Virus record (IMG/VR): IMGVR_UViG_3300009103_000050
Location: 1 to 47,142 of that record
DNA: 47,142 bases
Strand: one strand, 5' to 3'
From: a virus
Both the position numbers and the translations under genes were made by a program. Of the stretch, positions 1 through 47,142 are shown piece by piece. How positions within the stretch are numbered: position 1 is the first letter of the stretch; each line of letters opens with the position of its first letter. The notes under the pieces are model-generated. The model worked only from the letters and a program-made list of their open reading frames with translations. It ran no database searches and was not told where the DNA came from.

Positions 1-119
1 CCAATCGTCGAAGTTCTTGAAAGGTCAATAGAGAAAAAGACCAAAGAAAAATCAAACGGTGAGACAAAGAAAAATGGGAGCGATAGCAGGTCGGCAGCTA
101 GCATTATGAAGAATTTCAT
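1..119. repeat. Left copy of 119-bp terminal overlap
   Basis: Bases 1-119 are identical to bases 47024-47142. The RecT-like reading frame continues across the join (residues encoded up to 47023 continue at base 1), so the contig closes into a circle of 47,023 bp. The length of exactly 119 is a typical assembler k-mer, and the repeat lies inside a gene, so I read it as an assembly overlap and not a packaging terminal repeat. Confidence 0.95.
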
Positions 120-318
120 GATGGCAACTGACACATGCAACGACAGCGAAGAGTTGGACGAAGTTCTTGATGCGTGGAAAATGTCTCTCGACGATCTTCC
201 TCGTGGCAGAGAGAACTGTATTGCATACTGGAGGGTTGCAGTTTCCGACGCTGGAGCCGGATCCGTTGACGACGAAACAAGGGCTATGGCTTCTAAGCTT
301 GACATACTGAAGCAATGA
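1..318 (+). CDS. RecT-like recombinase, 3' part
   Basis: This is the C-terminal continuation of the gene starting at 46358. The frame is open from base 1 and ends with TGA at 316-318. It encodes a charged linker followed by a short acidic segment (D-T-C-N-D-S-E-E-L-D-E and onward) that probably forms a small helical C-terminal domain; many annealing proteins have a separable C-terminal region that contacts SSB, and SSB is encoded two genes downstream. An internal ATG at 106 has no reason to be used as a start. Confidence 0.85.
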   Translation, partial: PIVEVLERSIEKKTKEKSNGETKKNGSDSRSAASIMKNFMMATDTCNDSEELDEVLDAWKMSLDDLPRGRENCIAYWRVAVSDAGAGSVDDETRAMASKLDILKQ

Positions 319-336
319 AAGAGCGAGGTGATAGAA

Positions 337-639
337 GTGCAAGAAAATGAAAGCTACAAAACAGAGAGCGACAAGGCCGGTGACTTCATTGAGGGCTGGC
401 GATTCGTTGAGTCGATGCGTGGTCTTTATGTGCTGGGAAAGGCTCTTGGCATCGCAATAGAAAAGATCGAATCGCTACCCTTTGAGTTACAAGACAGAGA
501 AGACCTTGATGACATGAGGTTCATAAGAAGAAATGTTTGCGGTTCGTTCACCGACGTTACCCACGTCGAGTTCGGATACGTTGAAAAACTAAACAAGAAA
601 ATCGAAGCTTTGAAAAAGCAGAAAGAAGGAGATAGCTAA
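337..639 (+). CDS. Hypothetical protein between RecT and SSB
   Basis: About 100 residues, not recognised. It is helical and charged, with a C-terminal Lys-rich stretch (K-L-N-K-K-I-E-A-L-K-K-Q-K). I place the start at GTG 337 because GAGGTGAT, an eight-base match to the anti-Shine-Dalgarno, lies 6 bp upstream; GTG 328 is an in-frame alternative with a poorer site. The stop TAA overlaps the SSB start (TAATG), so it is translationally coupled to SSB. The position suggests a recombination or replication accessory role, which is inference from context only. Confidence 0.7.
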   Translation: MQENESYKTESDKAGDFIEGWRFVESMRGLYVLGKALGIAIEKIESLPFELQDREDLDDMRFIRRNVCGSFTDVTHVEFGYVEKLNKKIEALKKQKEGDS

Positions 640-1037
640 TGCCAAACTTGATCGAAGTCAGCCTCATGGGCCACCTCGGAAAAGACCCAGAAACCAGGAC
701 GTCAGAGAGGGGGACGACATACACAACCTTTTCGATGGCTGCGAACTACAAGAACCAGGGGGAAGATATAACGACGTGGTTCAACGTCACCTGTTTTGGC
801 CACTCGTCTAATTTTGTGAACAACTATCTCAAAAAAGGGTCGGCGGTTTATGTTTCAGGTGAGTTGCAGCCGCGAACCTACTCGAAAAAAGATGGAACAA
901 ACGGCACCAGTCTCGACGTCAAAGCGATGATTGTGAAAGGTGTTGGCGGGGGGGGGCAAGATAGCCGGTCGAGGTCAAATGGTGATTCAAGAGCGAATCA
1001 GCAAGAAAAAAAGATGGTAGACGACCTCCCCTTCTAG
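639..1037 (+). CDS. ssb: Single-stranded DNA-binding protein
   Basis: 132 residues with the OB-fold SSB signature: an early G-H-L-G-K-D-P-E-T-R segment, T-W-F-N-V-T-C-F-G near residue 46, and V-Y-V-S-G-E-L-Q-P-R-T-Y near residue 70. After the OB fold there is a Gly/Ser/Asn linker ending in the acidic tip D-D-L-P-F, the element by which bacterial SSBs recruit partner proteins. It coats single strands during replication and RecT recombination. It sits in the rightward replication block, overlapping the preceding gene by one base. Length is slightly short compared with cellular SSB because of a short linker, as is common in phages. Confidence 0.97.
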   Translation: MPNLIEVSLMGHLGKDPETRTSERGTTYTTFSMAANYKNQGEDITTWFNVTCFGHSSNFVNNYLKKGSAVYVSGELQPRTYSKKDGTNGTSLDVKAMIVKGVGGGGQDSRSRSNGDSRANQQEKKMVDDLPF

Positions 1038-1094
1038 TGATAAATTTTCCCCGATCTTCTCTCATTCGGCCTGTTCAACCGTTTGAGGGTTGCC

Positions 1095-1136
1095 GGTCGG
1101 TGGCTTGGGAGTTTTCCGTCTTCCAGGTCACCGACC
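1095..1136 (+). promoter_or_regulatory. Long RNA stem-loop before the replication gene
   Basis: Bases 1095-1111 and 1120-1136 form a 17-bp stem (three of the pairs are G:U) with an 8-base loop TTTTCCGT. The stem is seen directly. It lies in the 116-bp gap between ssb and the winged-helix gene and is followed by AACTTTAAAAGTTT rather than a T-run, so it is not a standard intrinsic terminator for this strand. The next ATG (1154) lacks a clear Shine-Dalgarno, so the stem may control translation, act as an RNase site or be a structured origin element. Confidence 0.6.
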
Positions 1137-1153
1137 AACTTTAAAAGTTTGAT

Positions 1154-1921
1154 ATGAATTACCTTTGCTTCAGATCGGAAGTGGCAAGGATGACCGGAGA
1201 CGTGAACTCTGCGATCATATTTGCATTTCTGGAAAAGAAAAAAGAGAAAAGCGGTAGGCCGTTTCACGTCACGTCGGCGGAGATTGAGCGCGAAACAACT
1301 CTTTCCCACCGCCAACAAAAGCTCGCAAGAAGAAAGCTTCTGTCTGCCGGTTTGATATGCGAAAGGCTGGAAGGGATGCCCGCTAAAATTTATTTTGAAG
1401 TCATACCGAAAAGAGAGAAGACCGCTAAGCCCAAAAAGAAAACATCAGGCACGGAGGCCGAGGTTGACGCCGTCACCCCAAAACAAATCATCGATGGAGT
1501 GTTTGATGAAAGAAGCAAAAAAGAAAACTCTGAAGACCTTGGACTGGTCAGGGCAATGGCAATCGAATGGTCGAGGGTATGGGGAAAAAGAAATCTCAGA
1601 TCACCAGTGAGCGACGAAAGAAAAAAAGCTTGGAAGAAAGCAATAGGCGAAGGTCGCACGCCATCCGACTTCATAAAGGCCATCTACGGAATGAAGTTAG
1701 ATCCATGGCCCGAGAGGAAAGACCGAAACGGGTGGGTATATGTTGTTCGGCACATCGAAAGATGGATCGATCTTTTCGATGAGCATGGACTGTCGACGTC
1801 GCTTGAGACAAAAATTATAAAGGGCGTGCTTGTGCCGAAGTCATACATGTGGACCCAGGAAGACGAACACCTCTTGCAAATGGGCAAGCGCTTCGATGTG
1901 GAGACAGAAAAATGGATATGA
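1154..1921 (+). CDS. Winged-helix replication protein (DnaD/phage replication protein type)
   Basis: 255 residues. The first 80 look like the N-terminal winged helix of phage replication-initiation proteins: N-Y start, an A-I-I-F-A-F-L-E-K helix, a wing with S-A-E-I-E-R-E-T-T-L-S, then A-R-R-K-L-L-S-A-G-L-I, and G-M-P-A-K-I-Y-F-E-V. A basic linker follows, then a C-terminal helical region with tryptophans. It immediately precedes and overlaps the DnaB gene, as expected for a protein that loads the helicase at the origin. ATG 1154 has no evident Shine-Dalgarno and follows the stem-loop at 1095-1136; ATG 1190 is possible but would cut the conserved start of the domain. Confidence 0.75.
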   Translation: MNYLCFRSEVARMTGDVNSAIIFAFLEKKKEKSGRPFHVTSAEIERETTLSHRQQKLARRKLLSAGLICERLEGMPAKIYFEVIPKREKTAKPKKKTSGTEAEVDAVTPKQIIDGVFDERSKKENSEDLGLVRAMAIEWSRVWGKRNLRSPVSDERKKAWKKAIGEGRTPSDFIKAIYGMKLDPWPERKDRNGWVYVVRHIERWIDLFDEHGLSTSLETKIIKGVLVPKSYMWTQEDEHLLQMGKRFDVETEKWI

Positions 1922-3348
1922 AACCCAGCACGGAAACCGCCACCGAACCTGTCTTCACACTTGGCGATCTGTTGAGCGAGACAGAGACAGCGAGAAGGGG
2001 TGAGAGGGAAAAAATAATTATAGAGACTGAAGACCTCAAGAGACCGTCATTTTCTCTCGACGCCGAGCGCGGACTAATCTCCGCTGCGCTTTATGACGGC
2101 GAGGCCGTTTTGGATAAGGCTGAAGATGCCGGGTTGAAGGCTGAGGATTTCTACCTCGTTGAGTGCGCCACAATATGGTCAGCGATGCTTTCCCTTTCAA
2201 GGAAAAAACGTGCAATCGATTCAGTCACAGTTGTCGAGGAGTTAAACCGAAAAGCAAAACTTCGCAGCGTCGGCGGTGCGGTTGCCGTATCAAAGCTTTC
2301 CGGCTCGGTTGTTAGCTCGGCAATGGCAAAAGCATATTCTGAGATAATCATTGAGCAGTCGAGAATCAGATCACTACAAAGAACAATCGCTACAGCTAAA
2401 TTTGAAATAGAAAACGGAACAGCAACATCGACGGAGATCATAAACCAAACGAGAATGGAAATGTCCAACCTTGAAGTCAGGGGTGGATCGATTGAGTTCA
2501 ACATTTCCGACGTCACAAAAAGCGTACTAGATTCAATGCCAGCCTTCGGCGGCACTCGTGACGTTGTAAAGACGGGCTTCTTGGATCTTGATAATCTCAT
2601 TGGCGGATTTGGAGGTGGTGATCTCATCGTTGTGGCCGGTCGTCCAAGCATGGGAAAAACCTGTTGGGGGCTAGACGTCGCAAGGCATGTTGCCCTCGGT
2701 GAAAAGAAACCCGTTTTGATATTTTCCCTTGAGATGACCGACAACCAATTGGTTGAGAGGCTGATCGGCGCGCAAGCCAACGTCGAAACAAAAAAGAAAA
2801 CATTCAACGCGGTTGAAAATAGAGACGTCGTTGAGGCCGCTGGAACCATCAGCGAAGCGCCAATCATTATAGACGACACCGCTGGTCTCAGTGTTGGGAA
2901 CATTAGAGCGAGGGCAAGGAAAGCCCACGCAAAGCATGGCCTTGGTTTGGTCGTCATTGATTACATGCAACTTCTCACCAGCGAGAGAAACCTCGACAGC
3001 AGAACGGGGGAGATGTCGGAGACAAGCAACTCATTGAAGAGGCTGGCTCGCGAACTGAGATGCCCCGTCGTGGCTATGTCACAGTTGAACCGGGGGCCAG
3101 AGTCGCGATTGAATAAGCGACCGCTCATGAGCGATCTCAGGGAGTCAGGAGCCATAGAGCAAGACGCTGATATGGTCGCGCTCTTGTACCGGGAAGAATA
3201 TTACGGTGGTGAAAAGACACCCGATGAGTCGAAGGGCATCGCAGAGCTTATCATCTCCAAGAACAGAAACGGGCCAACCGGCGTCGTAAAACTTCATTTT
3301 GCGTCGAGCATCCCAAAGTTTTCAAATCACACACAAAGGGCAATGTGA
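1912..3348 (+). CDS. dnaB: Replicative DNA helicase, DnaB family
   Basis: 478 residues. The N-terminal DnaB domain (about residues 48-150) begins S-L-D-A-E-R-G-L-I-S-A-A-L, and the RecA-like helicase domain carries Walker A G-R-P-S-M-G-K-T at about 243-250, F-S-L-E-M (motif H1a), Walker B V-I-D-Y-M-Q-L at about 348-354, and S-D-L-R-E-S-G-A-I-E-Q-D-A-D-M near residue 405 (motif H4 with its arginine). It unwinds the fork during phage replication. ATG 1912 is chosen for the GGAG 8 bp upstream; it overlaps the preceding gene end. It works with SSB and the winged-helix protein encoded just upstream. Confidence 0.97.
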   Translation: MDMKPSTETATEPVFTLGDLLSETETARRGEREKIIIETEDLKRPSFSLDAERGLISAALYDGEAVLDKAEDAGLKAEDFYLVECATIWSAMLSLSRKKRAIDSVTVVEELNRKAKLRSVGGAVAVSKLSGSVVSSAMAKAYSEIIIEQSRIRSLQRTIATAKFEIENGTATSTEIINQTRMEMSNLEVRGGSIEFNISDVTKSVLDSMPAFGGTRDVVKTGFLDLDNLIGGFGGGDLIVVAGRPSMGKTCWGLDVARHVALGEKKPVLIFSLEMTDNQLVERLIGAQANVETKKKTFNAVENRDVVEAAGTISEAPIIIDDTAGLSVGNIRARARKAHAKHGLGLVVIDYMQLLTSERNLDSRTGEMSETSNSLKRLARELRCPVVAMSQLNRGPESRLNKRPLMSDLRESGAIEQDADMVALLYREEYYGGEKTPDESKGIAELIISKNRNGPTGVVKLHFASSIPKFSNHTQRAM

Positions 3349-3557
3349 TGGCAAAGAAATGGCAGAACGATCCAGAGTACGTTAAATGGCTGTCGTCAAT
3401 GAATTATATCGACGAAGAAAATTCGGCGTGCATGAGCGAAGGAATTTATATCTACATGTGGGAGGCGTGGTTAGCATCCCGTCGAGAAAAAAAACAAACG
3501 GAGGTTAAAGACAATGGAACAAGGAGAACTATTCGAAGAAAAAAGAAGAGCAGGTAA
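3348..3557 (+). CDS. Small hypothetical protein
   Basis: 69 residues, not recognised. The start ATG overlaps the dnaB stop (TGATG), which indicates coupling. The N-terminal half is aromatic (W-Q-N-D-P-E-Y-V-K-W-L and Y-I-Y-M-W-E-A-W-L), and the last 20 residues are very basic. The 3' end overlaps the next gene by 44 bp in another frame, so the basic tail may be partly a by-product of the overlapping frame. Confidence 0.6.
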   Translation: MAKKWQNDPEYVKWLSSMNYIDEENSACMSEGIYIYMWEAWLASRREKKQTEVKDNGTRRTIRRKKKSR

Positions 3558-3846
3558 GCCAACAATCGAAGAAAGATTTGTAAGTTTTGACGCTGCGAAT
3601 CCGCATATCTACAACGGACTAAAAAGGATAGCGCTCAACCTCAGAAGGGAAGGCCGGAAACAGTACGGGGTGAAGGCTCTTTTCGAGAGACTAAGGTGGG
3701 ATGGCTCGGTGACAACGGAAACCGGAGAGGATTACAAGCTGAGCAACGACTTCACAGCCCTTTATGCTCGCAAGTTGATGAGGGAGTGCCAAGAGCTTCG
3801 TGGGTTCTTCGCCATACGCCCAAGGCGAGAGGGTAGAAGATATTAA
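3514..3846 (+). CDS. Conserved phage protein of unknown function
   Basis: 110 residues with a pattern I recognise from many phages but with no known role: E-E-R-F, F-D-A-A-N-P-H-I-Y-N-G-L near residue 27, then L-F-E-R-L-R-W-D, Y-K-L-S-N-D-F-T-A-L-Y-A-R near residue 75 and a final F-F-A-I-R-P. It probably folds as a compact helical domain. A GGAGGT site 8 bp upstream of ATG 3514 supports the start. It lies between dnaB and rusA in the replication block. Confidence 0.8.
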   Translation: MEQGELFEEKRRAGKPTIEERFVSFDAANPHIYNGLKRIALNLRREGRKQYGVKALFERLRWDGSVTTETGEDYKLSNDFTALYARKLMRECQELRGFFAIRPRREGRRY

Positions 3847-3885
3847 ATTTCTTTATTGACAACGAGCAACGTGCTATCAAATGGC

Positions 3886-4299
3886 ATGGAAATGCTAACG
3901 CTGAAATTTGATGGCAATCCGATACCCCTTGAGCGGCCACGCTTCGGGGGGCGCGGCAAGATTTATACGCCATCAAAGAGCCAGAGAGAAAAAAGAAGAA
4001 TGTCCATGGCTGCGATTCAGCAAATGAGAGGCAAGCCCCTCATGTCCTCCCCGTTAGAGGTTGAGATCCACTTTAGAATGAAGATGCCAAAGAAACCGAA
4101 GCGGCACCAAGAGGAGGGTTGCCCCCACTACTATAGACCAGATCTTTCGAACCTTGTGAAACTGGTCGAAGATGCGCTAAATGAAACAGTGTGGACGGAT
4201 GACGCCGTCATATCTAAAATAATCGCCGTCAAATCGTACTCCGAAAATCCGTGCACCCTCGTCAAGGTAAAAGAAATAAATGTTAATGGGAAACAATAG
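3886..4299 (+). CDS. rusA: RusA-type Holliday-junction resolvase
   Basis: About 137 residues. It matches RusA: an N-terminal beta strand with P-I-P-L-E-R-P-R, then R-P-D-L-S-N-L-V-K-L-V-E-D-A-L-N and W-T-D-D-A-V-I. The Asp residues at about 86, 96 and 105-106 are the metal-binding positions of the family. RusA dimers cut four-way junctions, needed after RecT recombination or to resolve branches before packaging. In-frame starts exist at GTG 3871, ATG 3886 and ATG 3892, none with a strong Shine-Dalgarno; the family usually begins just before the first strand, so ATG 3886 or 3892 is preferred. Confidence 0.92.
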   Translation: MEMLTLKFDGNPIPLERPRFGGRGKIYTPSKSQREKRRMSMAAIQQMRGKPLMSSPLEVEIHFRMKMPKKPKRHQEEGCPHYYRPDLSNLVKLVEDALNETVWTDDAVISKIIAVKSYSENPCTLVKVKEINVNGKQ

Positions 4300-4543
4300 T
4301 GACGACACAAGAGAAAGAAACAGGTGCAAGGAGTGCAACGCCTTGAGCAATTACTTGCTGTGTAGAAAATGCAAAGAGAGCTGGAGAAGAAAGGTTTTAT
4401 CTCTTCACGGTGAAGGTGTAAGCCCACTGTCAATATCTGTGCGGATAAACAAACCATGGATTCTCGTCGTGAAATACCTCATCGAAGAAGGTCTCGCTGA
4501 CGAGAGCGAATGGAATATCACCTCGAAAAAGAAAAAGAATTAA
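4280..4543 (+). CDS. Small zinc-ribbon protein
   Basis: 87 residues. An N-terminal C-x2-C-x9-C-x2-C motif (C-K-E-C and C-R-K-C) is seen and suggests a zinc ribbon; the C-terminal part (G-V-S-P-L-S-I-S-V-R-I-N-K-P-W-I-L-V-V) resembles a helix-turn-helix, so it may bind nucleic acid. It overlaps the end of rusA. Its stop codon TAA at 4541-4543 overlaps the stop of the convergent amidase gene, so this is the last gene of the rightward block. Function unknown; a small regulator is the best guess. Confidence 0.7.
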   Translation: MLMGNNSDDTRERNRCKECNALSNYLLCRKCKESWRRKVLSLHGEGVSPLSISVRINKPWILVVKYLIEEGLADESEWNITSKKKKN

Positions 4544-5151
4544 TTTCTGTCGACGGAGTCGAGCGCCATTATGTCGGCGGCGACAAAAGCCCAGTTTCTT
4601 ATTTCATCAATGGGCAAATAAATACCGGGGCAGTTTTTCTTTTCTTTTCCCTGGATAATCCTAACTTCGTCGTGCGTCAGTATCGGATCGCTTTCTTCCA
4701 GGTTTCTTTTGTATTTTCTCAGTAGGTTTCTTGCCAGCTTCTTGCACCCGAGGATCTGTGGGGCTGTCGGCGCATGGCGGCGAAAGTCTCCAACAACGCC
4801 GACGCCAATTGAGTTGTTGTTATACCCGGCGCAATGAGCACCGCGGGCTTCATCGTCAAGCATTTTGTATATCTTCCCGTCCTTCCCGACGAGAAAATTG
4901 TACGGAACAAAGGCTTTTTCTTTCGCCCATTGTGGAACCCCCGCACTTCTCCAATCCCTTATCGCTGTCAATCTCTTTTCGTACCCAGAAACGACGACAG
5001 TTGCCACCCCTTCTGGATCGTTCAAAAAGAAATCACAAATGCCCTTGACGCCGGAACCAACGGTGATGCGATGAAAAACGATCCATCCGGTTGATCTTCT
5101 CTTCGGCCTTTTCGTTGGCGTCTTCTGGTATTTGTAAAGCGGATAATTCAT
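4540..5151 (-). CDS. N-acetylmuramoyl-L-alanine amidase (Amidase_2/PGRP fold), endolysin
   Basis: 203 residues. The fold is recognisable from I-V-F-H-R-I at about 24-29, V-P-Y-N-F-L-V-G at 82-89, H-C-A-G-Y-N-N-N-S-I-G-V at 106-117 and K-N-C-P-G at 172-176. Putative zinc ligands are H27, H160 and C174, with K172 in the place of the catalytic lysine of T7 lysozyme. It cleaves the link between the glycan strand and the stem peptide. There is no signal peptide, so it relies on the holin encoded just upstream. It is the last gene of the leftward late block. No separate cell-wall binding domain is visible. Confidence 0.9.
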   Translation of the reverse strand: MNYPLYKYQKTPTKRPKRRSTGWIVFHRITVGSGVKGICDFFLNDPEGVATVVVSGYEKRLTAIRDWRSAGVPQWAKEKAFVPYNFLVGKDGKIYKMLDDEARGAHCAGYNNNSIGVGVVGDFRRHAPTAPQILGCKKLARNLLRKYKRNLEESDPILTHDEVRIIQGKEKKNCPGIYLPIDEIRNWAFVAADIMALDSVDRN

Positions 5152-5162
5152 GACGGGGTCAA

Positions 5163-5552
5163 TTACTTTTTTTTCGTTGACACCATACCGGCACCAGATA
5201 GGGACAGGCTGCCTGGGTAGATACCATTCAATTTCTTTTCATGCATTTCATCAAACCAAGTTTTAGCGATTGCAACCTCTTTGTCCGTTGGGGATCTGCC
5301 GAGGCTCCTCGCCAGGCCATCAAGACCTTCAGCTAGCTTGTCGTCTATGGTGTTCTCTGTTTTCCTCGATAGCTTTTCAACTCCCCAGTAGGAAGCTTCA
5401 ACGGCCGCACGGAGAATCTTTCTTTGGTCGTTGTCCAGCTTTGTCTTTGCGAGCTTGACGATGAGCGGGACGAGAACAGCTATCACCAAGGGAAGCAATA
5501 TGTTCACAAGTGTTTCGATGAGGGGTAAAAGCTTTATGATTGTTTCAGTCAT
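5163..5552 (-). CDS. Putative holin (LLH-like, one membrane segment)
   Basis: 129 residues. One strong hydrophobic segment lies at about residues 5-33 (L-L-P-L-I-E-T-L-V-N-I-L-L-P-L-V-I-A-V-L and onward), followed by a basic K-L-A-K-T-K and an amphipathic helix with A-V-E-A-S-Y-W-G-V-E-K. This layout matches LLH-type phage holins, which form pores that free the endolysin. It is placed directly before the amidase and overlaps the upstream gene by 4 bp. The role is inferred from topology and position; no experiment-like evidence is visible. Confidence 0.75.
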   Translation of the reverse strand: MTETIIKLLPLIETLVNILLPLVIAVLVPLIVKLAKTKLDNDQRKILRAAVEASYWGVEKLSRKTENTIDDKLAEGLDGLARSLGRSPTDKEVAIAKTWFDEMHEKKLNGIYPGSLSLSGAGMVSTKKK

Positions 5553-5878
5553 TCGTCTATCCTTCTGTTTGTTTGTGAGACTTCTTGGTGGAGTCTCGTC
5601 GTCAAATCTTTGATGGCGTCTCGCATGTCGTCGAACTTTTCTTGTAGGTTTTCTTTCAGATCCTTCTCAAACCTATCGAACCTGTCGACGATTGAATCTA
5701 CCCTCTCAACCGTTGCCCTTGTGGTTTTCACGTCTTGGATTTGTGTCACGACATACTCCCTAAGTTCTTTGATTAGGATCGAATTGTTTTCGGACCTCGC
5801 TCGGAGCATTCCGAAAACGATGCCAACACCAATGAGCGTTGTCGCCCCACTAATCAAAACAGTTAACCAGGCATCCAT
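5549..5878 (-). CDS. Membrane-anchored coiled-coil protein, lysis cassette
   Basis: 109 residues. One membrane segment at about residues 4-24 (L-T-V-L-I-S-G-A-T-T-L-I-G-V-G-I-V-F-G) is followed by about 80 residues of heptad-like coiled coil (V-D-R-F-D-R-F-E-K-D-L-K-E-N-L and onward). The layout resembles XhlA-type holin partners, but there it usually has the membrane segment at the C-terminus, so it could also be an anti-holin or an inner-membrane spanin-like protein. It sits between the tail spike and the holin and overlaps the holin by 4 bp. Confidence 0.65.
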   Translation of the reverse strand: MDAWLTVLISGATTLIGVGIVFGMLRARSENNSILIKELREYVVTQIQDVKTTRATVERVDSIVDRFDRFEKDLKENLQEKFDDMRDAIKDLTTRLHQEVSQTNRRIDE

Positions 5879-5918
5879 TTTTCAATCTCCATTCTTCACC
5901 CCCCACGGGTAAGCAGAT

Positions 5919-8171
5919 CTAACCCTGCCACTCGTATGCCACCATCTGACAAAATGAACCCTCGACGTTCCCAGAAAATGTGTCTGCCCCTGACGGGCCA
6001 TTTCTTCTAAACGAAAAAACCATGTAGCTTTCTCCGGCAACAGCCTCGGAAATATCAATTTCAAAATCAGTGTATACAAGCTGGTCAGTTACCCCTGGAC
6101 CCGCCACCGTTTTAATCTCTTGCGATGCGACTATTGAACCATTCAGCACCGTGCCTTCATTGAAAAACACGTAGTCAAGTTGAAACTCCACATCGCCAGT
6201 ATCAGTGTTCGACGGAACCCACCCCCACCGAAACGTAGCAGGAAGCGACGTGTCGATCTCCTCGGAGATTTGAACGACCTCGCCGAACCCGTCTGTTGCT
6301 GACGATTCAAATTTGTTTTGCTTTTGATCGAGGGTTATCACCGTTGAGTAGGCAATATCCTGATTCTTTCCGACTGCTCCGTTTAGAGAGTCGGCCATTC
6401 TGTGATGAACGAGCTGCCTTCTTTTTCTTCTGGAGTTGCCAAAGAACTCCAAAAATCCATCCTCGTTTAGACGGGTGGTGGATGGGTGGATCTTTGCCTG
6501 TTCGTAAACCGGGGCAATGGTGGCCACGGTATCAATGCGAAGTCGAAACCAATACAGATTAAAAGTTGCAATGGTTTTCCTCGCCCACGCCGTGGCGTTG
6601 ACAATGCCAAGGCGAACCTGCCTGCTTCCCGTCGTCGTAGAAATCGCTGGACCATCAACATCATAAAGAGGAGTTGCCGAGGTATCCATTGCTCCAACCT
6701 TTACCCATGCGGCACCGTCCCATACTTCCGCAACTATGGTACCTCCCACTCTTGCTGTCGTCACGGCAAGCTCAACCCCATACGTTTTCAATGTGCCAGT
6801 AGCGTCTTGCAGCGACGATCCAAAGTATATCGCATGCCCAGCCGAAACACCTTGATAGGTAAAAGTGCTTGAGTCTTTACTTTGTGCCGCAGCTGAAACG
6901 TCGGTGAGTGTTCCTCCGTCCGTCGTCGGAGAAGTCGCAGCATCCGAAGTGATTACCTTCATTCCACGAGCACTTGGGCACCCCGCACCGAGGTCAGTTC
7001 TAAATCCTTTTTCATGATGACCGACGGTAAGATCTGTAAAGCATCGCCACGAAGATCCATCAATGGAAGACTTTTGATCTTGAAATGTCCAGTTGTGATC
7101 CGATGAAAGCCAGGTCGCCGGTATCGAAAGCTTGCTTTCTTCAAGTTCGCATCCGAGAAGATTCAAGGTGCCGCTTGCCCCCGTCAAGCCTGGATCTACC
7201 AACACATCAAAAGTAGATATAGAATCAAAGCGAACAGATTGCCATTGGCAGTTTGCACTGTTTGACGTCACATGCAGACCTACCGAACAGTTAAACAACG
7301 CCGACGAGCGCATCACTATGGTCGCATCTGCACACTCAATGGCGTCGGTCAGAGTCGGGTTTCCACAATTGATGTCATTAAGCTGAAGCCGAGCGCCACC
7401 CGCTGCCTTGATTCCGTTGTTGAGTGTTCCGCCCCCTGGAATATGCAAACCAGTAAGAGCAAGAATGCCGGTCGCGTTTGCGTCAACGAGGCTGTCAAAC
7501 GTTCCGCCGATATACCGAAACTCGGTAACGATAATCTTTGACGCCGATGAAAAATCAAGGCCAACACTGGTGGCGTCGGTTCCTGTCACCATTAGGTTGT
7601 AGGCATAGGCAAGGCTGCCACCAGCAAAACGAAAACCTGACGAGCCAGAAGGTGCGGTTGCTCCGATGCTGTGGACGTATGCACCGCCGCCGATGTCAAC
7701 CGATGGCGTTGCACCGCCGCCGCCAGTTACGGTAACCCGTTCTGGTCCACCGTCGCCAATCAACGAAACGCCAGAAGGCACGGTTATTGATTCAGCATAT
7801 GAACCAGGACGAACAAAGACTGAATCCCCCGAGACAGCCGCCGACAAAGCAGCACCGATAGTGAGAAACGGAAGATCAAATCTTCCACTTGTCCCGGTTC
7901 CGTCGTCACCGTTTGCCGAGTCAACCCAGATCTCATTGCCGGTGAGAATGCTACCGCCGCCGCCACCCCCACCAGCGGTTGCCGTCCATGTCGGAGTCGT
8001 TGCAGTGAGGACGTATTCCTGCATGGTATCAGACTGGATCGATTTTTTATTTAGATCGTTCGCAGTGTACGGTCCAGCGTCGGCAGCCCTTGCAGCGGCA
8101 TCGGCAAAGATTCTTATGTACGGGGTGTGTACCTCGTCGCCTGTTTGGTTTGAGTGCAATCCGGTCGCCAT
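5919..8171 (-). CDS. Beta-helix tail spike / receptor-binding protein
   Basis: 750 residues. After an N-terminal part containing a run of seven glycines (about residues 68-74), a right-handed beta-helix begins with V-D-S-A-N-G-D-D-G-T-G and P-F-L-T-I-G-A-A-L, then G-D-S-V-F-V-R-P-G-S-Y-A-E-S-I-T-V and G-V-S-L-I-G-D-G, the start typical of NosD/pectate-lyase-like helices. The last 350 residues form beta-rich domains, probably for receptor contact or trimerisation. No catalytic pair can be assigned by eye, so enzyme activity is open. It is the last structural gene before lysis, the usual position of the adsorption protein. Confidence 0.75.
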   Translation of the reverse strand: MATGLHSNQTGDEVHTPYIRIFADAAARAADAGPYTANDLNKKSIQSDTMQEYVLTATTPTWTATAGGGGGGGSILTGNEIWVDSANGDDGTGTSGRFDLPFLTIGAALSAAVSGDSVFVRPGSYAESITVPSGVSLIGDGGPERVTVTGGGGATPSVDIGGGAYVHSIGATAPSGSSGFRFAGGSLAYAYNLMVTGTDATSVGLDFSSASKIIVTEFRYIGGTFDSLVDANATGILALTGLHIPGGGTLNNGIKAAGGARLQLNDINCGNPTLTDAIECADATIVMRSSALFNCSVGLHVTSNSANCQWQSVRFDSISTFDVLVDPGLTGASGTLNLLGCELEESKLSIPATWLSSDHNWTFQDQKSSIDGSSWRCFTDLTVGHHEKGFRTDLGAGCPSARGMKVITSDAATSPTTDGGTLTDVSAAAQSKDSSTFTYQGVSAGHAIYFGSSLQDATGTLKTYGVELAVTTARVGGTIVAEVWDGAAWVKVGAMDTSATPLYDVDGPAISTTTGSRQVRLGIVNATAWARKTIATFNLYWFRLRIDTVATIAPVYEQAKIHPSTTRLNEDGFLEFFGNSRRKRRQLVHHRMADSLNGAVGKNQDIAYSTVITLDQKQNKFESSATDGFGEVVQISEEIDTSLPATFRWGWVPSNTDTGDVEFQLDYVFFNEGTVLNGSIVASQEIKTVAGPGVTDQLVYTDFEIDISEAVAGESYMVFSFRRNGPSGADTFSGNVEGSFCQMVAYEWQG

Positions 8172-8464
8172 CAGGGAACCTCTTTCACAAGGAGATCACC
8201 GGAAGAGTCATAAATCAATCCGCCGTCTGTATTAAACAAAAGCAAACCAATGCTACCGGCTCCTCCATAGTTCGTGTCTCCATAAGTTTTAGTTACAAAA
8301 TGCTGAGCTAAAACCGGATCGGCACCGCTTACGTTGACAGGTGACGACGCCGAATCTTCAACTGAAAGAACGGTGCCAGCGTCAACGATCTTGATGCCGT
8401 CGGGACCGCCCACCGAAAACTCGGTGAGCATTGTCCCCTCCAGATTTGAGTCGAACTTTGTCAT
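8171..8464 (-). CDS. Short tail-fibre adaptor-like protein
   Basis: 97 residues. It shares a pattern with the next upstream protein: F-S-V-G-G-P-D-G-I-K-I, an A-G-T-V-L-S-V strand and a closing V-T-K-T-Y-G-D, corresponding to G-G-P-T-G-M-A-I, A-G-G-L-L-Q-V and V-T-K-L-Y-A-D there. The V-T-K-x-Y-x-D motif is common in tail-fibre segments that join modules. It is probably a paralogue reduced to the adaptor module plus a short C-terminal strand. Start and stop abut the neighbouring genes closely. Confidence 0.65.
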   Translation of the reverse strand: MTKFDSNLEGTMLTEFSVGGPDGIKIVDAGTVLSVEDSASSPVNVSGADPVLAQHFVTKTYGDTNYGGAGSIGLLLFNTDGGLIYDSSGDLLVKEVP

Positions 8465-8467
8465 TCG

Positions 8468-9295
8468 TTATCCATTCGGGTTCGTGTATCTAACGACCAC
8501 GGTTGACGCACCGACGCCCGCGCCGGTCACCGTCGCACGTATCGCCGCACCACCGGCACCCCAGTCGGTATCCTGTTCCTTGTCGTAGGTGTGAGATGCT
8601 TGCGGTCTGTTGTCGTTGGCATCCTGAATCAGATCAACCGTTCCGCCTGCCTTGCCTAGTTCGATGGTTGCACCCCCACTGTACGGAGTGGTAACGTCGA
8701 GACTTGCGCTAAGGATTCGGTCATTAGCGGCAATCGACGTCGCACTGTCAACGGTTGCCGTGCCAACTGAAAATCTAATAACCCGAACCGTGCCCGTCAC
8801 ACTTCCGATGTCTCCAATCTTCACCCACTCGGGAGTGCCAGCGTCAGCATCCCAAATGTAGATCGAATCAGCGTCAAAGGTTATTGTTCCACCTGTCAAC
8901 GCATCGGTCACGGCAATGGTTCGACCTTCGACGGCAGCCAAAATAGACATGGTGCCCGCGCCGCTTCCATCGTCATAAAGCAGATCGCCAATGGCAGCAC
9001 CAGATCCCGCCGTCGTCACGACAACGAAACCACGAACACCCGTGTTTGTTGGAAGGGCGGCCGACGTGTCCGCTTGACGTGAAACGATCAATGGTTTCTC
9101 TAGCGTGTCAGCGTATAGCTTTGTTACCGCGTCGCTGTCCGCCGTCGGTGTGTCCACCTGTAGGCGAGCAAATGCCGTATCATCTGCATTTCGAACCTGA
9201 AGCAGACCACCCGCTTCTTTGATCGCCATTCCAGTTGGGCCACCGAACTGGAAGAACGACGACATGCTCCCGACTAGATTTTTAAACAGTCCCAT
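8468..9295 (-). CDS. Tail fibre / distal tail structural protein
   Basis: 275 residues. It has three visible parts: an adaptor module (about 1-75) with G-G-P-T-G and V-T-K-L-Y-A-D, a central beta-rich part (80-165) typical of phage tail fibres, and a C-terminal beta domain (165-275) with A-T-I-E-L-G and V-V-V-R-Y-T-N-P-N-G at the end. The C-terminal domain resembles the end of the next upstream protein (A-T-I-E-V-G there), suggesting shuffled modules. It is likely part of the adsorption apparatus with its neighbours. Confidence 0.65.
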   Translation of the reverse strand: MGLFKNLVGSMSSFFQFGGPTGMAIKEAGGLLQVRNADDTAFARLQVDTPTADSDAVTKLYADTLEKPLIVSRQADTSAALPTNTGVRGFVVVTTAGSGAAIGDLLYDDGSGAGTMSILAAVEGRTIAVTDALTGGTITFDADSIYIWDADAGTPEWVKIGDIGSVTGTVRVIRFSVGTATVDSATSIAANDRILSASLDVTTPYSGGATIELGKAGGTVDLIQDANDNRPQASHTYDKEQDTDWGAGGAAIRATVTGAGVGASTVVVRYTNPNG

Positions 9296-9305
9296 TTTTC
9301 TCTCC

Positions 9306-9839
9306 TCATATCCTTCTGATAGTTGCTAGCACATAGCCGCTACCTTGTGTACTCGCCCCCGGTGAAATTGTTGCCTGAAATGTTTCGGCTACGGTCGCAA
9401 TATAATTCTCATCTGTCCCATACGTCGCCGCCACCTGTGGATCGTTCTCGTTCGATGCCATAACAGAACCGACGTCGGCTGGTGTTCCCACTTCTATTGT
9501 AGCATTTGGATCGTCAAAAGTATCGTCTATGTGAACTTCACAGTCCACGACTATGTCACCAGCAGAAAGGTTGGCCAGGATCAAAGGGCTGAAAGCAGAA
9601 AAAAGAATCGGTGCATAAATAGCATCAAGATTCGACGTCGATACCGGGCCGACAACTGTTCCCACCTCAACAACAATCGCTGGCGGTGGATCTTTTGTGA
9701 CAACAACTTTTTCCGATTGAACTGTTGACACTGCCGTTGACGGATCCACCACCGTTACGTCGACAGTGGACGTGCCCCCTACCGTGACGTCAACGGTTGG
9801 GATTTGAACTGTTACGACTGGCGGATCACAACAATCCAT
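9306..9839 (-). CDS. Putative tail-tip structural protein
   Basis: 177 residues. It opens with M-D-C-C-D-P-P and a low-complexity beta-rich Thr/Val repeat (V-D-V-T-V and related strings in the first 50 residues), then a domain from about residue 90 that matches the C-terminal domain of the preceding-coordinate protein (I-V-V-D-C-E-V-H-I-D-D, A-T-I-E-V-G, T-Q-G-S-G-Y-V-L-A-T-I). The two clustered cysteines in a cytosolic phage protein are unusual. It lies among receptor-binding genes; no enzymatic motif is seen. Confidence 0.6.
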   Translation of the reverse strand: MDCCDPPVVTVQIPTVDVTVGGTSTVDVTVVDPSTAVSTVQSEKVVVTKDPPPAIVVEVGTVVGPVSTSNLDAIYAPILFSAFSPLILANLSAGDIVVDCEVHIDDTFDDPNATIEVGTPADVGSVMASNENDPQVAATYGTDENYIATVAETFQATISPGASTQGSGYVLATIRRI

Positions 9840-10187
9840 TTACCTTGTCACCTCCGGACTGAGAACAACGCTACCCTCCAACAGCCGATCAACCGTGGCG
9901 TCTACGTTGACTATTTCTAAATCGTAAACCCCGCCCGTCATAAGTGCCGCTGTGTCAACGGCAGAGATGGTCAGCGTGAGCTTTCCCGCTGGTCCGTCGA
10001 CGGTGATCCTGCCGTTCGACGTCGATAGCTCGATGAGAAACGAGGACGACTCAACGGTGTCTCGGATCTGCATTCTCGCGGTAACACCTGTTAGATCTAT
10101 TGGGGCACCGAGGCTATCCTTGACGAGTATCTCCCTTGTCCAGGTTGCCCCCTGCTCTATTTCAAAATTGTGTGTTCCCGCTGGCAT
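9840..10187 (-). CDS. Conserved phage tail-associated beta protein
   Basis: 115 residues of a type seen in many siphovirus tail regions: I-E-Q-G-A-T-W near the start, D-S-L-G-A-P-I-D-L-T-G-V-T-A-R-M-Q-I-R, a G-K-L-T-L-T-I-S-A-V-D-T-A-A-L block and a final Y-D-L-E-I-V with L-L-E-G-S-V-V-L-S-P-E-V-T-R. It resembles the N-terminal beta domain of baseplate upper proteins (BppU type). Its stop directly abuts the next gene. A structural role at the tail tip is inferred from family pattern and place. Confidence 0.8.
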   Translation of the reverse strand: MPAGTHNFEIEQGATWTREILVKDSLGAPIDLTGVTARMQIRDTVESSSFLIELSTSNGRITVDGPAGKLTLTISAVDTAALMTGGVYDLEIVNVDATVDRLLEGSVVLSPEVTR

Positions 10188-10196
10188 GTTTTTTTC

Positions 10197-13100
10197 CTAT
10201 TCGTTCAGTAAAAGTTTCAGTTCAAACCACGTCGAATTTTTCGCTTCGGCAAATCCGCACGCCGACACCGCATCGTCTGGCGCACCGGGGCTTATGTCTC
10301 GATGCCCTTGCCATTCGATGCAAACGGTATCCCCCACGTCGAACTGTTGAACGGTCGACAGTGACGCCGCACCGTAGTAATCGAAGAGAGGAGCCCCCGT
10401 GTTCCAATCAAAATTGCAAAAGTTTACATCGACCATCCTGACAACATTTGATTCCGCTACTATTTCTGAGGCAACCACCGGAAGATTGCTAATGTTATAG
10501 GTTCCATTTTTAGTGCACCTGATTTGTCCGTACCCGTCTTGAAATCCGGCGACGTTGTTGCATGCAACCAAAACTTGCGCGTTGATTTGATATAGCCCAG
10601 ACTTTCTAATATTGAACCAACTTCTTGGTGTTCCGCCGGTATCGGTTTCCCAGTTGTCCCCGAAGTCATAAACATAAGATGGAAAAATTCCATTGTCTGG
10701 ATTGTAGAAGACGGCGACATTCCAGTCACCAACCACACCGTTGTGCGCGTCATTCGTTCCGTTAACAGCCTTCGCCTTTCTGGCGCAATGATACATGCTC
10801 AAACTGTCGACGTAGATGCTGTCATTTGTCGCACCATTGCTTCGGATAAAAATAATCCTTGCCCACCTAGCGGTGGATCCACTTGGCGGGAGAACACCTT
10901 CAAACTTGCTGGTAAACCAAGTGCCATTTAACGACGTGTCCATTGTGAACGTCGTGCTAAATGTTGCGCCTGCCAAGGTAACCTTGTCAGCCTCAAGCCA
11001 TTGTATGCCAACAATGAGGTCATCATCTGAAACACCGGCCGGTCTTTTCCACGTCGCTGTGATGGTGTATGGTTCAAACTCGTCGCCGTCTATTGGAATG
11101 TAGCTATCTTGCGTTTGTTGTAGTCCGGTAAAGTTTACAGCGTCGGTTATCTCAATCGACGTCGTACCACTGGCCGATTCAGACATGTTTGGTATGATGT
11201 CAGCATTCCAAACACCAGCCCCATCAATCTCCCAGCCGTCGGGGGGGTTATTCAATCCCATTGTGAAGATCGAGAAATCAGAGTTTCTAAATTGTAAAAA
11301 TCTTCCGCCAAGACCCGAGGTCGTGAGTGCATTCGCTGCGTCATAGCCAACGATTTGAGTCGTAAAATCTCGACCAGTCAGCACGCCTGACGGACCCAGG
11401 ATCGGGGGTGGTCCCATGCCCGGCCTACTCTCAATCGCCCCCCATGACTTGAATCCAATCGATGGCTTTCCATGCATCGTCAGAGAAGAATTGGCAGTTT
11501 CGGAGATTGAATGTCTCGTGCTTCTAATCGCCCACTGCTGCTTTGCTGTATTGTAAATATCATTGGACGAAACAGAACCAACGTCGCCAACCTCTGCCTC
11601 GAAGAGGCACAGCGTCGACAGGCTGGAGTCGAGATCAGGGAAAGACAAATCAGACAAGGCAGACTCTGCCATTGTTTGGGCTTCTGATACCGTATCAATC
11701 TGACTCGTTGAATCCTCTTGCACTTCCATGAACCGACGTCGATACTCGTCGACCGAATCGGTTGCCCTCAACGTGATGAATGCCGGTGTTCTATTTCCCT
11801 CGTTGTCAACACCCCCCAGACCCTGATCCTCAAGGACAACGCCAGCGGGCAGGGGGTTTAAAACTTGAACCGTCTCGGAAGACGGGTAGGCGATTCGAAC
11901 AACATTTCTAAGCCGCTCCGTTGTTTCTGCGCCTTGGGTCATTGATGTTAAGTTGCCCGACGTGATTGGGACGTTGGCAACTGGAAGATCAAGCAAACCA
12001 GTTGCCGCCGCCGTCGTCGAGAAACTGTTATATCTGTCAGGCTCGTAAAGGGAGATCCGCCAGTCATTGATCAATGGGTTTGGGTCAAACTTAAACTTGA
12101 CCTTCCATCCGATCTGTTTCGCTACAGCCTCAATCTGCGCCATAACAGGCTCGCGTTGCCTCTTGAATTCGTTCACTCCCCACGTCGGGGCACCGAAGGT
12201 CGTTAGCTCAAGCTCGGGGTAAGACCCGTAAACAAGAGGGTTCGGATTTGTCGCATCGTCGTTGTCATTCAATATTGACTGAATGACTGCCTCTATCAAA
12301 ACGACAACGGTTGCCGAACCATAAGTGTACTCAGTTTCAGTCATGGTGTTGATCAATATCGATCCATAATCCCTCGCCGACAGAGACAACTTGTCAATCG
12401 ATCCTTGATCTATTTTATCAGTCACACCCTGAAACATCGACGACCACTGGTAATCATTCGCCACGGTCCCCAGCGGAACACGGGCGAGGCGAATCTCAAC
12501 AATGGAAGAAACACCAGTAGTCAAAAGCGGAGAGTAATCAACCGACGTCGAGGCTGGATCTTGATCGTTCAAGAGAGAATCGGTCACCAGTGGCGACATG
12601 TTCAAGCTTCCACTGAGCTTGTGAAAATCTATCTGCGCGGAAATGGTGTTCGACTCGTCAGAGTCATTTATGCTTAAGCTCTTTACCCAGTCGACGCCAA
12701 GGTGGTTTGTAAAATCCAGGTGCCTGCCAGGACCAAAGACCGGGAAGTTATCTTTCCTGTCAAGGCTTAAAACCTGCGCGTCGACGGCAGTGAACGAATC
12801 ATAAAGAATGCCGCGCTGGTAATCGAGATTCACTTGACCGTCGCCAAGCGCATTGTCCCACATGTAAAGACCAGCTATGGACACCTGAGCAGACTGCTCC
12901 CACACACCGAAGACAGTGTCCGGCCTCGTCCCTATCGTCCACATCGAACTGCTTCCACCCGTCGGGGTGGTGACGCCACTCAAGAATAGAATCTTTTCAC
13001 CGTTGACAAAGATTTCCAAATCCATCGAGCCACCAGCCACAACATTGGAGCGACGGACGACGACATAGTACCATTCGTTTTCTTTTATCCTGTAATTATT

Positions 13101-13679
13101 TATGAACTGGTAAAGCTGCGTTGCACCCGTCCCCCACTCGTGCAACCAATGAAGATTTCCATATCCCGCGCCGCTGACTGCCTTATATGAAAGTTGCCCG
13201 AGAACATTCTCTGCCGCTACACCGTCGCCAGAAAGACCACCGAAAGCCCAGATCACCCCATAGTCAGCGCCGACATGCTCGCCGTCAATTCTAAACCAGC
13301 ACCCAACGGTGTTGTCGTCAGACGTAAAGGAAGTTACAACGTCAGACGTCGAGTATGGCGAGCCAGGTGCGGGCACGTTTATCGAGTAAAAAGGAGTCCC
13401 GTCTAGAGCTGCATTTGAATTCAGCTTCCAGGCATAACCAACCGGCGACGGCACCTGCTGTGGCCAGGTGGTGTTGGTGGCGTCAAGATCAAAATGCTCG
13501 TTGACATTTGTTGGGCCAGCCGCCCATGGCCATGGCGACCACGAATCAACGATCCTTGTGCCGTTCGTGATGCTGTCCATAAACCAACCACGCATAGGAG
13601 TAACCGTACCCGAGACATACCCAGGCTGCCCCAGCGACGCTGAGGGGTGCTTTCCTTTTGTGGTTGGCGTTATCCTCAT
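10197..13679 (-). CDS. Large multidomain tail-tip protein (LamG-like, hub, C1q/TNF-like C-terminus)
   Basis: 1160 residues. About residues 110-290 form a LamG/concanavalin-like sandwich (V-G-C-W-F-R-I-D-G, W-Y-Y-V-V-V-R-R, L-E-I-F-V-N-G-E, V-S-I-A-G-L-Y-M-W-D-N-A-L). Residues about 300-780 look like a tail-hub region, with I-S-L-Y-E-P-D-R-Y and E-Y-R-R-R-F-M. Residues about 830-960 resemble a carbohydrate-binding sandwich, and the end (about 1010-1160) a C1q/TNF-like jelly roll (S-G-L-Y-Q-I-N-A-Q-V, F-D-V-G-D-T-V-C-I). It probably combines structural hub and glycan-binding functions at the tail tip. Domain limits are estimates. Confidence 0.75.
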   Translation of the reverse strand: MRITPTTKGKHPSASLGQPGYVSGTVTPMRGWFMDSITNGTRIVDSWSPWPWAAGPTNVNEHFDLDATNTTWPQQVPSPVGYAWKLNSNAALDGTPFYSINVPAPGSPYSTSDVVTSFTSDDNTVGCWFRIDGEHVGADYGVIWAFGGLSGDGVAAENVLGQLSYKAVSGAGYGNLHWLHEWGTGATQLYQFINNYRIKENEWYYVVVRRSNVVAGGSMDLEIFVNGEKILFLSGVTTPTGGSSSMWTIGTRPDTVFGVWEQSAQVSIAGLYMWDNALGDGQVNLDYQRGILYDSFTAVDAQVLSLDRKDNFPVFGPGRHLDFTNHLGVDWVKSLSINDSDESNTISAQIDFHKLSGSLNMSPLVTDSLLNDQDPASTSVDYSPLLTTGVSSIVEIRLARVPLGTVANDYQWSSMFQGVTDKIDQGSIDKLSLSARDYGSILINTMTETEYTYGSATVVVLIEAVIQSILNDNDDATNPNPLVYGSYPELELTTFGAPTWGVNEFKRQREPVMAQIEAVAKQIGWKVKFKFDPNPLINDWRISLYEPDRYNSFSTTAAATGLLDLPVANVPITSGNLTSMTQGAETTERLRNVVRIAYPSSETVQVLNPLPAGVVLEDQGLGGVDNEGNRTPAFITLRATDSVDEYRRRFMEVQEDSTSQIDTVSEAQTMAESALSDLSFPDLDSSLSTLCLFEAEVGDVGSVSSNDIYNTAKQQWAIRSTRHSISETANSSLTMHGKPSIGFKSWGAIESRPGMGPPPILGPSGVLTGRDFTTQIVGYDAANALTTSGLGGRFLQFRNSDFSIFTMGLNNPPDGWEIDGAGVWNADIIPNMSESASGTTSIEITDAVNFTGLQQTQDSYIPIDGDEFEPYTITATWKRPAGVSDDDLIVGIQWLEADKVTLAGATFSTTFTMDTSLNGTWFTSKFEGVLPPSGSTARWARIIFIRSNGATNDSIYVDSLSMYHCARKAKAVNGTNDAHNGVVGDWNVAVFYNPDNGIFPSYVYDFGDNWETDTGGTPRSWFNIRKSGLYQINAQVLVACNNVAGFQDGYGQIRCTKNGTYNISNLPVVASEIVAESNVVRMVDVNFCNFDWNTGAPLFDYYGAASLSTVQQFDVGDTVCIEWQGHRDISPGAPDDAVSACGFAEAKNSTWFELKLLLNE

Positions 13680-13939
13680 TCCGAATCACCCTCGCTGTTT
13701 TCTTCCGCGTCTTTTTCTTCGGTGTCCATCTCTTCGCTTTCAATCGGCTCGTCTTCAATCAATTTCTCCTCGCCACAAACGAGAAGACAGCACCCGGTCA
13801 AAAGGTCTGAAATGCTGGACGCATCGACGTAACCCATTGACTCCTTGCCCATGAAAACATGGGCAACATACTTGTCACTTCCATGCTCCGCCGCATCTAT
13901 GGTGAACAGACAATTTTTCCCTTTTACTTTTCTTGGCAT
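13676..13939 (-). CDS. Small acidic protein
   Basis: 87 residues. The first 60 form a compact beta-type domain with F-T-I-D, V-A-H-V-F-M-G-K and L-L-T-G-C-C-L-L-V-C-G; the last 28 are almost entirely Glu, Asp and Ser. It overlaps the large tail-tip gene by 4 bp, pointing to coupling. The acidic tail may act as a mimic or solubility segment. Not recognised; role unknown within the tail module. Confidence 0.6.
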   Translation of the reverse strand: MPRKVKGKNCLFTIDAAEHGSDKYVAHVFMGKESMGYVDASSISDLLTGCCLLVCGEEKLIEDEPIESEEMDTEEKDAEENSEGDSE

Positions 13940-13948
13940 CTTCTACCC

Positions 13949-14245
13949 CTACACTTCCGGCTCGCCAGATCCCTGGCCGTTCGACGTCGAACGATCAAGG
14001 GGCTTGCCCTTTGTTGTTTCTTTTTTCGCAATCGAAACGGTGGCCATGTCAGACACGCATGAAAGCTCGATGATGTCATCCTTCCTTCCGTGCATGTTTC
14101 CACCTATGCTCTTCAGCGTCACAGCGCCAAGAGAAATAGACACCGTCCCCCCGACAAGCTCTGAGTCAAAGGTTAAACCCTTGAGAGACTCAACGTCTAT
14201 GCATATGCGGTAGATCGGCGCTCCGGTTGTGTTCTTCTTTAACAT
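13949..14245 (-). CDS. Small hypothetical protein, tail module
   Basis: 98 residues, not recognised. The start at 14245 is set by a GAGGAGG Shine-Dalgarno on the minus strand; an upstream in-frame GTG would overlap that site. The sequence is beta-rich (P-I-Y-R-I-C-I-D-V, G-G-T-V-S-I-S-L-G-A-V-T-L-K) with a polar tail. It is coupled to the 44-residue gene just upstream, whose stop codon lies immediately before this start. Confidence 0.6.
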   Translation of the reverse strand: MLKKNTTGAPIYRICIDVESLKGLTFDSELVGGTVSISLGAVTLKSIGGNMHGRKDDIIELSCVSDMATVSIAKKETTKGKPLDRSTSNGQGSGEPEV

Positions 14246-14247
14246 AA

Positions 14248-14382
14248 TCAATCCTCCTCGACCCACGCGGTTATCAGGGAACCGGGCGGAAGGTTCAGCA
14301 TCATAAAGGTGACAAAATCATCCCTTGGCACGTCGTCAAAATGAACCCCAATAGTTTTCAAAAATTTTCCAAACAAAAACAT
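14248..14382 (-). CDS. 44-residue small protein
   Basis: A short open frame beginning M-F-L-F-G-K-F-L-K and ending A-W-V-E-E-D. The start ATG overlaps the stop of the 862-residue gene by one base (TGATG), a GGGGAGAG Shine-Dalgarno lies upstream, and its end feeds into the Shine-Dalgarno of the next gene. This tight packing and the absence of any other explanation for the 137-bp interval support it as real. It is partly hydrophobic but shows no clear membrane segment. Function unknown. Confidence 0.65.
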   Translation of the reverse strand: MFLFGKFLKTIGVHFDDVPRDDFVTFMMLNLPPGSLITAWVEED

Positions 14383-16970
14383 CAACTCTCCCCTTTTCCT
14401 CTAAGCTTAAATTGGTTCACTTGGTTGTGATAAACATCCGCAATTTCCTGACTCGTCAGCCTTCTAGTGTAAAGCTCTGTTGAGTAAATCCATGAACGCG
14501 CTGGCGACGTTGACCCGCCATGTCCGATTTGTGTGACGCTGTGTGAATCATCGAAGAACGCTTGCGCCATTCCAAACGTTCCGAGATCCTCCATGTTGTC
14601 GTTGACGATTGACAGAAGGCGATCCCCCGCACAGTCCCAAATACCCCCGACCATTACCCACCAGGATCCATTTGCGCTAACCGGGACAATGTCAACGGTT
14701 CCGGTGCGAGTATGAAACGAGTCAGCGTTGTCGCTTCGTCCGCTCACCCGCAAAAATAGATTCGCGCCCGACAGTGAAAGATCTAGCCTGAGCTTGCTTG
14801 AAGTTGCTACGTTTACGCTGCTTCTCATCAGCGTGTTGATACCGACGATGTCAATCGGGTTTGGCCTTATCCACATGAGAATCGTTATTGCGTCTTTACC
14901 CTCGTGAAGCTTGCCCATTCTTGTTCCGTAATTGTCTTCATTCGGAGAGGGATCACCGTCTAGCTGCCAGCCGCCTGGAGCGTTTCCGTTTGTCCCGAAG
15001 TATTCAGCGACGTCGAAACCATATGGGCCAACACCTTCAGGGTTTTTCACCCTCGACAAAAGCTGAAACTCAGACGGACCCTCGAACCACGCTCGGCCAG
15101 AAGTGCCGTTCGTCGTCGGCTCGTAGTGTTTTCCATTTGTGATGACGCGAAAAACTGGCCTTGTGCCGAACTCGCTACCTGGACAATTCAAAGAAGTAAA
15201 CGGGTTTGACCCAGCCTTCACTGGGTCGTTCGGCATCATCTCGTCCGACGGTCTAAATGGGACAGTTAGTTTGCTCGGTTCAAGTTGTGCATCCAAGACC
15301 TTCATGGTTCCCGACGTCGCTGGTGTTGGATATTGATTCTGTATGTACGCCGGGACAAAGTCTGACGATGACGATTGACCAGAGCATCTTTGTTCTCGGT
15401 CGTTCACTATCGTTCCACTTAGGTTCACGTGTGGGGTTTCTGCATATGGTCTTGGCTGCTCGGCGAGAAACCCGCTTCTCCCTCGCTCGTAAAGTTGCAT
15501 TGCCTCGTCGGCAGAAAAGTGCCAGCCATAAACATTCGTTTCCGCTAGCATGACGTTGTTCGCTGGAAAGTTCGGCGTCAGGAATGGCTGAAGACCCCCG
15601 ACGCTCCACTCAACCCCCGTGGGATCTGCATCCCATAGAGCATCCCCACCCGCGCCAATGGTTGAAGTATCAACGCTGGATCCGTTTTTGTACAGGGTAA
15701 CAATCGTTGCGCCCGTCGACGGAGTCGGACCCTTCACCCTTTCCAGGGTGAAAAGGTAATGGGTCCATTCCCCTGGCGTTGTCCCGTAGGTGTCACCAAG
15801 AGCAACCGACTCTTGTGCACCCGATTTCTCTCCAAACAAGCCAAAAGAAATTCTTGTGCCGGACACCGGCACCTCTGCCGCCGAAACAACGAATCCCTTC
15901 GTGAACCCAGACGAATCGTCAACCCTTGTGAATATATTTGTAACCAAGATGCCACCTGGACCAGTCGGGCCGGTGCATTTTATCCATATAGATATTGATC
16001 TCGGTCGGGCATAGAAAGGGGTGTCGTCGGCATAACCGTTTACCGCGTACCAGTTAGCCGCGTCGGCGTAGATAACATCGGTTGAGTTCGTTGTACCGAA
16101 ATCAAGAACACAACTTCCCGGCGCGTCCCCCTCTGTATCAACAAAGCTCCATCCTCCACTTGCCGCGTCGGTGTACTGGGCAATATTATCCAAAGCAAGC
16201 TCTTTGAAGCTGTTCTCAAACCCAAGTGACAATCTCATGTCCCACTGGGATGTATGCTTGAAAACTTCGTCGGCCTCGTCCGTCAACATACACCACGGCA
16301 GAATGACGAGATCGGCCAACTGCAAAAGATAGTTCGACGTCAGAGATACAATATCCCCATTCGTCGACGAGACAACTGCCCCCGTGAATGGAAACGTCGC
16401 AAAAGCTATTGCCGTGCCGACGTCACCGTAGCACATCTCGTCGCCATTGCTGTTTTGCATTGCCCAGAAGTAACGAGGGCACCCAGACGGCGCACCGTTC
16501 AAGCCAATTGTCACAAAAGAAAAGATCGTCCACTCAAAATCTATCCCAGCCTCAACCGTCGTTAGCGCTGTCGATCCCGAGCTTAGCTGCAAAGCGTTTC
16601 CGCCAAACTTTGTTTTCTTAAGCCCAGAAGTTGGATCGGTTGGTTGCCCCCATAAATCCCGAACAAAAGCAGACCCACCGGATATGTCAAATATCCTTTG
16701 CCCGTCCGTTGACCAAACACCGTAGCTGTCAGAAAAGGTAAACTTTGAACCCTTGCCTTCAATCATGCCCTGAAGTGTTTTTGCTTTACTTGTCGACGTT
16801 GGAGAGGTCCCAAGTGAATAAGATTTTTGTGTCGCCCTTTGGTTCCTGCGAGGTCTGTTTTGAAAGTTCGAATCATCAAGCCCAAAAAGATTAAACGATG
16901 ACGATGCGCTGCCAGGGGCAACTGGCAACGTGACACCGTTTATCTTTGCAAACTTTCTATTCGACAACAC
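14382..16970 (-). CDS. Large tail protein with repeated LamG-like domains
   Basis: 862 residues. The N-terminal 100 residues (N-G-V-T-L-P-V-A-P, then I-E-G-K-G) match the N-terminus of the next upstream gene. Two concanavalin/LamG-like sandwiches follow, one around 290-500 (S-I-S-I-W-I-K, W-T-H-Y-L-F-T-L-E-R, V-T-L-Y-K-N-G) and one around 680-850 (I-T-I-L-M-W-I-R, S-R-S-W-I-Y-S-T-E-L-Y). Such domains bind glycans or proteins, so a role in host-surface recognition is likely. The placement between the tape measure and tail-tip genes fits a distal tail protein or tail-surface decoration. Confidence 0.7.
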   Translation of the reverse strand: MLSNRKFAKINGVTLPVAPGSASSSFNLFGLDDSNFQNRPRRNQRATQKSYSLGTSPTSTSKAKTLQGMIEGKGSKFTFSDSYGVWSTDGQRIFDISGGSAFVRDLWGQPTDPTSGLKKTKFGGNALQLSSGSTALTTVEAGIDFEWTIFSFVTIGLNGAPSGCPRYFWAMQNSNGDEMCYGDVGTAIAFATFPFTGAVVSSTNGDIVSLTSNYLLQLADLVILPWCMLTDEADEVFKHTSQWDMRLSLGFENSFKELALDNIAQYTDAASGGWSFVDTEGDAPGSCVLDFGTTNSTDVIYADAANWYAVNGYADDTPFYARPRSISIWIKCTGPTGPGGILVTNIFTRVDDSSGFTKGFVVSAAEVPVSGTRISFGLFGEKSGAQESVALGDTYGTTPGEWTHYLFTLERVKGPTPSTGATIVTLYKNGSSVDTSTIGAGGDALWDADPTGVEWSVGGLQPFLTPNFPANNVMLAETNVYGWHFSADEAMQLYERGRSGFLAEQPRPYAETPHVNLSGTIVNDREQRCSGQSSSSDFVPAYIQNQYPTPATSGTMKVLDAQLEPSKLTVPFRPSDEMMPNDPVKAGSNPFTSLNCPGSEFGTRPVFRVITNGKHYEPTTNGTSGRAWFEGPSEFQLLSRVKNPEGVGPYGFDVAEYFGTNGNAPGGWQLDGDPSPNEDNYGTRMGKLHEGKDAITILMWIRPNPIDIVGINTLMRSSVNVATSSKLRLDLSLSGANLFLRVSGRSDNADSFHTRTGTVDIVPVSANGSWWVMVGGIWDCAGDRLLSIVNDNMEDLGTFGMAQAFFDDSHSVTQIGHGGSTSPARSWIYSTELYTRRLTSQEIADVYHNQVNQFKLRGKGES

Positions 16971-16988
16971 AACACCTCTTTCACATCC

Positions 16989-17939
16989 TTAAACGTGGTT
17001 GGCATACGCCTCTTCATACTCCGTCAAAGAGAACGAGACCTCGACTGCGTTTGATTTGAAATCACCGTCGATATAACACGGAACAAAATTAAAATCTACA
17101 ACGGTCCCAAGACAAGCCATCCTTTCACTCTCGGCAACACTCACATCTTCAAGCTGCAAAATATCACCCCGAAGGGTGACGAATGGCTTCTCAAAAGGTG
17201 GGTATGTGTTCGGTGGTGTTATCGGACCAGTCGTCAGGGATGCCAACTGTGATGACGTCAGCACTTCCGGTATAAGCTCAATCCAGCTAGCCTTGATTTT
17301 TGTCTCCCCAGCAGACAAAGAATTTGCAGCGTTCATGAACTTGAACACGCCACGACTCGAAGAAACCGACAAAAGGGAAACAGGCGATAAATCACTTGTG
17401 CCACATGTACCAACGTGGTCGTCTCTGGATCCGTTTATGTACCCGACGCTGTTGCTTGTTCTCGCGCATGTGTTCCAGATTCCGGCTGACCCAGCCTCGT
17501 ACCATATGGCCGTCCATCTGTCGTCGGAAAATTGCGTCTCAAAAGAAAACATCCCCTGAAGCTCTGCCGGGGAATTGTTTGACGTGAACCCGTCACTCTT
17601 GCAAACAAGAACGCCCGACGTGCTAGCGTTCGGTGCCGAACCGGAGAACTCAAAAAAGCAATGGTAATACCCAGGGGTAACATTCATCCCCGTGATACCG
17701 TCGAAACCGTTGCCAAGCGGTATTGTGTGACCTGTCCCCTCTATTATGGAAACTAAACCAAGAGCCTCGTCGAAGGCCATGGGAGTCGTCCTGACATTGA
17801 ATTTTTTTCTAACGCCAACACTTCCATTCACGAACGATCCGCCGATGGACGCATTACGCCCACCCTTGCGGGTAAGCTCTTCCGTGCTGTCACTCGCAGC
17901 GACGGGAACCGTTATCTGATTTAACGTTAAGAACGCCAT
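16989..17939 (-). CDS. Distal tail protein, paralogue of the downstream LamG protein
   Basis: 316 residues. The N-terminus N-Q-I-T-V-P-V-A, a basic R-K-G-G-R-N segment, F-D-E-A-L-G-L-V-S-I-I-E-G and the late F-V-P-C-Y-I correspond to N-G-V-T-L-P-V-A, R-R-N-Q-R, L-Q-G-M-I-E-G and F-V-P-A-Y-I in the 862-residue neighbour, so the two share a scaffold and the larger one has gained extra lectin-like domains. It follows the tape measure gene with a 13-bp overlap, the position of the distal tail protein in siphoviruses. Confidence 0.65.
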   Translation of the reverse strand: MAFLTLNQITVPVAASDSTEELTRKGGRNASIGGSFVNGSVGVRKKFNVRTTPMAFDEALGLVSIIEGTGHTIPLGNGFDGITGMNVTPGYYHCFFEFSGSAPNASTSGVLVCKSDGFTSNNSPAELQGMFSFETQFSDDRWTAIWYEAGSAGIWNTCARTSNSVGYINGSRDDHVGTCGTSDLSPVSLLSVSSSRGVFKFMNAANSLSAGETKIKASWIELIPEVLTSSQLASLTTGPITPPNTYPPFEKPFVTLRGDILQLEDVSVAESERMACLGTVVDFNFVPCYIDGDFKSNAVEVSFSLTEYEEAYANHV

Positions 17940-20900
17940 GACCCACCATTTATGAAGGGTGTGTATGGACTGCCCGTCTCGTTGTAGTTCGCGCTGCCTA
18001 TTGCCCTTTCTATTTGCCTTCTGAAATCCTCACCGTCGGACGCATAGAGGTTTTCAATGTTTATGTTTGCTACTGCCCTTGAGCTATTCGACGCGCCAGC
18101 ATAAGCCCCCTGCATTGCCATAGCATCTCCCCACGTCGCATTTGGGACGGTGGCTTCGCTTACCGAACCACTGCAACCGCAACAGTTGACAAGAGCCCAA
18201 CAGACTCCCTCTCTGATTGCCATATACATTCGATTAAAATAATCACCGCTCGACATCTCGGAAATGCCAACGCCCCCGCCAACGTTCACAAGTTCGCCCG
18301 GGGCAACACCACCAAGCGGGCCGCCCTCTTCTCCAATCGCTCGCCATCTCTCAAGAGCAACCTTGTACCCCGACGGCACATTGGTGAGAGACTCAGAAAA
18401 TCCCTTTACAGCGTCGTCCAATCCGTCGATGTCGTCGAACAGATCGCCAGCGCTTTCATATGTGGCATTTCTTATTTCGTTCAATGCGTCGTTGATTGCG
18501 CTTTCGTCAAGCTCGACATCTGTCAACCCAATGGCGATGTCCAGAATAGCGTCGGCAAGCAAATCGTCAGCGTTGAATATGTTCTCCCCCTGTGTCACCA
18601 TGCCTGCGCCAATATCTTCGAGCCAACCCATGCCGGGAATGGTAGCGCCAATCCATTCTACCACCTTGCCAAGGCCGATAACGAGAGCGCCAAAAGCCTC
18701 GTTCAACGGGAAGACCCAATCCGCTATAGCCTTAAATAACTCATGCCAATTAGCCTTGAACCCATTCAGAAGATCATTGAAAAATGGGATAACGATGTTC
18801 CAAACCTGAGCGAAACCAAGCATGAACTCACCGACGACAATGCCGAGTTCCTTGAACGCATAAAACAAAGATTCCGCTATGCTTGAATTGTTGCTTAAAG
18901 CCTTGGCGAACGGAACCAGCAATCTCATGACGAGATGAAAAAGACCGGCAAGCGGAAACAGCGTTTGAATAAATGGCTGCATGGCACCGACGAGCATGTC
19001 TATGGAAACGGTAAAAGCCTTCGTGAGTCTAGACCAGGCATCCTCTTCGGGTGCTCTGACCATTTGACCTTGCTCGTCGAGATATGCTTCGTTCTTGAAA
19101 CCCTTTGTGGCAAGAGCTATCAAACCGCCAAAGATCCCAGCGACGGCAGCCACCCCCGTTGTCATGTGAAGCACGAGAAATGAAATTGCTGTAGCAAGAG
19201 TGAGAAGCGCGACGCCGACCACGGCAATCGTGGCGAGAAGCGGTGCGAAAGCCACAATGAACGGGGCAACTATCATCGCCGTAATCGGACCAAGAGCCAT
19301 AACCATCGCAACCGGTGCACTTGCTATCATTCCAATGGTGGCAGCAAGGACACCCAAAGCGTAAGCAAAAACAAGAAACGCTGGACCAATGATGGTTCCA
19401 AAAACAGACGCAAACTTTTTGCCGAAATCGCTCTTCATTCTGTCGTCGACAAAGTCTGGGATCATATCGAAAGCTTTTCCAACAACCTTTTGGGGTGCGC
19501 TCATGACTGATTTTATTATCCCGGGAACCGCCAAAATAACCGACTCGACAATCTGGCCAATCATCTGGCCGATCTTCGTCCCCATTCCCGGCTCGATGGC
19601 AGTACCTATCGCCGCACCTATTGCTGAACCAATTCCCGTCGCCTGCGGCAAGACGCTTGACATCAGATTCCCACCCGCGACGGAAAGCCCGTCGACAAGC
19701 TGGGCACCTGCCTTCTTCACGTTGTCGCCCGTTAAGCCAAGACCCTTTGTCATGTTGCCAAGTGACTTCAAAGATCTAGACGGAAGCTTTTTGAAAAAGT
19801 CTGCGACTGCTTTACCGAACGCGCCACCAAGGTTCATTGCCTCAAGTTTCTTGCCAAAGCCAAAAGACCATTCCCCAACTTGGCCAGCTACCTCACCGGC
19901 AACGCTCGGGGCTGTCGACAAAAGATAGGATCCAAATTTCTCGGAGAACAATCTAAAGTTCGATTCAAATGTTCCACGTTGTCTCTCAAGTGATATTTCT
20001 ACCTTCTGCCTTGGCTTGCGTTTTGGTTTCTTTTCAACTTTCACATCCTTTTCTGTGTTTACCGTTACTTCGTCGGCATCGATCGAAGAGAGCCCCTCAT
20101 GCTCTGCCATCATCTTGTTGACGCTGGACAATGTTTTTTCAAACTCTTCCACGGACTGAGCGGCACGCTTCCTTTTTAGTATTTCAAGAACAACCGATCT
20201 CGATGCTTCAGCTTGTTTCCCTGTTAGCTCGTCGATACGCTGAAACATTTCAGTCGATGAAACACCTAGCTTTTCGGCAGCATCTTGCACCTCGTCGACA
20301 GTTCGTTGAAAATTATTAAGCTCTGTCTGCACCCCTCCAAGCTCGCCAGCCTCCAGAACCGACAATCTGGCGTCTAGTGTTTTATTTAGCGTTTCTAAAA
20401 ATTTGTCTGCTGATTCTCTTGCCTGCGCGGCAGCGTCGTCCTTTCCGTCCTTGCTTGTCCCGTCTGGCTCAAGGCCGAATTCTTTCATCATCTTTTGGAA
20501 TTCTTTTTTGGCTTCTTCGGACTGCCTTTTTAAACTTGCCTTTCTTTCCTCAAGCCTTTTGCTTTCTTCGTCTCTTGCGTTCTTCCTTGACTCAGCAAGT
20601 TTCTTTTCTGCTTCTTGAACCTTGTTTATGGCGTCGCGATAGATATTCTGTTGCTTGATAGCCTCGGTCCAGTCTGAATGAGTAGCACCCTTGGACATCA
20701 TCTCTTTGACGTCGACCCTTAAAACCTGTTGCCCTTTGGCACCAAGTATCCCCTCGATCCTTCCCTGTCTTTTCAGGCCGCCGAACTCCTCGCCGAAAGC
20801 CTCAAGTTTTTTTCTCGCCTCCTCGGCAACAACAATAAATTTGTGAAGATCTTTTTCTGCCTCGGTGAAGAATGCATCATAATAATCTTCATCCGCCCCA

Positions 20901-22474
20901 GACTCTAAACCAAAACCAGCAAGAGCCTCGCCAACTCCGAGAAAGTTCAAAAGACTAAGAGGCAACGTTAACAAATATCGAATGAAGTTCTTTATTGTTT
21001 GCTCAAACCCAAACATGCTTTCAGTCGCGAACCGCATCTCTTCAGATAGCAACTGCCAAAATGTTTTGTTCTTCATCAGCCTTGTGCTGCTCTTGGCAAG
21101 TGCACCGGCAACGGTTACACCTATAACGCCGCCCACCAGGACACCAAGAGTCGCAAGACTTGCAAGCGGTGCAAGTAAAGCAATTATCTTTGGAAGCAAT
21201 ATAGTAAGGGAACCATACAGGCTGATAACACCAAGAGAGAAACCACCAATGATTGCCCCAATGCCCGCAACTGCCGACGTCAACGCAAGCAACGCAGCGG
21301 CAACGCCGCCGATGATAACAATGGCCGATTTTAATGTTTGATCCATGTTCGCGAAAAAGTTCACAAGACCTGTGAGCTTTCTAACGACGAGAGCAGCAGC
21401 CGGAGCCAACGCATCACCAAATTTAATTGCAAGCTTCTCGACGGCAGATTTCAAAATGTCCCATCTTCCCGCCAAGGTTTCCAATTGTTTTTGCTGTAGA
21501 AAGAATGCGATGTTTTCTTTTCTTGCCTTCGCTATTTTGTCACCAAGAAGATCAAAACCCTCAGCACCACCGGAGATCAAAGCTTGAATCTTTGGAACTG
21601 CGATGATGCCAAAAACATCTTGCAAATCTCTTTGCCATTTCGTGTTGCCTAGTTCCTCCCTTGCTGCCACGAGTCGCTGAACAAATTTCGACATTGACCC
21701 ATCTGGGCCAGATATAACGTCGACACCGATGCCAAGGCTCTTCATTGCCTTCGTTGCTTTTGGCGTTGTCTGATAAAGACTCAAGAGCATTTTTCGCATG
21801 CCGGTTCCGGCCATGGTCGATTTAATGCCCGCATTACCCATCATACCGAAAGCAGCGGCGACCTCCGCCACGTCGATACCCATGTTTTTTGCGACGGGTC
21901 CAACCATCTTGAATGATTCGCCAAGCTCGGTGAGTGAAACATTCGATCCGGTAAAGGTTCCGATCAAGACGTTGTTTATGTCGCCAAGATCTTTCGACGC
22001 CACACCCATGCCAGCCATAATGTTGGTCACGGTGTCGGCGGATTGCGCCAAGTCAACACCCGACGCCGCAGCCAACTGAAGAACAGCGGGTATGCCGTCC
22101 ATCGTCTTCGTCACACCCATGCCAGCCATAGCCATGAACTGCATGGCTTGGCCAACCTCGTTTGCGGTGTATTGCGTTTCACCCGCCATCTTCAATGCCG
22201 ACTGAGACATATCCTTGAAAGCGGATCTAAAGCCCTTCTTGCCACCAGCAGCGACGGCGGCGGTACGGGTCATTTGCTTTTCGAACTTGCCCGACATTGC
22301 GGTTGCCGCAACCCCGACACCGGCAAGCGCTGCCGACGCCACGCCTGTCGCTCGCGATATACTGCTAAGGCTATTGCTAAGCTCTGATATTGCCTCCCGA
22401 GATTTCTTCATGCCTTTAATGAACTTGGTAGTTCGGGCACGAAGCTCGACCATCACGTCGCCAACCCTAGTCAT
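17927..22474 (-). CDS. Tape measure protein
   Basis: 1515 residues, the longest gene. The N-terminus carries the TP901-type tape measure core (about 80-330: M-A-G-E-T-Q-Y-T-A-N-E-V-G, A-M-Q-F-M-A-M-A-G, L-G-E-S-F-K-M-V-G-P-V-A, M-G-N-A-G-I-K-S-T-M-A-G-T). Several hydrophobic segments follow near 385-480 and 1080-1170, with a charged coiled-coil region between (K-K-L-A-E-S-R-K-N and similar). It sets tail length and may form the DNA channel. By the usual 1.5 A per residue a tail near 220-230 nm is expected. A GGGAG site precedes the start. Confidence 0.95.
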   Translation of the reverse strand: MTRVGDVMVELRARTTKFIKGMKKSREAISELSNSLSSISRATGVASAALAGVGVAATAMSGKFEKQMTRTAAVAAGGKKGFRSAFKDMSQSALKMAGETQYTANEVGQAMQFMAMAGMGVTKTMDGIPAVLQLAAASGVDLAQSADTVTNIMAGMGVASKDLGDINNVLIGTFTGSNVSLTELGESFKMVGPVAKNMGIDVAEVAAAFGMMGNAGIKSTMAGTGMRKMLLSLYQTTPKATKAMKSLGIGVDVISGPDGSMSKFVQRLVAAREELGNTKWQRDLQDVFGIIAVPKIQALISGGAEGFDLLGDKIAKARKENIAFFLQQKQLETLAGRWDILKSAVEKLAIKFGDALAPAAALVVRKLTGLVNFFANMDQTLKSAIVIIGGVAAALLALTSAVAGIGAIIGGFSLGVISLYGSLTILLPKIIALLAPLASLATLGVLVGGVIGVTVAGALAKSSTRLMKNKTFWQLLSEEMRFATESMFGFEQTIKNFIRYLLTLPLSLLNFLGVGEALAGFGLESGADEDYYDAFFTEAEKDLHKFIVVAEEARKKLEAFGEEFGGLKRQGRIEGILGAKGQQVLRVDVKEMMSKGATHSDWTEAIKQQNIYRDAINKVQEAEKKLAESRKNARDEESKRLEERKASLKRQSEEAKKEFQKMMKEFGLEPDGTSKDGKDDAAAQARESADKFLETLNKTLDARLSVLEAGELGGVQTELNNFQRTVDEVQDAAEKLGVSSTEMFQRIDELTGKQAEASRSVVLEILKRKRAAQSVEEFEKTLSSVNKMMAEHEGLSSIDADEVTVNTEKDVKVEKKPKRKPRQKVEISLERQRGTFESNFRLFSEKFGSYLLSTAPSVAGEVAGQVGEWSFGFGKKLEAMNLGGAFGKAVADFFKKLPSRSLKSLGNMTKGLGLTGDNVKKAGAQLVDGLSVAGGNLMSSVLPQATGIGSAIGAAIGTAIEPGMGTKIGQMIGQIVESVILAVPGIIKSVMSAPQKVVGKAFDMIPDFVDDRMKSDFGKKFASVFGTIIGPAFLVFAYALGVLAATIGMIASAPVAMVMALGPITAMIVAPFIVAFAPLLATIAVVGVALLTLATAISFLVLHMTTGVAAVAGIFGGLIALATKGFKNEAYLDEQGQMVRAPEEDAWSRLTKAFTVSIDMLVGAMQPFIQTLFPLAGLFHLVMRLLVPFAKALSNNSSIAESLFYAFKELGIVVGEFMLGFAQVWNIVIPFFNDLLNGFKANWHELFKAIADWVFPLNEAFGALVIGLGKVVEWIGATIPGMGWLEDIGAGMVTQGENIFNADDLLADAILDIAIGLTDVELDESAINDALNEIRNATYESAGDLFDDIDGLDDAVKGFSESLTNVPSGYKVALERWRAIGEEGGPLGGVAPGELVNVGGGVGISEMSSGDYFNRMYMAIREGVCWALVNCCGCSGSVSEATVPNATWGDAMAMQGAYAGASNSSRAVANINIENLYASDGEDFRRQIERAIGSANYNETGSPYTPFINGGSWRS

Positions 22475-22476
22475 GC

Positions 22477-22917
22477 TTACTCCCTGTCGTTAAAGGTTTC
22501 CAAATCAAAAGGCGCATCACTCAGTGGATCAACGTCGTCGGCGTATTCAAGAGGGATAATAACTTTCTCTTCTTTTTCATCCCTTATCTTGTTCAGCTCG
22601 GATCTCACGTCGGATGCATCCGAGTATTTATTCAAGCTTTGTTTTTCCTCTTTCTTTTTCTTTGGCAGGAGGTGAGACATCTTAACAGGTTTCTTGCTCC
22701 AACAACTCATAACGTTAGAGCAAACCCATGCCAGCTGTTCCATCTGCAAGTCGAATCTCTTTTGGTATCCCTTCACGTGAAAATCGAATTCTCTTATCGT
22801 CATACCCGTCGAGATGTCGTCGGGAGAACCCCAAAACTCAGCCGGGGTTAAACCCGTCTCAGCGGCTAGCATAACCATCGACTCAAAATCGAATCGGTTT
22901 AACTCGCCGCCAGCTCC
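22477..22917 (-). CDS. Tail assembly chaperone T extension, made by -1 frameshift from the G gene
   Basis: This frame continues the upstream chaperone after a -1 shift at CCCTTTG (22923-22917), giving a G-T fusion of about 277 residues. It reads through G-A-G-G-E-L-N-R-F-D-F-E-S into A-E-T-G-L-T-P-A-E-F-W-G-S, a pattern typical of T-type extensions that contact tape measure and tube. ATG 22878 inside it has no Shine-Dalgarno, so independent translation is unlikely. The remaining part is charged, with a Lys-rich stretch and an acidic end. Placement just before the tape measure gene is classical. Confidence 0.8.
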   Translation of the reverse strand, partial: GAGGELNRFDFESMVMLAAETGLTPAEFWGSPDDISTGMTIREFDFHVKGYQKRFDLQMEQLAWVCSNVMSCWSKKPVKMSHLLPKKKKEEKQSLNKYSDASDVRSELNKIRDEKEEKVIIPLEYADDVDPLSDAPFDLETFNDRE

Positions 22918-23309
22918 AAAGGGTTGTCGTCCTCCTCTTCGTCATCCGCTCCCTCTTCGTCATCCATCATCTTTTGGCCACCGGGAAGGCCAAGGGCAAT
23001 CGCCTCATAAACTGATTTCATCAGTTCACCAAGATCTCCGCCATCGTCGCCATACTGGTCGATCCAGCGAGAAACCTTCTGAGGCGAAAGCCTTGCCTCT
23101 TTCCCTTTTTTGCCTGCGAACTCGTGAGCAACGCCGACCATGATTGCCTCCCGAAGAACTCTCAACCCAAGTTGATCCTCGGAAAGTATCTTGGTTATCC
23201 CGACGCCAAGTCTCTCTTCAAGAACTGCGATTTCATGAGAACGAAAACGCAATTGCCTGCTATGTCCGCCAAGCTTAATTTCTGTGTAGCCTCTTGTCTT
23301 GTTTGTCAT
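22899..23309 (-). CDS. Tail assembly chaperone G
   Basis: 136 residues. A beta-type start (Y-T-E-I-K-L-G-G-H-S-R-Q-L-R-F) and A-V-L-E-E-R-L-G are followed by helices and an acidic end (D-D-E-E-G-A-D-D-E-E-E-D-D) in which the slippery heptamer lies. Tail chaperones of this type wrap the tape measure protein during tail assembly and are absent from the mature virion. A GGAGG site precedes ATG 23309. Together with the -1 frame it also yields the longer G-T product. The role comes from gene order, acidic tail and frameshift. Confidence 0.85.
   Translation of the reverse strand: MTNKTRGYTEIKLGGHSRQLRFRSHEIAVLEERLGVGITKILSEDQLGLRVLREAIMVGVAHEFAGKKGKEARLSPQKVSRWIDQYGDDGGDLGELMKSVYEAIALGLPGGQKMMDDEEGADDEEEDDNPLELAAS
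22917..22923 (-). other. Programmed -1 ribosomal frameshift site CCCTTTG
   Basis: Read on the minus strand the heptamer is C-CCT-TTG in the zero frame of the chaperone gene, fitting the X-XXY-YYZ rule. The -1 frame is open from 10 codons before it and runs on for 146 codons, while the zero frame stops six codons later at 22899-22901. The position matches the lambda G/G-T arrangement, where the heptamer is GGGAAAG. Confidence 0.8.
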
Positions 23310-23341
23310 AAATCCTCCAAAGTCCCCCTAAAGGACTTCTA

Positions 23342-23761
23342 CTATGGTTGTGTCGTCGCAACTGTTCCACTTAGACGCAAAGTAAGATCGAAACCAGCGG
23401 TGTCGTCCAACGGTTGCGACGGCGTGAAACTTGTGATGAAAGCGTCAGCGTCAAAACGACGTTTTCCACTTTGCACCTGCATAACAAAACGAACCTTGAA
23501 GGTAGTCGGCGTTGGGAACGTCGAGTTAATCAATCCGGCTTGACCAGGATCGTCCTCGTCCCACCGCATTGTCATGTCCAAAGTTTCGTCGTGAAAGTTG
23601 GGAATGTACTCTCTGGCTCCACCACTGTCGTGTGTCGTCGTTTCGAGTTCATCCACGTTACCATTCAATGTCGCATCAACGAGGCCACCCGCCGACAAAT
23701 AGGTTGCCCCATTGTCGAAGGATACGTTGACGCGCCCTACTCGTCCTGGGATTGCGCTCAT
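23342..23761 (-). CDS. Major tail tube protein
   Basis: 139 residues. The pattern V-N-V-S-F-D-N-G-A-T-Y near residue 11, V-D-A-T-L-N-G-N-V-D-E-L-E-T-T-T-H-D-S-G-G near 28, M-T-M-R-W-D-E-D-D-P near 63 and the final F-D-L-T-L-R-L-S-G fits the TP901-1-type major tail protein, which stacks as hexamer rings around the tape measure. It sits directly before the tail chaperones, as expected, with an AAGGAG Shine-Dalgarno. The size is compact, as in many non-decorated tails. Confidence 0.88.
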   Translation of the reverse strand: MSAIPGRVGRVNVSFDNGATYLSAGGLVDATLNGNVDELETTTHDSGGAREYIPNFHDETLDMTMRWDEDDPGQAGLINSTFPTPTTFKVRFVMQVQSGKRRFDADAFITSFTPSQPLDDTAGFDLTLRLSGTVATTQP

Positions 23762-23785
23762 GTCTGTTTCTCCTTTCTGAGAAGT

Positions 23786-24139
23786 TTAGCTTGATGCTTC
23801 CTTGTAGCTTACAACTGCAAATTCGACTGTCGCGTCTGCCGGTGTGCATTCAACCGCGCCCGTCGCTGTGTTAAAGTTTGAAGTTTTGAACGGTCCAGCA
23901 ATTGCGTATCCACTGGCCGGAACAGTCAAAGTCACGTCGGGGGTTGAACGTCCCGAGTCAGCACCAGGCTGACCCGAAATCGTAACCAAATGAGCACCTA
24001 CGTCGGTGTTGTGAACAATCACTAGAGTTTTTCCATCATTCAAAAACTCCATCCCTGTGACGTCACCAACGGTGAATGCAAGGCTTTCAATTGGCTGACC
24101 GTTTGACGGCGAATCTTGTACGGTAATGGTTGTAGACAT
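23786..24139 (-). CDS. Small beta-rich structural protein, copy 2 of a tandem pair
   Basis: 117 residues. It aligns along its length with the adjacent upstream protein: G-M-E-F-L-N-D-G-K-T-L-V-I-V, V-T-I-S-G, D-S-G-R, a strand ending Y-A-I-A-G-P-F-K, and a final F-A-V-V-S-Y. The pair arose by tandem duplication. Placed between tail terminator and tail tube, it could decorate the capsid or tail tube; the sequence does not decide. A AAGGAG site precedes the start. Confidence 0.7.
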   Translation of the reverse strand: MSTTITVQDSPSNGQPIESLAFTVGDVTGMEFLNDGKTLVIVHNTDVGAHLVTISGQPGADSGRSTPDVTLTVPASGYAIAGPFKTSNFNTATGAVECTPADATVEFAVVSYKEASS

Positions 24140-24149
24140 GTTTTCTCCT

Positions 24150-24488
24150 TTAAGCTATCGAGTAGCGAACTACTGCGGCTGTGATCAAAACATCGGTAGA
24201 AACGATGTCGATTCGACCAAGACCGTTGTTCCAGTTTCGTGGTTTGAATGGACCGACGAACGCCCTGTCCCCGTTGTCAATGTTGACAACGAGAGATTCT
24301 GTTCGACCTGAATCCTGAGCAGCGACCCCGGTGATGGTTACCGTTTCCGGTCCCGCCGCCGAGCTTTCAAGAATCAAGACGGTTTGCCCGTCGTTCAAAA
24401 AATCATCCCCTGTCAGCGTCGTAGCAGACAAGGTGAGTTCAGCCATGGAGCCATTAGCCCCTAGCAGTTGTGGTGCTATTGTTGCCAT
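24150..24488 (-). CDS. Small beta-rich structural protein, copy 1 of a tandem pair
   Basis: 112 residues, a paralogue of the next gene: G-D-D-F-L-N-D-G-Q-T-V-L-I-L, V-T-I-T-G, D-S-G-R, A-F-V-G-P-F-K-P-R-N-W-N and A-A-V-V-R-Y. The shared F-L-N-D-G and G-P-F-K blocks are the strongest. It is preceded by a 129-bp non-coding stretch (24489-24617) and a strong AAGGAG site, which may allow separate high-level expression. A structural role is inferred from position and fold pattern. Confidence 0.7.
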   Translation of the reverse strand: MATIAPQLLGANGSMAELTLSATTLTGDDFLNDGQTVLILESSAAGPETVTITGVAAQDSGRTESLVVNIDNGDRAFVGPFKPRNWNNGLGRIDIVSTDVLITAAVVRYSIA

Positions 24489-24617
24489 CTTTCTTTTCTC
24501 CTTCGTTGTTTGTTCTCCGCTGGTAAAAAGCGGGGTGTTTGGGAGTTACCCCAAAATGGTAGGCTAGGGGGAAATCCAACCACACTGTAAAGTCACCCCA
24601 GAGCCGGACATTTAAAA
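24489..24617 (-). other. Non-coding interval in the late block
   Basis: This 129-bp stretch is one of the few gaps of the otherwise packed late block. On the minus strand it holds a weak CCGCT/AGCGG stem (5 bp, 24517-24533 region) close to the Shine-Dalgarno of the next gene and a C-rich, G-rich patch. I find no convincing -10/-35 pair or terminator. It may be an RNA-processing or leader segment ahead of abundant structural proteins. Confidence 0.4.
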
Positions 24618-25055
24618 TCATGAGACAACCTCATCAATAATCGTTTCGACGTTGATTGACCATTCATGATGCTGATCGTCTTCCTGGCCTAAATAAATCG
24701 GCGAACTCGTTGTGATTCTCCATTCCACATAATCCACCGTTGGTCGATGATTGACGGCGTCGAAAATAGAATTTGCCAATGTCTGCCCCCCCTGGAATGA
24801 ATCCGCATACCTCACAAAGATTTGAACTGTCGGGTATGAAAGATGCCTATAATTTGAAACCGAACCTTCATGAAAGACCTCGTCCAGTCTTCCACCGGAC
24901 ATCAAGCAAAAAACCGAACTTGGGGGTACACCGCTATCGGAATCTTCCGACGTCGAATAAACCCTGATAGGACCAGCAAACAAATTTTCCCCTAGCGCCA
25001 ACGCGGGCAGCGTCGTGCCAAGATATGTTGCTATATCCAAATCAGGTTGCGCCAT
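24618..25055 (-). CDS. Tail terminator / tail completion protein
   Basis: 145 residues. The layout matches the minor capsid/tail terminator type of siphoviruses: an N-terminal helix (L-D-I-A-T-Y-L), V-F-C-L-M-S-G-G near residue 47, Y-P-T-V-Q-I-F-V-R near residue 73 for a central strand, a helix with A-N-S-I-F-D-A-V-N-H-R-P, and a final strand with H-E-W-S-I-N-V-E-T. It caps the tail and docks it to the head. Position after the HK97-gp10-like gene supports this. Assignment by pattern and synteny. Confidence 0.75.
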   Translation of the reverse strand: MAQPDLDIATYLGTTLPALALGENLFAGPIRVYSTSEDSDSGVPPSSVFCLMSGGRLDEVFHEGSVSNYRHLSYPTVQIFVRYADSFQGGQTLANSIFDAVNHRPTVDYVEWRITTSSPIYLGQEDDQHHEWSINVETIIDEVVS

Positions 25056-25063
25056 TTCTCATC

Positions 25064-25660
25064 CTATCCCAGCAGGTTTATCCCGCGTTTCTTTATGCCC
25101 GACCTTGCTCTTTTCGCTGCATCTCTTCTCGCTTTTTCGGCGTCTCGCTTTTTCTTCAGTCCGGCTCGCCTCTTTTTGTTCGCATCAACCCTAGCCTCTC
25201 TTTTCATCTTTTTGTTGGATCCCTTCTTGCCTTCCTCTGGTGTCGTCGGAGGTGTCCAGGTTTTCTTTATGATGTTTTTGCGGAAATATCTCGCAAGCTT
25301 TTCTCTGAATGTCTTCAGTGCACGATTGAATGGATCCTCTAAAAATTTATATTTCTGTCCAACGCCTCGTCCAATGACCGGGCCATGTCTCTTTTTTGGA
25401 TCCTCGTGAACATAAAGACCGTAGTTCGTTCCGTAGCCAATTTTCACGACGGGATTTTTTATGAATGGTGGTGGATATACTCCACCTGAAGCCCTTAGCC
25501 TACCCGTGTCGACGGGCACTTCTTCTTGGCTTTCAGAGAAAATGTCGCCGCCAACTTGAAACAGTGCAGCAGCAAAAGCCCCTGGGTATTTCTTTCTCTT
25601 GTCTTTTAGGAGTTGTTCGGTCCTCGTCAAACCCTTTGCCTTGACTGAAATCTTGGTCAT
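25064..25660 (-). CDS. HK97 gp10-like head-tail joining protein with basic C-terminal tail
   Basis: 198 residues from ATG 25660, which follows GGGGATGAT; a longer frame upstream overlaps the previous gene and is rejected. The core carries A-A-L-F-Q-V-G-G-D-I, P-V-D-T-G-R-L-R-A-S and Y-G-T-N-Y-G-L-Y-V-H-E, the recognisable gp10/minor-head pattern. The last 60 residues are extremely Lys/Arg-rich (K-K-R-R-A-G-L-K-K-K-R-D and onward), much longer than in the core family, and might contact DNA at the connector. It lies in the standard connector gene order. Confidence 0.8.
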   Translation of the reverse strand: MTKISVKAKGLTRTEQLLKDKRKKYPGAFAAALFQVGGDIFSESQEEVPVDTGRLRASGGVYPPPFIKNPVVKIGYGTNYGLYVHEDPKKRHGPVIGRGVGQKYKFLEDPFNRALKTFREKLARYFRKNIIKKTWTPPTTPEEGKKGSNKKMKREARVDANKKRRAGLKKKRDAEKARRDAAKRARSGIKKRGINLLG

Positions 25661-25668
25661 ATCATCCC

Positions 25669-25989
25669 CTAAAAGTAGGTCATGAAAACCGTGAAGCTTC
25701 CATGCGGCGTTGAGGCACTGTCTATTCTCATGGGACGTCTCGACTGGGCAACGTCGGTTGTGTCCGTTCCCGGTAACCAAACCCTGTCGGTCAACCCTAG
25801 CCTTTCCGTCGTCGCTATTTGTGTGTTGCTTATTCTTTCCCTTCCACTTGAATCGGTAATTGTGTTTGTGCTGTTTTCAACTCGTGCGGAAATGACACGC
25901 TGGGATCCAAAGCTTGGATCACCGTATGCGTCTTTTCCTGTCGCGCTAGCAACGGTAACCTTGCCGGTGAGCATTGACGAATAGGCCAT
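25669..25989 (-). CDS. Head closure (stopper) protein
   Basis: 106 residues. A small beta-barrel type sequence: L-T-G-K-V-T-V, A-Y-G-D-P-S-F-G-S-Q, I-A-T-T-E-R-L-G-L-T-D-R-V-W-L-P-G near residue 60 and R-P-M-R-I-D-S-A. It fits the head-closure proteins that seal the portal after packaging. It lies between the adaptor and the gp10-like gene, the usual place, and its stop is 6 bp ahead of the next start. Call by synteny and general pattern. Confidence 0.7.
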   Translation of the reverse strand: MAYSSMLTGKVTVASATGKDAYGDPSFGSQRVISARVENSTNTITDSSGRERISNTQIATTERLGLTDRVWLPGTDTTDVAQSRRPMRIDSASTPHGSFTVFMTYF

Positions 25990-25991
25990 GT

Positions 25992-26675
25992 CTATACCCC
26001 CGCAATTCTTCGATGCGGTAAGAGCATCATCATCGCCGCCGATGGGAGCGACGTTCCTGGGTACATCTTCGCTTGCGTCGCTGTATCGCCGACAGGGTTG
26101 GCATATGTGACGCTGTAGCTCATCAGGCTTTCTCTCGTTATGTTGAGATCTCGACCTTGCTGGCGAAACCGTGTCGTCACAGAAATCGTAGCTGCCCTCT
26201 TTATGTCAAGGGGAATCGTTGGCGTTGTCGCCGCTGGAAGCTCATAACCGCCGTCGTATGTTACGCGGATGGATTTCTGTTCTTGTCCCGCAGCGGGGTG
26301 CCCCGCTATTGTTCCCGGTGGGCAAGGGACGGTCCATGGCCAACCCGCTCGGTAATAAATCAAACCGGCATCAGCGTTGTCTATCGTTATGTTTGAAACG
26401 TCTATCGTGGCAGCAGGGTACCACGGATCGATCAACTCAATCGCTGTAACATTTAGAACGGGTGTTTTGGAAACTGTGATGCGGTATCCACCGAAACCAG
26501 CGACGTCCTCAACGATGCCAGCCTCGTAAGTTAGGCTTCGCCCAAGGAACGCTTCAATCTCGGCAGATACCGCATCGATTAAAGTCTCAAGATAATTGTC
26601 GGAGTCGGGATCAGAGATCCCAAGCTCCGCCTTCACGTCGGACAGAGTAGTAAGAGCGTTGGCAGCAAGTGACAT
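25992..26675 (-). CDS. Head-tail adaptor (gp6/gp15-like connector)
   Basis: 227 residues from ATG 26675, chosen for the AGGAGGT site just upstream. The N-terminus (T-T-L-S-D-V-K-A-E-L-G-I, D-N-Y-L-E-T-L-I-D-A-V-S-A-E-I-E-A-F-L-G-R) is the typical helical start of head-tail adaptor proteins. A beta insert follows and then I-R-V-T-Y-D-G-G-Y and a helix with D-I-K-R-A-A. It forms the ring below the portal. It is a little longer than the usual 100-200 residues. Confidence 0.85.
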   Translation of the reverse strand: MSLAANALTTLSDVKAELGISDPDSDNYLETLIDAVSAEIEAFLGRSLTYEAGIVEDVAGFGGYRITVSKTPVLNVTAIELIDPWYPAATIDVSNITIDNADAGLIYYRAGWPWTVPCPPGTIAGHPAAGQEQKSIRVTYDGGYELPAATTPTIPLDIKRAATISVTTRFRQQGRDLNITRESLMSYSVTYANPVGDTATQAKMYPGTSLPSAAMMMLLPHRRIAGV

Positions 26676-26714
26676 CACACCTCCTCGGGGAAACGGCAAA
26701 TGCCGCCAATCCCT

Positions 26715-26990
26715 CTACTCCTCGGTTGCCCGCCTGCGAGATGACCGACGTCGAAGCAATTTCTTTTTCGGTTTCTCTTCAGCTTTTTCGGCTGGCTCTT
26801 CAGCGGGCAACGGTTCCTCTATCTTCACAATCGGCGCTTTTTTCACCGGGGAAGATTTCACCTCTGCCGTCAAATACTCAGCAATGTTTCGCTTGACGTA
26901 TTCGGCAGCTTCAGCGTCATCAAATCCGGCAATTTCTCCGCCATTGTAGTTTCCGCAATTCTTAAGAAAGCGAATCTTTTTGGTTGACAT
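26715..26990 (-). CDS. Small capsid-module protein with charged tail
   Basis: 91 residues. The first 40 (K-K-I-R-F-L-K-N-C-G-N-Y-N-G-G-E-I-A-G-F, then A-A-E-Y-V-K) match a short protein often found between capsid and connector genes of siphoviruses. The rest is alternating acidic and basic, finishing with an Arg-rich stretch (L-L-R-R-R-S-S-R-R-R). Function unknown; the arginine-rich end could bind DNA in the head. Confidence 0.7.
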   Translation of the reverse strand: MSTKKIRFLKNCGNYNGGEIAGFDDAEAAEYVKRNIAEYLTAEVKSSPVKKAPIVKIEEPLPAEEPAEKAEEKPKKKLLRRRSSRRRATEE

Positions 26991-27015
26991 ATCAACCCCC
27001 TTCCAAAGTTATTCG

Positions 27016-27507
27016 CTATCTTGGTGCGAGTACGTTTCCGCCGTCGACCGCAATGAGTGCAACGGTTGCAACTCGCGCCGCATTTGATTGCACCACATCG
27101 GTGGTCACGCGAACATGTCGCCGACACCGATGAAACGGAAGTGTGAACGAAAGCGCCCCACTGTCGGAGACAGCCGCATCAATCACCAACGGATCGGGTA
27201 ACCCATCAGCGCCGTCGGCAGCAGTCATCAGATCGGCAGCGGGAACAGCGGCGAACGGTAGCGCGGGGGCACCCGCGCCATCGTCGGCAGCGTCCTCGAC
27301 CACCAAGGTAACAGTGCAAGTTTCCGCGCCAGCGACGTCGGTTTGCACTTCCAAGGTGATCAATCCGGAGCCAAGTTGTTGTGGGCCATCTGGGGTTGTA
27401 TCCAGACTTGCACCGTTGCTATTCCAGTCGCCAGCCTGGGAATCCAGAAGCAACCGAGTGGCACCCGAAAAAGCACCTACGTCGTGAACATTAGAAAAAG
27501 CAGTCAT
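27016..27507 (-). CDS. Putative capsid-associated / decoration protein
   Basis: 163 residues, beta-rich and Ala/Gly/Asp-rich, lying immediately after the major capsid gene. It contains T-R-L-L-L-D-S-Q-A, L-I-T-L-E-V-Q-T-D-V, L-P-F-A-A-V-P-A-A and R-H-V-R-V-T-T-D-V-V. The size, place and pattern recall Bbp16-like capsid-associated proteins, but the likeness is only general. A strong AAGGAG Shine-Dalgarno suggests high expression, as for a virion component. Confidence 0.6.
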   Translation of the reverse strand: MTAFSNVHDVGAFSGATRLLLDSQAGDWNSNGASLDTTPDGPQQLGSGLITLEVQTDVAGAETCTVTLVVEDAADDGAGAPALPFAAVPAADLMTAADGADGLPDPLVIDAAVSDSGALSFTLPFHRCRRHVRVTTDVVQSNAARVATVALIAVDGGNVLAPR

Positions 27508-27536
27508 TGTTTTTTCTCCTTATCTTTCAGTTATGG

Positions 27537-28745
27537 CTAGACGCCGTAAGTTACTCCGGTGATTACGCTGATCTCTTGACCTCGCTGACGCGCCCCGAAA
27601 TCGTGTCGACTGAGAGCACGAATTACCGTCTGGTCTGTCGAGATGCCAGAAATTACGTTTGCACCGTCGTTAAAAGCGCCGCCCTCGTAAATGCTAATCT
27701 CAAGACCGGAACTCTCTGCGATCATTAACGAGCTGAAGTCTGCAAAGTAAACTTCAGTTTCATTTCCACCGCCACCGAGATTGGTTGGGATCTGCGTCGT
27801 CGTTTGATAACGAAAACCCATCAACGTACCGCGAAGCATCTCGTCACGGAAAACAAAGTTTCCATTGAGATCACGAATACGCATCAAGCCAGCCTTGGTT
27901 CGAGGTGGGAAGATCCAACCCGCGTTGCTCAACGGCACATTGAGATTTTCCAGGTTAGTCATCGCCGTGAAAAGATCATTGGTAATGTCGTTCAGCGTCA
28001 CGCCGGTAGCGGCGAAGACGTTGGCAGGCAAAGCCCAATGGCGCATACCCTTTGGAGTATTGCTAGCACCGTTTCCACGAATGAAAGCAATATCCTCACG
28101 AAGAGCCATAGTCGCCACAAGATCATTTCTCACAATCTGGTCGACGTTGGAACTAGAGTCTTTGATCAAATCATTGCTGATCGGAACAAGACTAACGAGC
28201 TTTTTGGCCGACAAGGTAAGCTGGCCAAAGGCAGGTTGGCTTTGTGGAATGTTTTGCAGTTCTCCGACGTAGGCAGCCGTAGAAGATGCACTTTGAAATG
28301 GCATCGTCAAGCTTCCCCTGTTCATGGGAACAGACATTGCACCCATCGAGCGAACAACAGTTTTTGCGCGAAGAAGCTCGATGATTTCACTCATGAACTC
28401 TTCCGGCACAAGAGCACCGCCAGCGTCGAGAACGCTTTCATTCAAGCTCTTTGCCATGTAGTCGTCGCCCCAGTTTTTAGCGATGCTTGCTGCTCGCTCT
28501 GGGTCGCCTTTTCCAGCGGCGAGCAATCGAATGAATCGAGCCGCACTGGTTCCGGCTTTCGACGTCGAAAGCTTTTCAGCAAGTTTGCTGTCATCACTTC
28601 CGGCAAAAGGTTGTGTGTACTTTCTAACCGGCGTTGATTCTTTTTGCTCAACCAAATTGGTCAAGGTCTTCTTCATCTCGGCCATTTCATCGCCAAGGGT
28701 ATCGCGCACGAAACCTTGGACATCTTCCTTGGTAAGGATACTCAT
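27537..28745 (-). CDS. Major capsid protein, HK97 fold
   Basis: 402 residues. The first 100 are a charged helical delta-domain (scaffold) with M-A-E-M-K-K-T-L-T-N-L. The HK97 body follows: L-V-P-E-E-F-M-S-E-I-I-E-L-L near 115, Y-V-G-E-L-Q-N-I-P near 155, L-V-S-L-V-P-I-S-N-D-L-I near 185, A-F-I-R-G-N-G near 220, G-W-I-F-P-P-R near 275 and a P-domain end with H-D-F-G. The prohead protease encoded just upstream would remove the delta-domain. AAGGAG Shine-Dalgarno; overlaps the protease gene by 4 bp. Confidence 0.96.
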   Translation of the reverse strand: MSILTKEDVQGFVRDTLGDEMAEMKKTLTNLVEQKESTPVRKYTQPFAGSDDSKLAEKLSTSKAGTSAARFIRLLAAGKGDPERAASIAKNWGDDYMAKSLNESVLDAGGALVPEEFMSEIIELLRAKTVVRSMGAMSVPMNRGSLTMPFQSASSTAAYVGELQNIPQSQPAFGQLTLSAKKLVSLVPISNDLIKDSSSNVDQIVRNDLVATMALREDIAFIRGNGASNTPKGMRHWALPANVFAATGVTLNDITNDLFTAMTNLENLNVPLSNAGWIFPPRTKAGLMRIRDLNGNFVFRDEMLRGTLMGFRYQTTTQIPTNLGGGGNETEVYFADFSSLMIAESSGLEISIYEGGAFNDGANVISGISTDQTVIRALSRHDFGARQRGQEISVITGVTYGV

Positions 28746-30109
28746 TGTTTGTCTCCTTGTTCTTGTCCTGTTAGACGACCAATAAGGCCGCGCAGTTCAT
28801 CCATTTCAACCCGAGCCGACTCAACCACCATTGACTGAAACGACTTCAGGTCTGGGATCTGGTAAGTGTCGTCGCCAGTATCCCCTTCTGGAGACAACGA
28901 ATCATCTTTCTCTTCTATGTTTTCCGAAACCTCTTTTTCAAAAGGTGGCGGTTCTTTTCCGAACTGTTTGTAATGCTTGGCGAGGTGCTCATAGACTCCT
29001 TTTCTGTCTTGCTCTGGAATATCAACCCCGCCACGAGCGCCCATCAATGCGCCCATTGCAGCGGAAACCCCTCGCCACACGACGTCATAACTTCCTGCTT
29101 TGTGATGTGGCAGCTTATATGAGCTTTTAACATCTGGATTTTCAGCGTCGTACCACGTTGACATAATCTTCAAATCTTCAGGTGTGGCATCTCTTTCTTC
29201 AACGGCAGAATCCCACTCGTCACCTTCAGGGGCTGCCGTGTAAGCCTTGAAGGGGATCACAGCTTTTTCCTCGACGGTTTCTGGTTCCTCTTTCGCATAG
29301 AAGTCTTCCAACAACTCCTTCGGAACATCGTCAATCTCTGTTTCGATCTCTTCTTTTTCAAGAATAGAAAACGAAACTTCTTCGTCTTTTCTCGTCACTG
29401 CGAAGTGCACGGGTGCCACTTGCTTGTATGTTGCTTCATAAAGTGAACGCGGAAGAACAAGAGCGCCAGCGCCATCGAGGATCTTTTCTGCCCACTCAAC
29501 CATTGGGGTCGTGTCGATTCCGACGCTACGAGCTTGGGCCAGCCCCTCTGGATTGCTTGGCACGGGTACGGCTGACCACTCCAAAAGCTTTTGCTTTTTA
29601 AAGTTGGTCGGCATCAACCCATCTCTTGCCTCGTCGATCTCGTATTCAATAGGCATAAATCCAACCGATGCACCACGAAGAAATCCATTGAGATACATTC
29701 GCCCGATCATGTTTCCGAACGGATAAAGATCTTTCGATGGAAACTTTGCAACGCTTTTCAGCGTCGATGTTTCTGGATCAACGAAAACCATTGTTGACTT
29801 TGCGACTGGCGGGCTGGTCGTATCGTGCGCCCAAAGAACAACCGGATTTTTCATATACTCAGAAAGTTCCCATCCGTCCTGCTTTATGGTGTCGCCGTCG
29901 CGATCCACTGCGGCTGTCGAGATGGTAAACGGAACGTCAAAGTTTTCGTTTTCGTTTTGCGCTGCTTCAGTGGGGACGATTTCAACGTCCACAAACTTCA
30001 AAACGCCGTCGCTGTTTTCGATCAAATCAGAAAACTCTTTCGACGTTCGCGGTGTTTTGTCGACGTCAATCTTTGACTTGTCGAACCACTTGTTCTTGTT
30101 GTCGTTCAT
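28742..30109 (-). CDS. Prohead protease with long C-terminal extension
   Basis: 455 residues. The N-terminal domain (about 55-200) is an HK97-type (U35) prohead protease: V-V-L-W-A-H-D with H95, and G-F-L-R-G-A-S-V-G-F-M-P with S148 as catalytic residues. It cleaves the capsid delta-domain. The remaining 250 residues are unusual for a simple protease and include K-L-P-H-H-K-A-G and V-D-I-P-E-Q-D-R-K-G-V-Y with L-A-K-H-Y-K-Q-F-G-K, a small helical module that phages often fuse to head proteases. It may be a scaffold or capsid-binding part. Overlaps portal and capsid genes by 4 bp each. Confidence 0.9.
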   Translation of the reverse strand: MNDNKNKWFDKSKIDVDKTPRTSKEFSDLIENSDGVLKFVDVEIVPTEAAQNENENFDVPFTISTAAVDRDGDTIKQDGWELSEYMKNPVVLWAHDTTSPPVAKSTMVFVDPETSTLKSVAKFPSKDLYPFGNMIGRMYLNGFLRGASVGFMPIEYEIDEARDGLMPTNFKKQKLLEWSAVPVPSNPEGLAQARSVGIDTTPMVEWAEKILDGAGALVLPRSLYEATYKQVAPVHFAVTRKDEEVSFSILEKEEIETEIDDVPKELLEDFYAKEEPETVEEKAVIPFKAYTAAPEGDEWDSAVEERDATPEDLKIMSTWYDAENPDVKSSYKLPHHKAGSYDVVWRGVSAAMGALMGARGGVDIPEQDRKGVYEHLAKHYKQFGKEPPPFEKEVSENIEEKDDSLSPEGDTGDDTYQIPDLKSFQSMVVESARVEMDELRGLIGRLTGQEQGDKQ

Positions 30110-32292
30110 GCGTAACTCCTAAGAGCCTCAAGAAGCATCTCTTCTTGAACCTCGAATGCTTTGATGAAAGCTTCCCTCAAAACTTCAAACTTCACGTCGG
30201 TGAAATCGTCAAACTCTTTCGCGAAGCCAAGTTCCTCTTCGGACAGGACAACTTCATCAGCCTCTTCAACCCATTCAGTGTCAATCTCTTCTTCTCTTTC
30301 GGTTTCTTTTGCAATCTTGCCTTTTGTCATCGACACCACCGGCACAATCGTACAGCGGCAGTTGATGTCTAACTCGGCAACCCCGAAGTCACTTGGGTAC
30401 ATCGCCGTCGCTGCCCCGATGCGAAATGGCTCGCTCATCTTCACAACTTTTCCATGAAGCGCACGGTGACCGGACATCGACCCGCGAAAGCGAACCCTTT
30501 TATCTCTGGCTGTCAACCAACGCTTGCCCTCGAAAACGCCCGGCTGATCTAACCCCTGAAAACGAGCGAAGTTCGACGACCGCATGACCTCGGTTCTCGC
30601 GATGGTCTTTGAACGATTCTTGTAGAACTCATCATAAAGACCACGGATCCGATAGGATAGCCGGTTCACATCTTCACCCTGAATGACGCCAACCGTCAGG
30701 CGATCCCTAACTTCGTTTCTTGTCACGTTGTTGATTCCAACAATGTCAACGCTAGAATAGCCCTGCAAATATTCTACAACCTGCGGCGACAGCAAACTAA
30801 ACGACGGCTCAAGACCAGCGGAAACCAGGGTGAGATTTCCCATCTCCTTGACGGCGTCTTCAATCTCTTTCTTTGTGTAAAGGTCTAAAGTCTCCGGCTG
30901 CAAAACCTCAAGAATGGTGTCGATGTTTGCTTGTGTGACAGCCTTTTTCACTGAACGTTCTTCGTAGTCTTCGATCTCTTCTTCGGCCTCGATGTTCTCA
31001 GCCTCGACATCTGGCATTGCTGGGCCGACGTCTTCACCGTCTATGCTGACAAAAGTTGTTGAGCCGTCGACGGGGTATCTGTCGCCGTCTTCTCGTGGAC
31101 CCAACCCGGCGACGTCGCGAACCTCGTTGATCGTGAAGGCATACGGTGCCACCTTGATCAAGTTCATTTGAAACTCTTTGTCTTCTGGCACCGGGTTGTC
31201 GTATTCAAGAAACAAGCCCTGACCGAATGACGGCACAAGTTTTTCTTGCAGCTCGGTTCTCCAAAACTCAAGACGTGGCGTTATCGTCCATCGACTGTAG
31301 AGATAATCTGCACTCTCGATGGTGGCACGGTTGCTGTTCTCGGTGATGCCGAGAAGCTCCGACGGGATACCAAAAGTGTGAATGATTATGTCTCGTTCAT
31401 AGCGACGTAGCTCAATGAGTTGCTGGTCTGCAAAGGTTTGACTCAGTTGTTGGACATCAAGCTCACCAGAGTGCCAATGAGAGTTGAACGCACGAAAGGC
31501 ACCACGGTGCGCATCTTCCCAAGCTTGCTTAGCGCCGCGAAGTTGATTTTCCGATGCACCCTTTACGCCCACCAATAGCTCGGGGGTTGCGCGATTGTAG
31601 AACCAACTTTTGACGTGCTTCGCTGTGTACTCGTCGGTATCCAGTTCGTCGCCCAAGGTTTGACCGATGCCGGTACCACGTGCATAGGGGTTCATTGGAT
31701 CTGGATACGCCATCCACAGCATGTCACTTTCGGCGACGTCCATTTGAAGTGAGTTGTAACTTAGATTGAAAAAAGGTTTGTCCCCGCTCGGGGTGGCGTT
31801 GACCCACGTCGGCGGAATCGGCCAAAGCTCGGCGGGTTGACCTTGCGCGTTTCTCTCTATGATGATGAAACTTTCGCCCAATAGTTCGAGATAGATTTGT
31901 GCCGTTTGCCGAAGAGCCCTACCAGTCATGACAGGGTTTGGCCTATTCATTAGAACGTTGAAGGGGTTTTCAACCTCGACCATAGAACGGCTCTTGGTCG
32001 TTGGTACGTTGCCCATACGTTGCTTGCCGTTTGATTCCCGGTAAAGATGCCAGGGTACAGACGACGTCGAAACAGAGATTCGATCCACAACGGCACGAAG
32101 CCAAGGCAGATTTTTGTATGCCTCAAGAAGTTCTCTTGACCCGCGCTTTGGTGCGCTCCCCGTCGTGAGAATGCGCGTGAGAATACTTTCACCGCCCTCG
32201 GCAAATCCGCCGTCGAATGGTGCTTTCTCGATTGCTGATTCGTTCTTTTTTCCGAACGGCTTTTTTATCGCGTCCCACAGTTTCATGCCCAT
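30106..32292 (-). CDS. Portal protein fused to MuF-type head morphogenesis domain
   Basis: 728 residues. Residues about 40-430 are an HK97-family portal (L-P-W-L-R-A-V-V-D-R-I, Y-L-E-L-L-G-E-S-F-I, L-W-P-I-P-P, G-I-P-S-E-L-L-G-I). From about 510 there is an SPP1 gp7/MuF domain: N-R-S-K-T-I-A-R-T-E-V near 565, R-H...G followed by G-K-V-V, and D-I-N-C-R-C-T-I near 655. The portal forms the DNA channel; MuF proteins are minor head proteins, often ejected. In most phages these are separate genes. ATG 32286 (two codons in) is a possible start. Confidence 0.9.
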   Translation of the reverse strand: MGMKLWDAIKKPFGKKNESAIEKAPFDGGFAEGGESILTRILTTGSAPKRGSRELLEAYKNLPWLRAVVDRISVSTSSVPWHLYRESNGKQRMGNVPTTKSRSMVEVENPFNVLMNRPNPVMTGRALRQTAQIYLELLGESFIIIERNAQGQPAELWPIPPTWVNATPSGDKPFFNLSYNSLQMDVAESDMLWMAYPDPMNPYARGTGIGQTLGDELDTDEYTAKHVKSWFYNRATPELLVGVKGASENQLRGAKQAWEDAHRGAFRAFNSHWHSGELDVQQLSQTFADQQLIELRRYERDIIIHTFGIPSELLGITENSNRATIESADYLYSRWTITPRLEFWRTELQEKLVPSFGQGLFLEYDNPVPEDKEFQMNLIKVAPYAFTINEVRDVAGLGPREDGDRYPVDGSTTFVSIDGEDVGPAMPDVEAENIEAEEEIEDYEERSVKKAVTQANIDTILEVLQPETLDLYTKKEIEDAVKEMGNLTLVSAGLEPSFSLLSPQVVEYLQGYSSVDIVGINNVTRNEVRDRLTVGVIQGEDVNRLSYRIRGLYDEFYKNRSKTIARTEVMRSSNFARFQGLDQPGVFEGKRWLTARDKRVRFRGSMSGHRALHGKVVKMSEPFRIGAATAMYPSDFGVAELDINCRCTIVPVVSMTKGKIAKETEREEEIDTEWVEEADEVVLSEEELGFAKEFDDFTDVKFEVLREAFIKAFEVQEEMLLEALRSYA

Positions 32293-32323
32293 ACCCTATA
32301 CGTTGGATGTCAATCGACAAAAC

Positions 32324-34126
32324 TCAAACAAGAACAAAATCAACAAAAGACTCTTTTGCCGCCAGCGCATAAACGACGGCGTCAGCCTCGTCTGGGCTTT
32401 GCATGCCCCTTGTTCGCATCTCGTCTTTGCTTTCTATGCGTATCTGGCCTTTGGAGTTTAGCCGCCAACGGATAGAAGTAATTTGCTGAAGTAGTCCGTT
32501 ATGGATCGGAAGGCAGATCGGATTTTCACTGTTAGGGTTCAAACGCTCGCGGAGATTCCAATACCATTCGGCCCGAGAGTTGAAAAATCGGTCTGAAATT
32601 TTTGGGCGGGTACCACCACGTGCCGCCCTGATTTTAGGACATGAGACGCCGTAACCCCCCGGATTCATTGCGCTTTTCGGGATCTGGCCGCTAAGCCCCT
32701 GGTTTTGTTGAGCTTTTTGGGTGGACCCCCCTGCCGTGGCCCCGTAAGCCCCTGATTCCATTGAGCTTTTGGCGCACCTCGACGACAGCGAGCCACTTTC
32801 GTGCAACTTATCCTCGGTGGCCGGGGGTGATTTGTGCAACCTATCCCGCTCTGCCAGGCTCTTTTGGTGCTCACAAATCGGGCACCCGTCGACGAGAAGA
32901 GACTCATGTAGCGTCGAGAACAAAGAAAAATCCATAGCTTTCTCGTCGAGAATAGCGCGCTTCTCGACGTGGTGCCGACGGCAAAAGCCCTCGGTGTTTA
33001 CTGGTTTGATCGACGTCAAGATCTCCCCACCATCACCGTCAAAGACTTCCACCAGCCGGTCATAAACCCCCGCCCCTAGTCCGTCGGCATCTACAAAGAT
33101 CGATTGAACTTGTTTGTTTCTTGTTATCTCTACCACGTCGCCAACCGTCGCCATCGTCTCTTGTTTGTTTAGTCGGTACACGTCGAGGATTCCAAAGTCT
33201 TCGTTGTATTCTGCGATCACTGTGTAGTCGCTGCCCATCCTTGCGACGTCGACACCGAGGTGGACCGGCTGGTTTGTTGTTAGGTTCTTGCTCGCTAGTT
33301 CCTCCCACCTCTCATTGGCCTTGTGTGCCCAGTCGAGCGGTACCACTGTTGAATCATGCGTTGACGGAAACTCACCAAGCACCCGTGCTTGCCACAGCGG
33401 CGAGTCTTCGCCCCATTGTTCTTTCTTCTCCTCGACCCACGGGGCCGAACATAAACCCGGCACAAGGTCGGCACCCGCTGAAACGTTCGGTGTGTCATAG
33501 GCAGAGATATGCACTTTGCCGACGTCGCTTTGTTTGAACATCTCAAAGAATGGACCATACGGTTCAACGGGGTTGCCGATGCACAACATGCGATCCGATG
33601 CCGAAACAAGAACACCTTCAATGCTGTTCCATATGTCGACGTGCACACCAGGTGCTTCATCCATGATAACTAAAGTTCCGCCCTTGGAATGCCACCCCTG
33701 GAAGTTGACCGGGTTGTCAGTGGAGAACCCGATCAAAAGCCAGTCATCGTCAACAAACAACTTTGGAGCTTTCGGCAAAAGATTGCCACCAAGCTGCACC
33801 CGCGAATCCTTGTAGGCTACTCGGATCTCTTTCCACAACAACTCGACCACCTGCCGATTCGTTGGAGCCGTTGTTAGCACGGCTGAAAACGGGCGAGTGA
33901 ATAACCACCACAACGCAATCCTTGCCGCCAAAAAAGTTTTACCTGAACCATGGCAAGATCTAACGGCAACCTTTTTGTGGTCGATTAGTTTGTTGCATAT
34001 TGTTTCTTGTTTCTCCCATAGCGACGTGCCCAACCATTCCCTCATGAAGAGTGTTGGGTTTCTTTGGAGGGCTAGCAGTTCACCAGCCTCGGGAGGAATA
34101 AAAGTTTCTTCGAAAGCATCTTCCAT
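32324..34126 (-). CDS. terL: Terminase large subunit with in-frame insertion
   Basis: 600 residues from ATG 34126. The ATPase has Walker A R-S-C-H-G-S-G-K-T at 56-64 and Walker B L-V-I-M-D-E-A near 147; the RNase H-like nuclease starts at V-H-L-G-V-D-V-A-R near 280 and ends with S-P-D-E-A-D-A-V-V. It packages DNA into the head. Between I-K-P-V-N-T near 378 and F-F-N-S-R-A-E-W-Y near 512 there are about 130 residues where related enzymes have about 20; this part is G/C-rich, repeat-bearing and low in sequence likeness to any terminase. An upstream TTG start (34195) is less likely. Confidence 0.93.
   Translation of the reverse strand: MEDAFEETFIPPEAGELLALQRNPTLFMREWLGTSLWEKQETICNKLIDHKKVAVRSCHGSGKTFLAARIALWWLFTRPFSAVLTTAPTNRQVVELLWKEIRVAYKDSRVQLGGNLLPKAPKLFVDDDWLLIGFSTDNPVNFQGWHSKGGTLVIMDEAPGVHVDIWNSIEGVLVSASDRMLCIGNPVEPYGPFFEMFKQSDVGKVHISAYDTPNVSAGADLVPGLCSAPWVEEKKEQWGEDSPLWQARVLGEFPSTHDSTVVPLDWAHKANERWEELASKNLTTNQPVHLGVDVARMGSDYTVIAEYNEDFGILDVYRLNKQETMATVGDVVEITRNKQVQSIFVDADGLGAGVYDRLVEVFDGDGGEILTSIKPVNTEGFCRRHHVEKRAILDEKAMDFSLFSTLHESLLVDGCPICEHQKSLAERDRLHKSPPATEDKLHESGSLSSRCAKSSMESGAYGATAGGSTQKAQQNQGLSGQIPKSAMNPGGYGVSCPKIRAARGGTRPKISDRFFNSRAEWYWNLRERLNPNSENPICLPIHNGLLQQITSIRWRLNSKGQIRIESKDEMRTRGMQSPDEADAVVYALAAKESFVDFVLV
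32651..32774 (-). repeat. Three 31-bp imperfect repeats inside terL
   Basis: On the plus strand the units lie at 32651-32681, 32691-32721 and 32744-32774, with the shared core TAAGCCCCTG...TTGAGCTTTT. Units two and three agree at about 24 of 31 positions. They are spaced 40 and 53 bp apart and are read in frame as part of the terminase insertion. A second pair of related 18-mers lies at 32795-32812 and 32828-32845 (core GTGCAAC-TATC). Confidence 0.75.
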
Positions 34127-34461
34127 TTTCCGACGTCCTTTGCTTGTTTGCCATTTGTTTATACATCCTACTGTTTGAACGTTTTGTCGATACAAGGTTA
34201 GCGGTTTCGTCGATACAGGGGCGAAAAACGGGGTTCATTGTCGACGTCGGTTGAAGTTGTTTCGAGGAACTCGACGCAACCCACCGCCGCAAAAGAGCCA
34301 ACGACATTCGTCACTAAGCCCCCTTGACCGCTCGACGCAAACTTGTATAATTCATGCAACCTCGTGGTTGGTGTTTCCTCTGAGAAGTGGTCGAGGAAAA
34401 ATAAGCCCGAGCACAAAACAAAAAAAAACCACAGTTCGTTGGACACAACGAACAATACGAA
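34127..34461. other. Interval between the terminase genes
   Basis: This 335-bp gap holds a minus-strand intrinsic terminator (34420-34453) and two direct repeats of GTTT-TCGATACA type (34181-34194 and 34204-34217, 23 bp apart). An 85-codon frame (34198-34455, minus) starts with TTG inside the terminator stem and contains one hydrophobic segment; I judge it unlikely to be a gene. The region could contain packaging signals, which lie near the terminase genes in many phages, but I cannot define one. Confidence 0.5.
34420..34453 (-). terminator. Intrinsic terminator/attenuator after terS
   Basis: On the minus strand a perfect 8-bp stem GTTCGTTG/CAACGAAC with loop TGTC is followed after five bases by nine T residues. 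It lies just after the terminase small subunit gene and ahead of terL, so part of the late transcript would end here. Confidence 0.75.
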
Positions 34462-35160
34462 TCACTCACAATCTTCGACGTCAATAATCTTTTGGGCTGT
34501 AAGGCGTGGTGCGTCTTCTTTCCGGTCCTCTTGAACCTGCGCAAAAGTTTCCTTGATTGCGTCAGCCCATGAATGTTTGACCTCTAGTGGCTTGCCATCC
34601 TTCCCGACAACCTCAACTTGTCGACGTCCCCAACGCTCGGGGTTTTTTCTTTCCAGTGCCCATGCCGCTGCTGTCCATTCTGGCCGGGCATACTTCTCGA
34701 CAGTGGTGCTTGTTCCATCCTCATGATGAGTCACTGACCTACCAATAACTAATCCACCCTTGGCTGCTTTAGCTATGACACCGAGGTAACCTAGCTCCCC
34801 ATTTGCCATTGCTCTTTTTGTTCGGTCTGAGAAGGCCGCATAGGCTCCCTCTTGTTCCCTCAACACCTTGTCTTCTTCATCCCTCTTTCGACGTCGTTCC
34901 AGTTCTCTTTGATATGGCTCTTTGCTACGTTGCTCCAAAGTAATGTAACTTTCACTTTCTCTCTCGGCATCGACTTTTGCACGTCGGTTGATCTCTTTGG
35001 TCCCTCGCTTCACCCAATCATAAAAGGCATGCTTGCTAATGCCAGCGTAAGCGATTGCCGTCTCAAGATAGGCACCCATTTTTAATGCGTTACATATCGT
35101 CTCTTCGACTTCAGGGTTCAACTTTGTTGGGGCACCCTTGCACTTTTTGATCTTTGTCAT
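34462..35160 (-). CDS. terS: Terminase small subunit
   Basis: 232 residues from ATG 35160. The N-terminus (L-N-P-E-V-E-E-T-I-C-N-A-L-K-M-G-A-Y, then A-Y-A-G-I-S-K-H-A-F-Y-D-W) is the helix-turn-helix of phage terminase small subunits, which recognise the packaging site. The middle has a long charged helix, and the last third carries A-A-W-A-L-E-R-K-N-P-E-R-W-G, frequent in this group. It lies just before terL. The gene overlaps nothing, with an AAGGTG site upstream. Confidence 0.85.
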   Translation of the reverse strand: MTKIKKCKGAPTKLNPEVEETICNALKMGAYLETAIAYAGISKHAFYDWVKRGTKEINRRAKVDAERESESYITLEQRSKEPYQRELERRRKRDEEDKVLREQEGAYAAFSDRTKRAMANGELGYLGVIAKAAKGGLVIGRSVTHHEDGTSTTVEKYARPEWTAAAWALERKNPERWGRRQVEVVGKDGKPLEVKHSWADAIKETFAQVQEDRKEDAPRLTAQKIIDVEDCE

Positions 35161-35162
35161 CG

Positions 35163-35438
35163 TCACCTTTCCGACGTCGATGGTGCTTCACGTCCTCGGG
35201 TTGCTGGTTTGATCTCTAGTTCCTTGTAGAGGAATCTCTCCAGCTTGCTTTTGCTTTGCCTCTGGGCTTGCCAAAGTTTCTTTTCATCCAACCCACGTCG
35301 CCTGTACTCGCTTAGCATCCAGCCAAAAGTTGGATCGGCTGGCACGTAGCACGTCGAGCAGTAGTTCACCCGTCGTTGATAATCTCCAACGCTGGACGCC
35401 AAGCATTCAACGCCACACTTGCTGCACTTTCCTGTCAC
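35163..35438 (-). CDS. Zinc-ribbon protein, first gene of the late block
   Basis: 91 residues. K-C-S-K-C near the start and Y-C-S-T-C near residue 27 give a C-x2-C...C-x2-C zinc site; the rest is helical and basic. The start is GTG 35438, close to the predicted leftward promoter. It may be a DNA-binding partner of the terminase or a regulator, but there is no family match by eye; HNH nuclease residues are not present. Its stop is 2 bp before the terS start. Confidence 0.65.
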   Translation of the reverse strand: MTGKCSKCGVECLASSVGDYQRRVNYCSTCYVPADPTFGWMLSEYRRRGLDEKKLWQAQRQSKSKLERFLYKELEIKPATRGREAPSTSER

Positions 35439-35458
35439 CGTCGATGCTGCCCCTTGAA

Positions 35459-35486
35459 CTTATATCATATAAAAGATAACTATCAA
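35459..35486 (-). promoter_or_regulatory. Leftward late promoter with overlapping palindrome
   Basis: On the minus strand TTGATA (35486-35481) and TATAAG (35464-35459) are separated by 16 bp, each 5 of 6 to the sigma-70 consensus. The spacer and -10 overlap a 13-bp palindrome TTATAT-C-ATATAA (35460-35472), a candidate operator. The site faces the late block and lies in the only divergent gap of the genome. Confidence 0.6.
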
Positions 35487-35539
35487 AAATGCCAACAACT
35501 ATCAAGCACGACACAAACAAAAACAACGAGGAGGAAACG

Positions 35540-37087
35540 GTGAAATCGAAGAGCATGGAGAAAATCAATCCCGAGCTGGAGGGCTTTCGCGTCAAGCTGG
35601 GCGACATCGAGCAAGATCCAAACAACGCACGAGCGCACGACGAGAGAAACATAGAAGCGATCAAGCAAAGCCTAAAAGCCTTTGGCCAGCAAAAGCCTAT
35701 CGTTGTCTCGTCAACTGGTCATGCCGTCGCTGGTAATGGGACACTAGCCGCCGCCAAGCTTCTCGGCTGGAAAGAAATCGCCGCCATAACATTCGACTCA
35801 GAATCAAAAGCCCACGAGGCCGGTTATGCCATCGCAGACAATCGCACCGCCGAGCTTGCGACGTGGAACGAGGAAATCTTAGCGACCACCGTTGGCGAGC
35901 TTCCCTCTGATCTCCGTATCGGGTGGGACGATCTAGAGGTCAACGCTTTCCGTGATGCGCTAGAGCTTGGCGACGTCCACGACGAAGACGAAAACGAAAA
36001 AGAACTTTCTTTGGCGACCTCTCTTGGTGGAGGTGCCGCCCCAGATATAATCAACGAAGAGCTTGACGAAATAGAAAACATAAAACCTAAAACCATGAAA
36101 CCGGGCGACGTCGAAAAGATCGGACTGGCCACGCTGGTTTGTGGTGATTGCGTCGAAGAGCTTTCGAAGATGGAAGACAACTCGGTTGATTCCATTGTTT
36201 GCGATCCACCATACGGGATCGGTCTCATGAACTCCGCTTGGGATTGTGACGTCCCCGGTGACAAGTGGGCAACCGAGTGCTTGCGTGTTCTCAAGCCCGG
36301 TGGTCACCTCATCGCCTTTGGTGCAACTAGAACCATTCACCGTTTAGCGACGTCGGTGGAGGATGCAGGGTTTGAGATTCGCGATCTGGTCTCGTGGCTG
36401 CAATGGCAAGGCTTTCCAAAATCGATGGCGGTGGAGTCAATGCCCGGCTGGGGAACCGCTCTTAAACCCTCACAAGAACCAGCGGTGATGGCCCGAAAAC
36501 CCCTCGACGGAACCGTAGCGGAGAACGTGATCAAGTGGGGCGTGGGTGGTTTGAACATCGATGGGTGCCGACTGGAAAACGGTGACCCCGCGTGGCCAGT
36601 TGGATCCGATTGCCTCCCGACAGTAAAGACTGGCAACGGCAGCCCCTTCGACGCTGTCGGGCCATTCGAGTCGGTATCAAACGATCAAGGCAGGTGGCCA
36701 GCGAACATCTACGCTTGCCCCAAGCCATCCAGGGGCGAGCGAGAAGAGGGATGCGAAGATCTAAACGGGGTCAAGGGTTCCGACGCTGTAAGGCGAAAAG
36801 AAAACAGTGCCGGAATGAATAGCCCGCGAGCCGGTGCCGGTCGCACTGCCTCGACGGTGAAAAACTTTCACCCGACGGTAAAACCAGTGAGGCTGATGAG
36901 GTGGCTGGTTCGGCTGGTGACTCCACCAGGTGGGGTTGTCCTCGACACCTTCGTTGGTTCCGGCACAACCAACGTCGCTGCGATAGCTGAAAATATAAAA
37001 TCAATTGGGATTGAGCGTGATCCCTCTTTTGCCGGGATCGCAAAAGCTCGGATCACAAAAGCCCACCGGCTGTCAAGTGATCTCTAA
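35540..37087 (+). CDS. ParB-like nuclease domain fused to DNA methyltransferase
   Basis: 515 residues from GTG 35540, chosen because GAGGAGG lies 5-6 bp upstream; the longer frame from ATG 35489 has no Shine-Dalgarno and covers the promoter region. Residues about 10-110 are ParB/Srx-like (V-K-L-G-D-I-E-Q-D-P-N-N-A-R, A-V-A-G-N-G-T-L-A-A-A). The methyltransferase has motif IV D-P-P-Y-G at 222-226 and motif I F-V-G-S-G-T-T at 471-477, so a beta-type N6-adenine or N4-cytosine enzyme. It would modify phage DNA against host restriction. Target unknown. First gene of the rightward block. Confidence 0.92.
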   Translation: MKSKSMEKINPELEGFRVKLGDIEQDPNNARAHDERNIEAIKQSLKAFGQQKPIVVSSTGHAVAGNGTLAAAKLLGWKEIAAITFDSESKAHEAGYAIADNRTAELATWNEEILATTVGELPSDLRIGWDDLEVNAFRDALELGDVHDEDENEKELSLATSLGGGAAPDIINEELDEIENIKPKTMKPGDVEKIGLATLVCGDCVEELSKMEDNSVDSIVCDPPYGIGLMNSAWDCDVPGDKWATECLRVLKPGGHLIAFGATRTIHRLATSVEDAGFEIRDLVSWLQWQGFPKSMAVESMPGWGTALKPSQEPAVMARKPLDGTVAENVIKWGVGGLNIDGCRLENGDPAWPVGSDCLPTVKTGNGSPFDAVGPFESVSNDQGRWPANIYACPKPSRGEREEGCEDLNGVKGSDAVRRKENSAGMNSPRAGAGRTASTVKNFHPTVKPVRLMRWLVRLVTPPGGVVLDTFVGSGTTNVAAIAENIKSIGIERDPSFAGIAKARITKAHRLSSDL

Positions 37088-37206
37088 CACCCTTTTTGTG
37101 ATCTCTTCTGCTCTAGCTCAGCAAGAAAAAAACACGCGACCCGCGCAAGGTGTTGAAAAATAAAGAAAAGAAAAAGTGATCTCTAACAGATCACAAAGTG
37201 ATCTCT
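37077..37206. promoter_or_regulatory. Cluster of four GTGATCTCT sites
   Basis: Exact copies lie at 37077-37085, 37098-37106, 37176-37184 and 37198-37206, paired at 21 and 22 bp. The two outer pairs include AAGTGATCTCTAACA. The last pair forms AGATCAC-AAA-GTGATCT (37189-37205), a perfect inverted repeat. Two helical turns between sites suggests a protein binding on one DNA face. The cluster starts over the methyltransferase stop codon and ends at the terminator. Possible roles: operator, origin iterons or partition-like site. Confidence 0.65.
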
Positions 37207-37210
37207 ATTT

Positions 37211-37254
37211 CCCCCTTGGTTCCGGCAACTTAGCCGATCCAGGGGGTTTTTCTT
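37211..37254 (+). terminator. Intrinsic terminator after the methyltransferase gene
   Basis: CCCCCTTGG pairs with CCAGGGGG (one bulged T), an inner GGC/GCC pair closes the loop AACTTA, and TTTTTCTTT follows. It would isolate the methyltransferase transcript from the next promoter at 37364. Confidence 0.8.
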
Positions 37255-37283
37255 TGGCCCAACTGGAAACCAGATCTCAGATC

Positions 37284-37309
37284 TCAACCCAGATCTACAA
37301 AAAAAGATC
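37284..37309. repeat. 26-bp regulatory repeat, copy 1
   Basis: Identical over 26 bases to 39151-39176; core CCCAGATCTACAAAAAAAG. It starts exactly 80 bp upstream of the -35 box at 37364, the same distance as copy 2 to its promoter. Contains two GATC sequences around an A-run. Likely binds a regulator shared by both promoters. Confidence 0.8.
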
Positions 37310-37363
37310 ACCAATAAAAACGGCAGTTTACCAGTGGATCCCAGCCTGTACAGAGCAAAGGGC

Positions 37364-37392
37364 TTGCAACGTACAAACAAATGCTTTACAAT
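37364..37392 (+). promoter_or_regulatory. Sigma-70-like promoter P1
   Basis: TTGCAA (37364-37369), 17-bp spacer, TACAAT (37387-37392). The transcript leader starts near TGAAAGAACA, also found after the second promoter, and carries a CGGAGCAC ribosome-binding segment before ATG 37422. Confidence 0.75.
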
Positions 37393-37421
37393 GATGAAAG
37401 AACAACAAAACGGAGCACAAA

Positions 37422-37748
37422 ATGAAAACACGAAAAACCAAAAGAGCAAGCGTCTTAGATATGATTGAACTCGTAAACCGTCGAAATCTTGAGTCGACTT
37501 GTTCACCCGATGTCCGACAGGGCTGGAATTCCCTTCTTGAAGATATGCTGCATGCCACCGGAAACTATAGTGGTTTTGGGTACTATTCAAATGATGATCT
37601 GCCTTCAACCGTCCAGCCCGGTGTCCGCGTAGAAACAACCGACATGGGGCGCGGGGTTGCCGACGATATGAACGAGCGGTTTCGCGATTGCGACGATACG
37701 CGCCGATTTTACTATGTGCCCGTAGGACTGGCCCAGCCCAAATTCTAA
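37422..37748 (+). CDS. Hypothetical protein, first gene of promoter P1 operon
   Basis: 108 residues, not assigned to a function. The pattern N-Y-S-G-F-G-Y-Y near residue 48, D-D-L-P, P-G-V-R and a final D-D-T-R-R-F-Y-Y-V-P-V occurs in small phage and plasmid proteins of unknown role. It opens the operon driven by 37364-37392 and its start has the shared CGGAG leader. Placed next to the ArdC-like gene, it may be an early accessory or counter-defence protein; this is only inference by location. Confidence 0.7.
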   Translation: MKTRKTKRASVLDMIELVNRRNLESTCSPDVRQGWNSLLEDMLHATGNYSGFGYYSNDDLPSTVQPGVRVETTDMGRGVADDMNERFRDCDDTRRFYYVPVGLAQPKF

Positions 37749-37815
37749 CCACCACCACCGCCCCCCCCCCACCGGGGGGGGCCCCCACCACCACCAAAAA
37801 AAAACGGAGAACACC
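37749..37815 (+). repeat. Intergenic hairpin-CCACC-RBS cassette, copy 1
   Basis: C10 (37761-37770), ACC, G8 (37774-37781), then CCCCCACCACCACC, an A-run and ACGGAGAACACC before ATG 37816. Preceded by ACCACCACC as well. The C/G runs form a stem of at least 8 bp. Same parts and order as at 38683, 39711 and 40591. Confidence 0.85.
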
Positions 37816-38682
37816 ATGACCAAGAAATTCAACAAAGAGCAAAAAGCGGAATGGAAAGCAAAGAAAGCAGCCGAGACAAAAGATCTCTTGGCTAAAATTG
37901 AGGCTGGAGTTGAGCGAATCACCACGGGCGCTGAGTGGAAAGCTTTTTTGGACTTCAAAAGCAAATTTCATAACTACTCTTTCAACAACCAATGCTTGAT
38001 CTACCTGCACAATCCAAACGCTTCCCACGTTGCCGGGTACAAAGCTTGGCAGAAACTCGGTCGACAAGTGAAAAAAGGTGAGAAGGGAATTCGCATCCTT
38101 GCCCCCGCCCCCATGAAGATTGAGGACAAAAAGACCGGAGAAGAAAAATTAGTTTACTGTCGATTCAAAGCGGTTTCCGTTTTCGACATCTCTCAAACCG
38201 AAGGCGACGATCTGCCAAGTGGTAGCTTTGCCAGTGCTGTCGAAGGCGATTCAGTTTCCGCCACTGTTCGATCTGGGCTAGTTGACTTCGCAAACGATCT
38301 TGGCTTCTCCGTCGAGTTCAACTCTGAGATGGACGAGCACCCCGGCGCAAATGGGGTGTGTAAATTCAAAGCGAAGGAAATTGAAATTGCCAACGGGCTC
38401 GACGCTGACCACGAGATCAAGACCTTGATCCACGAAATCGGCCACGCTGTTATGCACTCCGGCTATAACAAGGAATTTGGAGAACTGCACAGCATTGCAA
38501 GCGCTGAAGTTGAAGCGGAAAGCGTTGCTTTTTGTGTCTCCAATATCATCGGACTAGATACCGGCTGTTATTCGTTCGGCTACGTTGCCGGGTGGAGCGG
38601 TGGTGACGTCGAGAAGATCCGCGAGTCGGGCGACAGAATCACCAAGTGCGTCGCTCAAATCGCTTCAGCGATTGCAGCCTAG
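37816..38682 (+). CDS. ArdC-like anti-restriction protein with metallopeptidase domain
   Basis: 288 residues. The N-terminal part (about 20-130) matches the ArdC ssDNA-binding domain: F-H-N-Y-S-F-N-N-Q-C-L-I, V-A-G-Y-K-A-W-Q-K-L-G-R-Q-V-K-K-G-E-K-G-I and F-K-A-V-S-V-F-D-I-S-Q-T. The C-terminal part has the zinc motif H-E-I-G-H at 206-210 and A-E-V-E-A-E-S-V-A at about 230-238, which supplies the third ligand. ArdC proteins of plasmids protect incoming DNA against restriction. Here it sits close to the methyltransferase. Length matches the family (about 290-300). Confidence 0.92.
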   Translation: MTKKFNKEQKAEWKAKKAAETKDLLAKIEAGVERITTGAEWKAFLDFKSKFHNYSFNNQCLIYLHNPNASHVAGYKAWQKLGRQVKKGEKGIRILAPAPMKIEDKKTGEEKLVYCRFKAVSVFDISQTEGDDLPSGSFASAVEGDSVSATVRSGLVDFANDLGFSVEFNSEMDEHPGANGVCKFKAKEIEIANGLDADHEIKTLIHEIGHAVMHSGYNKEFGELHSIASAEVEAESVAFCVSNIIGLDTGCYSFGYVAGWSGGDVEKIRESGDRITKCVAQIASAIAA

Positions 38683-38747
38683 TCAAGCAACCCGCCCCCC
38701 CCACGGGGGGGGCACCACCCCCACCACAAACCAAAATGGAGAACATC
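38683..38747 (+). repeat. Intergenic hairpin-CCACC-RBS cassette, copy 2
   Basis: C8 (38695-38702), AC, G8 (38705-38712), then CACCACCCCCACCAC, an A-rich run and ATGGAGAACATC before ATG 38748. The CGGAG of the other copies reads TGGAG here, which creates an in-frame ATG at 38736; I prefer 38748 by comparison with the other cassettes. Confidence 0.85.
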
Positions 38748-39089
38748 ATGACCGAACGATACAAACGAAAAAACGAAAACAGCTTTGATCCCGAAATCGT
38801 CGACTCTGTGCAACTGAAACCAATGCGCCCCGGTGGTCCCCGCGCTGAATATTTGATCTGCCACCTTGGATATGACCACCACCTCAAAACAGACAAGTTC
38901 GTTTCATGTGTGCGCTATGGTGCCGACGTGGGGATCGCCCATGTCGGGATTTTCGGGTGGCAGCACGGTGAATACTTCCCTTGTCTCGACGCTGCTCGAA
39001 GACATCACCATCGCAGGATCTCAGAGTATACCGGTGATCGATTCTTTCACTATTTCATCAGGGGGTACCATCGCTGTCGGCTGCTTTGA
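38748..39089 (+). CDS. Hypothetical His-rich protein
   Basis: 113 residues, not recognised. It has P-G-G-P-R-A-E-Y-L-I near residue 27, C-H-L-G-Y-D-H-H, and a C-terminal half with clustered histidines (A-R-R-H-H-H-R-R near residue 85) and several aromatics, which could bind a metal. It follows the ArdC-like gene through a hairpin cassette and is the last gene before the second promoter region. Function unknown. Confidence 0.7.
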   Translation: MTERYKRKNENSFDPEIVDSVQLKPMRPGGPRAEYLICHLGYDHHLKTDKFVSCVRYGADVGIAHVGIFGWQHGEYFPCLDAARRHHHRRISEYTGDRFFHYFIRGYHRCRLL

Positions 39090-39124
39090 ACCGGGGACCA
39101 TGGCGCTACAGAGATCTCTTTCGG

Positions 39125-39150
39125 CCGGTTCCGGACTGGTTCCGGACCGG
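39125..39150 (+). other. Stem-loop before second promoter module
   Basis: CCGG-(T)-TCCGGA pairs with TCCGGACCGG around the loop CTGGT, a 10-bp stem with one bulged T. It contains GGTTCCGGAC twice, 11 bp apart. The 26-bp regulatory repeat begins at the next base. No T-run follows, so it is either a weak terminator for the operon upstream or a protein site. Confidence 0.55.
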
Positions 39151-39176
39151 TCAACCCAGATCTACAAAAAAAGATC
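39151..39176. repeat. 26-bp regulatory repeat, copy 2
   Basis: Identical to 37284-37309. It starts 80 bp upstream of the -35 box at 39231. In this copy the following base makes a perfect AGATCT...AGATCT pair around the A-run. Sequence between repeat and promoter differs from copy 1, so the conservation of repeat and spacing is not just recent duplication of a long segment. Confidence 0.8.
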
Positions 39177-39230
39177 TCTCTACCTTTCAGCAACTTACAT
39201 GCAAAATACAAGAAAAGCGCAAACAAGGGG

Positions 39231-39260
39231 TAGACAAGGGGCAGCCGCCCGATCTACAAT
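39231..39260 (+). promoter_or_regulatory. Sigma-70-like promoter P2
   Basis: TAGACA (39231-39236), 18-bp spacer, TACAAT (39255-39260). Followed by AGTGAAAGAACA, matching the leader of promoter P1, and by ACGGAGCACCAA before ATG 39300. Confidence 0.7.
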
Positions 39261-39299
39261 AGTGAAAGAACAGATCACCCCAAAAAAACGGAGCACCAA

Positions 39300-39710
39300 A
39301 TGTCATCTTTCCAAGTAAGCAATCAGTCGATCAGCCGCATCGCCGAATTTATCGTTTCCGAAATCGGTACAGGTTGCGCGAAATGCACAGCGATGGATCT
39401 ATATCAAATGAATCTTGACGCTATTCGTTCGCGCTACGGAAAGAGCGAGCACGAATGTGAGTTTGAATTTATCCCGGGATCTCTCGATGACGGATCAAAT
39501 GATTCGGATCTTGCGTACCAGTCTGAAGCTCAGCTTCACCAAAATATTCGCTGCTATCTATATCAGTGCATGGAGGGCGATGTCCCCGAGAGCAAATTTT
39601 TCCTATTCGTTGAAAAATTGGGGCGAGATCTCAGAGAAAAGACGATCAAAAATTTCAATATTCACGAAAGCGAATTTGAGCATGCTTGTAACAACTCCAA
39701 ATGGGAGTAG
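39300..39710 (+). CDS. Hypothetical protein, first gene of promoter P2 operon
   Basis: 136 residues, not recognised. It has an acidic middle (P-G-S-L-D-D-G-S-N-D-S-D) and several cysteines (G-C-A-K-C near residue 25, C-Y-L-Y-Q-C near residue 85), with helical segments elsewhere. The first cysteine pair C-x2-C may bind zinc. It starts the operon behind the promoter at 39231 and ends just before the third hairpin cassette. Confidence 0.65.
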   Translation: MSSFQVSNQSISRIAEFIVSEIGTGCAKCTAMDLYQMNLDAIRSRYGKSEHECEFEFIPGSLDDGSNDSDLAYQSEAQLHQNIRCYLYQCMEGDVPESKFFLFVEKLGRDLREKTIKNFNIHESEFEHACNNSKWE

Positions 39711-39771
39711 ACACACCCGCCCCCCCCACGGGGGGGGCACATCCACCACCACCACCAAAACGGAGCACCAA
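39711..39771 (+). repeat. Intergenic hairpin-CCACC-RBS cassette, copy 3
   Basis: C8 (39720-39727), AC, G8 (39730-39737), then CACATCCACCACCACCACC, AAAA and CGGAGCACCAA before ATG 39772. The stop codon of the preceding gene lies at its left edge, so the hairpin starts within about 10 bases of termination. Confidence 0.85.
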
Positions 39772-40590
39772 ATGAACCTGCTAGACTATACCCCCACGGT
39801 TTTCTATTTCTGCCACTCTGCAAAGAATGAATTCAGCTATAACATCGATGCCGCTTCCAGCGCTCTAAGGGGCACTGGGAACGCACCTTTCCAATGTACC
39901 CTATGCGGTGCACGGTTCAAAACTGGAATCGTGGCAGAAAGCATCTCAGGCGGCGACGCGATCACGCTCGGTATGGATTGCGCTGAAACCATGGAGTTGG
40001 CCCAGCTTGTAGCCGATTGCACTGGTGAGATTGAAAAATTGCGAGCAGATGCGGCAAGAGAAAAAACAGAGAACCGGGTAAAGATTTGGGCCATGGGTCG
40101 GCCGGAGATGTTCGAATTTTTGGAGTCGAAAAAAGACAAGAATAATTTCTTCGAGAGCCTTTATTCCGCGCTCTATCAATGGGGATCTCTCACCGGCGGA
40201 CAAATGGAGGCTCTTGATCGGGCAATGAAAAGAGAAAAAGAAGAAGAGAGCGAAAACAAAATTGCCGCGCCAAGTGGGCGAACAACTTTCACGGGTGTTG
40301 TAGTCGGCATCAAGCCCCCGCCCGCCTATGCCGAGTTCCCTACCTGGAAAGCTATTATCAAAGTGAAATCCGGCAATGATGTTTGGCTGACTATGGGGGG
40401 CATTGGAAAGCAACTAGACGATCTTGATCGTGGTGACACCGTGACGATGACAGCAACTCTCAGGGCCGGTCGGGATCCCTCATTCGTTTTCTATAGCCGC
40501 CCCTCCAAAGTTTCGATCACGAAGGGGCCAAATGCCACTGACGAGCTTTGCTCAGGTGCGCCGCGTAGCAACTCGCTGGCAATGCTGTAA
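39772..40590 (+). CDS. Zinc-motif phage protein of unknown function
   Basis: 272 residues. The first third has F-Q-C-T-L-C-G-A-R-F near residue 40 and L-G-M-D-C-A near residue 65, a likely zinc site of the type seen in phage and plasmid proteins that also carry Y-F-C-H-S near the start. A charged helical middle follows, then a C-terminal beta domain from about 165 (T-T-F-T-G-V-V-V-G-I-K, D-D-L-D-R-G-D-T-V-T-M-T-A-T-L and F-Y-S-R-P-S-K) that looks OB-like and might bind nucleic acid. Function unknown. ATG 39772 follows the shared ribosome-binding cassette. Confidence 0.75.
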   Translation: MNLLDYTPTVFYFCHSAKNEFSYNIDAASSALRGTGNAPFQCTLCGARFKTGIVAESISGGDAITLGMDCAETMELAQLVADCTGEIEKLRADAAREKTENRVKIWAMGRPEMFEFLESKKDKNNFFESLYSALYQWGSLTGGQMEALDRAMKREKEEESENKIAAPSGRTTFTGVVVGIKPPPAYAEFPTWKAIIKVKSGNDVWLTMGGIGKQLDDLDRGDTVTMTATLRAGRDPSFVFYSRPSKVSITKGPNATDELCSGAPRSNSLAML

Positions 40591-40663
40591 AGAAAAACAC
40601 CCGCCCCCCCCCCGTGGGGGGGGGCACATCCACCACCACCAAACAAAAAAAACGGAGAACAAA
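40591..40663 (+). repeat. Intergenic hairpin-CCACC-RBS cassette, copy 4
   Basis: C10 (40604-40613), GT, G9 (40616-40624), then CACATCCACCACCACC, an A-rich run and ACGGAGAACAAA before ATG 40664. The longest of the four stems. The next junction (41531-41560) keeps the A-run and CGGAGAAC but has lost, or never had, the hairpin. Confidence 0.85.
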
Positions 40664-41530
40664 ATGAAAAAGTATCTACTTTACTGGAGTGCAAGAGAAA
40701 TCCTTGCCAACCCTTCAACGCTAAGTGACGAGCTTTCTAAGGGCGAAAACGGGCACTACCTTGCCGGGGCACTGCCAAAACTTTGCAGCCCAGCGACGGC
40801 ACTTGAGAGAGCCAGACGCAAAAGGCCAGCAAAGGGTTTTATGTATCGCAGCGTTGGGCGATGCAGCGACGGCAACACGCATGTTGCCTTTACCGAGGAG
40901 ACCACCGATCCGAATGCGGTAGAGGTTGCCGACAAGTGGAAGGGGGACGCGATCTTCACGGCGTCGTCGACAAAAGATGGAAAAATAAAATTCTCACACG
41001 TTCCACCGATGTTTCACGGCGAGGCTGAAAAGCTTGAGCGAGCATATAGCAAAGAGCTTGGTTTTCTAACTCAACCCGACATCGGAAACCTATTCACCAA
41101 AATGATTTTGAATCGCTGGAAGGGCATTCGAGTGAAGGCTGGAAGCGCTGTGTTTATTGTGCCGGGCGAACAAAGAACCATCGACGAGATCCAGTGGATC
41201 AATGCGTCACTGAAGGCAAGCGGTGTTGAGTGCCGGTTCGTCAAAACTGAGGCCGGAGACACCGAAGAGCAGCGAGAAGAAATCCGATTAGGGCTACTAG
41301 AGGAAATAGAACACCTGAAAAAGCACGCATCGAAAATGCTCGATGAAGCAAAGAGCGGAAAAGAGATCCGATTTCAAACTCTACAAAAGCGAATGAAAGA
41401 AGCAACTGAATCGATGACGAAAGCACAGCTGTTCGGTGATCTTTTGGAAAACAAAATGGGAGAGATCAAAACAGCGGTTGATCAATATAAAGATTCAATC
41501 ATGGAAGTCATGAACGAACTCGCAAGCTAG
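40664..41530 (+). CDS. Unknown partner protein of the AAA+/vWA pair
   Basis: 288 residues. The start M-K-K-Y-L-L-Y-W-S, L-P-K-L-C near residue 42 and F-M-Y-R-S-V-G near residue 63 form a beta-rich first half with D-K-W-K-G-D near residue 95; the second half has W-K-G-I-R-V-K near 155 and a long coiled-coil C-terminus with E-E-I-E-H-L-K-K-H-A. I recall this type as a companion of phage MoxR/vWA pairs, with no known activity. It lies directly before the AAA+ gene and shares its ribosome-binding leader type. Confidence 0.75.
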   Translation: MKKYLLYWSAREILANPSTLSDELSKGENGHYLAGALPKLCSPATALERARRKRPAKGFMYRSVGRCSDGNTHVAFTEETTDPNAVEVADKWKGDAIFTASSTKDGKIKFSHVPPMFHGEAEKLERAYSKELGFLTQPDIGNLFTKMILNRWKGIRVKAGSAVFIVPGEQRTIDEIQWINASLKASGVECRFVKTEAGDTEEQREEIRLGLLEEIEHLKKHASKMLDEAKSGKEIRFQTLQKRMKEATESMTKAQLFGDLLENKMGEIKTAVDQYKDSIMEVMNELAS

Positions 41531-41560
41531 CGTCGACGACAAAAAAAAACGGAGAACAAA
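41531..41560 (+). promoter_or_regulatory. Leader of the AAA+ gene, cassette without hairpin
   Basis: CGTCGACGAC, nine A residues and CGGAGAAC precede ATG 41561. The ribosome-binding part is the same as in the four hairpin cassettes, but C/G tracts and CCACC repeats are absent. Confidence 0.7.
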
Positions 41561-42778
41561 ATGAACAAGCAAAACGCAATACCAACAAAAAGAAGTCTAC
41601 CAAAAGCCATCGAGAGAATTGCAAAGCTCGAAAGCGAAATGAACAAAAAGTTTTTAGAGCGTGACAGGTTTAGCGCTCGGCTGATAGATGCCCTAATCAT
41701 GGGGCAGCATATTCTTGCCGTTGGACCACCCGGCACAAGCAAAAGCGATCAGTGTCTCGCCGTGGCCGATGCGATCAAAGAGCTTGACGAAGAGAAAAGC
41801 AGAAAGGGAATCGCAGAGCACAAAAGTATCAAGGCGTGGAAATATCAGTTCCAACCCTTTACGACGCTGTCGGAGGTTTTCGGTGCGTTCTCCATCGTCG
41901 GAATGAAAGAGGATCGGTATAGCCGTTACAGCGCAAACCGATTGCCCGATTGCAAGCTTGCAGTCATGGAAGAGTTTTTCAAGTCGAACTCCGCAACCCT
42001 TAATGGGTTACTTGGGGCTCTTAATGAACGCCACTGGTTTGATGAGGGTGTGATCAAAAAGATGCCCCTGAGAACAGCGGTTCTAAACTCAAACCGTTTA
42101 CCCTCTGACAGCGACGAACTGGAAGCGGTGGAGGATCGAATCTGTCTCAGGGTTTTTGTCGGCGACGTGAAGAGCGAAGAAAATTTTGACGCGATAATGT
42201 GTGCCGACTCCAAAGAAGAAAACAATCGCGGTTTAGATTGCGAGGTTTTCGAGGCTGACCTTGACGTGATTCGAAAGTCGGCGCTCCGCTTGGAGTTTAG
42301 CGAAAAGGCAACCGAGTCACGTGCTCAGATTCGGAGAGAAATAAACAGCGCTGGCATTTATGTCTCGGTGCGCCGGTGGAAAATGGCGAGCCGGATCGCT
42401 AAGTGTTTTGCCGTCCGAACTGGATCTAGCGTCGTCGAGCCGCGCCACCTTTCCGTCTTTGAGGATTGCTTGTGGAATCGCATTGAAGAGATGGAACAAG
42501 TGCAGGCTATTGTCTCTCGCCTTGCGTCACCGTGGAAAGAAGACATCAACGATCTGAACGCTCTTCTTGCCGAGGCATTCAACGAACTTCGCGAGATTGA
42601 GCGTGGCCAGTGCGACGCCAGCAACGTCGTCCGTGTGGCGAAAAAAGTGCAAATGGCACAAGCAACCGCGAAGGAAATCGACGCACCAGAGGCGGGGCCA
42701 GAAGTTGAAAAGGTTCTTCAGTTTGCCGCAACTTGTCGGGCGCAAGCGATGGCGATGGTAGAGCGGAGCATGGCATGA
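41561..42778 (+). CDS. MoxR/RavA-type AAA+ ATPase
   Basis: 405 residues. Walker A G-P-P-G-T-S-K-S at 55-62, Walker B L-A-V-M-E-E at 133-138 (Glu where the usual Asp stands), then S-A-T-L-N-G-L-L-G-A-L-N-E-R, the segment typical of MoxR/RavA ATPases, and T-A-V-L-N-S-N-R-L-P for sensor 1. A helical lid follows and the last 150 residues are helical. Such ATPases act with a vWA-domain protein to remodel or insert cofactors in targets; here that gene follows with a 4-bp overlap. Expected to form hexamers. Confidence 0.9.
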   Translation: MNKQNAIPTKRSLPKAIERIAKLESEMNKKFLERDRFSARLIDALIMGQHILAVGPPGTSKSDQCLAVADAIKELDEEKSRKGIAEHKSIKAWKYQFQPFTTLSEVFGAFSIVGMKEDRYSRYSANRLPDCKLAVMEEFFKSNSATLNGLLGALNERHWFDEGVIKKMPLRTAVLNSNRLPSDSDELEAVEDRICLRVFVGDVKSEENFDAIMCADSKEENNRGLDCEVFEADLDVIRKSALRLEFSEKATESRAQIRREINSAGIYVSVRRWKMASRIAKCFAVRTGSSVVEPRHLSVFEDCLWNRIEEMEQVQAIVSRLASPWKEDINDLNALLAEAFNELREIERGQCDASNVVRVAKKVQMAQATAKEIDAPEAGPEVEKVLQFAATCRAQAMAMVERSMA

Positions 42779-44106
42779 AAAATAAAAATGCTTTCACACA
42801 CTCGACGTCAACAAAGCTTCAGCTTCGTCGAAGAGAAGATGATCCAAGGTTGATCTTTGCCAGAGACCAGTCTTCAAAAGTTGTTCCTGGGTGGAGCGGA
42901 TTTGTCGAGGATACCTTTGGTGCCATGCTCGACGGTGCGGATTCTCCGACGCTGGAAGATCCGAATCGGCTGGCGCTCAACCTGGGATCACTCGCAAGAG
43001 AAAACCCCAATTGGGGCAAGCTGCAAAAGAGCGCAAGTTTCCACCCCGCAATTGCGGCGAGGGCAACGGCTGGGATCTCAGAGATCGTTTATGGTTTGAT
43101 GTCTGACGAAATAGAAAACGAAACAAGCGGAGATGAGGACGACGGCAGCGACGGCAGCGACGGCAGCGACGGCAGCGACGACGAAAAGAACCTTGAGCGA
43201 ATGGCCACGCTGTACAGCGAAACGAAGGAGCTTCTTGACGATGTGCAAGAACAGGCGAAGCGGGTGCAGGGTCTAAGAGCGATTGGTCTCGTGCCGGACA
43301 TCTCCGACGGGGAAGATCCGATTGATGAGAGGATGATAGACGCGATGTCAGCAATCAAGGATCTTGACGAGTTTATTGACCAGCTTGGCGCGGGGGGAAA
43401 GCCGAAGGGTGACCACGCTGGACGCGGGATCTCCAACGTGGTTGGAGTGCACAAGGGTGGAGATGTTGAGAGGTTGCTACCATCCGAGCTTGCCCAGCTT
43501 TGCGATGACGATCTTGATTTTGAACTCATGAGCCGAATCGTTGACGACGACGCTTGGATTTACAAGGTGGAGGACAAGGAATCATCTGCTGGCGACTTCG
43601 TTCTCATGGTCGACAGAAGTGGCAGCATGAAAACACCCCTTGAATTTTGTGACGGTGACAGAATGCAGTGGGCTAGATCTGTGGCTCTTGCAACTCTGAA
43701 GCGCTGCGTTGACTCTGGAAGATCTGTTTTGCTTGTCTTATTTGCTGGGGCCGGAGACATTGAAAGCATCAGGGTGGACAGCCGGGAAGATCTGAGGGGC
43801 GCGGTTTCGATGGTGCTTGGAAGGGCACGGGGAGGCACGGACGTTTCAGGTGCGCTCATTGCGGCATCAGGGATCGTGAACAACGACAGCAAGAAAGAAA
43901 ACGATTTGGTTCTTGTCACGGATGGCTTGCTTCCCCCATTCAGCCGGGCCGAATGGATGTCAGGGAAATTAACTTGCATCACCCTGACGGGCGAAATAGA
44001 TACAAGAGACGCCACGGCAGAAAAAAACTTCGATGAAATATTTTACTTGAAAGATTCTGACTTGACGTCGGAGTCAGTTAGAAAGGTGACTAAAAATGTC
44101 AGATAA
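42775..44106 (+). CDS. vWA-domain protein (MoxR/RavA partner)
   Basis: 443 residues from ATG 42775. The C-terminal vWA domain (about 272-443) carries a full MIDAS: D-R-S-G-S-M at 280-285, G-G-T-D at 353-356 and T-D-G at 382-384. The first 270 residues are helical with an acidic low-complexity patch holding four Asp-Gly-Ser repeats near residue 123. The gene overlaps the AAA+ gene (ATGA) and so is coupled to it. By analogy to RavA-ViaA and CobS-CobT it recruits the target. No target is evident. Confidence 0.92.
   Translation: MKNKNAFTHSTSTKLQLRRREDDPRLIFARDQSSKVVPGWSGFVEDTFGAMLDGADSPTLEDPNRLALNLGSLARENPNWGKLQKSASFHPAIAARATAGISEIVYGLMSDEIENETSGDEDDGSDGSDGSDGSDDEKNLERMATLYSETKELLDDVQEQAKRVQGLRAIGLVPDISDGEDPIDERMIDAMSAIKDLDEFIDQLGAGGKPKGDHAGRGISNVVGVHKGGDVERLLPSELAQLCDDDLDFELMSRIVDDDAWIYKVEDKESSAGDFVLMVDRSGSMKTPLEFCDGDRMQWARSVALATLKRCVDSGRSVLLVLFAGAGDIESIRVDSREDLRGAVSMVLGRARGGTDVSGALIAASGIVNNDSKKENDLVLVTDGLLPPFSRAEWMSGKLTCITLTGEIDTRDATAEKNFDEIFYLKDSDLTSESVRKVTKNVR
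43141..43176 (+). repeat. Four tandem 9-bp repeats in the vWA gene
   Basis: GACGGCAGC occurs four times without change and codes for Asp-Gly-Ser. Perfect identity of units suggests recent slippage; copy-number change would keep the frame. Confidence 0.9.
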
Positions 44107-44230
44107 AAAAAAGAAAAACAAAACGAAAGAAATCATCTCACTCATGATTGAGGTCGAGAAGAAAAGCCCAGCATTGCTAATGACAGAATTTGTGGAGCTT
44201 TACTTGAAGGGAAAAAGAAATGAACGATGA
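44096..44230 (+). CDS. 44-residue small protein
   Basis: A short frame starting within the last codons of the vWA gene (11-bp overlap) and ending 11 bp inside the next gene. It begins with a Lys-run (K-K-K-K-N-K-T-K) and then an amphipathic helix (E-I-I-S-L-M-I-E-V-E and L-L-M-T-E-F-V-E-L-Y-L). AAGGTG stands upstream of the ATG. The double overlap and the fact that it fills the 113-bp gap support it. Function unknown. Confidence 0.6.
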   Translation: MSDKKKKNKTKEIISLMIEVEKKSPALLMTEFVELYLKGKRNER

Positions 44231-44624
44231 AACTATTTTTCCACCGGGTCTGTGCGCGGATTCGGTTCTTGTCGGTCCACTTGATTTTGAGTTGACTGAT
44301 TGCGACGTCGAGCAGTTTATGTCTGATCTGAGAATGCTCAACCCGCATTGTGATTTCATCGATGGAACATTCAAGCCGGTTGACGCAACCCTACTTCACG
44401 GTTTCGTGACTGTCCCGATAGAGGCGAGTGACATTTTGAATACAACTTTTTGGCTTCTGAAGCATGTCGACGTCGACGGGGAGCGATGCGGGAAACTTGC
44501 AACATACAATTCTGAGTCGAAAGAACTTCAACTTTTGGTCCCTATCCCACCGGAAATTTGCCGAGCGGCTATCATTCTACAAGCCATGGAAGAAGATGTT
44601 GCAAGAAGCCAAGAGGAGGTATAA
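44220..44624 (+). CDS. Hypothetical protein
   Basis: 134 residues, not recognised. Acidic, beta-rich first half (L-V-G-P-L-D-F-E-L-T-D-C-D-V-E-Q-F) and F-W-L-L-K-H-V near residue 80, with a helical end (P-P-E-I-C-R-A-A-I-I-L-Q-A-M-E-E-D-V). The AAGGGA site precedes the start. Located between the vWA gene and the small helix-turn-helix gene, so its role cannot be inferred with confidence. Confidence 0.7.
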   Translation: MNDETIFPPGLCADSVLVGPLDFELTDCDVEQFMSDLRMLNPHCDFIDGTFKPVDATLLHGFVTVPIEASDILNTTFWLLKHVDVDGERCGKLATYNSESKELQLLVPIPPEICRAAIILQAMEEDVARSQEEV

Positions 44625-44628
44625 GGTC

Positions 44629-44895
44629 ATGACGAGCAACGAACAAAAAACAACCAAGAAAAAGGTGGATAAAATGTCTCAAGCCCAGAAGGAACAAGTG
44701 CTATCGATCAAGGATGTCACAAAATACATCGACGTCGGCGCGAGAGTTATTTATGCCGCGTTGCAGAGTGGCGATCTTGCCGGAAGAAACCTCGGCGGGT
44801 CCAAGGGTTGGGTCACGACGAGAACAGCGGTATTGGACTGGATTGAGTCAGGGAATATTTCAGACGTTGACTCGTCGACTGAAGTCGGAGAGTAG
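44629..44895 (+). CDS. Excisionase/MerR-type helix-turn-helix protein
   Basis: 88 residues from ATG 44629, with GAGGAGGT 8 bp upstream; longer frames upstream overlap the preceding gene and are rejected. After a Lys-rich start the motif L-S-I-K-D-V-T-K-Y-I-D-V, R-V-I-Y-A-A-L-Q-S-G-D-L-A and W-V-T-T-R-T-A-V-L-D-W-I is the winged helix of HTH_17/excisionase-like DNA binders. With no integrase present it is more likely a transcription regulator of the phage. Possible targets include the GTGATCTCT cluster, which is inference only. Confidence 0.8.
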   Translation: MTSNEQKTTKKKVDKMSQAQKEQVLSIKDVTKYIDVGARVIYAALQSGDLAGRNLGGSKGWVTTRTAVLDWIESGNISDVDSSTEVGE

Positions 44896-44899
44896 GCCA

Positions 44900-45898
44900 A
44901 TGGAGCGCAAGGCGAGAGGAACCTATTACGGTGGCCACCAGGGAGCAGCCGTGGTTGGGGAGCACCCTTACATGACGCTGGGGGACATTTTCGCAACTAT
45001 GGTGCACGGCAACCGCGAAGATCTATCTGACAACCCGGTGATCCGACGTGGCTTGATTTGCGAACCTGGACTAATCGACTGGCTGGAAAAAGACAGAAGG
45101 GCAAACCTAAAGAGAGATGTTCACGTCATCGACGAACAAGAAATTTTTGCCGGGACACTCGACGCGGTTGAGTTGAAAAGTGGAATCGTTCACGATGTAA
45201 CCGTCACAACGACAAGATCGAAAGCTTGGCATGGCGGGGTGGCGAAGTATAAGCAATTGCAACTTCAGTGGTATATGGGAATCGTCGAGAACTGCAAGCA
45301 CGTTATCACCAGAAACGGCATGCACTTTGAAGAGTGGCCTTGGCCGGTGGCGGATCACTCGATACTAACTGTTTTTTATGCGGACACCGGGGACATCGAA
45401 CAAATTCCGGTGTGGAAAGACGAAGGCATAATTTCGCGAATGAGATCCGAGTGCTTGAAGTTTCACAGAGAACACGTCGAGAAAAAGATACCACCGTGCG
45501 ACGTCGGAGACAGCGCAATAAAAATCATCTATCCAAAAGACGACGGTGACACACTCGAAAACCCAGACAAAAGTTTCATCGATGCCGCTTTGCAATTTTC
45601 CCAGGCGAGAGAGATGGCAAAAGAGTGGACCGAATCCAAAAAGAGGTGTGCGACTATTCTCAGAAACCAACTTAAAACCAAGTCGCGTGCGACATGGAAT
45701 GGAGAAAACGCGGGGAGCGTGACTTGGAAAACATCCAAGGGCAAAACAGTTGTTGATCACGAGGCGATGGGGAAAGATCTATGTGAAAAATTAGATCTAG
45801 GATACGCCGAACTCTGCGAGCGATACGAAGTCGAAAAGCCCGGCCCGCGTGTGCTGAGAGTAACAATGAAAAAAAACAAAACGGAGGAAAAGAAATGA
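44900..45898 (+). CDS. YqaJ-like recombination exonuclease, catalytic lysine not conserved
   Basis: 332 residues from ATG 44900. The pattern N-P-V-I-R-R-G-L-I-C-E-P-G-L-I near residue 45, G-T-L-D-A-V at 85-90 and K-Y-K-Q-L-Q-L-Q-W-Y-M-G near 116 fits YqaJ/lambda-exonuclease nucleases, which resect duplex ends for RecT. Where the family has E/D-x-K the sequence reads D99-V-T101, so the expected lysine is a threonine; K93 close by does not have the normal spacing. It may use another residue or be inactive. Neighbouring genes end with RecT. Confidence 0.75.
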   Translation: MERKARGTYYGGHQGAAVVGEHPYMTLGDIFATMVHGNREDLSDNPVIRRGLICEPGLIDWLEKDRRANLKRDVHVIDEQEIFAGTLDAVELKSGIVHDVTVTTTRSKAWHGGVAKYKQLQLQWYMGIVENCKHVITRNGMHFEEWPWPVADHSILTVFYADTGDIEQIPVWKDEGIISRMRSECLKFHREHVEKKIPPCDVGDSAIKIIYPKDDGDTLENPDKSFIDAALQFSQAREMAKEWTESKKRCATILRNQLKTKSRATWNGENAGSVTWKTSKGKTVVDHEAMGKDLCEKLDLGYAELCERYEVEKPGPRVLRVTMKKNKTEEKK

Positions 45899-46365
45899 GC
45901 AAAACACAACCAAAAAAGCCAACGGTAAAAAGCTTGGCGTATTCAATACTAAAAGAGTACCAAGCTTGCCTGCTTGAATCTGACGACGCTGACGTGAAAA
46001 GATCCACTCTTGTTAGGATTCTGAGCGAGCACCTCAAAGAGTTCGACGAGTCGATGAGGTACAGGGCAATGAGAAAGGCGTCCGGCCTTGTTAGCGAGGG
46101 CCAGCTTTTGGATCACCTGAAAGAGGAGATGTCTAAAATCAAGCCGAAAAAAGAGAGGGCATTTAGAGAGGTCTACGAAATCACAAAAGACCGAACCGGA
46201 AAGCGAATGCTGGTTCGTGCACGCTTTGACGGCAGCCCTTTTTTTGAGGTGGGCGACTTCGTAAAAATAAGCGTAGAAGTTCTTTCTGACGATGATGGAA
46301 ACCAGCAACCTGCGATTGTCCTACGTCGACAGGACAAAGAAGATCGAGAGGTGAAAAATGTCTAG
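45895..46365 (+). CDS. Hypothetical protein between nuclease and RecT
   Basis: 156 residues, not recognised. The N-terminal 85 residues are helical and charged (S-L-A-Y-S-I-L-K-E-Y, S-T-L-V-R-I-L-S-E-H-L); the rest forms a small beta domain (R-A-F-R-E-V-Y-E-I-T, F-F-E-V-G-D-F-V-K-I-S-V-E-V-L). Start ATG overlaps the nuclease stop and has GGAGG upstream; the end overlaps RecT by 8 bp, so all three are coupled. A recombination accessory or nuclease-RecT linker role is plausible by context. Confidence 0.75.
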   Translation: MSKTQPKKPTVKSLAYSILKEYQACLLESDDADVKRSTLVRILSEHLKEFDESMRYRAMRKASGLVSEGQLLDHLKEEMSKIKPKKERAFREVYEITKDRTGKRMLVRARFDGSPFFEVGDFVKISVEVLSDDDGNQQPAIVLRRQDKEDREVKNV

Positions 46366-47142
46366 CACATCGATGATAAAAGTGGGCAGCGACGGAATTC
46401 AACTTCAAGACTTCAACAGCATGCAAAGATTCTGTTCCGCTGCCGTCGAGAGTGGAATGTTTCAAGGGGTAAGAGATGTAAGCCAGGCAATCATGAAAGT
46501 TGAATATGGTCTCGAGTTGGGCATCAAACCAATCACGGCAATGAGAAATATTTATTATTTCCAAAATGCGTTTTGCCTGTCGGCCAGCCTCGTTAACGCT
46601 CTGATCAAGAGGGCCGGGTACCGATTCTCAACGGTGGAGAGAACCGACGAACGCTGCCTTTTAAGATTCGAGTCTCCAGACGGGAAACCACTTGGGGATT
46701 CTGAGTTCACCTGGAAAGACGCCATCAAGAAGAACCTAACGACGAAAAAAAACTGGAGAGAACACCCAAAGAATATGCTCTTCGCTCGCTCGCTAACCCA
46801 GGGTGCGAACATGTATTGCGCCGAAGTTTTCCTTGGCCCAGTGCTGACACCCGAGGAACTACTTGAAAGCAACTCGGCATCCAACGAGATGCCACCCGAA
46901 GCGCCACCGCTAGAGATCCTAGTGAGCGAGGGGGAGACGATCAAGGTGGCAAACGAGCAGCCCAGCGTTGACGTTGTCGACGTCGAGCAAGACCGGGAAG
47001 AAAGTTCAAGTTCAAGTCCAAGTCCAATCGTCGAAGTTCTTGAAAGGTCAATAGAGAAAAAGACCAAAGAAAAATCAAACGGTGAGACAAAGAAAAATGG
47101 GAGCGATAGCAGGTCGGCAGCTAGCATTATGAAGAATTTCAT
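46358..47142 (+). CDS. RecT-like ssDNA-annealing recombinase, 5' part (gene crosses the contig join)
   Basis: Joined with 1-318 over the circular join this gene encodes 327 residues. The N-terminal half matches a phage RecT-type annealing family: an A-I-M-K-V-E-Y-G-L-E-L-G-I-K-P block, then L-S-A-S-L-V-N-A-L-I-K, then N-M-L-F-A-R-S-L-T-Q-G-A-N with the following Y-C-A-E-V-F-L-G-P-V and P-E-E-L. Such proteins anneal single strands made by a partner exonuclease; here the nuclease-like gene lies two genes upstream. A GAGGTGA Shine-Dalgarno precedes the ATG, which overlaps the previous gene by 8 bp. The region after about residue 190 is Ser/Glu/Lys-rich and probably disordered. The family call rests on motif recall and is not confirmed by a search. 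Confidence 0.8.
   Translation, partial: MSSTSMIKVGSDGIQLQDFNSMQRFCSAAVESGMFQGVRDVSQAIMKVEYGLELGIKPITAMRNIYYFQNAFCLSASLVNALIKRAGYRFSTVERTDERCLLRFESPDGKPLGDSEFTWKDAIKKNLTTKKNWREHPKNMLFARSLTQGANMYCAEVFLGPVLTPEELLESNSASNEMPPEAPPLEILVSEGETIKVANEQPSVDVVDVEQDREESSSSSPSPIVEVLERSIEKKTKEKSNGETKKNGSDSRSAASIMKNF
47024..47142. repeat. Right copy of 119-bp terminal overlap
   Basis: This is the exact duplicate of bases 1-119 at the right end. It should be counted once when the genome is closed. It codes for part of the hydrophilic C-terminal region of the RecT-like protein. Confidence 0.95.

Follow-up and report, generated by a model that had tools for sequence, protein, structure and literature searches.

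Four junctions between unrelated genes of an uncultured phage carry the same succession of a poly-C/poly-G hairpin, a C/A-rich tract and a ribosome-binding site, which raises the question of what such a repeated arrangement may do for the genes that it joins. The stretch analysed here (the window) is an entire IMG/VR virus record of 47,142 bases. Siphophage structural genes (terminase, portal, HK97-type head protein, tape measure) are located on its minus strand, and a plus-strand gene block at 35.5-46 kb encodes a DNA methyltransferase, an ArdC-like antirestriction/metalloprotease, a MoxR-like ATPase, a vWA protein and a RecE-like exonuclease. The best matches of the window proteins share less than 60% identity and are spread over several phyla. 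Pfam matches were obtained for the ArdC-like gene 37816-38682 (ArdcN, E=2.6e-14) and the MoxR-like ATPase gene 41561-42778 (bpMoxR, E=8.3e-30).

Hairpin cassettes and start modules

A module in which a G:C hairpin is followed by a C/A spacer devoid of G and by a strong ribosome-binding site is confirmed to be present at four junctions. The features of the region are as follows.

37364..37392, plus strand: predicted sigma-70-type promoter of operon 1, TTGCAA-17-TACAAT (consensus scan 9/12, a consensus match only), with TACAATRRTGAAAGAACA in common with operon 2
37404..37424, plus strand: A-rich CGGAG start module, hairpin-free, of gene 37422-37748 (repeat comparison, start-module count)
37760..37782, plus strand: cassette 1 hairpin G-C10-ACC-G8-C, 11 nt past the stop codon 37746-37748 (palindrome scan, fold)
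37783..37818, plus strand: cassette 1 G-free C/A tract, A9, CGGAG (37805-37809) and ATG of the ArdC-like gene 37816-38682
38694..38713, plus strand: cassette 2 hairpin G-C8-AC-G8-C, 11 nt past the stop codon 38680-38682 (palindrome scan, fold)
38714..38750, plus strand: cassette 2 C/A tract, TGGAG (38737-38741) and ATG of gene 38748-39089 (alignment)
39231..39260, plus strand: predicted promoter of operon 2, TAGACA-18-TACAAT (at 10/12 the region's best consensus match; 26-nt repeat)
39282..39302, plus strand: A-rich CGGAG start module, hairpin-free, of gene 39300-39710 (repeat comparison, start-module count)
39719..39738, plus strand: cassette 3 hairpin G-C8-AC-G8-C, 8 nt past the stop codon 39708-39710 (palindrome scan, fold)
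39739..39774, plus strand: cassette 3 CACATCCACCACCACCACC tract, CGGAG (39761-39765) and ATG of gene 39772-40590 (alignment)
40603..40625, plus strand: cassette 4 hairpin G-C10-GT-G9-C, 12 nt past the stop codon 40588-40590 (palindrome scan, fold)
40626..40666, plus strand: cassette 4 CACATCCACCACCACC tract, A8, CGGAG (40653-40657) and ATG of gene 40664-41530 (alignment)
41540..41563, plus strand: A9-CGGAG start module at a hairpin-free internal junction, MoxR-like ATPase gene 41561-42778 (repeat comparison; Pfam bpMoxR)

The four hairpins lie where the original prediction had placed them, and no other C>=7/G>=7 palindrome occurs in the whole window (n=4). The number of C8N2-4G8 occurrences expected from 100 dinucleotide shuffles is 0, and 60 Markov-1 random windows contained zero all-G:C stems of at least 8 pairs. 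Perfect Watson-Crick stems of at least 9 pairs with short loops occur at seven loci of the window, four of which are the cassettes. RNA folds of the cassettes have predicted energies of -21.4 to -26.1 kcal/mol, which correspond to z-scores between -1.6 and -3.4 relative to composition-matched shuffles, and the centroid structure contains the hairpin in all four cases.

The aligned cassettes cover about 70 nt with a mean column identity of 80% (n=4), and the order and orientation of their parts are identical in 4/4. The distance from the upstream stop codon to the stem is 8-12 nt at each junction, and 33-38 nt separate the stem from the following ATG. Its arms are perfect (C8-10/G8-9) with a spacer of 2-3 bases; their lengths differ (C8/G8, C10/G8 and C10/G9, with C-runs of C8, C8, C10 and C10), the outer length varies from 20 to 23 bp, and every arm combination still gives 9-10 G:C pairs, or 8 plus a tetraloop. 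The stem is a near-perfect palindrome at the DNA level as well, and reversing and complementing the core of cassette 4 yields exactly the cores of cassettes 2 and 3. In cassette 1 the stem is preceded by CCACCACCACC.

In all four cassettes a G-free stretch of 24-29 bases lies ahead of GGAG (0.4% of the window positions are preceded by at least 21 G-free bases), and the spacing from GGAG to ATG is exactly 6 nt. The order of parts that the original prediction considered common to all copies holds throughout, but the Shine-Dalgarno part of cassette 2 is TGGAG, unlike the CGGAG of the others, and its tract is CACCACCCCCACCAC, which has no uninterrupted CCACC repeat. The A-rich CGGAG part, likewise assigned to the cassette, is indeed present there. 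The combination of an A-rich stretch with ACGGAGMAC-N3-ATG was observed at seven starts versus 0.39 expected, and three of the seven (37422, 39300 and 41561) are hairpin-free, which makes it a separate, wider module and not a cassette-specific one.

Genes flanking the cassettes fall into different families or have no family match, so that only the junctions themselves share the repeat.

Predicted operons and sequence relatives

Consensus promoters on the plus strand between 35000 and 47142 were found at two places only, ahead of 37422 and 39300. Both are pattern matches, the total number of which is not above that in shuffles, and they gain credibility because they are paired with shared repeats and gene starts: a 26-nt perfect repeat is located at 37284 and 39151, 55 bp upstream of both predicted promoters, and an 18-nt near-repeat beginning at the -10 box is common to the two. 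On this basis the region reads as two predicted operons, 37422-39089 and 39300 onward, so that hairpins occur only at internal junctions. They are present at four of the five clear internal junctions, the hairpin-free one being 41531-41560, and at the first gene of neither operon. The predicted promoters carry no palindrome.

Several roles of the hairpin can be set aside from these data. The coding strand has no T tract at the cassettes, in agreement with the earlier view that they are not normal terminators; an intrinsic (Rho-independent) terminator is out, since no plus-strand terminator call was made at any cassette and C/A follows the stem. The idea that the hairpin insulates or shields the ribosome site finds no thermodynamic support: forbidding the hairpin pairs shifts the computed opening energy of the Shine-Dalgarno/start region by at most 0.2 kcal/mol, in an equilibrium calculation that does not extend to kinetic effects or a block of scanning ribosomes, and some hairpin-free A-rich starts are as open as the cassette starts or more so. 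A slippage-prone switch, also put forward originally, would have no reading frame or promoter spacer to act on, though the run lengths differ. RNase III sites are double-stranded stems of about 20 bp or more, and those of the T7 type are hairpins between successive early genes with stems of about two helical turns. The cassettes are likewise found at successive junctions of phage operons, but their stems comprise only 9-10 pairs, and an RNase III processing site is out.

A comparison of 37000-42000 with the Rfam 15 covariance models gave nothing at E-values of up to 1. No other copies of the cassette were detected in the viral or genome contigs scanned, an absence that constitutes weak evidence. 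The pattern C7N2-5G7 followed within 25 bases by CACCACC had two matches in viral contigs, both unrelated; a 30-base version returned 114 stretches from genome contigs, mainly GC homopolymer-rich contig ends, to which repeats of planctomycete contigs were added, and the hairpin with an 18-base A/C tract returned six junk matches. For the ArdC-like gene only distant homologues were found. The MoxR-like protein, the 272-aa protein and the 288-aa protein had no relatives in viral contigs, nor had the 272-aa protein any in genomes or the 288-aa protein any in GenBank phages. A portal search delivered a single 4.2-kb fragment (L017, 99.8% identical), which ends at 35650, 2 kb short of the cassettes. 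With one genome and no cassette-bearing relatives, conservation is not separable from recent copying; the claim of conservation for function is therefore unproven, as copying between junctions would give the same picture.

Proposed intercistronic punctuation and its rivals

We favour, with a probability of roughly 0.45, the explanation that the cassettes are intercistronic RNA punctuation, in which the hairpin blocks 3'-5' decay of the upstream cistron and is followed by an unstructured leader; among the options of the original prediction, an mRNA stabiliser is the best fit. Upon transcription of the two early-type operons, a very stable all-G:C hairpin would form at each cassette junction and act as RNA and not as DNA, sitting just beyond the footprint of a ribosome halted at the upstream stop codon. 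The mRNA may then be cut within the exposed C/A-rich tract, which would be a natural cleavage zone, and the hairpin would stall 3'-5' exonucleases after the cut, so that the 3' end of each upstream cistron would remain protected. Both the G-free C/A tract and the A-run would stay mostly unpaired and offer a strong GGAG at fixed spacing, from which the next gene could initiate independently.

For E. coli operons it is reported that the 3' ends of stabilised upstream segments are marked by stable hairpins that lack a U tract, and these hairpins are regarded as obstacles to 3'-5' exonucleases (PMC5927463). The window has stable hairpins of this kind, free of a U tract, between predicted co-transcribed genes, and promoters are predicted only before the hairpin-free first genes and not around the palindromes. 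Stop-proximal placement, a constant perfect stem and absence at first genes fit a decay barrier, and the constancy of the stem despite varying arm lengths is easier to square with a stem than with a protein site of fixed length. Against a decay barrier, the copies of the C/A tract resemble one another more closely than a spacer without structure would require, the hairpin scarcely alters computed Shine-Dalgarno accessibility, and one internal junction has no hairpin. Furthermore, the stem is a DNA palindrome too, and C6/G6 palindromes resemble DNA sites in other phages. Compensatory changes could not show in arms of pure C and pure G, and with these arms, one genome and no relatives, sequence alone cannot decide between an RNA and a DNA site.

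The main rival is a DNA-level site, where a regulator or repressor of the phage would bind the C/G palindrome inside the operons as a roadblock or silencer. It is plausible, as it is for any good dyad, yet on balance unlikely. Stoperators of cluster A phages, to which the phage repressor binds, are asymmetric and 13 bp long; the C/G core of the window is a dyad, and an analogy can be drawn with stoperators as well as with the start-linked inverted repeats of clusters EG and K. A near-perfect dyad 33-38 bp ahead of starts would suit such a site, as would the reverse-complementary core of cassette 4, which is expected where orientation does not matter. In actinophage-like contigs, C6N3-5G6 dyads occupy -35/-10 spacers, and DNA binding was preferred for the ESAS by Pope et al. 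(PMC3203893). However, the palindromes lie outside any promoter (3-5/12 matches, background mode 6), the two predicted promoters have none, the outer length varies from 20 to 23 bp, and the strictly oriented C/A tract would be left unexplained.

The four cassettes may also be copies of a dedicated phage expression module, where a phage or host factor jointly recognises the poly-C/poly-G hairpin and the CCACC tract and the internal cistrons of both operons are processed and translated independently, which would make it a separate punctuation system, unlike SAS/ESAS; we regard this as doubtful. Also improbable is a transcription attenuator, whose hairpin would pause or partly terminate RNA polymerase (U-less or Rho-dependent, with assistance from the C-rich, G-poor tract) and thereby grade expression along each operon. 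A hairpin of high stability ahead of a C-rich tract that lacks G, twice in series per predicted operon and at internal junctions, is what it would look like, but a T tract is missing from the coding strand, a terminator-like score was obtained for cassette 4 only and on the minus strand, the C-rich tract would form a strong RNA:DNA hybrid, and untranslated gaps of about 65 nt leave Rho little room to load. We give the same low standing to a recombination linker, that is, recently copied boundary modules which let unrelated genes swap in, with a hairpin of no regulatory role. Similarity of about 70 nt limited to junctions around genes of different or no families points that way, as do the duplicated promoter regions and the repeat-mediated gene gain or loss in cluster O phages (PMC4351075); the fixed stop and Shine-Dalgarno placement and the perfect stem kept in every copy rather suggest selection on expression, and no relative displaying gene swapping was found. 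An assembly or homopolymer sequencing artefact is highly improbable. Run lengths of homopolymers are error-prone and one assembly only covers the region, but such errors shift counts by a base or two and cannot create the element, which stands at four separate loci, each with unique flanks, and keeps the order and orientation of its parts as well as the Shine-Dalgarno spacing constant.

Comparison with known elements

Repeats linked to gene starts have been described from several groups of phages (PMC3203893, PMC11373665). The case in the window is cleaner than most, with a perfect all-G:C stem, no promoter or T tract, a G-free leader and fixed Shine-Dalgarno spacing, and the three hairpin-free starts with the same ribosome-site module serve as natural controls in the same operons; RNA-decay and DNA-site hypotheses are therefore separable in simple reporter constructs. 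The module could act as a compact intercistronic part.

The statement that no phage element of this design has been described was too strong, as cluster K SAS/ESAS (PMC3203893) and cluster EG repeats (PMC7302621) are arranged alike; the layout has precedents, while its composition was not found elsewhere in the sequences searched here. Cluster K mycobacteriophages contain 11-19 copies of the SAS at ribosome sites of non-structural genes, about half of them also with an upstream inverted repeat, the ESAS (PMC3203893). Similarly, the window has a start module at seven genes, four with an upstream dyad, and in both systems the elements share one orientation, longer gaps than usual and unrelated genes. 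The SAS is a 13-bp ribosome-site sequence, GGGATAGGAGCCC, whereas the window module, ACGGAGMACNNNATG, has a similar place and another sequence. The ESAS consists of imperfect 17-bp inverted repeats next to the SAS, with a spacer of mostly 4-13 bp and arms that do not support RNA pairing; in the window the stem is perfect and all G:C, its spacer measures 2-3 bases, and it is combined with a C/A tract and no promoter. The ESAS of Adephagia includes a SigA-like promoter (PMC11373665) with -35/-10 hexamers 17-18 bp apart, in contrast to the 3-5/12 matches of the window palindromes. In cluster EG Microbacterium phages, inverted repeats of 18 bp are found 14-22 bp ahead of starts; they differ in sequence (GATCAACCNNGGTTGATC) and lie nearer to the start codon, and their description mentions no C/A tract (PMC7302621). 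The dyads of cluster O phages measure 17 bp and are partly located within coding sequence (PMC4351075).

A looser hairpin-GGAG-ATG pattern had at least 120 matches in viral contigs and exposed a promoter-spacer class of C6N3-5G6 palindromes (L044, L049, L091, L098, L100, L126), found in GC-rich viral contigs, where 10 kb may contain as many as eight C/G palindromes. This class resembles the cassettes in having a poly-C/poly-G dyad before GGAG-ATG, several per genome, and differs in that the dyad fills the TTGACA/TAnnnT spacer, whereas the cassettes have no such hexamers. Among C/G palindromes with a downstream start, 32/140 score 9-11/12 (background 1.3%); with scores of 3-5 for the four in the window, a promoter with an operator in its spacer is out. 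Intercistronic decay hairpins (malE-malF, puf and those of the E. coli survey, PMC5927463) resemble the cassettes in being free of a U tract, located within operons and placed after the gene that they protect. Those of E. coli are not described as a repeated module coupled to one leader (PMC5927463), and for the window, where the hairpin is coupled to such a leader, blocking is predicted only.

Repeats and pairing arms around the two predicted promoters

Operons 1 and 2 are predicted plus-strand gene sets (37422-39089 and 39300 onward), and the window carries the following features near them:
37075-37210, three copies of AAGTGATCTCTAACA, one of them 80% alike
37284-37309 and 39151-39176, TCAACCCAGATCTACAAAAAAAGATC, a perfect 26-nt direct repeat
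39033-39054, pairing arm at the end of gene 38748-39089
39258-39279, pairing arm in the 5' leader downstream of the operon 2 promoter

One copy of TCAACCCAGATCTACAAAAAAAGATC lies 55 bp upstream of each predicted promoter (2/2), and the repeat is possibly an activator or repressor site. The 22-nt arms are 91% complementary and separated by 203 nt, and the predicted fold of a 291-nt read-through transcript (-88.6 kcal/mol) contains the long stem that they form. This stem may be a place where the transcript is processed, or it may sense read-through. In 35489-46500 there are 103 GATC sites where 41 are expected, a 2.5-fold excess, and a ParB-like/DNA methyltransferase fusion gene lies next to them.

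C/G palindromes in promoter spacers of other viral contigs

Fourteen actinophage-like viral contigs with a GC content of about 0.69 (L031, L032, L034, L044, L049, L052, L064, L079, L091, L093, L097, L098, L100 and L126) have many promoters of the type TTGACA-CCCCCCATTTTGGGGGG-TAGATT, in which a C6-N3-5-G6 palindrome forms the -35/-10 spacer and a leader and GGAG-ATG follow 3' of each. Palindrome density is at most 8 per 10 kb. The arrangement looks like a genome-wide operator-in-spacer regulon. Neither L049 nor L126 matched GenBank phages by megablast.

Elements compared with the cassette

AACTCCCCCCCTTGGGGGGGCTGGGGGGGGGAACTACACCACC-like elements lie in C/A-rich DNA of contigs L139, L202 and L222, a set including two contigs of planctomycete MAG ARS90. 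In L139 and L202 they are repeated at intervals of 130-180 bp. They are distinct from the window's cassette. On the unrelated contig L038, at position 4475 of the reverse complement, a C7-T-G8 hairpin is followed by CTTATACAACAACAACAAAGGAGATGACAATG. This single copy shares the design of the cassette (hairpin, G-free leader, ribosome-binding site).
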